Below, piece after piece: positions 1 through 64,000 of a stretch of DNA of 64,000 nt (its first letter is position 1; every line of letters starts with the position of its first letter). This DNA is from Bacillus gobiensis (GTDB lineage: Bacteria > Bacillota > Bacilli > Bacillales > Bacillaceae). The position numbers and the translations under genes are program-made. The stretch lies in the NCBI RefSeq assembly GCF_001278705.1, contig NZ_CP012600.1, forward strand, positions 992,190 through 1,056,189, in the 5' to 3' direction. The notes below the pieces were generated by a model. It did no database searches and was not told the origin of the DNA. It was given only the letters and a program-made list of their open reading frames with translations.

Positions 1-331
1 CGCCCCATTCGGCATCGTAGGACTTGAAACAGCTTTCCCGCTGCTTTATACCCATTTTGTGAAAAATGGAACATGGTCTTTGAAACAGCTGATTGATTAC
101 TTAACAGTGAAGCCTTGCGAGGCGTTCAATCTTCCGTATGGCACGATTTCTGTCGGGGGCATTGCGGATCTGACGCTTATTGATATAAACAAGGACGCAA
201 AAATTGATAAACAAACTTTTAACTCAAAAGGGAAAAATACACCTTTTGACGGCATCAGCTGCTTTGGCTGGCCGGCTGCAACGATTGCATCCGGAAAACT
301 CGTGTATAAAGAGGAGAGTGTACTGGCATGA
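1..331 (+). CDS. pyrC: Dihydroorotase PyrC, C-terminal part
   Basis: C-terminal part of dihydroorotase, which interconverts carbamoyl-aspartate and dihydroorotate in cytosolic pyrimidine synthesis. The frame is open from base 2 and begins with an [21 protein letters not shown] segment typical of the end of the amidohydrolase barrel, followed by the [13 protein letters not shown] and [10 protein letters not shown] strands of the C-terminal beta-sandwich. The metal-binding N-terminal half lies outside the window. Its stop overlaps the pyrAA start by 4 bases (ATGA), as expected for translational coupling inside the pyr operon. Identity is clear from both sequence and position. Confidence 0.95.
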
Positions 332-1407
332 AAAGGCATCTAGTATTGGAAAACGGGGAAATATTTGAAGGAACCGCATTTGGAAGCTTAGAAAACAGTA
401 TTGGAGAAGTTGTTTTTAATACGGGAATGACAGGATATCAAGAGATTCTTTCCGATCCATCCTACTGCGGGCAAATCGTTACTTTTACGTACCCATTAAT
501 CGGAAACTACGGCATTAACCGTGACGACTTTGAAACGATAACTCCTTTCGTAAAAGGGTTAATTGTAAAAGAATTATGTCAACTACCATCCAATTTTCGT
601 TCTGCTTACACATTGGATGAATATTTAAAGCTAAAAAACATCCCCGGTTTAGCCGGAATTGACACAAGAAAGCTGACACGTTTGATTAGGCAGCACGGTG
701 CTTTAAAAGGTATGTTTACCGGAGTAGATGAGAACCCGGAAGATGTTGTGAAAAAACTAAAAGAAACGGTGCTCCCAACTGATCAGGTAAGTCAAGTGTC
801 AACCTCGAAAGCATATCCAAGCCCTGGAAGAGGCAAGCGGATTGTTTTGGCAGATTTCGGCATGAAGCACGGAATTCTGCGGGAGCTTAATAAACGAAAC
901 TGTGATGTCATTGTTGTTCCTTATAATACGACCGCAGACGAAATTCTTCAGCTGAAGCCTGATGGCATCATGCTATCAAACGGCCCTGGCGATCCAGAGG
1001 ACGTTCCGGAAGCTGTCGAAATGATTCAAGGTATTTTGGGGAAAGTTCCGATGTTTGGAATCTGCCTTGGACACCAGCTGTTTGCTCTTGCGTGCGGCGC
1101 AACTACTGAAAAGATGAAATTCGGACATCGCGGATCAAACCATCCCGTCAAGGAGCTTTCAACTGGGAAGGTTGCCCTGACAGCACAAAACCATGGATAT
1201 ACTGTGTCTTCCATCGAAAACACACCGCTTGAAATTACACATACCGCTTTAAATGACGGAACTATCGAAGGATTGAAGCATAAAGAGCTGCCAGCCTTTA
1301 CGGTTCAATATCATCCGGAAGCATCTCCGGGGCCGGAGGATGCCAATCATTTATTCGATCAATTTATTGAAATGATTGAAACAACAGAGAAAGAAGGGGT
1401 CGTATAA
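328..1407 (+). CDS. pyrAA: Carbamoyl-phosphate synthase small subunit (pyrimidine-specific)
   Basis: Glutaminase subunit of carbamoyl-phosphate synthase; it releases ammonia from glutamine and channels it to PyrAB. 359 residues, the usual length. The N-terminal CPSase small-chain domain (about 1-150) is followed by a class I glutamine amidotransferase domain with the nucleophile region [14 protein letters not shown] (Cys near 245) and the His/Glu pair in YHPEASPGP. It overlaps pyrC by 4 bases and pyrAB by 1 base. In B. subtilis this operon is controlled by PyrR attenuation upstream of pyrR; that part lies outside this window. Confidence 0.97.
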
Positions 1408-4400
1408 TGCCGAAGCGTTTAGATATTAAAAAGATTCTTGTCATCGGATCAGGACCAATCATCATTGGACAGGCAGCTGAATTTGACTATGCCGGAACTC
1501 AGGCGTGTATCGCTTTAAAGGAAGAAGGCTATGAAGTTGTCCTCGTCAATTCCAACCCGGCAACGATTATGACTGATACAGAAATGGCTGACAAAGTATA
1601 TATTGAGCCGCTTACGTCAGAATCTGTCACCAGGATCATCCGCAAAGAACAGCCGGACGCTATACTCCCAACCCTGGGAGGCCAAACCGGACTGAATTTG
1701 GCGGTTGAGCTTTCAGAGCTTGGCGTATTGCAAGAAAGCGGAGTTGAAGTTTTGGGTACAAAGCTGTCAGCTATTCAAAAAGCGGAGGACAGAGATCTTT
1801 TTCGTAGCTTAATGAGGGAACTAAATGAGCCTGTACCGGAAAGCGAAATTATTCACAACTTGGCTGAAGCAAACGATTTTGTCGACAAAATTGGTTTTCC
1901 TGTTATCGTCAGACCTGCCTATACACTAGGGGGGACAGGAGGAGGAATTTGCTCCAATCAGGAAGAATTAGAGGAAATCGTCGAAAACGGATTAAAATTA
2001 AGTCCGGTTCATCAATGCTTGCTTGAGAAAAGTATCGCTGGATTTAAAGAGATTGAGTATGAAGTGATGCGCGACAGCAATGATCATGCCATTGTCGTTT
2101 GTAACATGGAAAATATTGATCCGGTCGGTATTCACACAGGTGACAGCATCGTCGTCGCACCGAGCCAGACCTTAAGCGATAGGGAATATCAGCTGCTGAG
2201 AAATGTGTCTCTGAAGCTCATTCGCGCGCTTGGAATTGAGGGCGGCTGTAACGTTCAGCTAGCTCTTGACCCTTACAGCTTTCAATACTACATTATCGAA
2301 GTTAATCCAAGGGTGAGCCGTTCATCTGCCCTTGCTTCAAAAGCGACCGGTTATCCGATTGCCAAGCTTGCGGCTAAAATTGCGGTAGGTTTGTCGCTCG
2401 ATGAAATGATGAACCCGGTTACCGGGAAAACTTACGCGTGCTTTGAACCGGCCCTTGACTACGTCGTTTCAAAAATACCGCGCTGGCCTTTTGATAAATT
2501 TGAGTCCGGAAACAGGAAGCTCGGTACGCAAATGAAAGCTACAGGAGAAGTAATGGCGATCGGGAGAAACCTTGAGGAATCGCTGTTAAAGGCTGTACGT
2601 TCGCTTGAGGCAGATGTGTACCATCTCGAATTGAAGAATCCTTCTGACATTACTGACGAGGTGCTTGAGAAGCGGATTAGAAAAGCTGGGGACGAAAGAC
2701 TTTTCTATCTTGCTGAAGCTTTACGCAGAGGCTACACGACCCATCAGCTTCATGACTTTTCAAAAATTGATTGTTTCTTTTTAAATAAAATAGCTGGCAT
2801 CGTCGAATTTGAGAAGAGTTTAAAAGAATCTAAAGGTGATGCGGCGGTTCTGACGGAAGCGAAGAAGCTGGGTTTTTCCGATATTTATATCAGCAGAGAA
2901 TGGGATATGACAGAAAGAGAAATTTATCAGCTAAGAAAAGAATTAAAGATTGCGCCTGTTTATAAAATGGTGGACACATGTGCAGCTGAGTTTGAATCTG
3001 AAACGCCTTATTTTTACAGCACGTACGAAGAAGAAAATGAATCAGTTGTAACGGATAAAAAGAGCGTTCTAGTACTTGGATCCGGTCCGATACGTATCGG
3101 TCAGGGAGTTGAATTCGATTACGCGACCGTCCACTCTGTATGGGCAATTAAACAATCCGGCTACGAAGCGATCATAGTAAATAACAATCCCGAAACGGTT
3201 TCCACAGATTTCAGTATTTCTGACAAGCTGTATTTTGAACCGTTGACGATTGAAGATGTAATGCACATTATTGATCTTGAGAAGCCAGAAGGAGTTGTTG
3301 TGCAATTTGGCGGGCAAACGGCAATAAACCTCGCTGATGAGCTTGCGAACAGAGGAGTAAAAATTCTTGGAACATCATTGGAAGACATGGACAAGGCGGA
3401 AAATCGCGACAAGTTTGAACAATTGATGAATTACTTGAATATCCCGCAGCCTCTTGGAAAAACGGCAACTTCTGTCCCTGAAGCTGTCGCAATCGGAAAA
3501 GAAATCGGTTATCCAGTCCTCGTCCGGCCTTCTTATGTACTTGGCGGCAGGGCGATGCAAATCGTGTATCAAGAAAGCGACCTGCTTCATTACATGGAGA
3601 ATGCAGTTAGGGTCAATCCGCAGCATCCCGTCCTGATCGATAAATATTTAACCGGAAAAGAAATCGAAGTTGACGCGATATCAGACGGGGAAACTGTTGT
3701 GATCCCGGGAATTATGGAGCATATCGAACGTGCGGGCGTCCATTCAGGAGATAGCATCGCTGTTTATCCTCCACAGACGCTGTCTGAAGAGATTAAGAAA
3801 AAAATTGAAGCACATACGATTTCGTTGGCAAAAGGCTTAAAGATTAAAGGGCTTCTCAATATCCAGTTTGTTCTTACGAAAGATGAAGTTTATGTACTCG
3901 AGGTAAATCCAAGGTCCAGCCGAACTGTTCCATTCTTAAGCAAAATTACCGGAATTCCGATGGCTAACCTGGCAACTAAAGTCATCCTCGGAAATAAGCT
4001 TTCTGACTTTCAATTCACAGAAGGCTTGCAAAAGGAACAAAACGGGGTGTATGTAAAGGTTCCGGTTTTCTCCTTCGCTAAGCTAAGACGTGTAGATATT
4101 ACGCTCGGACCTGAAATGAAATCAACCGGCGAAGTGATGGGCAAGGATATGACTGTAGAAAAAGCACTTTACAAAGGACTGATCGCTTCCGGAATCCAAA
4201 TACCGAATGACGGCTCTGTGCTATTGACAGTAGCTGATAAAGATAAAGAAGAAGGCCTTGCGCTGGCTAAACGTTTCCATTCAATCGGCTATAAAATATT
4301 GGCAACAAAAGGGACTGCTGATTATTTAGCTCAAAATGATATTCCGGCAAAAATTGTCGGCAAAATTGGCGAGGAAGGTACGAATCTTCTCGATGTTATT

Positions 4401-4618
4401 CGCAACGGCGATGCACAATTCGTTATTAACACATTGACAAGAGGTAAGCAGCCTGCAACAGACGGTTTCCGAATCAGAAGGGAATCGGTTGAAAACGGCG
4501 TTGCCTGTCTGACCTCTTTTGACACGGCAGAAGCAATTCTCCGAGTGCTTGAGAGCATGACATTCCGTGCAGATGCCATGCCTGCCGCTTTATCCAATCA
4601 AGAGGTGGCTCTTACAAA

Positions 4619-4622
<4 letters not shown>
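1407..4622 (+). CDS. pyrAB: Carbamoyl-phosphate synthase large subunit
   Basis: Makes carbamoyl phosphate from bicarbonate, ammonia and two ATP. 1071 residues, the usual length, with the internal duplication of the family: two ATP-grasp halves opening with [24 protein letters not shown] and [24 protein letters not shown] segments near residues 10 and 555, each with EVNPR metal-binding motifs (about 300 and 835). The C-terminal 140 residues form the MGS-like allosteric domain, where UMP and PRPP act in Bacillus. Start overlaps the pyrAA stop by 1 base; stop overlaps pyrK by 4 bases. Confidence 0.97.
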
Positions 4623-7005
<2,383 letters not shown>

Positions 7006-7009
<4 letters not shown>

Positions 7010-7638
7010 AAGAACTTATTGCAAAGCACTTATTAAATATAGAAGCTGTTTTTTTAAAACCGAATGATCCATTTACGTGGACAAGCGGAATGCTGTCGCC
7101 AATCTACTGTGATAACAGGATAACGATTTCTTATCCTGAAGTAAGAAATGATATTGCCGAAGGCTTCAAAGCAATAATTGAAGAGAAGTTTCCGGATGTG
7201 GAGATGATCGCAGGCGCTGCAACAGGCGGTGTTCCCCATGCGACACTTTTAAGTGACCGCCTCGGTCTGCCGATGAGCTATGTCAGAAGCAAGCCTAAAG
7301 GCCACGGAAAAGGAAATCAAATTGAAGGAAAAGCTACAGATGGCCAGAAAGTGGTCATCATTGAGGACCTCATTTCTACAGGCGGAAGTGTCATTAAAGT
7401 GGCAAATGCTTTAAAACAGGCAGGCTGTGAAGTCCTCGGAGTATTAAGCATCTTTACTTACGGATTCGATAAAGCAGGCATCGCATTTGAAAACGAAGGA
7501 ATCTCCTATACTTCATTGACAGACTACGATACGTTAATAAAAGTAGGAGTTGAAGAAGGTTTCGTTACAGAAAACGAAATACATAAATTAAAGACATGGA
7601 GAAACAATCCTGACTCAAGAGAATGGATGAAAAGCTGA
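7006..7638 (+). CDS. pyrE: Orotate phosphoribosyltransferase
   Basis: Forms OMP from orotate and PRPP; last gene of the pyr operon here. 210 residues, GTG start overlapping the pyrF stop. The PRPP-binding motif [13 protein letters not shown] is near residue 120, and the catalytic-loop segment [17 protein letters not shown] (about 90-106) carries the conserved lysines. An intrinsic terminator follows at once, so the pyrimidine operon ends here. Confidence 0.96.
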
Positions 7639-7643
7639 GAACA

Positions 7644-7674
7644 AACCGCTTCTTTTATTTGAAGCGGTTTTTTA
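7644..7674 (+). terminator. Intrinsic terminator of the pyr operon
   Basis: Perfect stem AACCGCTTC / GAAGCGGTT with a short AT-rich loop followed by six T, six bases after the pyrE stop codon. Confidence 0.9.
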
Positions 7675-7804
7675 GCGAATATTCATATAATAATATTTTA
7701 AAGGATTAAATTTCTATATAATCTCTCTGTTTTCCTATTTTTCTGAATATATCCGTTTAATTTTGTTTTATGAAATTCGCACAAAACTTATTAAAACAGT
7801 CGGA

Positions 7805-7832
7805 TTGACTATTAGCCGAATTATGATAAAAT
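7805..7832 (+). promoter_or_regulatory. Putative sigma-A promoter upstream of the cysH leader
   Basis: TTGACT, 16-base spacer, TAAAAT. It lies just upstream of the S-box-like sequence, where the ancestral cysH operon promoter is expected. Confidence 0.55.
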
Positions 7833-7849
7833 AACATCATTAATAGATT

Positions 7850-7958
7850 GTTAATCAAGAGAGTCAGAGGGACTTTAGACCTCCTGAAGCCCGGCAGCCT
7901 GCAATTTATTGCAAGGTGCTGCTTCCAGTAAAATATCTTTCATTTTAAAAAGATAGGG
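7850..7958 (+). promoter_or_regulatory. Degenerate SAM-I (S-box) riboswitch aptamer
   Basis: The order of S-box landmarks is recognisable: ATCAAGAGAG, AGAGGGACT, CCCGGCAGCC, a P3-like hairpin TGCAATTTATTGCA, AAGGTGCT..TTCCAG, and a closing GATAGG. In B. subtilis the cysH operon belongs to the S-box regulon, so position agrees. Several normally invariant parts differ: the GGCCC of the P2 loop is absent (TTTAGACCTCC instead), GCAACC is GCAGCC, the AA after GGTGCT is GC, and P1 can form only about 3 pairs. No terminator or antiterminator follows; an intergenic repeat begins at the 3' edge. Probably a relic without SAM control, though a variant fold cannot be excluded by eye. Confidence 0.6.
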
Positions 7959-8120
7959 TTCATATCTCGATCCTCATCTTTAGTAAGACCCCAATCTCAA
8001 GTATTCCGGGAAATCTGCGAAGATAGGTTGGGATTAATGCAGGAAGGCTTTTCTCAGGTATACTGTTGCAATGCCTCCACTTCATATCCTATTCGTCCAC
8101 GCTGATTGAAGGATTACTTT
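7959..8120 (-). repeat. Intergenic repeat family, copy 3 (minus orientation), inside the cysH leader
   Basis: Read on the minus strand it begins AAAGTAATCCTTCAATCAGC, contains GCATTAATCCC, and continues TTGAGATTGGGGTCTTACT, the same order of motifs as the copies at 18530-18732 and 20817-20969. It sits exactly where the riboswitch expression platform and cysH leader would be. Boundaries are approximate, judged by eye alignment. Confidence 0.6.
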
Positions 8121-8121
8121 A

Positions 8122-8150
8122 TTTACAAGGGAGTACTGGGAAGATATAAA
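8122..8150 (+). promoter_or_regulatory. Putative second promoter for the cysH operon
   Basis: TTTACA, 17-base spacer, TATAAA: near-consensus sigma-A spacing, located downstream of the degenerate riboswitch and at the edge of the repeat. If active it would give cysH transcripts that never contain the S-box. Confidence 0.5.
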
Positions 8151-8255
8151 TAAAGATAACGGATAATTAACATGAAAAATCAATTTCTAGGTTGATATCC
8201 CATTGAAGAAACATATGATGGAAAGAATCAACTTTTGGGAGTAGGAGGGATTATT

Positions 8256-8957
8256 ATTTTAACATTTAAAACATGGGAAGATACGGAGCAGTCCTTTGAA
8301 ATAGATGAAACGTATAAAGGAGCATTATCTGTTTTGGATTGGGCATATAGCCACTATGGCGAGAATCTTGTCTATGCCTGCAGCTTTGGTATTGAAGGTA
8401 TTGTTCTCATTGATCTAATCAGCAAAGTTAAAAAAGATGCAACGATTGTTTTTCTGGATACAGGACTTCACTTTAAGGAAACATATGAAACGATAGATCG
8501 GGTAAAAGAACGCTATCCTGATTTAAATATTGTGTTGAAAAAACCTTCTCTAACCGTTGAGGAGCAAGGTAATATTCACGGCGACAATCTATGGGAAAGA
8601 GATCCCCAAAGTTGCTGCCACATCCGGAAGATTCTTCCCCTGCAGGAAGTGATGGCTGAGTATCCTGCTTGGATTTCAGGGTTAAGGAGAGAGCAATCGC
8701 CGACCAGAAAAAACACGAACTTTTTGAACAAAGATGATAAGTTCCAATCAATAAAAGTTTGCCCCCTTATTCATTGGACATGGAAGGATATTTGGAGATA
8801 TACGAGCAAACATGAGCTAACGTATAATGTGTTGCACGATCAAGGATATCCGAGCATTGGCTGTGCCCCGTGTACAAATCCGGCATTTACTGCCGAGGAT
8901 TTAAGGTCCGGAAGATGGACGGGATCCAATAAAACCGAATGCGGGCTGCATGAATAA
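8256..8957 (+). CDS. cysH: Phosphoadenylyl/adenylyl-sulfate reductase CysH, with ATT at the expected start
   Basis: Reduces activated sulfate (PAPS/APS) to sulfite. The [4Fe-4S] cysteine pairs are intact (SCCHIRK near 121 and GCAPC near 204), as are the [10 protein letters not shown] loop and the C-terminal TECGLHE with its catalytic cysteine. GGAGGG at 8244-8249 is followed 6 bases later by ATT at 8256; from there the protein reads xLTFKTWE and has 233 residues, as in B. subtilis, whose homologue begins MLTYDTWE. So the canonical ATG appears to have become ATT. The only common start codon in frame upstream is TTG at 8235, which has a poor ribosome binding site and would add 7 residues through the GGAGGG. 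First gene of the sulfate operon. Confidence 0.88.
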
Positions 8958-8968
8958 GGAGAAGTACC

Positions 8969-10030
8969 ATGGAAATTGCTGCAATTATTCTTAGTCTTTT
9001 TTTCGCAATGAATATCGGTGCGAGCGGTGCTGCAGCTTCCATGGGAATTGCGTATGGGTCAGGCGCTGTGCCTAAATACAGGCACGCGCTTATCATTTGT
9101 GCGGTCGGAGTGCTGCTTGGTGCAGTGATCGGCGGCGGAGAAGTGATTAAAACGATCAGTTCCGGAATCATTCCGGAACATATTATTACTATCGAAATTG
9201 TCAGCATCATTATCGGATCTGCAGGTTTATCTCTGTTTATTGCCAATGTTCTGGGCATTCCCCTTTCCACAAGTGAAGTAACAGTGGGAGCCGTTGTCGG
9301 TGTCGGGATTGCCTATCAGGTTCTCTATATAAAGTCCATTTTTATTATTCTCATCTTTTGGGTAATAGTGCCAGTAATTGCTTTTTGTATCACCTATTTC
9401 GCTGGCAGATTATTCAATTTTGGCAAATATCAACGGATGGGAAAATTCGGAAAAATCCTTACAGTGCTATTAATCGCATCTGGTTTTTTTGAAGCTTTTT
9501 CCGCAGGAATGAACAACGTTGCCAATGCGGTAGGTCCTTTAGTTGCCGCTGGTGTATTGACCGTTAATCAAGGAACTTTGTACGGGGGTCTGTTTGTTGC
9601 TCTTGGCGCACTTATTCTCGGCCGGAGGGTTCTTGAAACAAATGGCAAAAAAATCACTAACCTTACAAAGGGAGAAGGCATATTGTTGTCCTCAACCGGA
9701 GCGGCACTTGTGATAATCAGCAGCATTTTTGGTATGCCTGTACCGCTGACGCAAGTGACCTCTTCATCTATTATCGGGATGGGGATGGCGAAAAATGGAA
9801 GAAATGTATTCCATAAAGATATAGTGAAAACAATGTTCAAGGTTTGGGTTGTATCACCCATACTTTCATTGACTTTATCCTATTTTCTTGTATGTATATT
9901 ATTAATAGGAGATTATTACACAGCGTTCATTATGTTCAGCGTCTTGCTGGCTTCAATTGGTGTTCTAAGTTTAATGAAATCAGTAAAAAACGAAAGAAGA
10001 TCGGTGCATGAGCAAGGCGGCGGAATATAA
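8969..10030 (+). CDS. cysP: Sulfate permease CysP (PiT family)
   Basis: Inner-membrane sulfate uptake protein of the inorganic phosphate transporter (PiT) fold, the type used by Bacillus in place of the ABC sulfate importer. 353 residues, nearly all hydrophobic, about ten membrane segments. The duplicated PiT signature is visible: GASGAAASMGIAYGSGAV near 16 and the second GMNNVANAVGPLVAAGVL near 180, with NVLGIPLSTSEVTVGAVVG and FGMPVPLTQVTSSSIIGMG. AAGGAG lies before its ATG, 11 bases after cysH. Confidence 0.92.
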   Translation: MEIAAIILSLFFAMNIGASGAAASMGIAYGSGAVPKYRHALIICAVGVLLGAVIGGGEVIKTISSGIIPEHIITIEIVSIIIGSAGLSLFIANVLGIPLSTSEVTVGAVVGVGIAYQVLYIKSIFIILIFWVIVPVIAFCITYFAGRLFNFGKYQRMGKFGKILTVLLIASGFFEAFSAGMNNVANAVGPLVAAGVLTVNQGTLYGGLFVALGALILGRRVLETNGKKITNLTKGEGILLSSTGAALVIISSIFGMPVPLTQVTSSSIIGMGMAKNGRNVFHKDIVKTMFKVWVVSPILSLTLSYFLVCILLIGDYYTAFIMFSVLLASIGVLSLMKSVKNERRSVHEQGGGI

Positions 10031-10063
10031 TAGATATATTTTTTCATTTTTAGGAGGAAAATC

Positions 10064-11200
10064 ATGAGTTTAGCCCCACACGGAGGAAAATTAATCAACA
10101 GAATCAACCTTAATTACGACGTAACCGAAGTAAAAGCCGAGATTCAATTGGATACTATCGCGTTTGCTGACCTGGAGCTTATAGGTACAGGCGGATATAG
10201 TCCGTTGGAAGGGTTTTTCGGAAAGGGAGACTATGAATCCGTTGTCCAGCAAATGCGTCTGGCGGATGGCACAGTATGGACGATTCCAATTACGCTTCCT
10301 GTTTCAGACGAAGAGGCTGGAAGTCTTGAAATTGGTGAAACTGCCAAGCTTGTTTACCAAGGTGAGGTTTACGGAGTAATAGAAATCAATGATATTTATG
10401 TACCAGATAAACAAACAGAGGCTAAACTTATTTATAAAACGGATGAAACGGCTCATCCGGGAGTTAAAAAGCTTTACGAACGAGGAAACACCTATGTTGG
10501 TGGGAAAATCACAGTAACGAAGAGAAGCGAAAAAACATACCCTGAAAATACCGCCGATCCGGTTGATACAAGAAAACGATTTGAAGAAAAAGGCTGGAAA
10601 ACGATTGTGGGCTTTCAGACGAGAAACCCTGTACACAGAGCGCATGAGTATATCCAGAAAACGGCGCTTGAAACAGTGGATGGCCTATATTTAAATCCGC
10701 TCGTAGGTGAAACGAAATCTGATGATATTCCGGCAAACGTTCGGATGGAAAGCTATCACGTCCTGCTTGACAATTACTATCCGAAAAACAGGGTTTTACT
10801 TGGTGTCTTCCCGGCTGCTATGAGATATGCCGGACCTAAGGAAGCTATTTTCCATGCAATTGTCAGAAAGAACTATGGCTGTACCCACTTTATTGTCGGA
10901 AGAGACCATGCCGGCGTAGGTGATTATTACGGAACATACGAAGCTCAAGAACTGTTTGATCAATTTACGCCTGAAGAAATCGGTATTTTGCCGTTGAAAT
11001 TTGAGCATAGCTTCTATTGTCAGGCTTGCGGATCAATGGCTACGGCAAAAACGTGCCCGCACGATAAAGAGCAACACGTTTTCCTCTCGGGGACGAAAGT
11101 AAGGCAAATGTTAAAAAACGGCGAATATCCGCCAAGCACATTCAGCAGGCCGGAGGTTATTGAAACGCTAATCAAAGGACTTAAGGCTGTCGCCAAGTAA
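10064..11200 (+). CDS. sat: Sulfate adenylyltransferase
   Basis: ATP sulfurylase; makes adenylyl sulfate from sulfate and ATP. 378 residues, monodomain form. Active-site motifs [12 protein letters not shown] (about 190-201), [17 protein letters not shown] (about 278-294) and the zinc-ligand type [16 protein letters not shown] near 325 are intact. A strong GGAGGAAAA ribosome site precedes the ATG. Acts on sulfate brought in by CysP and feeds CysC. Confidence 0.95.
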
Positions 11201-11211
11201 GGAGTGGGAAA

Positions 11212-11808
11212 ATGGGAAACAACAATCAAATCGTCTGGCATAACGCCTCGATTACGAAAAAGGAATACCAGCAAAAAAACAATCATAAAAGTTTTATCGT
11301 TTGGCTTACCGGCTTAAGCGGTTCAGGAAAGTCCACGATTGCCAATGCGGTAAGCCGAGATCTGTTCGATAATGGATATCAAGTGATCGTGTTGGATGGC
11401 GATAATATCCGCCACGGGCTAAATAAAGATTTGGGGTTCTCTGACGAGGACAGACAAGAAAATATCCGAAGAATCGGTGAGGTTGCCAAGCTGTTTGTCG
11501 AGCAGGGGACTGTCGTTATCACTGCATTTATTTCTCCTTTTCAAGAAGACCGGCAGCTTGTTAGAGACCTTGTCAGTGATGGAGAGTTTCACGAAGTTTA
11601 CGTGAAGTGCGATTTAGACGTTTGTGAACAACGTGATCCTAAAGGGTTATATAAAAAAGCAAGAAGCGGGGAAATTCGCCAATTTACCGGCATTGATTCT
11701 CCGTATGAAGCACCAGACAACCCTGAGCTCGTACTGCAAACTGATAAAAACGACCTCGAACAATGCAAAAGCCAATTATTTACGTATTTGACAGGGGAAA
11801 AGTTTTAA
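11212..11808 (+). CDS. cysC: Adenylyl-sulfate kinase
   Basis: Phosphorylates APS to PAPS. 198 residues. P-loop GLSGSGKSTIANAV near 33-46, LDGDNIRHGLNKDLGFS near 62, and the conserved ITAFISPF segment where the phospho-acceptor serine of the kinase cycle lies. Start 11 bases after sat; the operon continues to the siroheme genes after a 76-base gap. Confidence 0.95.
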   Translation: MGNNNQIVWHNASITKKEYQQKNNHKSFIVWLTGLSGSGKSTIANAVSRDLFDNGYQVIVLDGDNIRHGLNKDLGFSDEDRQENIRRIGEVAKLFVEQGTVVITAFISPFQEDRQLVRDLVSDGEFHEVYVKCDLDVCEQRDPKGLYKKARSGEIRQFTGIDSPYEAPDNPELVLQTDKNDLEQCKSQLFTYLTGEKF

Positions 11809-11884
11809 AGCCTGAGGCTAACAAAAAACAATAATGTCATGTACCTATTTTAGAAGACTTTGAAAAAATCGGAGGGGAAAAAGC

Positions 11885-12661
11885 ATGAATGGTAAAGTGT
11901 ATATCGTCGGTGCAGGTCCTGGTGACCCCGAGCTTTTAACCATAAAAGCTTTGAAAGCCATCCGAGAAGCGGAAGTCATTCTATACGACCGTTTAGTCAA
12001 TAAAGAGGTTTTAGAGCATGCGAAAGAAGGTACGGATCTTATCTTTTGCGGCAAGCACCCGGATTCCCATACGATGCAGCAGGAGACGATTAATCATTTT
12101 CTCGTCAAACATGCAGAAAAGGGGAAAACTGTCGTTCGTTTAAAAGGCGGAGATCCTTTCATATTTGGCAGAGGGGGAGAAGAAGCCGAGGTATTGGCAG
12201 AGCACGGAATTCCCTTTGAAATTGTGCCGGGAATCACATCGGGTATCGCTGCCGCTGCATACGCAGGCATTCCTTTAACGCATCGGCAAATGAGCTCGAA
12301 TGTGGCGTTTGTAACAGGGCATTATAAGCAGGAAGAAAATTTCTCAGAAAAATGGCAAGCTCTTGCAACGGGAATTGATACGCTTGTTATTTATATGGGG
12401 ATCAAAAATATTAACTTGATCGAAAAGCTTTTAATTGAAAATGGCCGAGACAAAAAAACTCCTGCAGCATTTATCCATTGGGGAACAACGGACAAACAAG
12501 TAACTACGACATGCACGGTTGAAACTTTAAGTGAAACGGTAGAAAGAGAAAAGATTACAAACCCTAGTTTAATTGTCGTTGGTGACGTAGTTCAGCTTCG
12601 TGACCAAATCAAATGGTTTGAAGCTGAATTAAATTCATGTAAGTATAGCGAGGCGTTATAA
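11885..12661 (+). CDS. sumT: Uroporphyrinogen-III C-methyltransferase
   Basis: SAM-dependent methylation of uroporphyrinogen III to precorrin-2, first step toward siroheme, the cofactor of sulfite reductase. B. subtilis YlnD homologue. 258 residues, single SumT domain without a CysG-type fusion. Motifs VYIVGAGPGDPELLTIKAL at the N-terminus, VRLKGGDPFIFGRGGEEAE near 86 and VPGITSGIAAAAYAGIPLTHR near 117. GGAGGGG precedes the ATG. Confidence 0.94.
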   Translation: MNGKVYIVGAGPGDPELLTIKALKAIREAEVILYDRLVNKEVLEHAKEGTDLIFCGKHPDSHTMQQETINHFLVKHAEKGKTVVRLKGGDPFIFGRGGEEAEVLAEHGIPFEIVPGITSGIAAAAYAGIPLTHRQMSSNVAFVTGHYKQEENFSEKWQALATGIDTLVIYMGIKNINLIEKLLIENGRDKKTPAAFIHWGTTDKQVTTTCTVETLSETVEREKITNPSLIVVGDVVQLRDQIKWFEAELNSCKYSEAL

Positions 12662-13435
12662 GTGAAGCAGGCAGTACTATATGTTGGTCATGGGAGCAGA
12701 TTAAGAAAAGCAGGGCAAGAAGCTGTTCGTTTTTTAAAAGGCTGCATGGAAAAAGTTGATGCACCGATTCAGGAGATTTCTTTCCTTGAGCTTACCGAGC
12801 CGACGATAGAAGAGGGCTTTCGCTCATGTATTGAGCAGGGAGCAACTCATATTGCAATAGTTCCATTGCTTTTGCTCACGGCAGGTCACGCCAAAAAAGA
12901 CATCCCTGAAGAGATACACGAAATGGCTGAAAAATATCCGGACGTAACAGTTACTTACGGAAAACCCATCGGGGTCAATTCGGATGTTGTTCAAGCGGTA
13001 TTCGAGAGGATCAAAGAAACCAATGTTGATTATGAGAATTCGAGAATCATTCTGATCGGCAGAGGGAGCTCTGATCCGGACATCAAGCGCGATGTATGCC
13101 AAATCGCGGACATGTTGCAACAAATGGGGCCTGTGAATGAAGTGATTCCTTGCTTTTTAACTGCATGTGAACCAAATTACAAAGACGTATTCAGGCAGCT
13201 GAAAAAGAATGATGGTTCAGCTACGTTTATCGTTCCATATTTGCTGTTTACAGGCCTTTTAATGAAGGAAATAGAAAAAGAGACGGTTGCATTAAAATCG
13301 TACCATTCCAATCTTCATCTATGTTCTTATATCGGATTTCATCCCTATGTGGAACAAGCTTTTCTCACGCGTGTAAACGAAGCGATTCGCAATGAAAATA
13401 ATTCCTTTTTATTTTTGGAGACACATCAGCTATGA
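12662..13435 (+). CDS. sirB: Sirohydrochlorin ferrochelatase
   Basis: Inserts iron into sirohydrochlorin (B. subtilis YlnE homologue). 257 residues with the duplicated CbiX/SirB fold: YVGHGSRLRKAG at the start carries the first chelation histidine, and a second related repeat begins ILIGRGSSDPD near 122, with Arg in place of a second His-type site. GTG start directly after the sumT stop, with only a weak GAGG upstream; coupling is likely. Overlaps sirC by 4 bases. Confidence 0.92.
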   Translation: MKQAVLYVGHGSRLRKAGQEAVRFLKGCMEKVDAPIQEISFLELTEPTIEEGFRSCIEQGATHIAIVPLLLLTAGHAKKDIPEEIHEMAEKYPDVTVTYGKPIGVNSDVVQAVFERIKETNVDYENSRIILIGRGSSDPDIKRDVCQIADMLQQMGPVNEVIPCFLTACEPNYKDVFRQLKKNDGSATFIVPYLLFTGLLMKEIEKETVALKSYHSNLHLCSYIGFHPYVEQAFLTRVNEAIRNENNSFLFLETHQL

Positions 13436-13926
13436 TTCCGCTTCATATCAGTCTTAAAGGGAAAAAGATTGTGATTGCCGGCGGTGGAACCATTGCCTGT
13501 CGAAAGCTAAACGCTTTGCTCCATGAAAAGGCTGAGATTACGATTGTCAGTCCGAAGGTTCACGAGAAAATGGAAAAGTTGATCAGTGAGCATTCGCTTG
13601 AGTGGAAGCAAAAAGAAATTGAAAAGAGCGATTTGGCTTCGGCATTTTTAATAATTGCCGCTACGAATCAGCCGCATATTAATCAGTGGATCGGTGAATC
13701 AGCATCCGAAAACCAGCTGGTGAACGTAGCAAGCAATGCCGATTATGGAAATATTTATTTGCCAAAGACAATTAAAAAAGGAAAAATCCTTATATCTGTT
13801 TCTACTAGCGGAGCCAGTCCGGCTGACACAAAAAAGATCGCTGGTGCCATAGAAGATCTTATTAGTGAAGAGCTTATTGAAGCTATTGAGATAAAGCATA
13901 AAGCAAGAAGAAGCCTGGAACCGTAA
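13432..13926 (+). CDS. sirC: Precorrin-2 dehydrogenase
   Basis: NAD-dependent oxidation of precorrin-2 to sirohydrochlorin; the third siroheme enzyme (B. subtilis YlnF homologue). 164 residues, Rossmann start KKIVIAGGGTIACRKLNALL, then AATNQPHINQWI and VSTSGASPADTKKI. SumT, SirC and SirB together replace the trifunctional CysG. The last codons lie inside the terminator stem, so the operon ends here, converging with rqcH. Confidence 0.93.
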   Translation: MIPLHISLKGKKIVIAGGGTIACRKLNALLHEKAEITIVSPKVHEKMEKLISEHSLEWKQKEIEKSDLASAFLIIAATNQPHINQWIGESASENQLVNVASNADYGNIYLPKTIKKGKILISVSTSGASPADTKKIAGAIEDLISEELIEAIEIKHKARRSLEP

Positions 13927-13943
13927 TGGTTTCAGGCTTCTTT
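13906..13943. terminator. Bidirectional terminator between sirC and rqcH
   Basis: Stem AGAAGCCTG-GAACC / GGTTTC-AGGCTTCT with a GTAAT loop and T or A tracts on both sides; it overlaps the sirC stop and lies just beyond the rqcH stop. Confidence 0.8.
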
Positions 13944-13950
13944 ATGTGTT

Positions 13951-15660
13951 TTATCCTTTTTTTAATGAAAGGACGAGATCCGCATCGGGAGTAACAAAAA
14001 CAGTCTGCTGTTTATCGTAGGTAACAAACCCTGGCTTAGATCCGTTTGGTTTTTTTACATGCCTGACTTTTGTATAGTCGACGGGAACGGAGCCTGACTC
14101 TTTTGCTTTACTGAAAAAGGCGGCAATCTGGGCGGCCTCTTTGATCGTTTGTTCATCAGGGTCACGGTTTTTGATGACGACGTGAGATCCGGGAATATCC
14201 TTCGTATGAAGCCAGACATCTTCCTTGCTTGCTGCCTTCATTGTCAGGTATTCGTTCTGTTTGTTGTTTTTGCCGACCCATATCGACATGCCGCTGGTTG
14301 ATTCGTAAATATCGAGCGTTGGCTTTTGATTTTTCGCTTTTTTTGCTCCCTTTTGCTGTCTTCGTTTGACGTATTTCCCTTCTTCCAGCTCTTCTCTAAT
14401 TTCATTCACATCCTGTGGTGATGCAGAAGACAGCTGCTGCAGCAATAGATCAAAGTATTGGATTTCCTGTTCAGCCAGTTTAATTTGCTCGTTAATAAAA
14501 GTAACGGAGCTTTTCGCTTTTTGATATTTAACAAAGTAGTTTTGTGCATTTTCTGACGGTGTTTTATTCGGATTTAAAGAAATCGCGAGCTGCCCGCCTT
14601 CTTCATCGTAATAATTTGTAACGACCGCTTCTTTATCGCCCTTTTTGACAGCGTAAAGGTTAGCCGTTAAGAGCTCGCCTTTTATTTTGTATTCCTCAGC
14701 TTTTTCAGATTTTTTCAATTCGCTCTCAAGCTTTTTTATTTTTTTGGCATTCTTTTTTCTTTCGTTTACGACAAATTTTTCGAGATCCTGAGCCTGCTGC
14801 TTTACTCTGTCCCGCTCGGCTTTTCCGAAATAAAAGCGATCCAGAAGCATGCTTAAGCTGGAAAACTCTTTTTTGCTACCGTCAATATGAGTGAGATCCA
14901 ACAGATAAAAATATTCCTTGTTAGATGTAATAAACTGCGGATGAAATGCTTTCGTTCTGATGTCTTCAAATAAGGACAGAAGCGTTTTTGGCAAGGTTGC
15001 CCGATTGGCAATCCCAGACCGGTATACGGCTTCTTTTGCAAATAATGGAGAAACCCCGGAAAATACATTCACGATCTGCTTTTCTAGCTGTCCTTCCTGA
15101 AAACGGATGTGTTTGAGAATATCTTCTTCCTCTGCCGCCAATAGAGACAGCTTATTCTGCGCTGGTGGAGCTACGTACGGCTGTCCGGGTAAAACAGTGC
15201 GATAGCTGTTGACACTTGGTGGTAAATGCTTAAGGCTGTCAATTATCGTTCCATTTTCAGCATCCGTTAAAATGATATTGCTGTGCCGCCCCATGATTTC
15301 ACAGACGAGTTTTCGCAAAATCGGGTCCCCGATTTCATTGCGGCTTCTTATATGAAAAACGACGATTCTGTCAAATCCTGATTGCTCTACTTTTTCAATT
15401 ATTCCGCCTTCGATGTGCTTTCTTAAAAGCATGCAAAACATCGGTGGTTCATTAGGATTTTTGTATGATTGCTCGGTCAGATGGATTCGTGCGTAACTCG
15501 GATGTGCGGAAAGTAAAAGCTTATTGTTTTTATTGTTTGCCCTGATTTGAAAAATAAGCTCCTGCTTAAAAGGCTGATGAATTTTTGTCAACCTTCCTCC
15601 AGCCAGTTCCTTATTCAATTCGTGCACCATTCCGTAAGTGAAAATACCGTCAAATGCCAT
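13951..15660 (-). CDS. rqcH: Ribosome quality-control factor RqcH (NFACT/NEMF family)
   Basis: Binds obstructed 50S-peptidyl-tRNA complexes and recruits tRNA-Ala to add C-terminal Ala tails that mark nascent chains for proteolysis. B. subtilis YloA homologue; older names call it a fibronectin-binding protein. 569 residues. NFACT-N (1-180) has the Asp97-Arg98 pair needed for tailing in B. subtilis, followed by helix-hairpin-helix, a lysine-rich coiled coil (about 285-430) and the NFACT-R domain (about 445-560) with [16 protein letters not shown] and [17 protein letters not shown]. Transcribed opposite to its neighbours, as in B. subtilis. Confidence 0.95.
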
Positions 15661-15798
15661 GGTTTATTGCTCCCTTTTTCTTCATTGCTCATTTACTTTT
15701 TTAGCATCTCATAATTATAGCATGATTAAGGACAAGTCTGAATAAATTGACTTATATGACGCAATTTACTAATGGTTTAAGGAGAGTGGACGAATCAG

Positions 15799-18471
15799 AT
15801 GAATTGGCATGAATTAGGACAAACAGATTTGGTGAAAACAGCAAACACGTCCATCGAGCATGGCTTGAGTAGCAAAGAAGCGAAAAAACGGCTGGATCTG
15901 CACGGATACAATGAATTAAATGAAGGCAAAAAAACATCTTCACTTGCGTTGTTCTTCTCCCAATTTAATGATTTCATGGTATTTGTACTCGTTGCTGCAA
16001 CGATCATCTCCGGATTCTTAGGGGAATATGTAGATGCCGCAGCCATCATAGCAATTATTTTAGTGAACGGTATTCTTGGTTTTTTTCAAGAGCGCCGTGC
16101 GGAGAATTCCTTGCAGGCATTAAAGGAGCTTTCTACACCACAGACTCTGGTTCTCAGAGAGAAAAAATGGATGAAAATCCAAGCAAGGGAGCTTGTGCCG
16201 GGAGATATCATCAAATTTTCAAGCGGAGACCGAATTGGTGCTGATATCCGTTTATTCGATGCAAAAAGTCTTGAAATTGAAGAGTCCGCTTTAACCGGGG
16301 AATCGGTGCCGGTCCAGAAGCAATACGATCCAATACAGGCTAATGCTGAGTCACTTGGAGACTTAGTCAACATGGGGTTTATGGGAACTTTGGTTACGAG
16401 AGGCAGCGGAAGCGGCGTTGTCATCGGCACTGGCATGAACACAGCTATGGGGAAAATTGCCCATATGCTTGAAGAAGCAGGCACACAGCAAACTCCTCTT
16501 CAGGGAAGGCTTGAACAACTGGGGAAAATATTGATTGTCATCGCTTTGCTTCTCACGGTTCTTGTCGTCTCTGTCGGAGTCCTTCAAGGACAAAATCTTT
16601 TTCAAATGTTTTTAGCGGGGGTCTCACTCGCAGTAGCTGCGATTCCAGAAGGATTGCCAGCCATTGTCACAGTTGCTTTGTCGCTCGGCGTCCAAAGGAT
16701 GATCAAGCAAAAATCGATCGTCAGGAAGCTGCCGGCTGTCGAAACTCTCGGCTGTGCATCGATTATTTGTTCTGATAAAACAGGAACAATGACGCAAAAC
16801 AAGATGACGGTTACACACGTCTGGACTTGCGGGAGCTTATGGGAAGTTACCGGCACTGGATACGAACCGGAAGGAGAATTTACAGCAAATGGGCGGCCGG
16901 TTCAAGTGAAGCAAAATAAAGCGCTGCAGCAAATCCTGTTGTTTGGTGCGCTTTGCAATTCATCCGCGATAGTTTCAGAAAAAGGGAAATACCGATTAGA
17001 AGGAGATCCGACAGAAGGAGCTCTTCTTACAGCTGCAAGTAAAGCCGGCTTTTATTCAGAGAAAATCAAGGAACAGTATAAAATTATTGAGGAATACCCA
17101 TTTGATTCGGCAAGAAAAATGATGACAGTCATCGTTGAAGATTTGCAGAATAAAAGATTTGTAATAACAAAAGGCGCTCCGGATGTTCTTTTGAAAAAGT
17201 CCACTTGTATACTTGCAAACAATAAAAATGAAGCGATGAGCAAGACTAGATATGAAGAAGCAAATACCTCCATTGCAGATCTGGCTTCCCGTGCGTTACG
17301 AACCATAGCTATTGCCTATAAACCATTGACTGGAAGCGAGATTCCATCTGTAGAGCAGGCGGAATCGGGACTTACTTTCTTTGGAATTCAAGGAATGATG
17401 GATCCTCCGCGTCCGGAGGTCAAGCAGGCGATCAAAGAATGTCGTGAAGCAGGGATTAAAACGGTGATGATCACTGGCGATCATGTCATTACCGCAAAAG
17501 CAATCGCAAAAAAATTAAATCTCCTTCCGAACAAAGGGAAAGTGATTGAGGGCCAAGCACTTAATAAGCTGTCGGTAGAGGAGCTGGCGGAAACCGTGGA
17601 AGATACGTATGTATTTGCACGAGTAACACCTGAGCATAAGCTGAAAATCGTCAAGGCCTTTCAAGAAAAAGGACACATCGTCGCGATGACAGGAGATGGC
17701 GTGAACGATGCGCCGGCTATTAAACAGGCTGATATCGGAATATCTATGGGGATTACAGGAACCGATGTGGCGAAAGAATCGTCTTCGTTAATTTTAGTAG
17801 ATGACAATTTTGCAACGATAAAATCTGCAATTAAAGAAGGAAGAAACATTTATGAAAACATCCGCAAATTTGTCAGGTACTTGCTCGCATCGAATGTTGG
17901 AGAAATTCTTGTTATGCTTTTCGCCATGCTGCTTGCTTTGCCACTGCCGCTTGTCCCGATTCAAATTCTCTGGGTCAATTTAGTAACGGACGGTCTGCCG
18001 GCGATGGCGCTTGGCATGGACCAGCCCGAAAGCGATGTAATGAATAGAAAGCCACGGCATACGAAAGAAGGGATTTTTGCAAGAGGCCTGGGATGGAAGG
18101 TGGTTTCTAGAGGATTTCTTATTGGAGCGGTAACACTTGCGGCGTTTATGATCATTTATTACCGGAATCCCGACAATCTTCAATATGCACAAACTATCGC
18201 GTTTGCCACTCTCGTTTTGGCACAGCTGATTCACGTATTTGACTGCAGAAGCGAAAGGTCTATTTTTCACCGCAATCCGTTTGGAAATCTTTATTTGATC
18301 GGCGCAGTCCTTTCTTCATTGCTGCTAATGCTCGTCGTCATCTATTACAAGCCGCTCCAGCCTGTTTTCCATACGATGGACATTGCAGCGGTTGACTGGC
18401 TGCTGGTCATTGGATTGTCTGCAATTCCAACTTTTTTGCTGGCGGGCTCACTTTTGACAAGAAAAAATTAA
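15799..18471 (+). CDS. yloB: Calcium-transporting P-type ATPase (YloB type)
   Basis: P2A-type ATPase of the SERCA-like group; the B. subtilis homologue YloB is a Ca2+ ATPase expressed in sporulating cells. 890 residues. Actuator motif ALTGESVPV near 155, phosphorylation site CSDKTGTMTQNKM near 320, nucleotide-binding KGAPDVL near 457, and hinge MTGDGVNDAPAIKQADIGISMG near 630. Calcium-site signatures AAIPEGLPAIVTVALSLG (TM4) and NLVTDGLPAMALGMD (TM6) are both present. Ten membrane helices expected. ATG preceded by AAGGAGAGTGG. Confidence 0.93.
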   Translation: MNWHELGQTDLVKTANTSIEHGLSSKEAKKRLDLHGYNELNEGKKTSSLALFFSQFNDFMVFVLVAATIISGFLGEYVDAAAIIAIILVNGILGFFQERRAENSLQALKELSTPQTLVLREKKWMKIQARELVPGDIIKFSSGDRIGADIRLFDAKSLEIEESALTGESVPVQKQYDPIQANAESLGDLVNMGFMGTLVTRGSGSGVVIGTGMNTAMGKIAHMLEEAGTQQTPLQGRLEQLGKILIVIALLLTVLVVSVGVLQGQNLFQMFLAGVSLAVAAIPEGLPAIVTVALSLGVQRMIKQKSIVRKLPAVETLGCASIICSDKTGTMTQNKMTVTHVWTCGSLWEVTGTGYEPEGEFTANGRPVQVKQNKALQQILLFGALCNSSAIVSEKGKYRLEGDPTEGALLTAASKAGFYSEKIKEQYKIIEEYPFDSARKMMTVIVEDLQNKRFVITKGAPDVLLKKSTCILANNKNEAMSKTRYEEANTSIADLASRALRTIAIAYKPLTGSEIPSVEQAESGLTFFGIQGMMDPPRPEVKQAIKECREAGIKTVMITGDHVITAKAIAKKLNLLPNKGKVIEGQALNKLSVEELAETVEDTYVFARVTPEHKLKIVKAFQEKGHIVAMTGDGVNDAPAIKQADIGISMGITGTDVAKESSSLILVDDNFATIKSAIKEGRNIYENIRKFVRYLLASNVGEILVMLFAMLLALPLPLVPIQILWVNLVTDGLPAMALGMDQPESDVMNRKPRHTKEGIFARGLGWKVVSRGFLIGAVTLAAFMIIYYRNPDNLQYAQTIAFATLVLAQLIHVFDCRSERSIFHRNPFGNLYLIGAVLSSLLLMLVVIYYKPLQPVFHTMDIAAVDWLLVIGLSAIPTFLLAGSLLTRKN

Positions 18472-18491
18472 TTAGGTATGGTATAATTTTG

Positions 18492-18522
18492 AGGGTGATA
18501 GAATAATCTATGACCCTTTTTT
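18492..18522 (+). terminator. Intrinsic terminator after yloB
   Basis: Stem AGGGTGATAGA / TCTATGACCCT with one mismatch, then six T. Confidence 0.85.
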
Positions 18523-18529
18523 CAATGAT

Positions 18530-18732
18530 AAAGCGAGCCTTCAGTCTTTTGGGGGGTTCTACACTTATAATGTGCAGGATGCCTGAACTATTAGACTTCG
18601 TACATTGTATCCCCTGCGCCTGATTGTTAGATGAGCAACTTCTTTTATGGGGTGTTGCTTCCCCACTAGACTTCTTCGATTCACTTAATCCCGCGAGCTG
18701 GGGGTCTTACTGCCCGGTAATATGGGTTAAAT
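18530..18732 (+). repeat. Intergenic repeat family, copy 1
   Basis: About 203 bases between the yloB terminator and yloC, with no open frame. Begins AAAGCGAGCCTTCAGTC, contains ATTGTTAGATGAGCAAC and CACTTAATCCC, ends GGGGGTCTTACTGCCCGG then TAATATGGGTTAAAT. These motifs occur in the same order in copy 2 (20817-20969). A GGGGGTTCTACAC..TATAATGTG segment at about 18550-18575 looks like a second, older 3' end, so this copy may be composite. Confidence 0.65.
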
Positions 18733-18769
18733 AAGATCAATTCAATGATTAATAATGGGTGTGTAAAAA

Positions 18770-19645
18770 ATGATAACGAGTATGACTGGATTTGGACACC
18801 ATACAATGGCAAGCGGCAATTTATCAGTAACAGTGGAGCTGAAATCCGTCAACCACAGATTTTGTGAAATTCAAGCGCGTATTCCTAGGCCGCTTCTTTA
18901 CTTAGAGGAAGCGATGAAAGAAAGAATTTACAAGCAAGTCGACAGGGGGCGGATCGAGCTTTTTGCCACCGTTGAAGGTGATGAAATTGTTGAGAAACGA
19001 CTTACAATTGACTGGTCTCTTTTAGAGGAATATGTCCAAGCCGCAAAACATATCAAACAAAAATTTTCCCTTCCTGATGAAGTGAAGTTAACTGATTTGC
19101 TTCAATTGGAGCACGTGGCAAATGTGGATGAAAGTGCCAATATTCAGCCTTCGTTTGAAAAGCTGATCCTTGATTGTATAGATAAAGCCGCAGCAGAGCT
19201 GAAAGAAATGAGAGCAAATGAAGGGCTGCGCCTGAAAGAGGATTGTCTCACGCAGCTTGAAGAGCTCAGCCTGCTTGCTGACCAAATAGAAGAACATGCA
19301 AAACGAATCGCGACCCTATACAGAGAACGTCTGTTGTCAAGAATCAAGGAATGGACCCCTGTCGAAATGGATGAAAGCAGGCTTATTGCCGAAGTGGCTT
19401 TATTTGCAGAACGGGCAGATATTACAGAAGAACTCACTCGGCTAAAAAGCCATTTTCAGCAAATGAGAGATATTTTTCACCGAGGGGGAACTGTTGGAAG
19501 AAAGCTCGACTTTCTCGTGCAAGAACTCAATCGCGAAGCTAATACGATAGGGTCGAAAGCAAATGATCATAAAATCACAAACCTTGTGGTTGAAATGAAA
19601 AGCAGGATTGAAAAAATTAAAGAACAAGTGCAAAATATAGAATAG
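18770..19645 (+). CDS. yloC: YicC/YloC-family endoribonuclease-type protein
   Basis: YicC-family protein; E. coli YicC has been described as an endoribonuclease, while the role in Bacillus is less clear. 291 residues. N-terminal MITSMTGFGHHTM and VELKSVNHRFCEIQARIPRPL are family signatures; the C-terminal DUF1732 ends with HRGGTVGRKLDFLVQELNREANTIGSKAND (about 240-270), which carries the conserved acidic, histidine and asparagine residues. It stands before remA-gmk-rpoZ as in B. subtilis. No clear ribosome site stronger than GGGTG before the ATG. Confidence 0.9.
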   Translation: MITSMTGFGHHTMASGNLSVTVELKSVNHRFCEIQARIPRPLLYLEEAMKERIYKQVDRGRIELFATVEGDEIVEKRLTIDWSLLEEYVQAAKHIKQKFSLPDEVKLTDLLQLEHVANVDESANIQPSFEKLILDCIDKAAAELKEMRANEGLRLKEDCLTQLEELSLLADQIEEHAKRIATLYRERLLSRIKEWTPVEMDESRLIAEVALFAERADITEELTRLKSHFQQMRDIFHRGGTVGRKLDFLVQELNREANTIGSKANDHKITNLVVEMKSRIEKIKEQVQNIE

Positions 19646-19660
19646 AAATTGCGTGTATTG

Positions 19661-19688
19661 TTTACAGACAGTCGAATCGGGCTACACT
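19661..19688 (+). promoter_or_regulatory. Putative remA promoter
   Basis: TTTACA, 16-base spacer, TACACT, 30 bases upstream of the remA ATG. Confidence 0.5.
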
Positions 19689-19717
19689 AGAGCTGTCTTC
19701 CACAGGGGGAACAGAGG

Positions 19718-19987
19718 ATGACGATAAAACTGATCAATATCGGATTTGGAAATATTATATCCGCCAACCGGCTCATCTCCATTGTCAGCCCTGAGTCTGC
19801 ACCTATTAAACGCATGATTCAGGATGCAAGAGACAGCGGAAGGCTGATTGATGCTACATATGGCAGAAGAACCAGAGCGGTTGTTATTATGGACAGTGAC
19901 CATGTCATTTTGTCTGCCGTCCAGCCCGAAACAGTGGCACAGCGAGTTTCAGTTAAAGAAGATATTATGTATGAAGGGCAGGGGTAA
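19718..19987 (+). CDS. remA: Biofilm and osmoprotection regulator RemA
   Basis: Small DNA-binding protein that activates extracellular matrix operons (eps, tapA) and other genes in B. subtilis. 89 residues; the whole chain is conserved: [32 protein letters not shown] and [29 protein letters not shown]. Arginines in these segments form the DNA contact surface in RemA rings. Its presence suggests the biofilm circuit is kept in this organism. (Formerly YlzA.). Confidence 0.95.
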
Positions 19988-20611
<624 letters not shown>

Positions 20612-20614
20612 TTT

Positions 20615-20818
20615 ATGTTAGATCCGTCAATCGATTCATTAATGAAAAAATTAGATTCAAAATATACTTTGGTCACTGTGGCAGCCAGACGTGCCCGAGA
20701 AATGCAAATTCATCGTGATCAGCAAATCGAACGGCCAAAATCTCATAAGTTTGTAGGCAAAGCACTTGAGGAAATTGATGCGGGACTGCTATCATTTGAG
20801 ACAGACAACCAAGAATAA
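20615..20818 (+). CDS. rpoZ: RNA polymerase omega subunit
   Basis: Omega assists beta' folding and core assembly. 67 residues, begins [31 protein letters not shown], the conserved omega core, then a short variable acidic tail. GGAGG lies before the ATG, inside the end of gmk. The stop codon touches the start of repeat copy 2. Confidence 0.95.
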
Positions 20819-20969
20819 AGTGAATCTTCAATCAGCTGAGGTTTCTTTCATCCCTCACTGAGTGTTAGATAAAGCCAACCTTAGCTGTTACGGGCAGTTA
20901 ATCCCCCTTTCCATCGAATCTTGAGAACATTGAGGCGGGGATCTTACTGCATGTTAATGTGAGATAAAT
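20817..20969 (+). repeat. Intergenic repeat family, copy 2
   Basis: About 153 bases between rpoZ and its terminator. Begins AAAGTGAATCTTCAATCAGC; first hairpin CAGCTGAGG / CCTCACTG; then GTGTTAGATAAAGCCAACC, TTACGGGCAGTTAATCCCC, a spacer, and GGGGATCTTACTGCATGTTAA. The GCAGT..CCCC part can pair with GGGG..ACTGC, giving a second long hairpin. Best preserved copy in this window. Confidence 0.7.
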
Positions 20970-20974
20970 GTGAA

Positions 20975-21007
20975 ATAACAACCTATTTAATAGGTTGTTA
21001 TTTTTTT
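20975..21007 (+). terminator. Intrinsic terminator between rpoZ and coaBC
   Basis: Perfect 11-base stem ATAACAACCTA / TAGGTTGTTAT with a TTTAA loop, then seven T. It follows repeat copy 2 directly and lies only 24 bases before the coaBC start, so it could also act as an attenuator for coaBC. Confidence 0.9.
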
Positions 21008-21030
21008 CAAACGAGCGCGGGAGGGAAAAA

Positions 21031-22248
21031 ATGATGCTTAAAAATCGCAATATTCTATTAGGAGTAAGCGGGGGAATCGCAGTATATAAAGCGGCTGCTT
21101 TGACGAGCAAGCTTGTTCAGCAAGGGGCATCGGTAAGGGTGATCATGACTGAATCGGCAACCAAATTCGTTTCGCCGCTTACATTTCAGGCGTTATCGAG
21201 AAACGAAGTATATACAGATACATTTAAAGAGAAGAATCCGGAGGTCATTTCACACATTGATGCGGCAGATTGGGCTGATTTAGTTATCGTAGCACCCGCT
21301 ACAGCCAATGTGATCGGAAAGCTTGCGGGAGGAATTGCTGATGACATGCTGACAACTACGCTGCTTGCAACTACGGCTCCTGTTTGGATTGCTCCTGCAA
21401 TGAATGTCCATATGTATGACCATCCGGCGGTTAAACGGAATATAATGACGCTCTATCAAGATGGGTGTCGTTTTATTGAGCCTGGAGAAGGCTATCTCGC
21501 TTGCGGTTATGTAGGTAAAGGCCGTCTGGAGGAGCCAGAAAAAATAGCAGGATTAATCTCATCTTACTTTTCGCAAGCAAATGGCCCGCTAAAAGGGAAA
21601 CAAGTACTCGTTACGGCAGGGCCAACGAGGGAGGCGATTGATCCAGTCAGGTTTTTTACCAATCATTCCACTGGAAAGATGGGCTATGCCATTGCAGAAG
21701 AAGCAGTAAGCCGTGGTGCACATGTAACCCTGGTAACAGGGCCGACCAAGATTTCTCCTCCTTCCGGCTGTGAGGTCATAAACATTGAAACGGCTGAAGA
21801 AATGCATCAAGCTGTTATGGCCCATTTTCCCCATGCGGATGTTGTGATTAAAACAGCGGCAGTCGCTGACTATAGGCCAAAGTATCCTTATGATCATAAA
21901 ATGAAAAAAACGGATAACACTCTTTCAATCGAGTTTGAACGGACCGTGGACATTTTAAAAGAACTCGGAAAGCAAAAGACGGGGCAAATTCTTGTTGGTT
22001 TTGCAGCCGAGACAAAAGATATAGAAGAATATGCAAGTAAAAAATTAGAATCGAAAAATCTTGATCTGATTGTTGCCAACGATATCAGCCAAGCAGGCGC
22101 CGGATTCGGATCAGATACGAATATTGTAACCTTATACGGCAAAGATGGCGGCAAAAAAACATATCCTATGCTAACGAAGCAGCAAGTAGCAAAAGAAATT
22201 ATAGATAAAATCATTCATCTATTAACTGAATCCGGGGATACGCAATGA
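21031..22248 (+). CDS. coaBC: Bifunctional phosphopantothenoylcysteine decarboxylase/phosphopantothenate-cysteine ligase
   Basis: Two steps of coenzyme A synthesis. Start placed at the ATG pair 21031/21034 behind GGGAGGG; the frame is open 12 codons further upstream through the terminator, which is not plausible coding. CoaC half: GVSGGIAVYKAAAL, the active-site His in SHIDAADWAD, PAMNVHMYDHPAV and the Cys in GYLACGYVGKGRLEEPE. CoaB half from about 190: VLVTAGPTREAIDPVRFFTNHSTGKMGYA and DLIVANDIS. 405 residues from 21034. Stop overlaps priA by 4 bases. Confidence 0.94.
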   Translation: MMLKNRNILLGVSGGIAVYKAAALTSKLVQQGASVRVIMTESATKFVSPLTFQALSRNEVYTDTFKEKNPEVISHIDAADWADLVIVAPATANVIGKLAGGIADDMLTTTLLATTAPVWIAPAMNVHMYDHPAVKRNIMTLYQDGCRFIEPGEGYLACGYVGKGRLEEPEKIAGLISSYFSQANGPLKGKQVLVTAGPTREAIDPVRFFTNHSTGKMGYAIAEEAVSRGAHVTLVTGPTKISPPSGCEVINIETAEEMHQAVMAHFPHADVVIKTAAVADYRPKYPYDHKMKKTDNTLSIEFERTVDILKELGKQKTGQILVGFAAETKDIEEYASKKLESKNLDLIVANDISQAGAGFGSDTNIVTLYGKDGGKKTYPMLTKQQVAKEIIDKIIHLLTESGDTQ

Positions 22249-24656
22249 GCTATGCAGAAGTGATTGTTGATGTGACATCAAAAAATATCGACAAACCTTT
22301 TGATTATCGAATACCGGAAAGATGGATCGGGATTATCAAAAGGGGGATGAGGGTCGTTGTTCCGTTCGGGCCCAGGAAAATTCAAGGATTTGTCATTGGT
22401 CTTAAAAATGAGACAGACTTGCAGGCGAACTTGATAAAAGATATTGAAGGGTTGCTTGATTTAACACCAGCACTTACAAACGAATTGCTGAGCCTTTCCG
22501 AATGGCTCAGCAAGCGGACCCTCTCATTGCAAATCCGCACCCTTCAAGCCATGCTACCATCGGCACTTAAAGCTAAATACGATAAAGAACTTCGTGTACG
22601 ATCAAGTGATTCCCTTCCTGAATCAATCAAAACGTTATTTGCCGATCAACAATCAGTAAACGTAAAAGATATTACAGATAGTAAGCTGCTTAAGGAAATT
22701 CAAAAGCAGGTCCAACACGGTAACTTGGAGATTGTGTATAAAGTTGCCCAAAAGACATCAGAGAAAAAAATAAGCTTCATTGAACCTATGATGCCTAAAG
22801 AGAAGCTTAAAGATGCTCTGCAGAACCTTTCTGCCAATGCAAAAAGGCAAAAAGAAGTTTTGACGTTTTTTATTGAAGCAGAGGATCAAACCGCGATACC
22901 TGCGGCCGAGCTTAATAAAATGACGGGAAGCTCCTCTGCTGTATTACGAACATTAATTGATAAAGGATTTTTAAAAGAGACAAAGCAGGAGGTTTACAGA
23001 GATCCTTTTGAAGACAAAGCTTATAAAAAAGAGTTTTCACTTCCTTTAACATCTGATCAGGAGTCCGCCTACCAAGCGATAAAAAAATCGGTTGAAATGC
23101 AGGCGCACGATGTTTTTTTACTTCATGGTGTGACTGGCAGCGGCAAAACGGAGGTTTATTTGCAGATCATAGAACAGGTCTTGAATAAAGGAAAAGAAGC
23201 AATCGTGCTCGTCCCTGAAATATCGCTGACACCGCAAATGGTTGAGCGGTTCAAAAGCAGATTTGGAAGCCTTGTTGCTGTCATGCACAGCGGGCTGTCT
23301 GCTGGAGAGAAATACGATGAGTGGCGGAAAATTCAAAGGAAAGAAGTACGGCTAGTCGTGGGAGCGAGGTCGGCTGTTTTTGCCCCGTTTGAAAATCTTG
23401 GCATGGTCATCATTGATGAGGAGCATGAAGCTTCATACAAACAAGAGGAAACTCCGAGGTATCATGCAAGACATGTGGCAATTCAAAGGGGCGACTATCA
23501 TAAATGCCCTATCGTTCTTGGGAGCGCAACACCGTCCCTGGAATCGTTTGCCAGAGCAAAAAAAGGTGTCTACAAGCTTTTGTCGCTTCCGAATCGAGTG
23601 AACCGCCAAACTATGCCCGAAATAACAGTGGTAGACATGAGAGAAGAAATGAGAAAAGGAAACCGTTCGATGTTTTCTGTGAATCTTATGGAAAAACTCC
23701 AGCAGACTTTGGCAAAGAAAGAACAAGCAGTATTGTTCTTGAACAAACGCGGCTATTCCGCCTTTATTATGTGCAGAGATTGCGGCCATGTCGTCAAATG
23801 CCCTCATTGTGAAATATCTCTAACTTATCATCGGCATAGCAGCAGCTTAAAATGTCATTATTGCGGGCACGAAGAAGGTATACCGAATCAATGCCCGGAA
23901 TGTGCAAGCGAGCATATTCGCTATTTTGGGACAGGCACTCAAAGGGTAGAAGAGGAATTGACGAAAGTGTTGCCAGAAGCCCGAGTAATCCGTATGGATG
24001 TTGATACGACCTCAAGAAAAGGTGCCCATGAAAAGCTCCTCACGTCCTTCGGAAACGGCGGAGCGGATATTTTATTGGGAACGCAGATGATCGCTAAAGG
24101 GCTGGATTTCAAAAATGTTACCCTTGTCGGAGTGCTAAGCGCCGATACGATGCTTCATATTCCGGACTTTAGGTCAGCAGAAAAAACCTTTCAGCTTTTA
24201 ACGCAAGTAAGCGGAAGGGCTGGCAGGCACGAAAAGATGGGTCAAGTCATCATTCAATCCTATGAGCCATCGCATTACAGCATTCAATTAACGAAAGATC
24301 ATGACTACCATACTTTTTTTATGCAGGAAATGCAAAATAGGAGGCATCAATCCTATCCGCCCTATTATTATTTGGCAATGGTTAATATCTCACATAAAGA
24401 AGTCATGAAAGCTGCATTAGCGGCGGAGAAAATCGCAGGATTTTTAAAAGGGAATACTGACAAGGACACTGTTATTCTTGGCCCTTCTGCCTCGCCAATT
24501 GCCCGGATCAAAGATAGATATCGGTATCAATGCATGATAAAATACAAGCATGAAACGAAGCTGATCCCATTGCTAGAGCAAGTTTTGGGGCATTCGAACA
24601 CCGAAAATGACGATTTGTTCATTACAATAGACATGAATCCATATATGATGATGTAA
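22245..24656 (+). CDS. priA: Primosomal protein N' (replication restart helicase)
   Basis: Superfamily 2 helicase that loads the replicative helicase at stalled forks; essential in B. subtilis. 803 residues. N-terminal 3'-DNA-binding domain, Walker A LHGVTGSGKTEVYLQII near 290, DEEH box IIDEEHEASYKQEE near 388, zinc cluster CRDCGHVVKCPHC then CHYCG and CPEC (about 510-555), and helicase motifs GTQMIAKGLDFKNVTLVG and QVSGRAGR. All eight zinc cysteines are present. Confidence 0.96.
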   Translation: MSYAEVIVDVTSKNIDKPFDYRIPERWIGIIKRGMRVVVPFGPRKIQGFVIGLKNETDLQANLIKDIEGLLDLTPALTNELLSLSEWLSKRTLSLQIRTLQAMLPSALKAKYDKELRVRSSDSLPESIKTLFADQQSVNVKDITDSKLLKEIQKQVQHGNLEIVYKVAQKTSEKKISFIEPMMPKEKLKDALQNLSANAKRQKEVLTFFIEAEDQTAIPAAELNKMTGSSSAVLRTLIDKGFLKETKQEVYRDPFEDKAYKKEFSLPLTSDQESAYQAIKKSVEMQAHDVFLLHGVTGSGKTEVYLQIIEQVLNKGKEAIVLVPEISLTPQMVERFKSRFGSLVAVMHSGLSAGEKYDEWRKIQRKEVRLVVGARSAVFAPFENLGMVIIDEEHEASYKQEETPRYHARHVAIQRGDYHKCPIVLGSATPSLESFARAKKGVYKLLSLPNRVNRQTMPEITVVDMREEMRKGNRSMFSVNLMEKLQQTLAKKEQAVLFLNKRGYSAFIMCRDCGHVVKCPHCEISLTYHRHSSSLKCHYCGHEEGIPNQCPECASEHIRYFGTGTQRVEEELTKVLPEARVIRMDVDTTSRKGAHEKLLTSFGNGGADILLGTQMIAKGLDFKNVTLVGVLSADTMLHIPDFRSAEKTFQLLTQVSGRAGRHEKMGQVIIQSYEPSHYSIQLTKDHDYHTFFMQEMQNRRHQSYPPYYYLAMVNISHKEVMKAALAAEKIAGFLKGNTDKDTVILGPSASPIARIKDRYRYQCMIKYKHETKLIPLLEQVLGHSNTENDDLFITIDMNPYMMM

Positions 24657-24680
24657 GAAAATGAGTTCGGAGGTATTCAT

Positions 24681-25163
24681 TTGGCAATAAAAGCGATAGT
24701 TTTTCACCCTGCGGCTGTGCTTAGTCAAGCAGCAGAGCAGGTGACTGTGTTTGACAATAAATTAAAAAAGCTTCTATCTGATATGTATGAGACAATGGTC
24801 GAAAATGACGGGGTAGGTCTCGCAGCACCGCAAATCGGATTATCCAAAAAAATTGCGGTAGTCGACATTGGCGAAGAATCAGGAAAAATCGAGCTGGTGA
24901 ATCCAGTAATCATAGAAGCAAAAGGAGAGCAAACGGGTCCTGAAGGCTGCCTCAGCTTTCCTGGGCTGTACGGTGAAGTGACAAGACCTGATTATGTAAA
25001 GGTACAGGCATTGAACCGGCATGGAAAACCGTTTGAAATTGAAGCGAGCGGATTTTTGTCCAGAGCGATACAGCATGAAATTGACCATTTGGAAGGCGTA
25101 TTATTTACTTCCAAAGTGAATCGATACTACGAAGCACACGAATTAGAAGAAATGGAAGGATGA
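24681..25163 (+). CDS. def: Peptide deformylase
   Basis: Removes the formyl group from nascent proteins. 160 residues, TTG start behind CGGAGG. All three metal/catalytic motifs are intact: [10 protein letters not shown] near 45, EGCLSFPG near 90 (metal cysteine) and QHEIDHLEG near 132 (two metal histidines and catalytic Glu). Followed 4 bases later by fmt, the enzyme that adds the formyl group. Confidence 0.96.
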
Positions 25164-25167
25164 TAAA

Positions 25168-26115
25168 ATGATACGAATCGTTTTCATGGGCACACCGGGT
25201 TTTTCGGTGCCGATTTTAAAAACGCTTCTTCATGACGGCTATGAGGTTGTGGCTGTAGTGACCCAGCCCGATCGACCAAAAGGAAGGAAAAAAGAGTTGA
25301 CACCGCCTCCTGTTAAAGAAGAGGCTCTCCTGCACGATATTCCGGTTTTGCAGCCTGAAAGAGTTAGAGATGAAAATGAGCTGAAAAAAATTATTGATTT
25401 ACAGCCTGATTTAATCGTTACTGCAGCATTCGGACAAATTCTTCCTAAACAGCTTCTTGATGCCCCGCGACTCGGCTGTATTAATGTTCACGCTTCTCTT
25501 TTGCCGGAGCTTCGCGGAGGTGCTCCCATTCATTATGCGATTCTGGAGGGCAAGAAAAAGACCGGGATCACAATTATGTACATGGCAGAAAAATTAGATG
25601 CCGGCGATATTCTCACTAAAGCAGAGGTTGTCATCGAAGAACAAGATACGGTCGGAACACTCCATGATAAGCTGAGCGTATCAGGTTCGCAACTTTTATC
25701 TAAAACGATCCCGGATTTAATCGAAGGAAAAATCAAGCCTGAACAGCAAGACGATACGAAAGCGACCTATGCTCCGAATATTAAAAGAGAGCAAGAGGTT
25801 ATTGATTGGTCAAAAAATGGAGATGACTTATATAACCAAATCAGAGGCCTGAATCCATGGCCTGTCGCATATACAATCTTTAATGGCAATGTGTTGAAGG
25901 TATGGAGGGCTGAAAAGCTAAAAAATGAAAATAAGAGAGAACCCGGAACAATAATCGGAGTAGATTTTGACGGGTTTGTCGTCTCTACCGGAAACGATAT
26001 CGCGTTAAAAATTACCGAACTTCAACCGTCTGGAAAAAGAAGGATGACGGGAGAAGAATTTTTGCGAGGCGCTGATTTACATATTGGAATGAAACTAGGG
26101 ATGAAAGCAAAATGA
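25168..26115 (+). CDS. fmt: Methionyl-tRNA formyltransferase
   Basis: Formylates initiator Met-tRNA. 315 residues. Starts [37 protein letters not shown] is the tRNA acceptor-binding loop; catalytic Asn-His-Asp set visible in [21 protein letters not shown] and LDAGDIL. C-terminal OB-like domain from about 205. Stop overlaps rsmB by 4 bases. Confidence 0.96.
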
Positions 26116-27455
26116 AAAAAATGAATGTAAGAGATGTTGCGTTAGATGCATTACTAAAGCTTGAACAGAATCAGGCGTACAGCAACCTTCTCCTTCAATC
26201 CGTAATTAAACAGAAGGAGATGATAAACACGGACCGCGCCCTGCTGACAGAATTGGTTTACGGAACGTTGCAAAATCAACTCGCACTTGATTTTATGCTC
26301 GCTCCATTTGTAAAGAAACCAAAAAAAGTGGATCAATGGGTTCGTAATTTATTGAGACTTTCTTTATACCAAATGGTGTATTTAGAAAAAATTCCTGATC
26401 GGGCCGTATTCTATGAAGCGGTTGAAATTGCAAAGAACAGAGGCCATAAAGGGACGGCATCCTTCGTAAACGGTGTGCTTCGTTCCATTCAACGAGAAGG
26501 AGTTCCCTCTTTTGATGATATAAAGGATCAGGTGAAACGACTTGCGATAAAAACGAGCCACCCTGAATGGCTCGTTCAAAAGTGGGTGAATTCGTATGGA
26601 TATGAGCAGACGGAAAAAATTTGCCATATTCATTTAGTGCCGCCAAAACAGACGCTTCGTGTGAATCAGCTGAAAACAGATAAAGAGACTCTTATGCAAG
26701 AATTACATGAGGAAGGGTATCAGGTTGCTGAAGGAGACTTGTCGCCCAATGCGATTAAGCTGGAAAAAGGAACGATTGCTAACAGCAGATTTTTTAAAGA
26801 AGGTTATGTGACGATTCAAGATGAAAGCTCGATGTTAGTTGCAAGAGCTCTTGGTGTAGAGGCGGGAGAAACCGTGCTGGATGCCTGTGCTGCTCCAGGT
26901 GGGAAATCAACCCATATGGCTGAAATGATGAATAACACCGGACACATTCTCTCTTTGGACCTCCATAAACATAAGATGAAATTGATCAACCAAGCTGCCG
27001 AAAGGCTTGCTCTAGATATCGTGGAAACTCGCCAAATGGATGCAAGGGAGGCTGCAATGTCACTGGCAAAGGAGAGCTTTGATAAAATTTTGGTTGATGC
27101 TCCGTGTTCCGGGTTTGGTGTTATCCGGAGAAAACCGGACGTGAAATACAGCAAAACGCCAGATGACAATGAACGTCTTGCCGAGATTCAAGCTTCTATA
27201 CTAAATAGCGTTTCGGGAACATTAAAAAAAGGTGGTACACTTGTTTACAGTACGTGTACAATGGACCCAACGGAGAACGAACAAGTAATTCATGCTTTCT
27301 TAAAGGAACATCCGGAATTTGAAGTGGATTGTGCGCTGAAGGACAGGCTTCCCAAAAAAGTTGAAAACTATTGCAATGATGGACGTATTCAGCTTCTCCC
27401 CCACTATTTTGGTACGGACGGATTTTTTATTTGCAGCATGAAAAGGAAGGTGTAA
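26112..27455 (+). CDS. rsmB: 16S rRNA cytosine-967 methyltransferase
   Basis: SAM-dependent m5C methyltransferase of the RsmB/NOL1 family. 447 residues. N-terminal NusB-like domain (1-140), SAM motif [17 protein letters not shown] near 257, and the two cysteines: VDAPCSGFG near 325 and the nucleophile in [12 protein letters not shown] near 380. It ends 3 bases before the ATG of the rlmN scar, whose ribosome site lies in the last codons of rsmB, so coupling between the two positions remains. Confidence 0.95.
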
Positions 27456-27458
27456 CAA

Positions 27459-27545
27459 ATGGGACAGTGGACGAGAAAGCAAGGCTGCGGCCGAGTGGCT
27501 GCACTTGTACAAGTGAGTGAGATACGCCAAGAAGAAATGAGGTGA
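27459..27545 (+). pseudogene. rlmN: rlmN deletion scar: start codon and C-terminal tail only
   Basis: B. subtilis-type genomes carry rlmN (about 360 codons; 23S rRNA A2503/tRNA A37 methyltransferase, radical SAM) between rsmB and prpC. Here only a 28-codon frame remains. AAGGAAGG sits 8 bases before its ATG, and the frame then reads TRKQG..RVAALVQV..IRQEEMR. This lines up with the RlmN C-terminus RREQGHDIDAACGQL..KERQxExR: R-K/R, QG, AA, Q and the final RQEEMR coincide. The radical-SAM CxxxCxxC core is gone. The TGA overlaps the prpC initiation region. Could be retained as a short coupling peptide; function as an enzyme is impossible. Confidence 0.75.
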
Positions 27546-27553
27546 AAATCATA

Positions 27554-28312
27554 TTGAATACAGTTTTTCTAACGGATAAAGGGAGAGTCCGTCCCCATAA
27601 CGAAGATGATGGCGGTATTTTCAATGGCCAAAAAGACAATTTGTTAGCTGTGGTTTCGGATGGCATGGGAGGACATCTCGCCGGTGAAGTTGCAAGCAGG
27701 ATGGCTGTGTCCACTTTAAAAGATTTTTGGGTACAAGAAGAACTGAGACCAAAAACCCCGGCTGATGCAGAGGCTTGGCTTTCTGAAAAAATCAAGACAG
27801 TCAATCAAGTCATTTACGATTACGCAGCCATCCATCCTGAATGTCAAGGGATGGGTACAACGATAGTTTGTGCGCTGTTTACCGGAAGCTTCGTTACAAT
27901 TGCTCATATCGGCGACAGCAGATGCTATCTTTTGCGCGAAGGAAGCTTGCGCCAGGTTACCGAGGACCATTCTCTCGTGAATGAGCTCGTGCGTACTGGC
28001 AGTCTGTCTAAAGAAGATGCTGAGAACCATCCGAGAAAAAATGTCATTACGAAAGCGCTTGGCACCGATCAATCTGTTGAAATTGATGTTCGTACGATTG
28101 AATTTGAAAATAATGAGCTGCTTTTATTATGCTCGGACGGATTAACAGATAAAGTCGATGAAAACGAGATAGCTGAAATTCTTAAAAATGAGATTTCCCT
28201 TGAAGAAAAAGCTTCGGTGTTAATAGATATCGCAAATCAAAATGGAGGAGAAGATAATATTACGGTGGCCATACTGGAACTTCCTTCCCAAGAAGGTGAA
28301 GCATCGTGTTAA
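27554..28312 (+). CDS. prpC: Protein phosphatase PrpC (PP2C family)
   Basis: Manganese-dependent Ser/Thr phosphatase that opposes PrkC. I prefer the TTG at 27554 (GAGGTG 9 bases upstream, and alignment with the homologue's MLTALKTDTGK start); a GTG at 27542, inside the end of the rlmN scar, is the alternative. About 252 residues. PP2C metal motifs: [55 protein letters not shown] and GGEDNITV. Overlaps prkC by 7 bases. Confidence 0.94.
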
Positions 28313-30279
28313 TCGGAAAGCGAATCAGCGGACGTTACCAAGTTCTTCGCGTTATTGGCGGGGGCGGAATGGCGAATGTTTATTTGGCCGAGGACATGAT
28401 ACTTGATCGTGAGGTAGCGATAAAAGTTCTCCGGTTTGATTTTGTGAATGATAATGATTTTATCCGTCGGTTTCGAAGGGAAGCCCAATCTGCAACAAGT
28501 CTCGACCATCCGAATATCGTAAGCATTTATGATGTAGGTGAAGAGGGCGACATTTACTACATTGTTATGGAATATGTTGAAGGCATGACCTTAAAGGAAT
28601 ACATAAAAGTAAATGGACCGCTTCATCCGCAAGAAGCAGCCCAGATTATGGAACAGATTGTTTCTGCAATGGAGCATGCGCATCAAAACCATATCGTACA
28701 CAGAGACATCAAACCCCATAACATATTAATTAATCATTTCGGTGAAGTAAAAGTAACCGATTTTGGAATTGCAATGGCTCTCAGCTCGAGTACTATCACC
28801 CATACCAATGCGGTTCTCGGATCTGTCCATTATTTGTCGCCGGAACAGGCAAGAGGCGGACTAGCTACAAAAAAATCGGATATCTATGCGCTCGGAATTG
28901 TTTTATTTGAGCTTGTGACAGGAAGGATGCCGTTTGAAGGTGAATCAGCCGTCAGCATAGCGTTAAAACATTTGCAATCCGATACGCCATCAGCAAAAAG
29001 GTGGAACCCTTTAGTCCCGCAAAGTCTGGAAAACATCATATTAAAAGCGATGGCGAAGGATCCTTTTCACCGATATAATTCTGCAGAAGAAATGGAACAG
29101 GACTTACGGTCGGCATTTGACCCGGAGCGGTTAAACGAAAATCGGTTTACGATCCCGGCAGATGATGAAATGACAAAAGCAATTCCTGTTATTAAAGATT
29201 CGCACGTTCATTCAGAAGAAACTCTAGTCCATGGACAAAAAAATCAAGCGCAGCATTCAACGGAAGGCGAAGGAGCCAATCAGAAAGAGGATCAGAAGAA
29301 ACCTAAGAAAAAGAAGAAAAAATGGCCGATTGTTTTGCTGACAATTTTTCTCATGCTGATTGCATCAGGTGTACTCGCTGTCTTCGTATATCCTTCTATA
29401 TTTTTCCCTCCGGATGTGGAGGTGCCGGATGTTTCCGGACTAGAAGTAGATGAAGCAAATAATATCCTTAAGGATAAAGGACTCGTAGTCGCGGGAGATT
29501 CGTTTAAAATTAAAGATGAAACGATTGAAGCCGGCAAGATCGTACGGACGAACCCGCAAACAGGCACCGTTGTCAAGGAAGGCAGCCAGATCCAGCTTTA
29601 TGAAAGCACAGGGAAAGAAACTGTACAATTAGACAACCTAATCGGGGAAAATATAGATCGTGCAAAAGAAACTTTGACACGCAAAGGGTTTCAGCGTATC
29701 CGGACAGAAGAAGTCAATGATGATAGTGAAGTCGGTACGATCATCGACCAGGCTCCGTCTGCTGACAGCAATGTCGTTCCTGAAGATGACGAAATTGTCT
29801 TAACAGTCAGCAAGGGACCTGAAGAGATTGAATTGCGGGATTTGCAAACCTATTCCAAACAGGCGGCAGCTGCATATTTAGATGATAACGGTTTAAAAAT
29901 GGCTGAGAAGGAAGCCCATTCAGAGGATATTGCAGAAGGACAGGTCATTGAGCAAAAGCCGGCCGCAGGGGAATCTGTGAAGCCGGGAGACGAAATTGAA
30001 TTGACATTTTCCCTTGGACCAGAGGAAAAACCGATCAAAACAGTCACTGAGGAAGTAGACATACCTTATGAGCCGGCTACACCCGGTGAGGAATTGAGTG
30101 TACAGATATCGATTGACGATGCCGAGCATAGCATATCCGATCCATATGAAACGTTCACAATTACGGAGCCGGCCAAAAGATCTATCGAATTTAAAATCGC
30201 ACCTGACCAAAAAGGGTATTATCAAGTGACAATTAACAATCGACTCGTCAGTTCGAAAACAATCGAATATCCTGAGTAA
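28306..30279 (+). CDS. prkC: Membrane Ser/Thr kinase with PASTA domains
   Basis: Eukaryotic-like kinase that senses muropeptides, signals spore germination and phosphorylates translation factors including RsgA. 657 residues, GTG start. Kinase domain 1-270: [10 protein letters not shown]-loop, Lys40, HRDIKPHN with Asp134, DFG at 152-154, and an activation loop rich in Thr (ITHT, 164-167) as in autophosphorylated homologues. Lysine-rich juxtamembrane stretch 331-339, one membrane helix about 340-363, then three PASTA repeats (about 372-580) and a short C-terminal beta domain outside the cell. Confidence 0.96.
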
Positions 30280-30322
30280 AAAATGAATTTCAAACCGTAG
30301 ATTGTTAGACGAACCAACCTGG
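30278..30322 (+). repeat. Possible 5' fragment of the intergenic repeat (copy 4)
   Basis: AAAATGAATTTCAAACCG then ATTGTTAGACGAACCAACC in the gap between prkC and rsgA resembles the 5' motif and the GTTAGATAAAGCCAACC segment of copy 2, with the part between them missing. Short, so chance similarity is possible. Confidence 0.35.
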
Positions 30323-30342
30323 AAAAAACAAGGAGGAAGGGT

Positions 30343-31242
30343 ATGCCGGAGGGCAAAATTATTAAAGCGCTAAGCGGTTTTTATTATGTACTGGATGACA
30401 AATCAGAAAGCAGCAACCCTCAGATCGTTCAATGCAGGGGAAGAGGTAATTTCAGAAAAAACAAAATAACCCCTTTGGTGGGGGATCATGTTGTCTATCA
30501 AGCGGATAACGATAAAGAGGGTTATTTGCTTGAAATTAAAAAACGTGATAACGAACTAATCCGTCCGCCAATCAGCAACGTCGATCAGGCGGTGCTTGTA
30601 TGTTCAGCTGCGAAACCAACATTTAGTACGGCACTCTTGGACCGTTTTTTAGTGCTGGTTGAGTCAAACGGCATTATCCCAATTGTCTGCATAACAAAGA
30701 TGGATTTAGCCGAAGAACCATTGAAACAACAACTGAATAACATCGCTGAGGAGTATCGAAATATTGGCTATTCCGTTTATTTAACTTCGACCAAAGACGA
30801 TACAGGTATACTTGATGTTAGAAGGGATTTCGACAATAAAATTACTGTTTTTGCAGGACAGTCGGGTGTTGGCAAGTCTTCGCTGTTAAATGCGATTAGC
30901 CCGAAGCTGCAATTGAAAACAGATGACATATCTTCTCATCTTGGAAGGGGAAAGCATACGACGCGGCACGTGGAGTTATTAAGCATTGGCGGCGGACTTG
31001 TCGCTGACACTCCTGGGTTTAGCTCATTGGAATTTACAGATCTGACGCTAGAAGAACTTGAATCTGCATTTTTAGACATTCATGACATTGGAGCCGGCTG
31101 CAAGTTCAGAGGATGCATGCATATAAAAGAGCCGGGTTGTGCTGTAAAAGAATCTGTCGAAGCGCATGAAATTCCTTCTTATCGATACAATCATTATGTG
31201 GAGTTTTTCTCAGAAATAAAAGATAGAAAGCCGAGGTATTAA
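30343..31242 (+). CDS. rsgA: Ribosome small-subunit GTPase RsgA (CpgA)
   Basis: Circularly permuted GTPase of 30S maturation; known PrkC/PrpC substrate in B. subtilis. 299 residues. N-terminal OB fold (1-70), then G4 CITKMDLAEE near 120, G1 GQSGVGKSSLLNAI near 175, G3 ADTPGFSSLEF near 225, and a zinc knuckle CKFRGCMHIKEPGCAV near 252-267. Permuted order (G4 before G1) is directly visible. Placement behind prpC-prkC is conserved. Confidence 0.95.
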   Translation: MPEGKIIKALSGFYYVLDDKSESSNPQIVQCRGRGNFRKNKITPLVGDHVVYQADNDKEGYLLEIKKRDNELIRPPISNVDQAVLVCSAAKPTFSTALLDRFLVLVESNGIIPIVCITKMDLAEEPLKQQLNNIAEEYRNIGYSVYLTSTKDDTGILDVRRDFDNKITVFAGQSGVGKSSLLNAISPKLQLKTDDISSHLGRGKHTTRHVELLSIGGGLVADTPGFSSLEFTDLTLEELESAFLDIHDIGAGCKFRGCMHIKEPGCAVKESVEAHEIPSYRYNHYVEFFSEIKDRKPRY

Positions 31243-31245
31243 AAA

Positions 31246-31905
31246 ATGACAAAAATAGCACCTTCCATCCTATCCGCGAATTTTGCAAAATTGGCTGATG
31301 AAATTATTGATGTAGAAAAAGGAGGGGCGGATTATATTCATGTCGATGTAATGGACGGGCATTTTGTTCCAAACATTACAATCGGCCCATTAATTGTTGA
31401 GGCAATCCGACCTGTCACACAGCTTCCGTTAGATGTTCATTTGATGATCGAGAATCCAGATCAGTACATCCCAGCATTTTCGAAAGCGGGTGCTGATATT
31501 TTGTCCGTTCATGTAGAGGCTTGCCCTCACCTTCACAGAACAATCCAGCTTATTAAAGACAATGGGGTAAAGCCGGGCGTTGTAATTAACCCGCACACGC
31601 CAGTCCAAAGCATCCAACACGTGATTGCCGAGGTTGATTTGGTGCTATTAATGACAGTAAATCCCGGTTTCGGAGGACAGTCGTTTATTCCGGATGTATT
31701 ATCAAAAATTTCCGAGGTCGCTCACCTTGCTGAGAAAATAGGAAAAAAGGATTTGTTAATTGAAGTAGATGGTGGAGTAAACGTTGAAACTGCCAAGTCA
31801 TGCGTAGATGCTGGAGCGAACCTTTTAGTAGCCGGTTCAGCAGTTTTTAATCAAAATGATCGTAAAAAAGCGATTGAGACAATTAAGAAATCGTTGAATG
31901 CTTAG
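31246..31905 (+). CDS. rpe: Ribulose-phosphate 3-epimerase
   Basis: Interconverts ribulose 5-phosphate and xylulose 5-phosphate. 219 residues, TIM barrel with APSILSANF, HVDVMDGHFVPNITIGP (metal His/Asp), HLMIENPD, TVNPGFGGQSF and EVDGGVN. Follows rsgA by 3 bases. Confidence 0.96.
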   Translation: MTKIAPSILSANFAKLADEIIDVEKGGADYIHVDVMDGHFVPNITIGPLIVEAIRPVTQLPLDVHLMIENPDQYIPAFSKAGADILSVHVEACPHLHRTIQLIKDNGVKPGVVINPHTPVQSIQHVIAEVDLVLLMTVNPGFGGQSFIPDVLSKISEVAHLAEKIGKKDLLIEVDGGVNVETAKSCVDAGANLLVAGSAVFNQNDRKKAIETIKKSLNA

Positions 31906-31948
31906 TTATAAATAATAAAATTATGTAAACTAAAAGGCGGAAATCGTT

Positions 31949-32593
31949 GTGCAGAGAGTTTGCATTGTTGCCGGTGGTCCAGAAAATCTGCTCCCGGATT
32001 TAAGAGAATACGATGAAAAAGGCACTCAATGGGCGGGTGTAGACAAAGGAACAGTTTATTTAGTAAATAGCGGGATCATGCCGCAAGAAGCCTTTGGCGA
32101 TTTTGACAGTATTACACTTGTTGAAAAGGATATCATCGAAAGAAAAGCAAGTCATATTCATATTTACCAAAGAGAGAAAGACCAAACTGATCTTGAAATT
32201 GCTGTCGACTGGGCTTTAAGCCAATCGCCAAAGGAGCTGCTGTTGTTTGGAATTACCGGCGGGCGGATGGATCATGCGTTAGTAAATATTCAGCTATTAT
32301 GTAAAAGTATAAATACCAAAACTCAGATGGTGCTCATCGATAAACAAAATCGGATCCAAATGTTTTCCCCGGGCAGCTACACTGTAGAAAAAGACTCGGC
32401 AAAAAAATATATTTCATTTCTCCCTTTTTCCGAAAAAGTACGGGGATTAACCCTTGAAGGCTTTAAATATTCTTTGGATAACATGCATATTGAGCCTGGT
32501 TCCACACTATGTATTAGTAACGAGCTGAATTTTTCAATAGGTACTTTTTCCTTTACTAATGGCATATTAATAATGGTAAGGAGTTCTGACTAA
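31949..32593 (+). CDS. thiN: Thiamine pyrophosphokinase
   Basis: Converts thiamine to thiamine pyrophosphate. 214 residues, GTG start behind AAAGGCGG. Motifs WAGVDKGTVYL, GDFDSIT (metal Asp), QREKDQTDLEIAVDWAL and GITGGRMDHALVNI are conserved; the C-terminal third is the beta-sandwich that binds thiamine. The stop codon lies inside the sigma-E-like -35 region of spoVM. Confidence 0.93.
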   Translation: MQRVCIVAGGPENLLPDLREYDEKGTQWAGVDKGTVYLVNSGIMPQEAFGDFDSITLVEKDIIERKASHIHIYQREKDQTDLEIAVDWALSQSPKELLLFGITGGRMDHALVNIQLLCKSINTKTQMVLIDKQNRIQMFSPGSYTVEKDSAKKYISFLPFSEKVRGLTLEGFKYSLDNMHIEPGSTLCISNELNFSIGTFSFTNGILIMVRSSD

Positions 32594-32620
32594 TATTTTA
32601 TTTGTAGGCTTGCATACAAG
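32591..32620 (+). promoter_or_regulatory. Putative sigma-E promoter of spoVM
   Basis: TAATATT, 15-base spacer, CATACAAG. This fits the mother-cell sigma-E pattern, and spoVM is sigma-E-dependent in B. subtilis. The -35 overlaps the thiN stop. Confidence 0.7.
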
Positions 32621-32652
32621 GGGATGCCGTTACATCTGAGGAGGGAATGGAA

Positions 32653-32733
32653 ATGAAATTTTATACCATTAAGCTGCCTAAGTTTATCGGTGGAATCGTT
32701 CGGGCGATGCTTGGCACTTTTAGAAAAGAATAA
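32653..32733 (+). CDS. spoVM: Spore morphogenetic peptide SpoVM
   Basis: 26-residue amphipathic peptide that recognises the positive curvature of the forespore membrane and anchors SpoIVA for coat assembly. Reads MKFYTIKLPKFIGGIVRAML then GTFRKE. Pro9 and Ile15, important in B. subtilis, are kept; Leu12 is Ile here and the last residue is Glu rather than Asp. GAGGAGGGAATGGAA precedes the ATG. Shows the organism is an endospore former. Confidence 0.96.
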   Translation: MKFYTIKLPKFIGGIVRAMLGTFRKE

Positions 32734-32760
32734 AGCTATGAGATATTGAAGACAAGGAAA

Positions 32761-32785
32761 AACGCCTCTCGAATGAGAAGGCGTT
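32761..32785. terminator. Bidirectional terminator between spoVM and rpmB
   Basis: Near-perfect stem AACGCCTCTC / GAGAAGGCGTT around AAT, with an A tract before it and CTTTGTT after; it separates the convergent spoVM and rpmB. Confidence 0.8.
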
Positions 32786-32815
32786 CTTTGTTGCTCATTT
32801 AAAAATCATAAACGG

Positions 32816-33106
<291 letters not shown>

Positions 33107-33146
33107 GCCTTGCAACACTTGCTTTAAAGAAATTTTCCTTGACAAC

Positions 33147-33175
33147 TTGAAATGAAAATTTTCTTGTAGTATAAG
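33147..33175 (+). promoter_or_regulatory. Putative yloU promoter
   Basis: TTGAAA, 17-base spacer, TATAAG. An alternative upstream TTGACA at 33139-33144 has a spacing too long for the same -10. Confidence 0.5.
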
Positions 33176-33282
33176 TATAAACGACTTTCGATTTGTTTCT
33201 TTTCCTGTTCATTTCTTTTAAATCAATGGTTCGTATAGTAGAATAGTTGTATCTCAGCCCAACTTAAAAAGGAGGGACCAAC

Positions 33283-33645
33283 GTGTCCATTGAATTACAG
33301 ACAAAATACGGACAAATTGATATTTCGAATGAGGTAATTGGAATGGTTGCCGGAGGAGCCGCGATTGATTGTTACGGAATCGTGGGAATGGCTTCTAAAA
33401 ATCAAATTAAAGATGGACTCACAGAGATTCTTCGTAAAGAAAACTTTAGCAAAGGAGTCCTCGTAAGGCAAGAAAATGACCGGCTACATATCGATATGTA
33501 CATCATTGTCAGCTATGGGACAAAAATATCTGAGGTAGCACATAATGTACAGAATAAAGTTAAATACACGTTAGACCATACAGTAGGGTTAGCGGCAGAC
33601 TCTGTTAATATATATGTACAGGGAGTACGAGTGACGAACCCGTAG
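33283..33645 (+). CDS. yloU: Asp23/Gls24-family envelope stress protein YloU
   Basis: 120-residue Asp23/Gls24 (DUF322) protein; members are membrane-associated and linked to envelope stress, with no assigned enzymatic role. Visible family features: GQIDISNEVIGMVAGGAAIDCYGIVGMAS, the middle HIDMYIIVSYGTKI strand, and VNIYVQGVRV at the end. GTG start behind AAGGAGGGACC. Seventeen bases before fakA, a conserved pairing. Confidence 0.9.
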   Translation: MSIELQTKYGQIDISNEVIGMVAGGAAIDCYGIVGMASKNQIKDGLTEILRKENFSKGVLVRQENDRLHIDMYIIVSYGTKISEVAHNVQNKVKYTLDHTVGLAADSVNIYVQGVRVTNP

Positions 33646-33661
33646 TTAGGAGGAATTTTCA

Positions 33662-35317
33662 GTGGCAATTGAAAGACTTGATGGGAAAGCATTTGCGGAC
33701 ATGATTTTATCCGGCGCGCACAATCTTTCACAAAACGCCGATGTTGTGGATGCATTGAATGTATTCCCAGTGCCGGATGGCGATACGGGCACAAATATGA
33801 ATTTATCAATGACTTCAGGTGCAAAAGAAGTAGAAATGACAGATTCCGATCATATCGGCCAAGTAGCCAAAAACCTGTCCAAAGGATTGCTGATGGGTGC
33901 GCGCGGAAATTCTGGAGTCATTCTTTCTCAGCTATTTAGAGGGTTTGGTAAATCAATAGAACAAGAGCAAACGATTGATTCGGTCCAATTTGCCAGAGCG
34001 TTTCAAGCAGGAGTCGACACAGCCTATAAAGCAGTGATGAAGCCTGTCGAAGGAACAATACTAACTGTAGCGAAAGATGCAGCCAAGAAAGCGATTTCAG
34101 AAGCGGAAAACGAGAAGGATATTATTAAAATCATGGAGACGGTAGCGGCAGAAGCTTCAAGCTCTTTAAAACGCACCCCCGATCTGCTTCCGGTCTTAAA
34201 GGAAGTCGGGGTTGTGGACAGCGGCGGTCAAGGCCTGGTGTATGTCTACCAAGGATTTTTGGCTTCTTTAAAGGGAGAAAAGCTTTTAAAGAGTGACGCA
34301 TCTCTTCCTTCCTTAGGAGATCTTGTTAAGGCTGAGCACCATAAAAGCGCGCAAAGCCATATGAACACTGAAGATATTGAGTTTGGCTATTGTACTGAGT
34401 TCATGGTGAAATTGGAAGATGAAAAAGAGCCATTCAACGAAGAAAAATTTCGTGAAGACTTAAGCCAATTTGGTGATTCATTGCTTGTCATTGCAGATGA
34501 AAGCCTGGCAAAGGTTCACATTCATGCAGAGCACCCGGGGGAAGCACTCAATTATGGGCAAACATACGGGAGTTTGGTCAATATTAAAATAGAAAACATG
34601 AGAGAACAACACACAAGCCTCTTAAACAAACAAACAGAACGGACTTCGAGGAAGGAAAAAAACGAATATGGCATCGTAACAGTTGCCATGGGAGATGGGA
34701 TAACCGAACTCTTTAAAAGCTTGGGAGCTTCTTCTGTCATTGAAGGCGGGCAAACGATGAACCCGAGTACTGAGGATATTCTCGAAGCTGTTAAGCAGGC
34801 AAACGCAAAAACAGTATATATTCTGCCGAATAATTCGAATATAGTAATGGCTGCTAATCAGGCTGCCAGCGTGCTGGAGGAGAAAGTTTTCGTTATTCCG
34901 ACAAAAAATGTGCCTCAAGGAATGTCTGCCTTGCTTGCATTCAATCCCGACACCGGACCGGCTGACAATGAAAATAGAATGAACGAGGCTATCAATCATG
35001 TGAAAGCCGGTCAAGTCACCTATTCGGTAAGAGATACTCAGATAGATGGCCATCAAATTAAAAAAGATGACTACATGGGTATTATGGACGGGAAGATTGT
35101 GGCGACAGCAGAAAATCATTTAGAAGCGGCCAAGAGCCTATTGGAAAAAATGATTGACGGTGACGACGAAATTGTCACCATCATTGTAGGGCAGGATGTC
35201 GCGGAGAATGAAACAGAAGATTTGGCTTCATTTGCAAACAGCAGGTTTGAGGAGATGGAAGTTGAAATTCATCATGGAAATCAGCCGCTATACTCCTACA
35301 TTATTGCGGTCGAATAA
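33662..35317 (+). CDS. fakA: Fatty acid kinase FakA (DAK2/YloV family)
   Basis: ATP-binding subunit of fatty acid kinase, which phosphorylates FakB-bound fatty acids for PlsX/PlsY phospholipid synthesis. 551 residues. N-terminal DhaL-like domain with ALNVFPVPDGDTGTNMNLSM (Mg-binding Asp set), GLLMGARGNSGVILSQLFRG and GGQGLVYVYQG; middle domain with the His-containing FGYCTEFMVK region and HIHAEHPGEAL; C-terminal EDD-type fold. GTG start. No fakB is seen nearby. Confidence 0.92.
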   Translation: MAIERLDGKAFADMILSGAHNLSQNADVVDALNVFPVPDGDTGTNMNLSMTSGAKEVEMTDSDHIGQVAKNLSKGLLMGARGNSGVILSQLFRGFGKSIEQEQTIDSVQFARAFQAGVDTAYKAVMKPVEGTILTVAKDAAKKAISEAENEKDIIKIMETVAAEASSSLKRTPDLLPVLKEVGVVDSGGQGLVYVYQGFLASLKGEKLLKSDASLPSLGDLVKAEHHKSAQSHMNTEDIEFGYCTEFMVKLEDEKEPFNEEKFREDLSQFGDSLLVIADESLAKVHIHAEHPGEALNYGQTYGSLVNIKIENMREQHTSLLNKQTERTSRKEKNEYGIVTVAMGDGITELFKSLGASSVIEGGQTMNPSTEDILEAVKQANAKTVYILPNNSNIVMAANQAASVLEEKVFVIPTKNVPQGMSALLAFNPDTGPADNENRMNEAINHVKAGQVTYSVRDTQIDGHQIKKDDYMGIMDGKIVATAENHLEAAKSLLEKMIDGDDEIVTIIVGQDVAENETEDLASFANSRFEEMEVEIHHGNQPLYSYIIAVE

Positions 35318-35326
35318 TTTTGAAAC

Positions 35327-35353
35327 AATAGAAGAGCGGTTTGCTCTTCTATT
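35327..35353 (+). terminator. Intrinsic terminator after fakA
   Basis: Perfect stem AATAGAAGAGC / GCTCTTCTATT with a GGTTT loop, followed by TATATTTTC. Confidence 0.8.
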
Positions 35354-35478
35354 TATATTTTCTCCGATATTGAAGTTTTGGCGGCACGCGGCTTGCCATT
35401 ATTTCAGAGACCGATTAGTCTGATATTATGAATATAATTATGCGATCACACTCACTTGACGAGAGGGGAAGACAAGTG

Positions 35479-35697
35479 ATGGAATACAGAAACGTTTTTG
35501 ATATAACCCAGCCAGCCATTACTTTCATCGGATTTATTAGCAGGATTCCTAGGGATGGGGCCGCCAATGCGATGTATAAATTCGTCCGGAAGGTACCGGC
35601 TGCTTTACGAATGGCATGCCGAAATGGTTATACGTCCACTCTTACCGGAAGAGGGCTGGAAAAAAAGTTATTCGCAAGGGAAGTATGGAAACCGTGA
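35479..35697 (+). pseudogene. sdaAB-sdaAA deletion scar: in-frame fusion of SdaAB head and SdaAA tail
   Basis: In B. subtilis sdaAB and sdaAA (L-serine dehydratase beta and alpha, about 220 and 300 residues) lie between yloV/fakA and recG. Here one 72-codon frame remains. Its first ~13 residues MEYRNVFDITQPA match the SdaAB start MKYRSVFDIIGPV; the rest, GFISRIPRDGAANAMYKF to TGRGLEKKLF, matches the SdaAA end GITSRIPCDEVIDAMYKI to TGRELEKKIF. All iron-sulfur cysteines and the catalytic core are gone. GAGGGG precedes its ATG and its TGA lies 12 bases inside recG. The tail is about half identical yet has no stop codon. The frame is also open upstream to 35428. Confidence 0.8.
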
Positions 35698-37742
35698 AAA
35701 AGAATCTGCAGGATCCTATCTCCGTAATTAAAGGAATTGGGGAAGAAACCGCAAAAGTATTAAATGAGCTTGGAATCTATACCGTTTCCGATCTTTTGAA
35801 CTATTTTCCTTATCGTTATGAAGATTATGAGGCTCGGAATCTTGAAGAAGTAAAGCATGATGAAAACGTTACAGTTGAAGGGAAGGTTCACAGCGAGCCT
35901 TCTCTTACCTATTACGGAAAAAAACGGTCGCGCCTTACCTTCAGGCTGCTGACGGAAAACTTCCTAATAACGGTGATCTGTTTTAATCGGCCTTATTTGA
36001 AGAAAAAACTGGAGCTTAACGCATTAGTATCGGTTTCAGGGAAGTGGGATAAAAACAGGCAAGCTGTCACGATGAACGAGCTGAAAATCGGTACATACGA
36101 TTCGGATGGCACAATAGAGCCCATCTATTCGGTAAAAGAAAGAGTTACCGTGAAAATGATGAGACGATACATTCAGGAAGCATTGAACCAATATGCTAAT
36201 GATGTACAGGATCCATTGCCGAACCGATTGAGGACGACATACAAGCTGCCTGATTATAAGGATGCGCTTACTATTATACACGCGCCGAAAGATCGAGAGT
36301 CTTTGAAACATGCGCGCCGCCGTTTTATTTATGAAGAATTTCTTCTCTTCCAATTAAAAATGCAAGCTTTCCGAAAAATTCAAAGAGAACGCTCAATAGG
36401 AATCCAGCATCAGCTTAGGAAAACTGATCTAGATCCGTTTATTAATAGACTGCCTTATTCCCTTACAGAAGCCCAATCGAAATCGTTAAACGAAATTATT
36501 GGTGATATGGCATCACCGCATACGATGAATCGACTGTTGCAGGGAGACGTCGGCTCTGGCAAAACAGCTGTGGCTGCCATTGCATTATACGGTGCATGTG
36601 TTTCGGGGTATCAGGGTGCAATGATGGTTCCGACTGAAATCCTTGCTGAGCAGCATGCCGATTCCTTGCATGCCATGTTTGAACAACATCAAATTCAGAT
36701 CGGCCTGTTGACTAGTTCTGTAAAGGGCAAAGCGAGAAAAGAGCTGCTTGAACGTTTAAAAAGCGGTGAGATTCAAATTCTCGTCGGTACGCACGCTGTC
36801 ATTCAAGTAGAAGTGGAATTCAAGCAGCTCGGCCTCGTCATCACGGATGAACAGCACCGATTTGGCGTCGAGCAAAGAAAAAAACTAAAAAGCAAAGGCA
36901 AGGATCCGGACGTACTGTTTATGACGGCGACACCTATTCCGAGGACGCTGGCGATTACTGTCTACGGTGAAATGGATGTTTCTGTCATTGATGAGCTTCC
37001 AGCCGGACGAAAAAAAATTGAAACATACTGGGTAAAGCACGATATGTTGGAAAGAATCATTGCTTTTGTTGAAAAAGAGCTTCGCAAAGGGAGGCAAGCT
37101 TATGTCGTTTGCCCTTTAATCGAAGAGTCTGAAAAACTGGATGTCCAGAACGCACTTGACGTTCATAGTATGCTCACTCATGCGCTTAACGGCCGATGGA
37201 AGGTAGGGCTTATGCATGGAAAGCTGCCTGCAGATGAAAAAGAACAGATCATGAGAAGCTTCAGCGGAAATGAATGCCACATCTTAGTATCTACGACGGT
37301 CATAGAGGTAGGGGTCAATGTGCCAAACGCCTCCATTATGGTCATTTATGATGCCGACCGCTTCGGATTATCCCAGCTGCACCAGCTAAGAGGGCGGGTA
37401 GGAAGGGGAGATAATCAGTCCTTCTGTATTTTAATGGCTGATCCCAAATCTGAAACAGGCAAAGAACGGATGAGAATAATGACCGAAACGACAGATGGCT
37501 TTAAGCTGTCCGAAAAAGATTTGGAGCTGCGCGGACCGGGGGATTTTTTTGGCAGAAAACAAAGCGGGCTTCCTGATTTCAAAGTTGCCGATATGGTTCA
37601 TGACTACCGCGCCCTTGAAACGGCAAGGCGAGATGCAGCCGAACTCATATCCTCGAACACTTTTTGGACGGAGCAAGAATATTCAGCACTTAGGATTTAT
37701 TTAGAGAACAGCGGGGCGCTAAAAGGTGAAAAGCTCAGTTGA
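35685..37742 (+). CDS. recG: ATP-dependent DNA helicase RecG
   Basis: Fork-reversal and branch-migration helicase. The frame is open upstream to 35616 but I place the start at ATG 35685 (AAGGG 5 bases upstream); it then begins METVKKNLQDPISVIKGIGEET, close to the homologue, with 685 residues. Wedge domain with YGKKRSRLTFRLL near 80, Walker A LLQGDVGSGKTAVAAIAL, DEQH box ITDEQHRFGVEQ, and QLRGRVGRGDNQSFC. The start lies within the sda scar, so initiation may be coupled to translation of that scar. Confidence 0.95.
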   Translation: METVKKNLQDPISVIKGIGEETAKVLNELGIYTVSDLLNYFPYRYEDYEARNLEEVKHDENVTVEGKVHSEPSLTYYGKKRSRLTFRLLTENFLITVICFNRPYLKKKLELNALVSVSGKWDKNRQAVTMNELKIGTYDSDGTIEPIYSVKERVTVKMMRRYIQEALNQYANDVQDPLPNRLRTTYKLPDYKDALTIIHAPKDRESLKHARRRFIYEEFLLFQLKMQAFRKIQRERSIGIQHQLRKTDLDPFINRLPYSLTEAQSKSLNEIIGDMASPHTMNRLLQGDVGSGKTAVAAIALYGACVSGYQGAMMVPTEILAEQHADSLHAMFEQHQIQIGLLTSSVKGKARKELLERLKSGEIQILVGTHAVIQVEVEFKQLGLVITDEQHRFGVEQRKKLKSKGKDPDVLFMTATPIPRTLAITVYGEMDVSVIDELPAGRKKIETYWVKHDMLERIIAFVEKELRKGRQAYVVCPLIEESEKLDVQNALDVHSMLTHALNGRWKVGLMHGKLPADEKEQIMRSFSGNECHILVSTTVIEVGVNVPNASIMVIYDADRFGLSQLHQLRGRVGRGDNQSFCILMADPKSETGKERMRIMTETTDGFKLSEKDLELRGPGDFFGRKQSGLPDFKVADMVHDYRALETARRDAAELISSNTFWTEQEYSALRIYLENSGALKGEKLS

Positions 37743-37884
37743 TTTTCATACTATATAAAAGAGGATTCCTTCGTGAGAGGCATTTTGTCCAATAGCGAAC
37801 AAATGGTGTTCCCGACCGCACATGATGCTTTTTTCCATAGTTTAAGCAGAGCATGCGGTCGATTAGGAATCTGCCGGGATTCCA
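37743..37884 (+). other. Structured spacer between recG and the fapR promoter
   Basis: No open frame with coding character. Several inverted repeats: CATTTTGTCC..GAACAAATG, GACCGCA..TGCGGTC (37817-37857 region), and GGAATC TGCCGG GATTCC next to the promoter. No clear T tract follows any of them, so none is a convincing recG terminator. Not recognised as a known RNA and not clearly part of the repeat family found elsewhere in the window. Confidence 0.5.
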
Positions 37885-37913
37885 TTGCATTCTAATCTAT
37901 GAGATTATATACT
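37885..37913 (+). promoter_or_regulatory. fapR operon promoter
   Basis: TTGCAT, 17-base spacer, TATACT, with the FapR operator starting 5 bases downstream. Confidence 0.7.
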
Positions 37914-37917
37914 ACTG

Positions 37918-37934
37918 TTAGGACCTAGTCATAA
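37918..37934 (+). promoter_or_regulatory. FapR operator (autoregulation)
   Basis: TTAGGACCTAGTCATAA is very close to the known 17-base FapR box of the form TTAGTACCTxGTCTTAA. It lies just downstream of the -10, where bound FapR would block transcription and malonyl-CoA would relieve it, controlling fapR-plsX-fabD-fabG. Confidence 0.8.
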
Positions 37935-38069
37935 TACGAAGAATTTAATCAGTGACAGGTGATGACGTATTGGATTGAATTCATTACAACGGACGTCTTA
38001 GGTTTCACACTTAGTTAACCACACTGATTATCATATGAACTAATTTCTCCGCGGATGGTGTGAAAAACG

Positions 38070-38636
38070 ATGAGAAAAAATAAAAAAGAACGCCAGGAAC
38101 TGCTTCAGCAAACCATACGGTCGACACCATTCATAACAGATGAAGAGCTTGCAGAGAAATTTGAAGTCAGCATACAGACGATAAGATTAGACCGATTGGA
38201 GCTTTCCATTCCTGAGCTTAGAGAACGAATTAAATCAGTTGCTGAACAAACGCTCCAGGACGAGGTGAAATCCCTGCCGATCGATGAAGTGATCGGTGAA
38301 ATTGTTGATTTAAATCTGGATGAGCAGGCGATATCAATTTTAGAGATAAAAGATGAGCACGTGTTCAGCCGCAACCAAATCGCAAGGGGGCATCATTTAT
38401 TTGCCCAAGCAAATTCGCTGGCAGTTGCTGTCATAGATGATGAGCTTGCCCTTACTGCAAAAGCGAGCATCCGATTTTCCAGGCAGGTTAAGCAGGGAGA
38501 ACGGGTCGTAGCGAAAGCAAAAGTTATGAATTTGGATAAACCAAAAGGGTGGACTGCAGTCGCAGTAAACAGCTACGTTTCAGAAGAACTTGTATTTTCA
38601 GGCACCTTTGAAATGTATCGCTCAAAACAAACGTAA
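38070..38636 (+). CDS. fapR: Fatty acid and phospholipid synthesis repressor FapR
   Basis: Malonyl-CoA-responsive repressor. 188 residues: N-terminal DeoR-like helix-turn-helix [38 protein letters not shown] (about 8-45), linker helix, then a hot-dog fold effector domain with [23 protein letters not shown] and [21 protein letters not shown]. Its own operator lies 136 bases upstream, leaving an unusually long leader before the ATG. Confidence 0.95.
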
Positions 38637-38651
38637 AAGGTGGAAATTCGA

Positions 38652-39641
38652 ATGAGAATTGCAGTAGACGCAATGGGAGGAGACAATGCTCCTGATGCAG
38701 TCATCGAAGGTGTGACGAAAGGGATTCAAGCATTTAAGGATCTTGAAATTACACTTGTGGGCGATAAACAAACGATTGAAAGCAAATTAACTTCCACAGA
38801 ACGATTGACGATTCTTCATGCAGATGAAGTGATAGAAGCCACGGATGAGCCGGTGCGCGCGGTGAGAAGAAAGAAGAATTCTTCTATGGTCCTCATGGCG
38901 AAGGAAGTAGCCGAGAAGCGGGCAGATGCATGCATCTCCGCAGGAAATACGGGAGCGCTTATGACAGCTGGTTTGTTTATCGTTGGCCGAATTGACGGAA
39001 TCGACCGCCCGGCTCTTGCTCCTACTTTGCCAACGATAAATGCAGAAGGATTTTTGCTTTTGGATGTTGGGGCAAACGTAGACGCGAAGCCTGAGCATCT
39101 CCTGCAATATGCAATGATGGGATCCGTGTATGCAGAACGGGTAATGACGATCAAAAAGCCGCGGGTCGGCCTTCTGAATGTCGGAACTGAGGATAAAAAA
39201 GGGAACGAATTAACGAAGGGTGCCTTTACGCTTTTAAAAGAGTCCGATCTTCATTTCATAGGCAACGTTGAATCTAGAGATATGCTTGGAGGCGTGGCTG
39301 ACGTCATTGTGACTGACGGATTTACAGGGAATGTCGCCTTGAAAACAGTGGAAGGCACTGCTCTTTCATTGTTTCAAATGCTAAAATCTTCTCTTACATC
39401 AAGCGTTAGTGCAAAGCTGGCAGCCGCTGTTCTAAAACCAAAGCTATTAGAGATGAGAAAAAAAATGGATTACTCTGAATATGGGGGAGCGGGACTCTTT
39501 GGTTTAAAAGCGCCGGTCATCAAGGCTCACGGGTCTTCTAATTCAGATGCGGTATACCATGCGATCCGGCAGGCGAGAGAAATGGTCAGCCAAAACGTAA
39601 CATCCTTTATTACTGAAGGCATTAGCAAGAAAGATAATTAA
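38652..39641 (+). CDS. plsX: Phosphate acyltransferase PlsX
   Basis: Converts acyl-ACP to acyl-phosphate, the donor for PlsY; peripheral membrane enzyme. Start at ATG 38652 behind AAAGGTGGAA, giving [14 protein letters not shown] as in homologues (329 residues); an upstream GTG at 38640 overlaps the ribosome site. [38 protein letters not shown] and [15 protein letters not shown] are conserved. Confidence 0.95.
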
Positions 39642-39655
39642 TTGGAGGGAATAGT

Positions 39656-40600
39656 ATGGGAAAAATCGCTTTTTTGTTTCCCGGACAAGGATCCCAGCAA
39701 ATTGGCATGGGGAAAGCTTTATATGAAAGCGATGAATCCGCACGAAGCATTTTTGAAATAGCGGATCAGACGCTTAATTTCGAGTTGAGTGACCTTATCT
39801 TTAACGGAGACAGCAAAGAATTAACACTTACATACAATGCGCAGCCTGCACTGCTTACGACAAGCATTGCTATTCTTAAAAAACTTGAAACATTTGGAAT
39901 TAAAGCGGATTTTACGGCAGGCCACAGCTTAGGTGAATATACAGCTTTAGTGGCTACCGGCGCTATTTCATTTGAAGAAGCAGTCTATACAGTAAAGAAG
40001 CGCGGAGAATTTATGAACGAAGCGGTGCCTGCAGGTGAAGGGGCAATGGCTGCAGTCTTAGGAATGGATACAGCTTTGTTAAAAGAAGTGGCCGAACAAA
40101 TCACGACTGAAGGGAATTTAGTTCAGCTAGCCAATATTAACTGCCCGGGCCAGATTGTTATCTCCGGAACCGCAAAAGGCGTAGAGCTTGCGTCAGAGCT
40201 TGCAAAAGAAAAAGGGGCAAAACGGGTAATTCCACTAGATGTAAGCGGACCGTTTCACTCCGATTTAATGAAGCCTGCTGCTGATAAATTGCGAGAGGTG
40301 CTTGACAACTGCGCAATTAACAACGCAAACATTCCAGTTGTATCTAATGTTACCAGTGACGTGATGCAAGAAAGCGAAGAGATTAAAAAGAAATTAATTG
40401 AACAGCTCTATTCTCCGGTTCGCTTTGAAGAAAGTATCCAAAGACTGCTGGATCACGATGTTGATACGTTTATTGAAATCGGACCTGGAAAGGTGCTTTC
40501 AGGGCTTGTGAAGAAAATTAACCGCCGGGCGAAAACAATTGCCGTATCAGACCCTGAGTCGATAGAGCTTGCGGTGAAAACATTAAAGGAGGAAGCGTAG
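39656..40600 (+). CDS. fabD: Malonyl-CoA:ACP transacylase
   Basis: Loads malonyl on ACP. 314 residues. FPGQGSQQIGMGKALY start, nucleophile serine in TAGHSLGEYTAL near 90, Arg in the KKRGEFMNEA helix, and the His of DVSGPFHSDLM near 200. Start 14 bases after plsX; stop abuts the fabG ATG. Confidence 0.96.
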   Translation: MGKIAFLFPGQGSQQIGMGKALYESDESARSIFEIADQTLNFELSDLIFNGDSKELTLTYNAQPALLTTSIAILKKLETFGIKADFTAGHSLGEYTALVATGAISFEEAVYTVKKRGEFMNEAVPAGEGAMAAVLGMDTALLKEVAEQITTEGNLVQLANINCPGQIVISGTAKGVELASELAKEKGAKRVIPLDVSGPFHSDLMKPAADKLREVLDNCAINNANIPVVSNVTSDVMQESEEIKKKLIEQLYSPVRFEESIQRLLDHDVDTFIEIGPGKVLSGLVKKINRRAKTIAVSDPESIELAVKTLKEEA

Positions 40601-41341
40601 ATGCTTGAGAACAAAGTAGCTCTCGTAACCGGAGCTTCCAGAGGAATCGGCAAAGCAATCGCTTTAAGCCTTGCCGAGCAGGGAGCAAATGTGGTTGTCA
40701 ATTATGCAGGAAATGAAGAGAAAGCAAACGAGGTTGTGAATCAAATTCAATCGCTCGGACAAGAAGCTTTTGCTTTTAAAGCGGATGTATCCAGCCAAGA
40801 AGAGGTTCAAAAGATGGTGAAAGAAACCGTTGGAAAATTTGGTTCGATTGATATTTTGGTGAATAACGCAGGGATCACTAAGGACAATTTATTGATGAGA
40901 ATGAAGGAAAATGAATGGGATGATGTCATAAACATCAATTTAAAGGGAGTCTTTAACTGTACAAAAGCTGTTACACGGCAAATGATGAAGCAACGAAGCG
41001 GACGAATCATTAATGTATCCAGCATTGTCGGAGTAAGCGGGAATCCAGGACAGGCAAACTACGTCGCAGCAAAAGCCGGGGTTATCGGATTAACGAAATC
41101 GTCAGCAAAAGAGCTTGCTTCCCGGAATATAACTGTAAATGCTGTCGCTCCTGGATTTATATCCACTGACATGACAGATAAATTGTCCGACGAGGTTCAA
41201 GAGGAGATGCTGAAGGTTATCCCGCTTGCCCGATTTGGGGAGCCGGATGACATTAGCGGAGTGGTCACGTTTTTAGCTTCAGAAAAATCAGCGTATATTA
41301 CCGGACAAACGATCAACATTGACGGCGGAATGGTCATGTAA
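40601..41341 (+). CDS. fabG: 3-oxoacyl-ACP reductase
   Basis: NADPH-dependent ketoreductase of fatty acid elongation. 246 residues, short-chain dehydrogenase: [31 protein letters not shown], catalytic Ser in INVSSIVG, and [17 protein letters not shown] is in the end of fabD. No convincing terminator follows before acpP. Confidence 0.97.
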
Positions 41342-41462
41342 TTTACCCATCGGAGTGTAACGCTTCGATCGGTTGATGCATACTGTATAAGAGGTTTTGC
41401 ATGAAAATTGGTCTTTCTATAAAAAACGTTTGATTGCTCTGGTTTTTTACTAACCGATCTAC

Positions 41463-41468
41463 TATAAT
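41463..41468 (+). promoter_or_regulatory. Putative -10 element of the acpP promoter
   Basis: Perfect TATAAT 22 bases before the acpP ATG; no good -35 at standard spacing, only a TTTT-rich stretch. Confidence 0.4.
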
Positions 41469-41490
41469 ACTTGAGGGGAGGTGAATAGTT

Positions 41491-41724
41491 ATGGCAGACG
41501 CATTAGAACGTGTCACAAAAATCATTGTGGATCGTCTTGGCGTTGACGAGGCAGATGTCACACTTGAGGCTTCCTTTAAAGAGGATTTAGGTGCTGATTC
41601 CCTGGATGTGGTTGAGCTTGTTATGGAACTTGAAGATGAGTTCGATATGGAAATTTCTGACGAAGATGCTGAAAAAATTGCAACAGTCGGCGATGCTGTG
41701 AACTACATAAATAACCAGCAATAG
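41491..41724 (+). CDS. acpP: Acyl carrier protein
   Basis: 77-residue acidic carrier. The phosphopantetheine serine lies in [19 protein letters not shown] near 36. GAGGGGAGGTG precedes the ATG. A 149-base gap with its own -10 and a terminator downstream suggest acpP is made from its own short transcript as well as from fapR-operon read-through. Confidence 0.97.
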
Positions 41725-41736
41725 TTTCTACCGAAA

Positions 41737-41762
41737 AAGTCCCGCCCTTCTGCGGGGCTTTA
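41737..41762 (+). terminator. Probable terminator after acpP
   Basis: Stem AAAGTCCCGC / GCGGGGCTTT with a CCTTCT loop and one G-T pair, followed by ATCCCTTTTT; the T run is displaced, so termination may be partial and allow read-through to rnc. Confidence 0.65.
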
Positions 41763-41835
41763 TCCCTTTTTACATGTTAAATTTCTACAGTTCGTTTATT
41801 AAAGGCATCATATACGGGCCGGAATGGAGGTAACT

Positions 41836-42585
41836 ATGTCAAAAAATTTTCCTTACAAAGGCAAAAAAGTAATGAATAGAAAAACAGAACAATTTAAACA
41901 GTTTCAAGAGCGAATTTCCGTTCATTTTCAGAATGAAAAACTGTTGTACCAAGCATTTACCCATTCATCATATGTGAATGAGCATCGGAAAAAACCTTTC
42001 GAGGATAATGAAAGATTGGAATTTCTAGGAGATGCCGTTCTAGAGCTGACGATATCAAAATTTTTGTTTACTAAATATCCAGCGATGAGTGAAGGAGATT
42101 TAACAAAGCTTCGTGCCGGAATCGTGTGCGAGCCATCCCTTGTTTCCTTGGCTCATGAGCTTGCGTTTGGCGAGCTTGTACTTTTGGGAAAAGGGGAAGA
42201 AATGACAGGTGGAAGAAAGCGTCCTGCACTTTTGGCAGACGTGTTCGAAGCTTTTATCGGGGCATTATATCTTGATCAAGGACTACCTTCAGTGGAAGTT
42301 TTTCTTGAAAAATATGTGATCCCTAAAATCAATGACGGTGCTTTTTCCCATGTGATGGATTTTAAAAGCCAGCTTCAAGAATTTGTTCAAAGAGATGGCA
42401 AAGGAGCATTGGAATATAAAATCATGCTGGAAAAAGGTCCTGCCCACAATCGGGAGTTTGAAGCAAATGTTTCACTCCGTGGAGAAATCCTTGGCGTAGG
42501 AAGAGGGCGTTCAAAAAAAGAAGCGGAACAGCACGCTGCCCAGGAAGCTTTAGAGAAGCTCCAAAAACATCATACAAAACAATAA
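41836..42585 (+). CDS. rnc: Ribonuclease III
   Basis: Double-strand-specific RNase for rRNA and mRNA processing. Start at ATG 41836 behind ATGGAGG (249 residues); the ATG at 41824 is inside that ribosome site. Signature [14 protein letters not shown] near 60, second acidic site [16 protein letters not shown] near 130, and a C-terminal dsRNA-binding domain from about 175 with [11 protein letters not shown] and [18 protein letters not shown]. Confidence 0.96.
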
Positions 42586-42614
42586 ATCCCCCTCCAACAG
42601 GATAAGGGGGATTT
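42584..42614 (+). terminator. Intrinsic terminator after rnc
   Basis: Perfect stem AAATCCCCCT / AGGGGGATTT with CCAACAGGATA loop, overlapping the rnc stop codon. Confidence 0.8.
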
Positions 42615-42687
42615 CAATTTGTTTTCTCTTAATTTTCATTGGAATATGGTAAAATTGTAATACGCTAAATACATAAGGAGGATCAAC

Positions 42688-45600
42688 ATGTTCCTCAAAC
42701 GATTAGACATCATTGGGTTTAAATCATTTGCAGAAAAAATATCTGTTGACTTTGTCAAGGGCGTGACAGCTGTTGTCGGCCCAAACGGAAGCGGAAAGAG
42801 CAATATTACTGACGCGATCCGCTGGGTGCTCGGTGAGCAGTCTGCCAAATCGCTTCGAGGCGGTAAAATGGAGGACGTGATTTTTGCCGGGAGCGATTCC
42901 AGGAAAAGGATGAACCTTGCGGAAGTTACATTAACGCTTGAGAATGAAGATCGCTTTTTGCCGATTGACTACCATGAGGTCAGTGTAACGAGACGGGTTT
43001 TCCGATCGGGTGAAAGCGAATTTTTGATCAACAAGCAAGCGTGCCGTTTAAAAGACATTATAGACTTATTTATGGATTCGGGACTAGGGAAGGAAGCCTT
43101 TTCGATTATCAGCCAGGGTAAGGTTGAAGAAATACTTAGCAGTAAGGCAGAAGAACGGCGAAGCATTTTTGAAGAAGCTGCCGGCGTATTAAAATATAAA
43201 TCAAGAAAGAAAAAAGCAGAAGCAAAGCTTTTAGAGACCCAGGATAACTTAAATCGCGTGGAAGACATCATACACGAACTGGAAGGACAGGTCGAGCCTC
43301 TGAAGGTACAAGCCTCTATCGCCAAAGATTATTTGGATAAAAAAGCAGAGCTCGAAAACGTGGAAATTTCGCTAACGGCCTATGATATTGAAAAACTTAA
43401 CGAGGACTGGACTGCTTTGTCTCGCAGTGTTGAAGAGGCAAAAGATAAAGAAATCGCTTCATCCGCCTCGATACAAGCAAAGGAAGCAGACATCTCGGAA
43501 ACGAGGGACAAAATCCAGGCTTTGGATGAATCAGTTGACGAATTGCAGCAGATTCTATTAGTGACTAGTGAAGAACTGGAAAAGCTAGAAGGAAGAAAAG
43601 AAGTTTTAAAAGAACGAAAAAAGAATGCGACTCAAAATCAAGAACAGCTTGAAGAAATGATCGCTAAATATTCCGATAAAACAAAAGAATTGGATGACCG
43701 TATCTGCCTCCAAAGCAAAGCAGTTGAAGAGCTGCAGGCAAAAGCGGAAGAGATCAGGCTCCTTCTGAAAGAAAAGCAGCATTCTCTCTCCTTGTACAGC
43801 GAAAATATTGAGGGAAAAATCGAACAGGTAAAAAGCGATTATTTTGAATTGCTTAATGACCAGGCATCCATTCGAAACGAGCTGCAATTTATTGAAGATC
43901 AAACGACCCAGAATGAGGCGAAGAAAAAACGTCTTACCGATAACAACTTGCAGTATATTAAGGAACGTGATGAAATCAAAGATCGGCGAATGAAATGCGA
44001 GGCTCAGCTTGGTCAAATTGAGGAACAAATAAATCGGCAGGTCTTGGCTTATCGTGAAGCAGAGCGAAAATATGAAAACGATAAGCAAGCTTATGCTAAA
44101 AAAGAATCGGGGTTGTATCAAGCCTACCAATACGTTCAGCAGGCCAAATCAAAAAAAGAAATGCTTGAAGCCATGCAAGAGGATTTTTCAGGATTTTATC
44201 AAGGGGTTAAAGAAATATTGAAGGCAAAGAGCAAGCTTTCTGGCGTGCATGGTGCCATCCTGGAACTGATCAATACAAAAGAGGCTTATGAAACAGCGAT
44301 TGAAATTGCTCTTGGTGCAGCAGGTCAGCACATAGTGACAGAGAACGAAAATTCTGCCCGCCAGGCGATTCAGTATTTAAAACAAAATTCATTTGGAAGG
44401 GCGACGTTTCTTCCGTTGAATGTCATGAAAGCCAGACATATAGCAGAACGTGATATTCAAATCGCAAAAGAAAACAGCTCATTCATTGGCGTGGCCGTAG
44501 ATTTAATTGAATTTGAAGGTCTCTACAGGCCAGTTGTCCAGAATTTGCTTGGAGCAGTTCTCATTGCAGAAGATCTAAAGGGAGCAAACGAGCTCGCCAA
44601 ACGACTTGGACAAAGATACAGAATTGTTACGCTGCAAGGTGACGTCGTCAATCCAGGAGGCTCCATGACAGGCGGTGCCATGAAAAAGAAAAACACTTCC
44701 TTGCTCTCAAGAAACAGGGAGCTAGAGACCTTATCGGCACGCCTTTTGGATATGGAAGAAAAAACGGAGCTTTTAGAAAAGGATCTTAAGGTATTAAAAA
44801 ATACGGTTGGCGAGGAAGAAAAACGCCTTGACGAGCTTCGCAAAAACGGCGAGCATGTAAGAGAAAAGCAGCAGGAGCTTAAAGGCGAGCTATATGAAAT
44901 TCAAATCGAAGAAAAAAATATAAATCGCCATTTGGAGCTATATGATCAGGAAAAATCGACGCTTCTGGAAGAAGAAACTGAAAAAAACAGGCGCAAGGAA
45001 GAGCTGCAAAGGAATTTAACCGACTTAACAGAAAAAATGGAACAGCTTGATGAGCAGCTGGAACAATTGAATCAGCAAAAACAGGCGCAAACTTCAAACA
45101 AGGATTCGATATCATCGGAAGTTACCGAGCTTAAAATCCAGATCGCTAAAGCTGAACAGGCGCTTACGAGTGAAGAAACGGCACTTAAACAATTTTACTC
45201 GGACCGTGAAGAAAACGAACAAGGGTATAAACAAGCATCAGAGGATCTGAAATTTTTAACAGATGAAATGTACTCGAGCTCAAGCGGTGAAGAAAAGCTC
45301 CAGGAAGCAGCCAGCCAAAAATCAAAGGATAAAAACAATACTCTTGCGCTTATTTCCACAAGGCGGGAGCAGCGCATCAAGCTTCAAAGCGGTCTTGATA
45401 CAAAAGAGGCGGAGCTAAAAGAAGAAAAAAGGCTGTATAAACAAATGACCTCCATCCTGAAAGACCAAGAAGTAAAATTAGCAAAAATGGAAGTGGAACT
45501 CGACAATTTGCTTTCTTTTTTAAGGGAGGAGTACGGACTTTCCTACGAAGCTGCAAAAGAAAACTATACATTGGAAACGCCGCCTGAAGAAGCAAGAAAG

Positions 45601-46248
45601 CAAGTGAAATTAATAAAAATGGCGATTGACGAGCTTGGGACCGTCAATCTTGGCAGTATTGAAGAATTTGAGCGGGTGAACGAACGTTACATGTTTTTAA
45701 AAGAGCAAAAGGATGATTTGTTAGAAGCGAAAGAAACGTTATTTAAAGTGATAGAAGAAATGGATGAAGAAATGTCCAAACGGTTCAGTCAAACCTTTAG
45801 TGACATTCGCTCGCATTTTGAGACCGTCTTTAAAGCTTTATTTGGCGGCGGGAGAGCGGAGCTGAAATTAACAAATCCGGATGATCTGCTTCGTTCGGGT
45901 GTAGATATCGTCGCCCAGCCTCCAGGGAAAAAGCTTCAAAATCTCAGCCTTTTGTCCGGCGGTGAACGGGCGCTGACTGCCATTGCGCTATTATTTTCAA
46001 TTTTAAAGGTTCGTCCCGTTCCGTTTTGCATTTTGGACGAAGTTGAGGCTGCCTTGGATGAAGCCAATGTATTTCGATTTGCCCAATACTTAAAGAATTA
46101 CAGTCATGAAACGCAATTTATCGTCATTACCCACCGAAAAGGCACGATGGAGGAGGCTGATGTGCTTTACGGAGTGACGATGCAGGGTTCCGGCGTCTCT
46201 AAGCTGGTGTCAGTCAAACTTGAAGAAACAAAAGAATTAGTTCAGTAA
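42688..46248 (+). CDS. smc: Chromosome condensation ATPase SMC
   Basis: Loop-extruding SMC that works with ScpA and ScpB. 1186 residues. Walker A GPNGSGKSNITDAIRWVLGEQS near 32, coiled coil about 170-500, hinge about 515-640 with GGSMTGGAMKKK at its end, returning coiled coil about 670-1000, ABC signature LSLLSGGERALTAIAL and Walker B CILDEVEAALDEAN near 1110. A TAAAAT -10-like element lies about 40 bases upstream. Confidence 0.97.
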   Translation: MFLKRLDIIGFKSFAEKISVDFVKGVTAVVGPNGSGKSNITDAIRWVLGEQSAKSLRGGKMEDVIFAGSDSRKRMNLAEVTLTLENEDRFLPIDYHEVSVTRRVFRSGESEFLINKQACRLKDIIDLFMDSGLGKEAFSIISQGKVEEILSSKAEERRSIFEEAAGVLKYKSRKKKAEAKLLETQDNLNRVEDIIHELEGQVEPLKVQASIAKDYLDKKAELENVEISLTAYDIEKLNEDWTALSRSVEEAKDKEIASSASIQAKEADISETRDKIQALDESVDELQQILLVTSEELEKLEGRKEVLKERKKNATQNQEQLEEMIAKYSDKTKELDDRICLQSKAVEELQAKAEEIRLLLKEKQHSLSLYSENIEGKIEQVKSDYFELLNDQASIRNELQFIEDQTTQNEAKKKRLTDNNLQYIKERDEIKDRRMKCEAQLGQIEEQINRQVLAYREAERKYENDKQAYAKKESGLYQAYQYVQQAKSKKEMLEAMQEDFSGFYQGVKEILKAKSKLSGVHGAILELINTKEAYETAIEIALGAAGQHIVTENENSARQAIQYLKQNSFGRATFLPLNVMKARHIAERDIQIAKENSSFIGVAVDLIEFEGLYRPVVQNLLGAVLIAEDLKGANELAKRLGQRYRIVTLQGDVVNPGGSMTGGAMKKKNTSLLSRNRELETLSARLLDMEEKTELLEKDLKVLKNTVGEEEKRLDELRKNGEHVREKQQELKGELYEIQIEEKNINRHLELYDQEKSTLLEEETEKNRRKEELQRNLTDLTEKMEQLDEQLEQLNQQKQAQTSNKDSISSEVTELKIQIAKAEQALTSEETALKQFYSDREENEQGYKQASEDLKFLTDEMYSSSSGEEKLQEAASQKSKDKNNTLALISTRREQRIKLQSGLDTKEAELKEEKRLYKQMTSILKDQEVKLAKMEVELDNLLSFLREEYGLSYEAAKENYTLETPPEEARKQVKLIKMAIDELGTVNLGSIEEFERVNERYMFLKEQKDDLLEAKETLFKVIEEMDEEMSKRFSQTFSDIRSHFETVFKALFGGGRAELKLTNPDDLLRSGVDIVAQPPGKKLQNLSLLSGGERALTAIALLFSILKVRPVPFCILDEVEAALDEANVFRFAQYLKNYSHETQFIVITHRKGTMEEADVLYGVTMQGSGVSKLVSVKLEETKELVQ

Positions 46249-46267
46249 AGAAAGCGGTGTGATCACA

Positions 46268-47257
46268 ATGAGCTTTTTTAAAAAACTTAAAGAAAAAATT
46301 TCGTTACAAACGGATAGTGTATCCGGCAAATTTAAAGAGGGACTTGAAAAAACAAGAAACTCCTTTCAAGAGCGTGTCAATGATATTGTTTCCCGCTACC
46401 GCAAAGTAGACGAGGAGTTTTTTGAAGAGATCGAAGAAGTATTAATCAGCGCCGATGTTGGTGTCTCCACGGTTTTAGAGCTGGTTGATGAATTAAAAGA
46501 TGAGGTTAAGAGAAAAAACATACAGGATCCGAGGGAAGTGCAGGCAGTCATTTCTGAAAAGCTGGTCGATATTTATCAAAGCGCAGACGAGAAATCGCCT
46601 GAGCTGAACATCGCGGAAAACCGCCTGAACATTATACTGTTTGTCGGTGTTAATGGTGTTGGAAAAACGACTTCCATCGGAAAGCTGGCCCATCTGCTGC
46701 AGAAGGAAGGCAAAAAGGTCGTTCTCGCAGCCGGCGACACGTTCAGAGCTGGTGCGATCGAACAGCTGGAGGTATGGGGGGAGCGCGTAGGGACTCACGT
46801 TGTTAAGCAAGCAGCCGGGTCTGATCCCGCAGCAGTTATCTACGACGCACTTCAGGCGGCAAAAGCTCGAAATGCAGATGTTTTGCTCTGCGATACTGCA
46901 GGCAGGCTGCAAAATAAAGTAAACTTGATGAAGGAGCTTGAAAAGGTGAAGCGAGTCATTGAGCGGGAAGTCCCTGATGCCCCGCACGAGGTGATGCTTG
47001 TCCTTGATGCTACCACCGGACAAAATGCAATGGTTCAGGCGAAAGAATTCGCTAACGCGACCAATGTATCCGGTATTGTATTAACCAAGCTCGATGGAAC
47101 GGCAAAGGGCGGAATTGTTCTTGCGATTCGAAATGAACTGAAGATCCCGGTCAAGCTGGTCGGTTTAGGAGAAAAAATGGATGATCTTCAAAGGTTTAAT
47201 GCGGAATCATATGTGTACGGACTGTTTTCTGACCTTGTTGAAAAGGAAGCAGAATGA
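46268..47257 (+). CDS. ftsY: SRP receptor FtsY
   Basis: SRP receptor GTPase at the membrane. Start at ATG 46268, giving MSFFKKLKEKISLQ with an N-terminal amphipathic membrane-targeting helix (329 residues); a GTG at 46259 is less likely. Short acidic region then NG domain: G1 GVNGVGKTTSIGKLA near 128, DTAGRLQNKVNLMKEL near 210, TKLDGTAKGG near 270. Forms the SRP pathway with Ffh encoded 450 bases downstream. Confidence 0.95.
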   Translation: MSFFKKLKEKISLQTDSVSGKFKEGLEKTRNSFQERVNDIVSRYRKVDEEFFEEIEEVLISADVGVSTVLELVDELKDEVKRKNIQDPREVQAVISEKLVDIYQSADEKSPELNIAENRLNIILFVGVNGVGKTTSIGKLAHLLQKEGKKVVLAAGDTFRAGAIEQLEVWGERVGTHVVKQAAGSDPAAVIYDALQAAKARNADVLLCDTAGRLQNKVNLMKELEKVKRVIEREVPDAPHEVMLVLDATTGQNAMVQAKEFANATNVSGIVLTKLDGTAKGGIVLAIRNELKIPVKLVGLGEKMDDLQRFNAESYVYGLFSDLVEKEAE

Positions 47258-47281
47258 AGATATTGCTGACAAGATAAAAAC

Positions 47282-47310
47282 TTGACAGTACATTGAAAAC
47301 AGCGTAAACT
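47282..47310 (+). promoter_or_regulatory. Putative promoter of ylxM-ffh
   Basis: TTGACA, 17-base spacer, TAAACT, 44 bases before the ylxM GTG. Close to sigma-A consensus. Confidence 0.75.
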
Positions 47311-47354
47311 ACTATATGTAAAGGGATTTAACTTAACAAAAGGGGAGAGTCATC

Positions 47355-47687
47355 GTGACGCTTGAAAAAACAACCAGGATGAACTATTTATTTGATTTTT
47401 ATCAATCGTTATTGACATCCAAACAAAAAAGCTATATGTCACTTTACTATTTGGACGATCTTTCCCTTGGTGAAATTGCAGAAGAATACGAAGTTTCCAG
47501 ACAGGCTGTGTATGATAATATTAAACGCACGGAAGCGATGCTTGAACAATATGAAGAAAAATTGCTTCTGTTAAAAAAATTTCAAGAGCGCAAAGAGATT
47601 TATGAAAAGTTAAGAGCCTGCGTAGCTTATGCAGAAAACAGCGATGAGGCTGTAGCTCTCATTGAGGCGCTTGAGAAATCAGATTAG
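47355..47687 (+). CDS. ylxM: YlxM-family helix-turn-helix protein
   Basis: 110-residue UPF0122 protein with a sigma-70 region 4-like [47 protein letters not shown] (about 27-70), then a helical tail. GTG start behind AAAGGGGAG. In streptococci YlxM binds Ffh/FtsY and modulates SRP GTPase activity; in Bacillus the role is inferred from its place directly before ffh. Confidence 0.92.
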
Positions 47688-47701
47688 GAGGCGGCAAAAC
47701 G

Positions 47702-49042
47702 ATGGCATTTGAAGGATTGGCCGACCGACTGCAACAGACAATTACAAAAATCCGCGGCAAAGGCAAGGTTTCAGAGCAAGATGTCAAAGAAATGATGAGA
47801 GATGTGCGCTTAGCACTACTCGAAGCGGACGTCAACTTTAAGGTTGTAAAGGATTTTATCAAAAAAGTAAGCGAACGGGCTGTAGGCCAGGAAGTAATGA
47901 AAAGCTTGACTCCCGGCCAACAGGTCATCAAGGTCGTAAAAGAAGAGCTTACTGCCTTAATGGGCGGTGAAGAAAGCAAAATTGCCGTTTCCAAACGCAC
48001 CCCTACTGTTATTTTAATGGTCGGGCTGCAGGGTGCCGGGAAAACGACAACGACTGGAAAGCTTGCGAATTTGCTACGTAAAAAGCAAAATCGGAATCCG
48101 CTACTCGTTGCAGCCGATATTTACAGGCCTGCAGCGATTAAACAGCTTGAAACGCTAGGAAAGCAGTTAAGCATGCCAGTCTTTTCATTGGGGGATCAGG
48201 TCAGCCCGGTTGAAATTGCCAAAAAAGCGATTGAAAAAGCAAAAGAAGATCATCATGATTATGTGATTATCGATACCGCAGGACGCCTGCATATTGATAA
48301 TGACTTAATGAATGAGCTCGAACAGGTGAAGGAAGTGTCTTCCCCTGAGGAAATTTTCCTTGTGGTAGACTCCATGACCGGGCAGGACGCAGTCAATGTT
48401 GCGAAGAGCTTTAATGAACAGCTCGGCATTACTGGTGTGGTTCTGACAAAACTCGATGGCGATACACGCGGCGGAGCTGCTTTATCGATTCGCGCCGTGA
48501 CCAATACCCCGATTAAATTTGCCGGTATGGGCGAAAAGCTCGATGCGCTTGAGCCGTTTCATCCAGAACGCATGGCCTCACGCATACTTGGCATGGGTGA
48601 CGTTCTCACCCTGATCGAAAAAGCTCAGGCAAATGTGGATGAAGATAAAGCAAGAGAGCTCGAAAAAAAGATGAAAACGATGAGTTTTTCGCTCGATGAT
48701 TTTCTGGAGCAGCTCGGACAGGTCAGAAGCATGGGGCCATTGGATGAGTTAATCCAAATGATGCCGGGGGCTAACAAAATGAAAGGCATGAAAAACATTC
48801 AGGTGGATGAAAAGCAGCTGAATCATGTCGAAGCGATCATCAAATCGATGACCGCAAAAGAAAAAGAACAGCCTGAGGTCATTAACGCGAGTAGAAAAAA
48901 ACGGATCGCAAATGGCAGCGGAACATCGGTTCAGGAAGTAAACAGGCTGCTTAAGCAGTTTGAAGAAATGAAAAAAATGATGAAGCAAATGACAAATATG
49001 TCTAAAGGCAAGAAAAAAGGCTTTAAGCTGCCCTTTATGTAA
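47702..49042 (+). CDS. ffh: Signal recognition particle protein Ffh
   Basis: SRP54 GTPase that binds signal sequences and scRNA. 446 residues. N domain, G1 GLQGAGKTTTTGKLANLL near 107, DTAGRLHIDNDLMNEL near 190, TKLDGDTRGGAALS near 245, then the methionine-rich M domain from about 330 (IQMMPGANKMKGMKN and a C-terminal EEMKKMMKQMTNMSKGKKK). Confidence 0.97.
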   Translation: MAFEGLADRLQQTITKIRGKGKVSEQDVKEMMRDVRLALLEADVNFKVVKDFIKKVSERAVGQEVMKSLTPGQQVIKVVKEELTALMGGEESKIAVSKRTPTVILMVGLQGAGKTTTTGKLANLLRKKQNRNPLLVAADIYRPAAIKQLETLGKQLSMPVFSLGDQVSPVEIAKKAIEKAKEDHHDYVIIDTAGRLHIDNDLMNELEQVKEVSSPEEIFLVVDSMTGQDAVNVAKSFNEQLGITGVVLTKLDGDTRGGAALSIRAVTNTPIKFAGMGEKLDALEPFHPERMASRILGMGDVLTLIEKAQANVDEDKARELEKKMKTMSFSLDDFLEQLGQVRSMGPLDELIQMMPGANKMKGMKNIQVDEKQLNHVEAIIKSMTAKEKEQPEVINASRKKRIANGSGTSVQEVNRLLKQFEEMKKMMKQMTNMSKGKKKGFKLPFM

Positions 49043-49069
49043 AAAATCACTTGTGTTAAGAAAAAACAC

Positions 49070-49098
49070 TTTACAAACAGTTTTATCATTGTTAATAT
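49070..49098 (+). promoter_or_regulatory. Putative rpsP promoter
   Basis: TTTACA, 17-base spacer, TAATAT, 37 bases before the rpsP ATG. Confidence 0.6.
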
Positions 49099-49111
49099 AC
49101 TATCTTGTTGA

Positions 49112-49416
<305 letters not shown>

Positions 49417-49417
<1 letters not shown>

Positions 49418-49677
49418 TGCAAGTGAATCTGGAAGAGCTGGTTACAGCCATCGTTACCCCGCTTGTTGATCATCCTGAGGAAATAAGGGTTGAAATGGTT
49501 GAAAAAAGCCATAACGTTTCCTTGTCACTATCAGTCAGCGAACATGACATTGGCAAAATAATCGGTAAAGGGGGCCGGACTGCTCAAGCAATACGATCTG
49601 TATTAGCTGCAGCCGGAGCCCGTTCTTCTAAAAAAATTCGGCTTGAGATTTCTAAGGGAAAGGGAGAGGTTAAATAA
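49417..49677 (+). CDS. khpA: KH-domain RNA-binding protein KhpA
   Basis: Single KH-domain protein that pairs with KhpB (Jag) in Gram-positives and affects cell length and mRNA binding. 86 residues; the KH GxxG loop is in HDIGKIIGKGGRTAQAIRSVL near 48-68. ATG overlaps the rpsP stop; a GTG at 49423 is an alternative start. (B. subtilis YlqC.). Confidence 0.93.
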
Positions 49678-49690
49678 CCTTCCCTTTTTT
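49661..49690 (+). terminator. Probable terminator at the khpA stop
   Basis: Stem AGGGAGAGGTTA / TAACCTTCCCT spanning the khpA stop codon, followed by six T. Confidence 0.75.
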
Positions 49691-49718
49691 ATGTGGTTGC
49701 TTTAGGCCAAATTTTCTT

Positions 49719-49782
49719 CGGTGATTAGAAAAATTCTTATTCATTGAAAGAACAAGAGTTTTTCTAATCATCGGCTTTTTTT
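49719..49782 (+). terminator. Second, very long hairpin terminator between khpA and ylqD
   Basis: Arms 49723-49738 and 49754-49769 pair over 16 bases with a single G-T (GATTAGAAAAATTCTT / AAGAGTTTTTCTAATC), extended outward by CGGT / ATCGG, then seven T from 49775. Two terminators in a row before ylqD. Confidence 0.75.
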
Positions 49783-49846
49783 GCTTTCCTAAAACAGAGG
49801 GCTTAAAATAGAAAGCGAATACTCAGGCCTAAAAGGGGGTTGTGTG

Positions 49847-50230
49847 GTGTTGCAAATCATTCAGCGCGTCACGGTCATGCAGGTATTAACTGAACAAAGC
49901 AAAAAAAAGCTTTTAGACGGGTTTGAAGATAAAAAAAACACCCTTGAAAGAGAGTGCAACCAGCTATATTTCCAACTGAGAAAACATGAAAAAGAGAATC
50001 TGAGCCAAACCATTACTGCCCAATTTAAAAAAGAAATTGAAAAGCGGCAGGATAAAATAAAAATGATCGATTTTCAACTGAGCCAAGTAAATACGCTGCC
50101 GCTCGGAAGTGAAATCAAAGAAAAAGAAATGGACGCCATTACAACCATTTCGGTTGGAGACTCGTGGAATGATGAAATCCTGTCGAAAACCATTGTGGTG
50201 AAAAATGGAACGGTGATTGAAATAAGATGA
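49847..50230 (+). CDS. ylqD: YlqD-family protein
   Basis: 127 residues from the GTG at 49847, which follows GGGGG by 7 bases and gives the MLQIIQRVTVMQVLTE start of the family; a GTG one codon earlier is also possible. Residues about 20-75 form a charged coiled coil (KKLLDGFEDKKNTLERECNQL..EKRQDKIKMIDFQL); the C-terminal PLGSEI..ITTISVGDSWND is a small beta domain. Function unknown; always beside rimM-trmD in Bacillus. Confidence 0.88.
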   Translation: MLQIIQRVTVMQVLTEQSKKKLLDGFEDKKNTLERECNQLYFQLRKHEKENLSQTITAQFKKEIEKRQDKIKMIDFQLSQVNTLPLGSEIKEKEMDAITTISVGDSWNDEILSKTIVVKNGTVIEIR

Positions 50231-50245
50231 GGTGGAAAACATAGT

Positions 50246-50770
50246 ATGCAGAGAAACTGGTTTAACGTCGGGAAAATCGTAAACACACACGGCATTAAGG
50301 GAGAAGTGCGAGTCATCTCAAAAACTGATTTTCCTGATGAACGATATAAACCTGGCAATACGCTCTATCTTTTTTTAAAGGATTCAAACGAGCCTAAAAA
50401 AGTAACTGTATCAACTCACAGAATTCATAAGCAGTTTGATCTGCTTGCCTTTGAAGAAGCCCCCTCGTTATCTGAGGCTGAAGCTTTTAAAGATGCGATT
50501 ATTAAAGTTCCTGAGGAAGATCTTGGCGAACTCGGCGACGATGAATTCTATTTTCATGAAATTATCGGATGCACCGTATTTTCTGAAGACGGAAGCGAAA
50601 TCGGCAAGGTGAAAGAAATCCTGACTCCTGGAGCCAATGATGTATGGGTAATCGGCAGAAAAAACGGCAAGGATGCGTTAATCCCTTATATCGAATCGGT
50701 CGTAAAAGAGATCAATATTAAAGACAAAACCATTAAGATTCATGTTATGGAAGGGCTGCTTGACGAATGA
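50246..50770 (+). CDS. rimM: 16S rRNA processing protein RimM
   Basis: 30S maturation factor that binds uS19. 174 residues: N-terminal domain [19 protein letters not shown], and a C-terminal PRC-barrel with [31 protein letters not shown] and MEGLLD. Stop overlaps trmD by 4 bases. Confidence 0.95.
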
Positions 50771-51498
50771 AAATTGATTTTTTAACGTTGTTTCCTGAAA
50801 TGTTTGACGGCGTGCTTCAATCCTCGATCCTTAAGAAAGCCCAAGAAAAAGAGGCGGTTCAGTTTCAGGTCGTTAATTTCAGGGACTTTTCAGCGAATAA
50901 GCATCTAACCGTCGATGATTATCCGTATGGAGGAGGGGCCGGAATGGTATTGAAGGCACAGCCGGTCTTCGATGCAGTAAAGCATCTCACAGCACCCTTA
51001 TCAAAGCCTCCGCGGATCGTTTTGCTCTGTCCCCAGGGCGAGAGGTTCACTCAGCAAAAAGCGGAGGAATTGGCAAATGAAGAGCATCTAATGTTTATTT
51101 GCGGCCATTACGAGGGGTACGACGAACGAATCCGAACCCATCTTGTCACAGATGAACTGTCAATCGGAGATTTTGTCCTAACCGGAGGAGAGCTGCCTGC
51201 AATGGTAATGGCGGATAGTGTGGTGCGACTTTTGCCCGGAGTGCTTGGCAAGGAAGAATCGCATATTCAGGATTCATTTAGCACGGGCCTTTTGGAGCAC
51301 CCTCACTATACGAGACCATCAGATTATGAAGGTTTAAAGGTTCCCGATGTTCTGCTTTCCGGAGATCATGCAAAAATAGAAGAATGGAGAAGGAAAGAGT
51401 CGCTGCGCAGAACGTATACGAGACGGCCAGATCTTCTTGACTCTTATTCTTTATCGGAGCAAGAAAAAAGATGGGTGGACGAGTGGAAAAACAGCTAG
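50767..51498 (+). CDS. trmD: tRNA guanine-37 N1-methyltransferase
   Basis: SPOUT methyltransferase for m1G37. 243 residues. [14 protein letters not shown] start, [14 protein letters not shown], the SAM knot [12 protein letters not shown] and [18 protein letters not shown], and the tRNA-binding C-terminal [25 protein letters not shown]. Confidence 0.97.
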
Positions 51499-51540
51499 TC
51501 TATCTTGCATGGTATCAACAGAAGTGATATGATAGTAGCT

Positions 51541-51622
51541 GTGGCTTAAACAGATAATTGTTTAGACCACGAAAACGGTGTTCCGCTGTAATGGAAAGAG
51601 CTTGCAAGAGCATCTGTTGGAA
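51541..51622 (+). promoter_or_regulatory. Candidate ribosomal protein L19 leader
   Basis: Hairpin GTGGCTTAAACA / TGTTTAGACCAC, then two small stem-loops (GGTGTTCC..GGAA and GCTTGCAAGAGC) immediately before the rplS ribosome site. A structured leader in front of rplS is known in Bacilli; I judge this by position and structure, not by a covariance model. Confidence 0.45.
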
Positions 51623-51630
51623 GGAGTTGA

Positions 51631-51984
<354 letters not shown>

Positions 51985-51997
51985 TTGCAACATAGGG

Positions 51998-52030
51998 AAA
52001 GAGCTTGTTTACAAAACAGGCTCTTTTTTT
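51998..52030 (+). terminator. Intrinsic terminator after rplS
   Basis: Stem AAAGAGC-TTGTTT / AAACA-GGCTCTTT followed by a T run. Confidence 0.85.
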
Positions 52031-52099
52031 ACATACAACTGACATTCTTTCGCTTAAAAAATATACATATCTGCTAAATTAATAAAAAGGATGAAGGAC

Positions 52100-52948
52100 A
52101 TGACCATACAATGGTATCCAGGCCATATGGCCAAAGCAAAAAGAGAAGTCACTGAAAAATTAAAGCTGATTGATATCGTATACGAACTCGTAGATGCAAG
52201 AATCCCTTTGGCATCCAGAAACCCGATGATCGATGAAATCGTGAAAAATAAACCGAGAATCGTTTTGTTAAACAAAGCTGACAAGGCTGAGCCTCGTGTG
52301 ACAGCCGGATGGATTGATTATTTTCAATCCAAAGGTATTCCTGCTATTTCGATTAACTCAGTAAATGGAACTGGATTAAACAGGATTGTGCCGGCTTCTA
52401 AAGAGCTGCTAAAGGACAAAATAGAGAAAATGGCAGCTAAAGGAGTGAGACCGCGTGCGATCAGGGCATTAATCATAGGAATTCCTAACGTAGGGAAATC
52501 GACTTTAATTAACAAACTTGCTAAAAAATCAATCGCAAAAACAGGAGACAGACCGGGTGTCACGACCTCCCAGCAATGGATAAAGGTTGGAAAGGAGCTT
52601 GAGCTTCTTGATACGCCGGGAATTTTATGGCCGAAGTTTGAGGACAAGCAGGTCGGATTAAAATTGGCCGCAACTGGAGCTATAAAAGATGCGATCATTA
52701 ACCTTCAGGACGTTGCGGTGTTTGTGCTGCGGTTTTTTGAGGAAAAAAACCCCGAACGGCTAATGGAAAGGTACAACTTGGACAGTTTGCCTGAAGATAT
52801 AGTACAGCTATTTGATGAAATTGGGAAAAACAGGGGCTGTCTCATGGCCGGAGGCGCCATCAACTATGATAAAACAACTGAAGTGATTATTAGAGATTTG
52901 CGGACGGATAAGTTTGGCCCGATTTCTTTTGAAGACCCATTTGATTGA
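52100..52948 (+). CDS. rbgA: Ribosome biogenesis GTPase A
   Basis: Circularly permuted GTPase required for 50S assembly (B. subtilis YlqF). Start at ATG 52100 (GAAGG just upstream), giving [21 protein letters not shown]; 282 residues. G4 LNKADKAE near 58 comes before G1 [14 protein letters not shown] near 126 and G3 [10 protein letters not shown] near 170. C-terminal ANTAR-like RNA-binding helices end with [23 protein letters not shown]. Confidence 0.95.
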
Positions 52949-53014
52949 TTCGGCAAATAAAGGCTTCATTCGAATGCCTCATGAGCCGATAGTATACATA
53001 AGGAGTAAGGAACA

Positions 53015-53779
53015 TTGAAAAAAAGTGTCAGAGAGATAAAGGAAGAATTAGACAGCATTCAGGAAGCAAGCCATCCGTCCATTGAATTGTTTGCTGCCGA
53101 TGAAAGGATAAGCGTGAGAGAGCTTGTCCGCAAATGGAAGAAAAACAAGCTGCAAGATGAGCTTTTGCAAAAGCAATGGAACGAGATGAACAATTATGAA
53201 ACAAGTGCCAAAAAGTCCGGATATCAGAAGATTGCCGGCGTAGATGAAGCAGGGCGCGGTCCCCTGGCAGGACCGGTAGTGGCCGCTGCAGTTATATTGC
53301 ATCCTGAAAACAGGTTTTTAGGACTGACAGATTCGAAAAAACTCTCTCAAAAGAAACGAGAGTATTTTTATGATTTGCTAAAAAATGAAGCGTTGGACAT
53401 TGGACTCGGCATTGTTGAGGCTGAAACCATAGATAAAATCAATATTTATGAAGCCTCGAAAACAGCGATGAAAGAGGCCCTGGCCAATCTGAAGCAGAAA
53501 CCGGATTTTATGCTGATAGATGCACTTTCTTTGGAGGTAAACGTTCCACAGGAATCAATTATTAAAGGAGATTCAAAAAGCGTATCGATTGCAGCTGCTT
53601 CATGCATTGCAAAAGTAACAAGAGATCAAATCATGATGGATTATGCAAGGAAATATCCGCAGTACGGCTTTGAAAAACATAAGGGGTATGGAACAAAGGA
53701 GCATTTAGAGGCCATTGCCGCCTACGGTGCGCTTCCAATCCACCGACGCAGCTTTGCTCCTGTCAGAAATAGGGGATAG
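53015..53779 (+). CDS. rnhB: Ribonuclease HII
   Basis: Removes ribonucleotides from DNA. 254 residues, TTG start behind AAGGAGTAAGG. N-terminal extension of about 70 residues typical of Bacillus RNase HII, then IAGVDEAGRGPLAGPVVAAAV (catalytic DEAGRG), DSKKLSQKKR, MLIDAL and the C-terminal GYGTKEHLEAIAAYG. Confidence 0.96.
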   Translation: MKKSVREIKEELDSIQEASHPSIELFAADERISVRELVRKWKKNKLQDELLQKQWNEMNNYETSAKKSGYQKIAGVDEAGRGPLAGPVVAAAVILHPENRFLGLTDSKKLSQKKREYFYDLLKNEALDIGLGIVEAETIDKINIYEASKTAMKEALANLKQKPDFMLIDALSLEVNVPQESIIKGDSKSVSIAAASCIAKVTRDQIMMDYARKYPQYGFEKHKGYGTKEHLEAIAAYGALPIHRRSFAPVRNRG

Positions 53780-53808
53780 ATTCATATGGACAAGGAGAAT
53801 GATAGATT

Positions 53809-55451
53809 TTGAATCAGCTGACTGGTTATCTGGAAAAATCTTTCTCAACTGTAAATGCAGAGAAGCTTCCACTCTCAAACAGTGAGAAAAAATTGCTGCT
53901 TGGCAAGGTTGTAAAGTTTGCAGGAGAAGAGCATGCTGTACTTCAAGTGGGCTCTTCTTTCATCAAGGCAAAATTGGACATTTCTCTCACCTTAGGAAAT
54001 ACGTATCTCTTTCACTTCCAAAAAAACACTTCTGAGCCTGCAGGAACCATGCAGGTTATTCAAGCATTTAAAAAAGAGCCGAAAACAATAAAGGATGCGG
54101 CAGCCACCATATTATCCGGCCTGTCCATGAGTCAAACGAAAGAGAACCTCGCTCTTATTTCACAACTATTGGGAACGAATCAGCCATTTACAAAGGAAGA
54201 GCTGCAGGCTGCTGTTAATTGGCTGTCAGGATATCGTCACATGAGGCTGAAGAAGCGATCGATACTCTTCAATTTACCTTGAAAAAAGGTTTTCCTATTG
54301 AAACGAAGGTGTTGAACAGCTTACATTCACTGAAAGCTGAGTCTACTCTTTCAGATGAACTTGCTGAATTGCATCATGCGTTAGAAAATCTGCCACATCA
54401 GCAAAATCATTTGCTCCAACGAATGAGAGACCAACTTCTTGCAATTTCTCATAGTGATCAATTCGTACATGGAAAAAATGGTGAAGTACTTTTCGGAAAT
54501 CGTGGCTACTATGCAAAAACAAGTGGCGGCTTATGCCAGACTGCAAAGCGTAATTGTATCGCCCACAGATCAGATTGGGTCTTTTTTCCCCATTTGGAAA
54601 GGCAGACTGATTTTCAGCTTTTTCACAAGGTTGAATATCGTCTCTTTAAGAAAATCGCTGAACTTGCGGGCACGAACGGGATATCAATGGAGAAGCAAAT
54701 ATTTCAATTGCTTCGTTCAGCTTCTGATCAAGCCTCTTTTTGGACAGATCAAAAAATATTTCATCCATCGGAAGCAAAACGATTTCGCCAAATAGCCGAG
54801 AAAACGGCGCCGACGATCGGCAAAAATGACCTTCTCTCGTTTCTCCGAAAGATCAACGAATTAATTGGCCACCGCCATGAGCTTTCAATTATTCGCTCAT
54901 TAGGAAAAAAGAGCTTCCCGTTGGATACCATCACCGATTCGCTAAAGCTGTTATTAAATGAAGCGGCATTATCGCAGGAGCTCCCCGAGAACGTCCAGCA
55001 AAAAGCAGAACAGATGATCAACCGGTTTAATGGACAGTTGTTGGTGCTTCAGGATGACCAAACCGCCACACAGCTTCTCATCCACCTTCCATTATCGCTT
55101 AACGGTTTGTCTTATGATATGAAAGTCATTTATAACGGCAAGAAAAATAAAAACAATGAACTTGATCTCGATCAGTGCCGTCTTGTGTTTTTTCTGCAGC
55201 TGCCTTATCTGAAAGAAATGATCGTTGACTGTTTCATTCAAAAAAAAGTAATATCACTTAAAGTGGAAGCCGAGTTCGAACTGATAGGATTGATCCAGCA
55301 GATGACGCCGGATTTAAAAGATCGTCTTTTTACGCTTGGCTATCACCTTACCGGAATTACCGCCAAACAAAGAAAGAAAACCAGAGGTTCTTTTTTTGCA
55401 ACCGAATTAAAAGACTATATTAGTGAGACAGGGTGGGATATTAAAATATGA
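53809..55451 (+). pseudogene. ylqG: ylqG, split by a frameshift (FliK-C-like protein)
   Basis: Homologue of B. subtilis YlqG, a protein of unknown role whose C-terminal ~90 residues resemble the flagellar hook-length control domain (FliK-C): TATQLLIHLPLSLNGLSYDMKVIYNG..NELDLDQCRLVFFLQLPYLKEMIVD. The first frame starts at TTG 53809 (AAGGAG upstream) and is sound to about residue 141 (LQAAVNWLSG), then runs into 16 unrelated residues and a stop at 54282. The matching sequence continues in another frame from about 54235 (SSHEAEEAIDTLQFTLKKGFPI) to 55451. One missing base (or two extra) between 54225 and 54240 explains this. Between about 54440 and 54660 two frames are open and a further shift is possible. 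Real decay or a sequencing error. Confidence 0.75.
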
Positions 55452-55729
55452 GAAACGATCACCAGCTCAGGAGGGCTGTTGCCTTAAAATACAATGAGCA
55501 AAAGGACCTCGCCCCGAAAGTAACTGCAAAAGGGGAAGGGCTTCTTGCAGAAGAAATTATTAAGCTTGGAGAAGAAGCAGGCGTACCGATTGAAAGAAAT
55601 CCTGTGCTTGTCCAATTAATGAAAAACTTAACGGTTGATGAACAGATCCCGGAGGCACTTTACGAGGTAGTAGCTGAGGTTTTTTCATTTGTTTATCGTA
55701 TGGATAAAGAAGCATCATCAAAAGACTAG
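55448..55729 (+). CDS. ylqH: FlhB C-terminal-domain-like protein YlqH
   Basis: 93 residues matching the cytoplasmic, export-gate part of FlhB/EscU: RRAVALKYNEQKDLAPKVTAKGEGLLAEEIIKLGEEAGVPIERNPVLVQLM. It lacks the membrane part and the self-cleaving NPTH motif. ATG overlaps the ylqG stop by 4 bases, so a FliK-like and a FlhB-like protein are made as a pair away from the flagellar operon. Role unknown. Confidence 0.88.
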   Translation: MRNDHQLRRAVALKYNEQKDLAPKVTAKGEGLLAEEIIKLGEEAGVPIERNPVLVQLMKNLTVDEQIPEALYEVVAEVFSFVYRMDKEASSKD

Positions 55730-55796
55730 AATTTTATCTTTTTACGAAATAAAAAATTGAATTTTCGAACAAACCTTGCAAATCTCGGACTAATGC

Positions 55797-55838
55797 TAGA
55801 CAATCAATCTAGGATTATATAAAATGAAAGCGCAGTCT
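55797..55838 (+). promoter_or_regulatory. sucC promoter with possible CcpA site
   Basis: TAGACA (55797-55802), 17-base spacer, TAAAAT (55820-55825). TGAAAGCGCAGTCT at 55825-55838 overlaps the -10 end and matches the catabolite-response (cre) pattern TGWAANCGNTNWCA at all but two fixed positions, a position suited to repression. Confidence 0.5.
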
Positions 55839-55875
55839 CTTATTATTATCGTTACATAAGCGAGGAGGATGGGAA

Positions 55876-57036
55876 ATGAATATCCATGAGTATCAAGGGA
55901 AAAAAGTCCTCAGAAATTATGGGGTAGCCGTGCCTAATGGGGCAGTAGCATTTTCAGAGGATGAAGCGGTTCAAGCAGCTGAAAGCTTGACCAGCAATGT
56001 ATTTGTTGTAAAAGCACAGATTCATGCAGGCGGCAGAGGAAAAGCCGGAGGGGTAAAGATTGCAAAATCGAAAGAAGAAGTCCGGGAATATGCAAAAGAA
56101 CTTCTCGGCAAAACGTTGATCACGCATCAAACGGGTCCGGAGGGACAATTAATAAAACGCTTACTTATTGAAGAGGGCTGCGACATCAAGAAGGAATATT
56201 ACGTTGGTCTTGTACTTGACCGGGCCACATCAAGAGTCGTGCTCATGGCTTCTGAAGAAGGCGGTACCGAAATTGAAGAAGTCGCAGAAAAAACTCCGGA
56301 AAAGATTATGAAAATTACGATTGATCCGGCCATCGGCTTGCAGGCACACCAGGCAAGAAAAATTGCGTTTTCTATTAATATTCCAAAAGAACTCGTCGGA
56401 AAAGCTGTAAAATTTATGATGGCACTCTATCAAGCTTTTATTGAAAAAGATTGTTCGATTGCTGAAATCAATCCGCTTGTTGTAACTGGTGACGGCAATG
56501 TCATCGCACTTGACGCCAAGCTTAATTTTGATAGCAATTCGCTGTACAGGCAAAAGGATATCGTCGAGTTCAGAGATCTCGACGAGGAGGATCCGAAGGA
56601 AATCGAAGCATCAAAGCACGACTTAAGCTACATCTCTTTGGATGGCAATATCGGCTGTATGGTGAATGGAGCGGGTCTAGCCATGGCGACGATGGATATT
56701 ATTAAATACTATGGCGGGGATCCTGCGAACTTCCTTGACGTTGGAGGCGGCGCTACAGCTGAAAAAGTATCTGAAGCATTTAAAATTATATTATCAGACA
56801 AAAATGTAAAGGGGATCTTTGTCAATATTTTCGGGGGAATTATGAAATGTGACGTCATTGCAGAAGGCATAATCGAGGCGACGATGCAAGCAGGCTTAAC
56901 GCTTCCGCTTGTTGTACGTTTGGAAGGAACGAATGTTGAATTAGGCAAAAGATTATTAGATGAATCGGGTCTAAACATTACATCGGCTGAATCGATGGCA
57001 GACGGTGCGCAAAAAATCGTTTCGTTGGTCAAGTAA
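55876..57036 (+). CDS. sucC: Succinyl-CoA synthetase beta subunit
   Basis: ATP-grasp subunit of the TCA-cycle enzyme that makes ATP (or GTP) from succinyl-CoA. 386 residues. [17 protein letters not shown] start, [39 protein letters not shown] metal site and [17 protein letters not shown]. Ribosome site GAGGAGG. Twenty-one bases before sucD. Confidence 0.97.
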
Positions 57037-57057
57037 GAAAAGGCGGGGGGAGAAAAA

Positions 57058-57960
57058 ATGAGTGTATTTGTTAATAAAGATACGAAAGTAATCGTCCAAG
57101 GGATAACCGGTTCTACTGCTTTATTTCATACGAAGCAAATGCTTGACTACGGGACAAAAATTGTTGCCGGAGTCACACCGGGAAAAGGCGGTACTATGGT
57201 TGAAGGAGTTCCAGTATTTCATACGGTCGAAGAGGCAGTGAAAAATACAGGTGCGAATGCATCAGTCATTTATGTTCCGGCACCGTTTGCTGCGGATGCG
57301 ATCTTAGAGGCGGTCGATGCTGAGCTTGACATTGTCATTTGTATCACGGAGCATATTCCTGTTTTGGATATGGTAAAAGTGAAGAGGTATATGGAAGGCA
57401 AAAAAACGCGTCTGATTGGTCCAAACTGCCCTGGAGTCATAACTCCTGAAGAATGCAAAATAGGCATTATGCCGGGTTATATTCACAAAAAAGGGCATGT
57501 TGGCGTAGTCTCTCGTTCGGGAACATTAACGTATGAGGCGGTTCATCAGCTATCTGAGGCGGGGGTCGGCCAATCGACTGCTGTTGGAATTGGCGGAGAT
57601 CCTGTAAACGGTACCAATTTTATCGATGTTCTTAACGAATTTAATAATGATCCAGAAACCCACGCTGTGATCATGATTGGCGAAATCGGCGGAACGGCTG
57701 AAGAAGAAGCAGCTGAGTGGGTGAAAGCCCATATGACGAAGCCAGTTGTCGGTTTTATCGGCGGACAAACGGCTCCTCCGGGAAAACGTATGGGCCACGC
57801 AGGAGCGATCATTTCCGGGGGAAAAGGAACTGCTGAAGAAAAAATGAAAACGATGAAGGCATGCGGCATCGAGGTTGCAGAAACGCCTTCTGTAATGGGT
57901 GAAACACTGATTAAGGTTCTTAAAGAGAGCGGATTATTTGAAACATGCAAAACCCACTAA
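57058..57960 (+). CDS. sucD: Succinyl-CoA synthetase alpha subunit
   Basis: CoA-binding subunit with the phosphorylated histidine. 300 residues. [35 protein letters not shown], and the active His in [22 protein letters not shown] near 247. Followed by a hairpin at 57969. Confidence 0.97.
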
Positions 57961-57968
57961 TACAGATA

Positions 57969-57997
57969 CAGGAATAGCTGATTTTGGGCTATTCCTG
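57969..57997 (+). terminator. Probable terminator after sucD
   Basis: Perfect 10-base stem CAGGAATAGC / GCTATTCCTG; only a short AT tail (ATTATTTATAA) follows, so strength is uncertain. Confidence 0.65.
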
Positions 57998-58028
57998 ATT
58001 ATTTATAACCATTCTTAGGAGGTATATA

Positions 58029-58937
58029 ATGAAAGAACTGAACACTGACAGGAAAATAGTATTATTAAGGTTGCTGCACACTATGTCTCCATCCCTGCTT
58101 TACAAATGGTGGAAAGAAGATAGCACCCTTTCCCTTACTCCTCAAAGCTTCCATCCGTTATCAATTCTTTCGAATGGAAAAACGAAAGTGGGTGAATTGT
58201 CTTACGAATTGGAACGCAAATTTCCTATTTTGCAGCAAACGCTGGCAGACATAAAGTCCTCTGGCATCGAAGCCATTCCAATTTCTTCAGACGAATATCC
58301 TCTTTGGCTAAAGTCCATTCATGATCCTCCACCTGTTTTATTTGCCAAAGGAAAAAAAGAAATCATGCATCATCATCCTCTCATCGGTATCGTCGGCACG
58401 AGACACCCTTCTCCTTATGGAGTAAAAGCGGTAAGATCATTAGTTAGAGACCTTACGGAAGAGGGGATCGTCATTGTAAGCGGACTGGCAAAAGGAATTG
58501 ACGGACTAGCTCATCAAACTGCCATTCAAGCAGGCGGAAGTACGATAGGAGTCATTGCAGGCGGATTTCATCATATTTACCCGAAAGAAAACCACCAGCT
58601 TGCTTCACAAATGGCAGAATCTCATTTGCTCCTCTCAGAGCATCCTCCATATGAAACACCCCAAAAATGGCAATTCCCATTGAGAAATCGAATAATCAGC
58701 GGATTAAGCAAGGGAATCGTGGTTATACAAGGAAGAGAGAAAAGCGGATCATTGATTACAGCTTATCAAGCTCTAGAACAAGGGCGTGAGGTATTTGCGG
58801 TCCCAGGCCCAATCTTTGATCCTTGCTCGCTTGGACCATTCAAATTAATCCAGGAAGGCGCGAAATTAGTTGTTTCCAAACAGGATGTTATGGAAGAATT
58901 ACGGATATCACCTGTTCATTATTGGGAACATTCGTAA
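58029..58937 (+). CDS. dprA: DNA processing protein DprA (Smf)
   Basis: Loads RecA on incoming single-stranded DNA during transformation. 302 residues. Rossmann-like core with IGIVGTRHPSPYGVKAV near 124, VSGLAKGIDGLAHQTAI, PLRNRIISGLSKGIVVIQGREKSGSLITA and EVFAVPGP. Short N-terminal helical region; no C-terminal winged helix, as in B. subtilis. Intact, so competence is possible. Confidence 0.95.
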   Translation: MKELNTDRKIVLLRLLHTMSPSLLYKWWKEDSTLSLTPQSFHPLSILSNGKTKVGELSYELERKFPILQQTLADIKSSGIEAIPISSDEYPLWLKSIHDPPPVLFAKGKKEIMHHHPLIGIVGTRHPSPYGVKAVRSLVRDLTEEGIVIVSGLAKGIDGLAHQTAIQAGGSTIGVIAGGFHHIYPKENHQLASQMAESHLLLSEHPPYETPQKWQFPLRNRIISGLSKGIVVIQGREKSGSLITAYQALEQGREVFAVPGPIFDPCSLGPFKLIQEGAKLVVSKQDVMEELRISPVHYWEHS

Positions 58938-58957
58938 GATTATTGTTTGACAAAAGC

Positions 58958-59053
58958 CATTCGGTTATTTAATAATAGTGAGGATTTCATGTTTGCACTA
59001 TTTTTCAACAAGTCGTGTCAGGATTGCTTACTATCCTGAAAATGAACCGAATG
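58958..59053 (+). repeat. Inverted repeat upstream of topA
   Basis: Perfect 9-base arms CATTCGGTT (58958-58966) and AACCGAATG (59045-59053) enclose about 78 bases that hold an inner hairpin AGGAT TGCTTACT ATCCT and further short pairs. No T tract follows, so it is not a simple terminator. It lies in the 252-base dprA-topA gap. Confidence 0.5.
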
Positions 59054-59189
59054 ATTTACTAATAATTAGCTATTAAAGTATGGAAAATAAAAATATTCCT
59101 TCTTGTTTGATCAACTGGCGAGCAAGAATAAAATATCGAATATTGATTGATATAAAAAGAGAGAGTTACCTCTTGAGGGGGATTATGCA

Positions 59190-61265
59190 ATGTCAGATTA
59201 TCTAGTCATAGTGGAGTCGCCGGCAAAGGCGAAAACCATCGAAAGATACCTAGGGAAAAAATATAAGGTTCGCGCATCTATGGGTCACGTCAGAGATTTG
59301 CCAAAAAGCCAAATGGGTGTTGATATTGAAAAAAACTTTGAGCCCAGATATATTACAATACGTGGAAAAGGGCCGGTTTTGAAAGACTTAAAAAGCGCTG
59401 CAAAAAAAGCAAAAAAGATTTTTCTTGCAGCTGACCCGGATCGAGAAGGGGAAGCCATTGCCTGGCATCTTGCACAAAGCTTGGACATCGATGTGACATC
59501 GGATTGCCGTGTCGTTTTTAATGAAATTACGAAAGACGCCATCAAGGAATCGTTCAAGCATCCAAGAATGATTAATATGGATTTAGTGGATGCCCAGCAG
59601 GCCCGACGAATTTTAGACAGGCTGGTCGGCTATAAAATAAGCCCAATATTATGGAAAAAAGTAAAAAAGGGTTTAAGCGCCGGAAGAGTACAATCAGTCG
59701 CGTTAAGGCTGGTCATTGACCGGGAAAAAGAAATCAACAACTTTAAACCGGAAGAATATTGGACAATTGAAGGCTCTTTTCTAAAAGGAAAAGAAACGTT
59801 TGAAGCCGGATTTTACGGAGAAAACGGCAAAAAAGCCAAATTGAGCAGCGAAGAAGATGTAAAAAAAATTCTCGCAAAAATCAATGGAAAACAGTTTCAG
59901 GTTGAAAATGTCACCAAAAAAGAAAGAAAGCGCAATCCCGCTTTGCCGTTTACTACGTCAACCATTCAGCAGGAGGCAGCGAGAAAGCTGAATTTCAGGG
60001 CCAGAAAAACGATGATGATCGCTCAGCAGCTTTATGAAGGGATCGATCTTGGAAAAGAAGGGACAGTCGGTCTGATTACATATATGAGAACCGACTCAAC
60101 CCGAATTTCTGCAACAGCTGCAGAAGAAGCTGCAGGATTCATAAGCAGCGCCTACGGAAAAGAGTATCTTTCCCAAAAGAAGAAGCCTGCGAAGCAAAAT
60201 GAAAATGCACAGGATGCCCATGAAGCTATCCGGCCAACTTCTACATTAAAAAAACCGGCCGATTTAAAGGATGTGCTATCAAGAGATCAGCTCAGGTTAT
60301 ATCGTCTCATTTGGGAACGTTTTGTGGCAAGCCAAATGGCACCAGCTGTATTGGATACGATGACCGTAGATTTGTTAAATAACGGTGTGCAATTCCGCGC
60401 AAATGGCAGCAAGGTGAAATTTCCGGGATTCATGAAGGTTTACGTGGAAGGTAAGGATGACCAGCTCGAAGAAAAGGATCGGATTTTGCCTGATCTAAAC
60501 ATCGGGGACACTGTTCTTTCAAAAGATATCGAACCAGCACAGCATTTTACCCAGCCGCCTCCAAGATACACAGAGGCAAGATTGGTAAAAACCCTTGAGG
60601 AGCTGGGAATCGGCAGGCCGTCTACCTATGCCCCTACACTGGATACGATTCAGAGAAGAGGCTACGTTACTCTTGATAATAAACGTTTCGTTCCGACAGA
60701 GCTCGGCGGTATCGTCTTGGAATTGATCATGGAGTTTTTCCCTGAAATTATTAATGTAGAGTTTACCGCGAAAATGGAAAAAGATCTCGATGGTGTTGAA
60801 GACGGCAACACGGAATGGGTGAAAATTATTGATTCATTCTATACTGAGTTTTCCAAGCGCGTTATAAAGGCGGAAGCCGAAATGCAGGAGGTTGAAATCA
60901 AACCTGAGTATGCTGGAGTAGATTGTGATCTCTGCGGCAGCGAGATGGTTTATAAAATGGGCCGCTACGGAAAGTTCATGGCTTGCTCGAATTTTCCTGA
61001 CTGCCGAAACACAAAGCCGATAGTGAAAGAAATCGGCGTTAAGTGCCCTAAGTGTAATAAAGGCAATATCGTAGAGCGAAAATCAAAGAAACGCCGGATA
61101 TTTTACGGCTGTGATCGCTATCCGGAATGTGATTTCGTTTCATGGGATAAACCACTTGAACGCAAATGCCCGAAATGCCAGGAAATGCTTGTCGAGAAAA
61201 AGCTGAAAAAAGGGGTTCAAGTTCAGTGTGTCAATTGCGATTATAAGGAAGAACAACAGAAGTAA
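59190..61265 (+). CDS. topA: DNA topoisomerase I
   Basis: Relaxes negative supercoils. 691 residues. Toprim domain with [17 protein letters not shown] and [16 protein letters not shown]; catalytic tyrosine in [14 protein letters not shown] near 298; TRxQ-type [12 protein letters not shown]. Three C-terminal C4 zinc ribbons (about 575-690): CDLCG..CSNFPDC, CPKC..CDRYPEC and CPKC..CVNC. Ribosome site GAGGGGG. Confidence 0.97.
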
Positions 61266-61298
61266 CGGTGAGCTGAGAATTTGCTCACCTTCTTTTTG
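61266..61298 (+). terminator. Intrinsic terminator after topA
   Basis: Stem GGTGAGC / GCTCACC with TGAGAATTT loop, then TTCTTTTT, right behind the topA stop. Confidence 0.85.
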
Positions 61299-61335
61299 TG
61301 AAGTCAAAGAATAGTTATAATAGGAGTGAACCATC

Positions 61336-62640
61336 ATGGGTAAGACAGTAAAAGTAATAGGAGCAGGTTTGGCAGGAAGTGAAGCGGCGTGGCAGCTTGC
61401 AAATCGCGGGATGCATGTCGAGCTTTATGAAATGAGGCCGGTGAAAAAAACTCCCGCTCACCACACCGATAAGTTTGCCGAGCTTGTCTGCAGCAATTCG
61501 TTAAGAGCGAATAGTCTAACTAATGCAGTTGGCGTATTAAAGGAAGAAATGAGAATGCTTAATTCATTAATCATTGCTGCTGCTGATGAATGCGCGGTTC
61601 CTGCAGGAGGAGCATTAGCTGTGGACCGGCACGAATTTGCCGAAAAAGTAACTTCAAGCATAAGAAATCACCCTAACATTACGGTGTTTCAAGATGAAGT
61701 AACCTCTATTCCTGATGAACCGGCGATTATCGCTACAGGTCCTTTGACTTCAGAAGCGCTTTCAGCCCAATTAAAGGAGTTAACAGGTGAGGAATATCTT
61801 TATTTTTATGATGCAGCTGCGCCAATTGTAGAAAAGGACAGCCTGGATTTAGACAAAGTGTACTTAAAATCCCGCTACGACAAAGGAGAAGCTGCGTACT
61901 TAAATTGCCCGATGACTGAAGAGGAATTCGATCGCTTTTACAATGCGCTGATCGAAGCTGAAACAGTTCCGTTAAAAGAGTTTGAGAAGGAAATCTTTTT
62001 TGAAGGATGTATGCCAATTGAAGTGATGGCAAAACGCGGCAAACGAACGATGCTGTTTGGCCCGATGAAACCTGTAGGCCTTGAAAATCCAAAAACAGGG
62101 AAACGTCCATACGCTGTTGTCCAGCTTAGGCAGGATGACGCTGCTGGAACTCTTTACAATATTGTCGGATTCCAGACACATTTGAAGTGGGGCGATCAAA
62201 AAGAAATATTGCGCCTCATTCCCGGACTCGAACAAGCAGAAATTGTAAGATATGGCGTTATGCACAGAAATACGTTTATCAATTCACCCAGCCTTATGAA
62301 AGCAACCTATCAATTCCGTGAAAGAGAAGATTTGTTCTTTGCGGGCCAAATGACTGGGGTTGAAGGCTATGTTGAATCTGCAGCTGCGGGACTTGTGGCT
62401 GGAATTAACTGCTCTCGGCTTGCGGCTGAAAAAGATCAGATTGTATTTCCGACAGAAACCGTTATCGGCAGCATGGCCAATTACATTACGACAACCAACA
62501 AGAAAAATTTTCAACCGATGAACGCTAACTTTGGATTGCTTAAAGAGTTGGAAGTAAAAATCAAGAACAAACAGGAGCGTAATGAACAATACGCTAACCG
62601 TGCATTGGAAACAATTCGCAAAATTTCGAAAACGTTATAG
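61336..62640 (+). CDS. trmFO: tRNA m5U54 methyltransferase, folate/FAD-dependent
   Basis: Forms ribothymidine at tRNA position 54 using methylene-tetrahydrofolate. 434 residues. FAD-binding [20 protein letters not shown] at the N-terminus, catalytic-region cysteine in [20 protein letters not shown] near 52, second cysteine in [15 protein letters not shown] near 220, and C-terminal [20 protein letters not shown]. Formerly Gid. Confidence 0.96.
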
Positions 62641-62702
62641 TAATTAATTGCATCCTCAATAGATAATGTGATACCATTTAAAAGCCTTAAAGAGGTGGAT
62701 TT

Positions 62703-63605
62703 ATGAATAGTCAAGAGAATTGTATTGATTTATTCCTTGAATATTTGCAAATTGAAAAAAATTATTCTCAGCTTACTGTTGAGAGTTACAAGGCTGCGCT
62801 CGAAGAGTTTTTCATTTTTATTAATAACGAAGGCATTGAACAGTTTGAAAGGGTAACGTATCAGGATATTCGTATCTATTTGACGAATGCATACAAAAAA
62901 AAGCTTTCACGTAAAACAATAGCGAAAAAAATATCAGCGTTGCGCAGCTTTTATAGATTTCTGCTGCGTGAAAGGCTTGTGCATGAGAATCCTTTTCAAT
63001 TGGTCAGCCTTCCAAAACAGGATAAAAGAATTCCAAAATTTCTTTATAGTCAAGAACTCGAAGAACTATTTCATTTATCTGATGAGAGCACTCCAAGCGG
63101 GCAGAGGGACCAGGCTCTTTTAGAGCTTTTATACGGAACCGGTATACGTGTCAGCGAATGCTGTTCACTTAAGCTTTCGGACATTGATTTGTCTCTGGGT
63201 ACCGTGCTTGTTTATGGGAAAGGAAAAAAGCAAAGATATATTCCGATTGGTTCCTATGCCCAGGGTGCTTTGGAGCTTTATCTTTCACAAGGCAGGCAGC
63301 AGCTTTTGTCAAAAGGCAAGGATGAGCATTCCTTTGTATTCGCCAATCAAAAGGGAGGCCCATTAACGAGCCGCGGTGTTCGCTATATATTAACCGCTTT
63401 AATCAAAAAGGCTTCAGGTACATTACATATACATCCGCACATGTTCAGGCATACATTCGCTACCCATCTATTAAATGAAGGTGCAGACTTGAGAAGCGTT
63501 CAGGAGCTATTGGGACATTCGAGCCTCTCTTCCACTCAAGTGTATACGCATGTGTCAAAAGATCAATTGAGAAACTCTTATATGTCTCATCACCCAAGAG
63601 CATAA
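62703..63605 (+). CDS. xerC: Tyrosine recombinase XerC (CodV)
   Basis: With XerD resolves chromosome dimers at dif. 300 residues. N-terminal SAM-like DNA-binding domain (1-95), then the catalytic set: Arg in LLYGTGIRVSECCSLK near 148, Lys in YGKGKKQRYIPIG, HxxR in IHPHMFRHTFATHLL near 240, His in LLGHSSLSSTQVYTHV and Tyr in VYTHV. First gene of the codV-clpQ-clpY-codY order. Confidence 0.95.
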   Translation: MNSQENCIDLFLEYLQIEKNYSQLTVESYKAALEEFFIFINNEGIEQFERVTYQDIRIYLTNAYKKKLSRKTIAKKISALRSFYRFLLRERLVHENPFQLVSLPKQDKRIPKFLYSQELEELFHLSDESTPSGQRDQALLELLYGTGIRVSECCSLKLSDIDLSLGTVLVYGKGKKQRYIPIGSYAQGALELYLSQGRQQLLSKGKDEHSFVFANQKGGPLTSRGVRYILTALIKKASGTLHIHPHMFRHTFATHLLNEGADLRSVQELLGHSSLSSTQVYTHVSKDQLRNSYMSHHPRA

Positions 63606-63623
63606 AAAAGGGAGGGCTTATAG

Positions 63624-64000
63624 ATGAATTCATCTTTTCACGCAACAACAATATTTGCCATTCAGCATGAGGGGAAATGTGCGATGGCCGGTGATGGCCA
63701 GGTTACTTTCGGTCAAGCGGTCGTTATGAAGCATACAGCAAGAAAAGTAAGAAAGCTTTTTAATGGAAACGTCTTAGCGGGCTTTGCCGGATCAGTGGCT
63801 GATGCCTTTACCCTTTTTGAAATGTTTGAATTAAAGCTTGAAGAATTCAACGGGAACCTGCGCAGAGCATCTGTGGAGCTTGCTAAGGAATGGCGAAGCG
63901 ACAAAGTTCTCAGGAGGCTGGAAGCCATGCTGATCGTGATGAACAAGGAGCATTTGCTTCTAGTTTCCGGAACTGGTGAGGTTATCGAACCCGATGATGG
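63624..64000 (+). CDS. clpQ: ATP-dependent protease subunit HslV/ClpQ, N-terminal part
   Basis: Peptidase of the ClpYQ (HslUV) two-part protease; continues past the window. 125 codons seen. Begins [18 protein letters not shown], then [26 protein letters not shown] and [14 protein letters not shown]. The B. subtilis protein begins [10 protein letters not shown] and works with an N-terminal serine; here an Asn follows Met, so the simple Met-removal route to Ser is not open. GGGAGG precedes the ATG. Confidence 0.93.

Follow-up and report, generated by a model that had tools for sequence, protein, structure and literature searches.

A remnant of rlmN at the putative prpC ribosome-binding site of Bacillus gobiensis, and a second, divergent RlmN elsewhere in its genome

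The rsmB-prpC junction

The genome of Bacillus gobiensis is assembled as one contig of 4,597,587 bases. The window analysed here is a stretch of 64,000 nucleotides of this contig (G000:C1:992190-1056189), and all positions given for the locus are counted from its first letter. On the forward strand, rsmB (26112..27455) is an open reading frame that passes the cut-offs of the NCBIfam RsmB equivalogs and is syntenic with its counterparts in relatives. It is followed by a frame of only 28 codons (27459..27545, + strand; 87 bases) with an ATG at 27459 and the stop codon TGA at 27543-27545, and then by prpC (27554..28312, + strand), which encodes a PP2C phosphatase of the Stp1/IreP type. Next comes prkC (28306..30279, + strand), an open reading frame assigned by NCBIfam to a PASTA-domain Ser/Thr kinase. 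The most likely prpC start is the TTG at 27554, a choice based on spacing and homology that places it 8 bases after the stop of the short frame; a mechanical listing of open reading frames gives the GTG at 27542 instead. An earlier note on this DNA had described the short frame as the scar of an rlmN gene between rsmB and prpC. The coordinates it gave are exact, and the conserved fmt-rsmB-prpC-prkC order on which it relied is borne out both by synteny with relatives and by Fmt, RsmB, the Stp1/IreP-type phosphatase and the PASTA kinase, all of which score above their NCBIfam cut-offs.

In the three congener loci that we read across the whole block (L043-L045), canonical rlmN lies between rsmB and prpC, and the remnant sits at this syntenic site. 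The end of rsmB in the window matches the DNA of 37 of 43 congeners at 78-85% identity, and these matches stop near the ATG of the remnant, between 27450 and 27462. The AACGQ block, with its catalytic cysteine, is absent from the frame. The 28-residue peptide has no Pfam match at E-values up to 1, and a consensus scan of 27200-27700 found neither a promoter nor a terminator. Deletion has removed canonical rlmN from the fmt-rsmB-prpC-prkC order except for its start site and its tail.

We compared the remnant with a profile of intact rlmN ends by means of an anchored score, in which the alignment is forced to end at the Shine-Dalgarno site and the site itself is excluded; L043, with a broken rlmN (G023), was left out of the profile. 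The tail scored 16.7 (z = 7.7) against the first profile of 34 rows, two of them duplicated (L044 = L012, L045 = L013), and none of 60 dinucleotide shuffles was as high. With the 32 distinct rows the score was 17.1, equalled by none of 500 shuffles. The 55 other Shine-Dalgarno-like sites of the window gave anchored scores of 5.5 or less, and the anchored score of the stretch preceding the final 17 bases was reached by none of 200 mononucleotide shuffles. The unanchored local score was reached by 1 of 60 shuffles and, when repeated, by 7 of 500, and the alignment score of the whole peptide by 31 of 2000 codon shuffles. Taken alone, the last 17 bases are matched or surpassed in score by 88 of the 127,983 17-mers of the window. 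Codons 1-21 show no significant resemblance to rlmN (117 of 2000 shuffles for protein and 226 of 2000 for DNA). Since the anchored scores are high and both the unanchored scores and those of codons 1-21 are weak, the tail is secure through position plus sequence and the middle is not. Of the proposal that both ends of the gene had been retained in one frame, the start site stands, as does the tail (0/60 and 0/500 anchored shuffles), and the middle is not significant. As judged by these comparisons, the start-codon site and the last seven to eight codons of the remnant resemble rlmN, and the middle does so weakly.

The sequence of intact genes points to a reason for the survival of the tail. 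All 32 distinct intact rlmN genes end in GAG ACG AGG TGA with no wobble change, and alternative codons are possible for threonine, arginine and stop. Moreover, each of these genes has a TTG or ATG candidate start of prpC within 3-7 bases downstream. Among 17 further intact genes from eight genera, 16 end in ACGAGGTGA and the prpC start follows 4-7 bases after the stop, a spacing calculated as the gap minus the start codon because the query lacked that codon. Altogether, GAGGTGA terminates 48 of the 49 intact rlmN genes examined. In the exception, G283, a GGTGA follows closely after the stop, which indicates that the constraint on GAGGTGA can be escaped. The last bases of rlmN are probably the Shine-Dalgarno site of prpC, which in the window would be the GAGGTGA at 27539..27545 (+ strand), including the stop codon of the remnant. 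The tail probably survives because this motif serves prpC translation. As the AACGQ block is gone from the frame, the tail looks to have been kept for its role in ribosome binding at prpC. The retained coupling to prpC that had been suggested is right in that the tail matters for prpC; what was kept is apparently a ribosome-binding site, not the end of a protein.

A second class of RlmN

RlmN is a dual-specificity methyltransferase acting on A2503 of 23S rRNA and on A37 of tRNA, and is encoded by yloN in B. subtilis and by yfgB in E. coli. The earlier note held RlmN to be lost from this genome and advised a search for any other RlmN or Cfr. This search reached no Cfr cut-off and returned a single match to TIGR00048, the RlmN equivalog, at G000:C1:3215455-3216516 on the minus strand, roughly 2.2 Mb from the old rlmN site. 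The gene is intact and encodes 354 amino acids scoring 439 bits, 149 above the cut-off of 290, so that the claim of a genome devoid of RlmN does not hold; a second, intact RlmN was the very finding that the note had named as counting against it. We refer to this protein as RlmN2, a label coined here for a second, divergent RlmN class. Neither RlmN2 nor the canonical enzyme passes the narrower RlmN models PRK14461 and PRK11194. Aligned with solved RlmN structures, RlmN2 keeps the CX3CX2C motif (C112, C116 and C119), the two catalytic cysteines (C105 and C341) and the glutamate E92, with positions counted by hand from the alignment. We take C105 and E92 to be the counterparts of C118 and E105 of RlmN and to share their roles. 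The motif and C355 of RlmN are described in one published account (PMC4689488).

On these grounds, RlmN2 is predicted to make m2A2503 and probably also tRNA m2A37. With an intact RlmN2 present, the loss of m2A2503 and tRNA m2A37 and the altered drug susceptibility that had been foreseen from the locus do not follow. A study in S. aureus reportedly dealt with RlmN inactivation and linezolid. The B. gobiensis case cautions against concluding, when rlmN is absent from its place in the B. subtilis gene order, that A2503 lacks its modification or that drug susceptibility is altered.

Relocation of the same rlmN was rejected, as the intact copy is a different class of RlmN. RlmN2 shares about 60% identity with canonical RlmN of the genus (58-63% across 43 congeners), and is 74-80% identical to the sole good RlmN match in G042, G043, G050, G051, G056 and G057, two of which (G043 and G050) have one extra weak RlmN fragment match each. 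The fragment in G043 (G043:C26:37896-38093; RlmN profile positions 285-349, 51 bits) contains one TAG, lies apart from the intact copy and is perhaps a relic. The closest named relative of RlmN2 is found in Fictibacillus gelatini (86% identity). A FastTree run that included only 10 canonical rows placed 119 second-class rows apart from them with full support; it resolved no donor, and no small supported group in it holds the B. gobiensis protein. By sequence, RlmN2 of B. gobiensis belongs to a class that supplies the sole RlmN of many other Bacillales.

Canonical-class RlmN was found in 43 of the 43 other genomes of the genus examined, and RlmN2 in none of them. One of these, the draft genome G023, has canonical rlmN in three pieces. 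At its locus L043 (G023:C13:36000-48000), fmt and rsgA are likewise split, into two matching pieces each, and for all three genes sequencing errors are likelier than decay. In the rest of the family, canonical rlmN precedes prpC in 5/5 genomes examined, with one TIGR00048 match each. When the 12 genes neighbouring rlmN2 were compared with 120 loci, just two recurred: yjiH at 3 loci and an SDR gene at 2. The loci L098 and L168 give identical identities and probably represent one species, and the third yjiH locus matches at only 38%. Eleven congeners, read with a 1.5 kb flank, have no rlmN2 beside their yjiH orthologue. SDR and yjiH genes flank rlmN2 both in B. gobiensis (L032:3937-10516) and in Heyndrickxia ginsengihumi (L098, and L168, which is probably of this species too), with rlmN2 placed differently relative to them; the resemblance may reflect a shared origin or chance.

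Recurrence in Bacillales

The second RlmN class was present in 30 of 30 genomes of 27 genera (70-84% identity), hand-picked and non-random, which we chose from 397 for weak TIGR00048 scores and a spread of genera, and which appeared to carry this class alone. Seven further genomes without canonical rlmN comprise six with the second class and one (G049) with no RlmN match. In all 37 selected genomes lacking canonical rlmN, rsmB directly precedes prpC, and 4-327 bases separate the rsmB stop from the first matched prpC residue.

We then looked for fossils in each gap, over its final 110 bases and with 60 shuffles apiece; six of the 37 junctions were excluded, five for being too short and one for having no Shine-Dalgarno match. 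A fossil was called clear when its anchored score was reached in 0/60 shuffles and z was above 7, a threshold set once the scores were known. Clear decayed rlmN 3' ends were found by this measure in 9 of the 31 testable junctions, from 8 genera (L194, L197, L199, L200, L201, L202, L204, L210 and L211). The remaining 22 hold no clear fossil, which is expected for old losses, though it lends the displacement reading no support. Four of these 22 (L081, L083, L207 and L216) have low anchored scores, of 5.3 to 9.7, yet no shuffle reached them.

Canonical rlmN is still in place in congeners of several of these genomes: in G115 for G073; in G082 for G121 and G178; in G146, G225 and G251 for G199; in G131, G186 and G211 for G237; in G193, G218 and G244 for G310; and in G038 for G421. 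Together with the genus of B. gobiensis, this gives seven genera in which both states are present, so that at least seven losses are implied, provided that each genus is one lineage and that the canonical gene is ancestral there. G038 and G041 carry both RlmN classes, and this state is the expected intermediate of a displacement. G199 has two copies of the RlmN2 class (G199:C2:325430-326491 and G199:C1:2276039-2277100; 79% and 76% identical to the B. gobiensis copy) in addition to a canonical rlmN fossil at its rsmB-prpC junction.

We suggest only tentatively, and with more doubt than belief, that the RlmN swap has run mostly in one direction and many times, that RlmN2 has a recurring advantage and that each dead 3' end has become fixed as the ribosome-binding site of prpC. 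Such an advantage, if true, might lie, for instance, in a different set of tRNA substrates, in different oxygen or metal requirements or in withstanding an inhibitor.

A separate observation concerns the genus g14 (family f14; G049, G265, G425 and G430-G436), in which TIGR00048 matched 0/10 genomes, in a search where 11 of 14 control genomes matched. A search of the g14 genomes with the RlmN2 protein, run without a positive control, likewise gave no match. In G049, whose junction lies in L080, rsmB stands directly before prpC. This genus looks like a case of true RlmN loss, and is a place to ask what the natural effect of losing m2A2503 may be.

Displacement and its alternatives

We consider it very probable that canonical rlmN of B. 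gobiensis, having become redundant to the second, divergent RlmN2 encoded at a distance of some 2.2 Mb, was cut down to a 28-codon pseudogene, and that the 3' end would have been spared because ACG AGG TGA holds the prpC Shine-Dalgarno site. Deletions into GAGGTGA would cut prpC translation, so decay would stop there, a selective cause that we infer. These final bases are found still in place in several lineages that lost the gene independently. As read from these sequences, one RlmN displaced another, and what was replaced is a gene rather than a function that was lost. The 28-codon frame presumably has no peptide function, and RlmN2 may have arrived via horizontal transfer.

One alternative concerns the origin of RlmN2. 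An ancestor might have had both enzymes, with this lineage keeping RlmN2 and its relatives the canonical one. The existence of both-copy genomes (G038 and G041) and the failure of the tree to resolve a donor or a small supported group with this copy are in keeping with such a history. We regard it as rather unlikely, since RlmN2 is absent from 43/43 congeners, the single TIGR00048 match in each of 5 other genomes of the family is canonical by identity and lies at the junction, and no rlmN2 was found beside yjiH in the 11 congeners read there. Chances are slim, too, that the 28 codons persist because they work as a leader or coupling frame for prpC. The frame is uninterrupted, comes with a ribosome-binding site and its own start codon, and stops 8 bases short of the prpC start; however, it is present in one genome only, the 3' ends that survive elsewhere usually have no open frame from a start codon (judged by eye), and short open frames can persist by chance.

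True loss of the function, with an RlmN2 that does not methylate A2503 or that modifies only tRNA or another RNA, seems improbable. The identity of only about 60% to the canonical enzyme would allow it, and the matches in 0/10 g14 genomes suggest that absence of RlmN is tolerated. Yet RlmN2 exceeds the equivalog cut-off by 149 bits with its catalytic residues kept, and the second class is the sole good RlmN match in many genomes. An assembly artefact, through collapse or mis-joining of a complete rlmN at the locus, is scarcely credible in a one-contig assembly with 100% completeness and 0.38% contamination: the remnant has diverged from the sequence of congeners, unlike a clean mis-join, and canonical rlmN is found nowhere else in the genome.

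The displacement of rlmN by RlmN2 can be viewed beside systems already known. In xenologous gene displacement, a housekeeping gene gives way to a distant homologue and its native copy disappears; a fossil lies outside the usual definition. The case of B. gobiensis is alike in having a divergent homologue of equal predicted activity, in lacking the native copy and in its relatives with both copies. It differs in the fossil of the displaced gene at the old site, and transfer is a proposal here. Events in which a distant homologue displaces a gene are known as a kind, and the interest of this one lies in its recurrence and in the shared fossil; neither RlmN displacement nor the prpC site is described among the literature matches listed. 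Replicate displacements of one translation gene can be seen at several stages, namely both copies, a long fossil, and little beyond the ribosome-binding site, and they lend themselves to studying the pace at which a redundant gene is lost from an operon and the factors that halt its deletion. In Buchnera, according to one report (PMC3164680), intergenic spacers hold decaying pseudogenes with conserved ribosome-binding sites. Both cases combine dead-gene sequence with a part that serves the next gene and is likely constrained; here, the 3' end of the same gene remains in several lineages of free-living Bacillales.

With regard to enzymes of related function, RlmN2 resembles canonical RlmN in passing TIGR00048 and keeping the catalytic residues, and differs from it in its identity, its separate and fully supported class and its gene neighbourhood. 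Cfr and ClbA are methyltransferases of C8 of A2503 in 23S rRNA. They have the radical-SAM superfamily and the target base in common with RlmN2, which scores only about half of the Cfr cut-offs (251/530, 243/468 and 243/550 bits); Cfr as the replacement was rejected accordingly. In three congeners, a second protein that we label Cfr- or ClbA-like as a guess scores 269-274 bits to TIGR00048, below its cut-off (G018:C1:509022-510023, G029:C19:53050-54057 and G032:C1:800343-801353).
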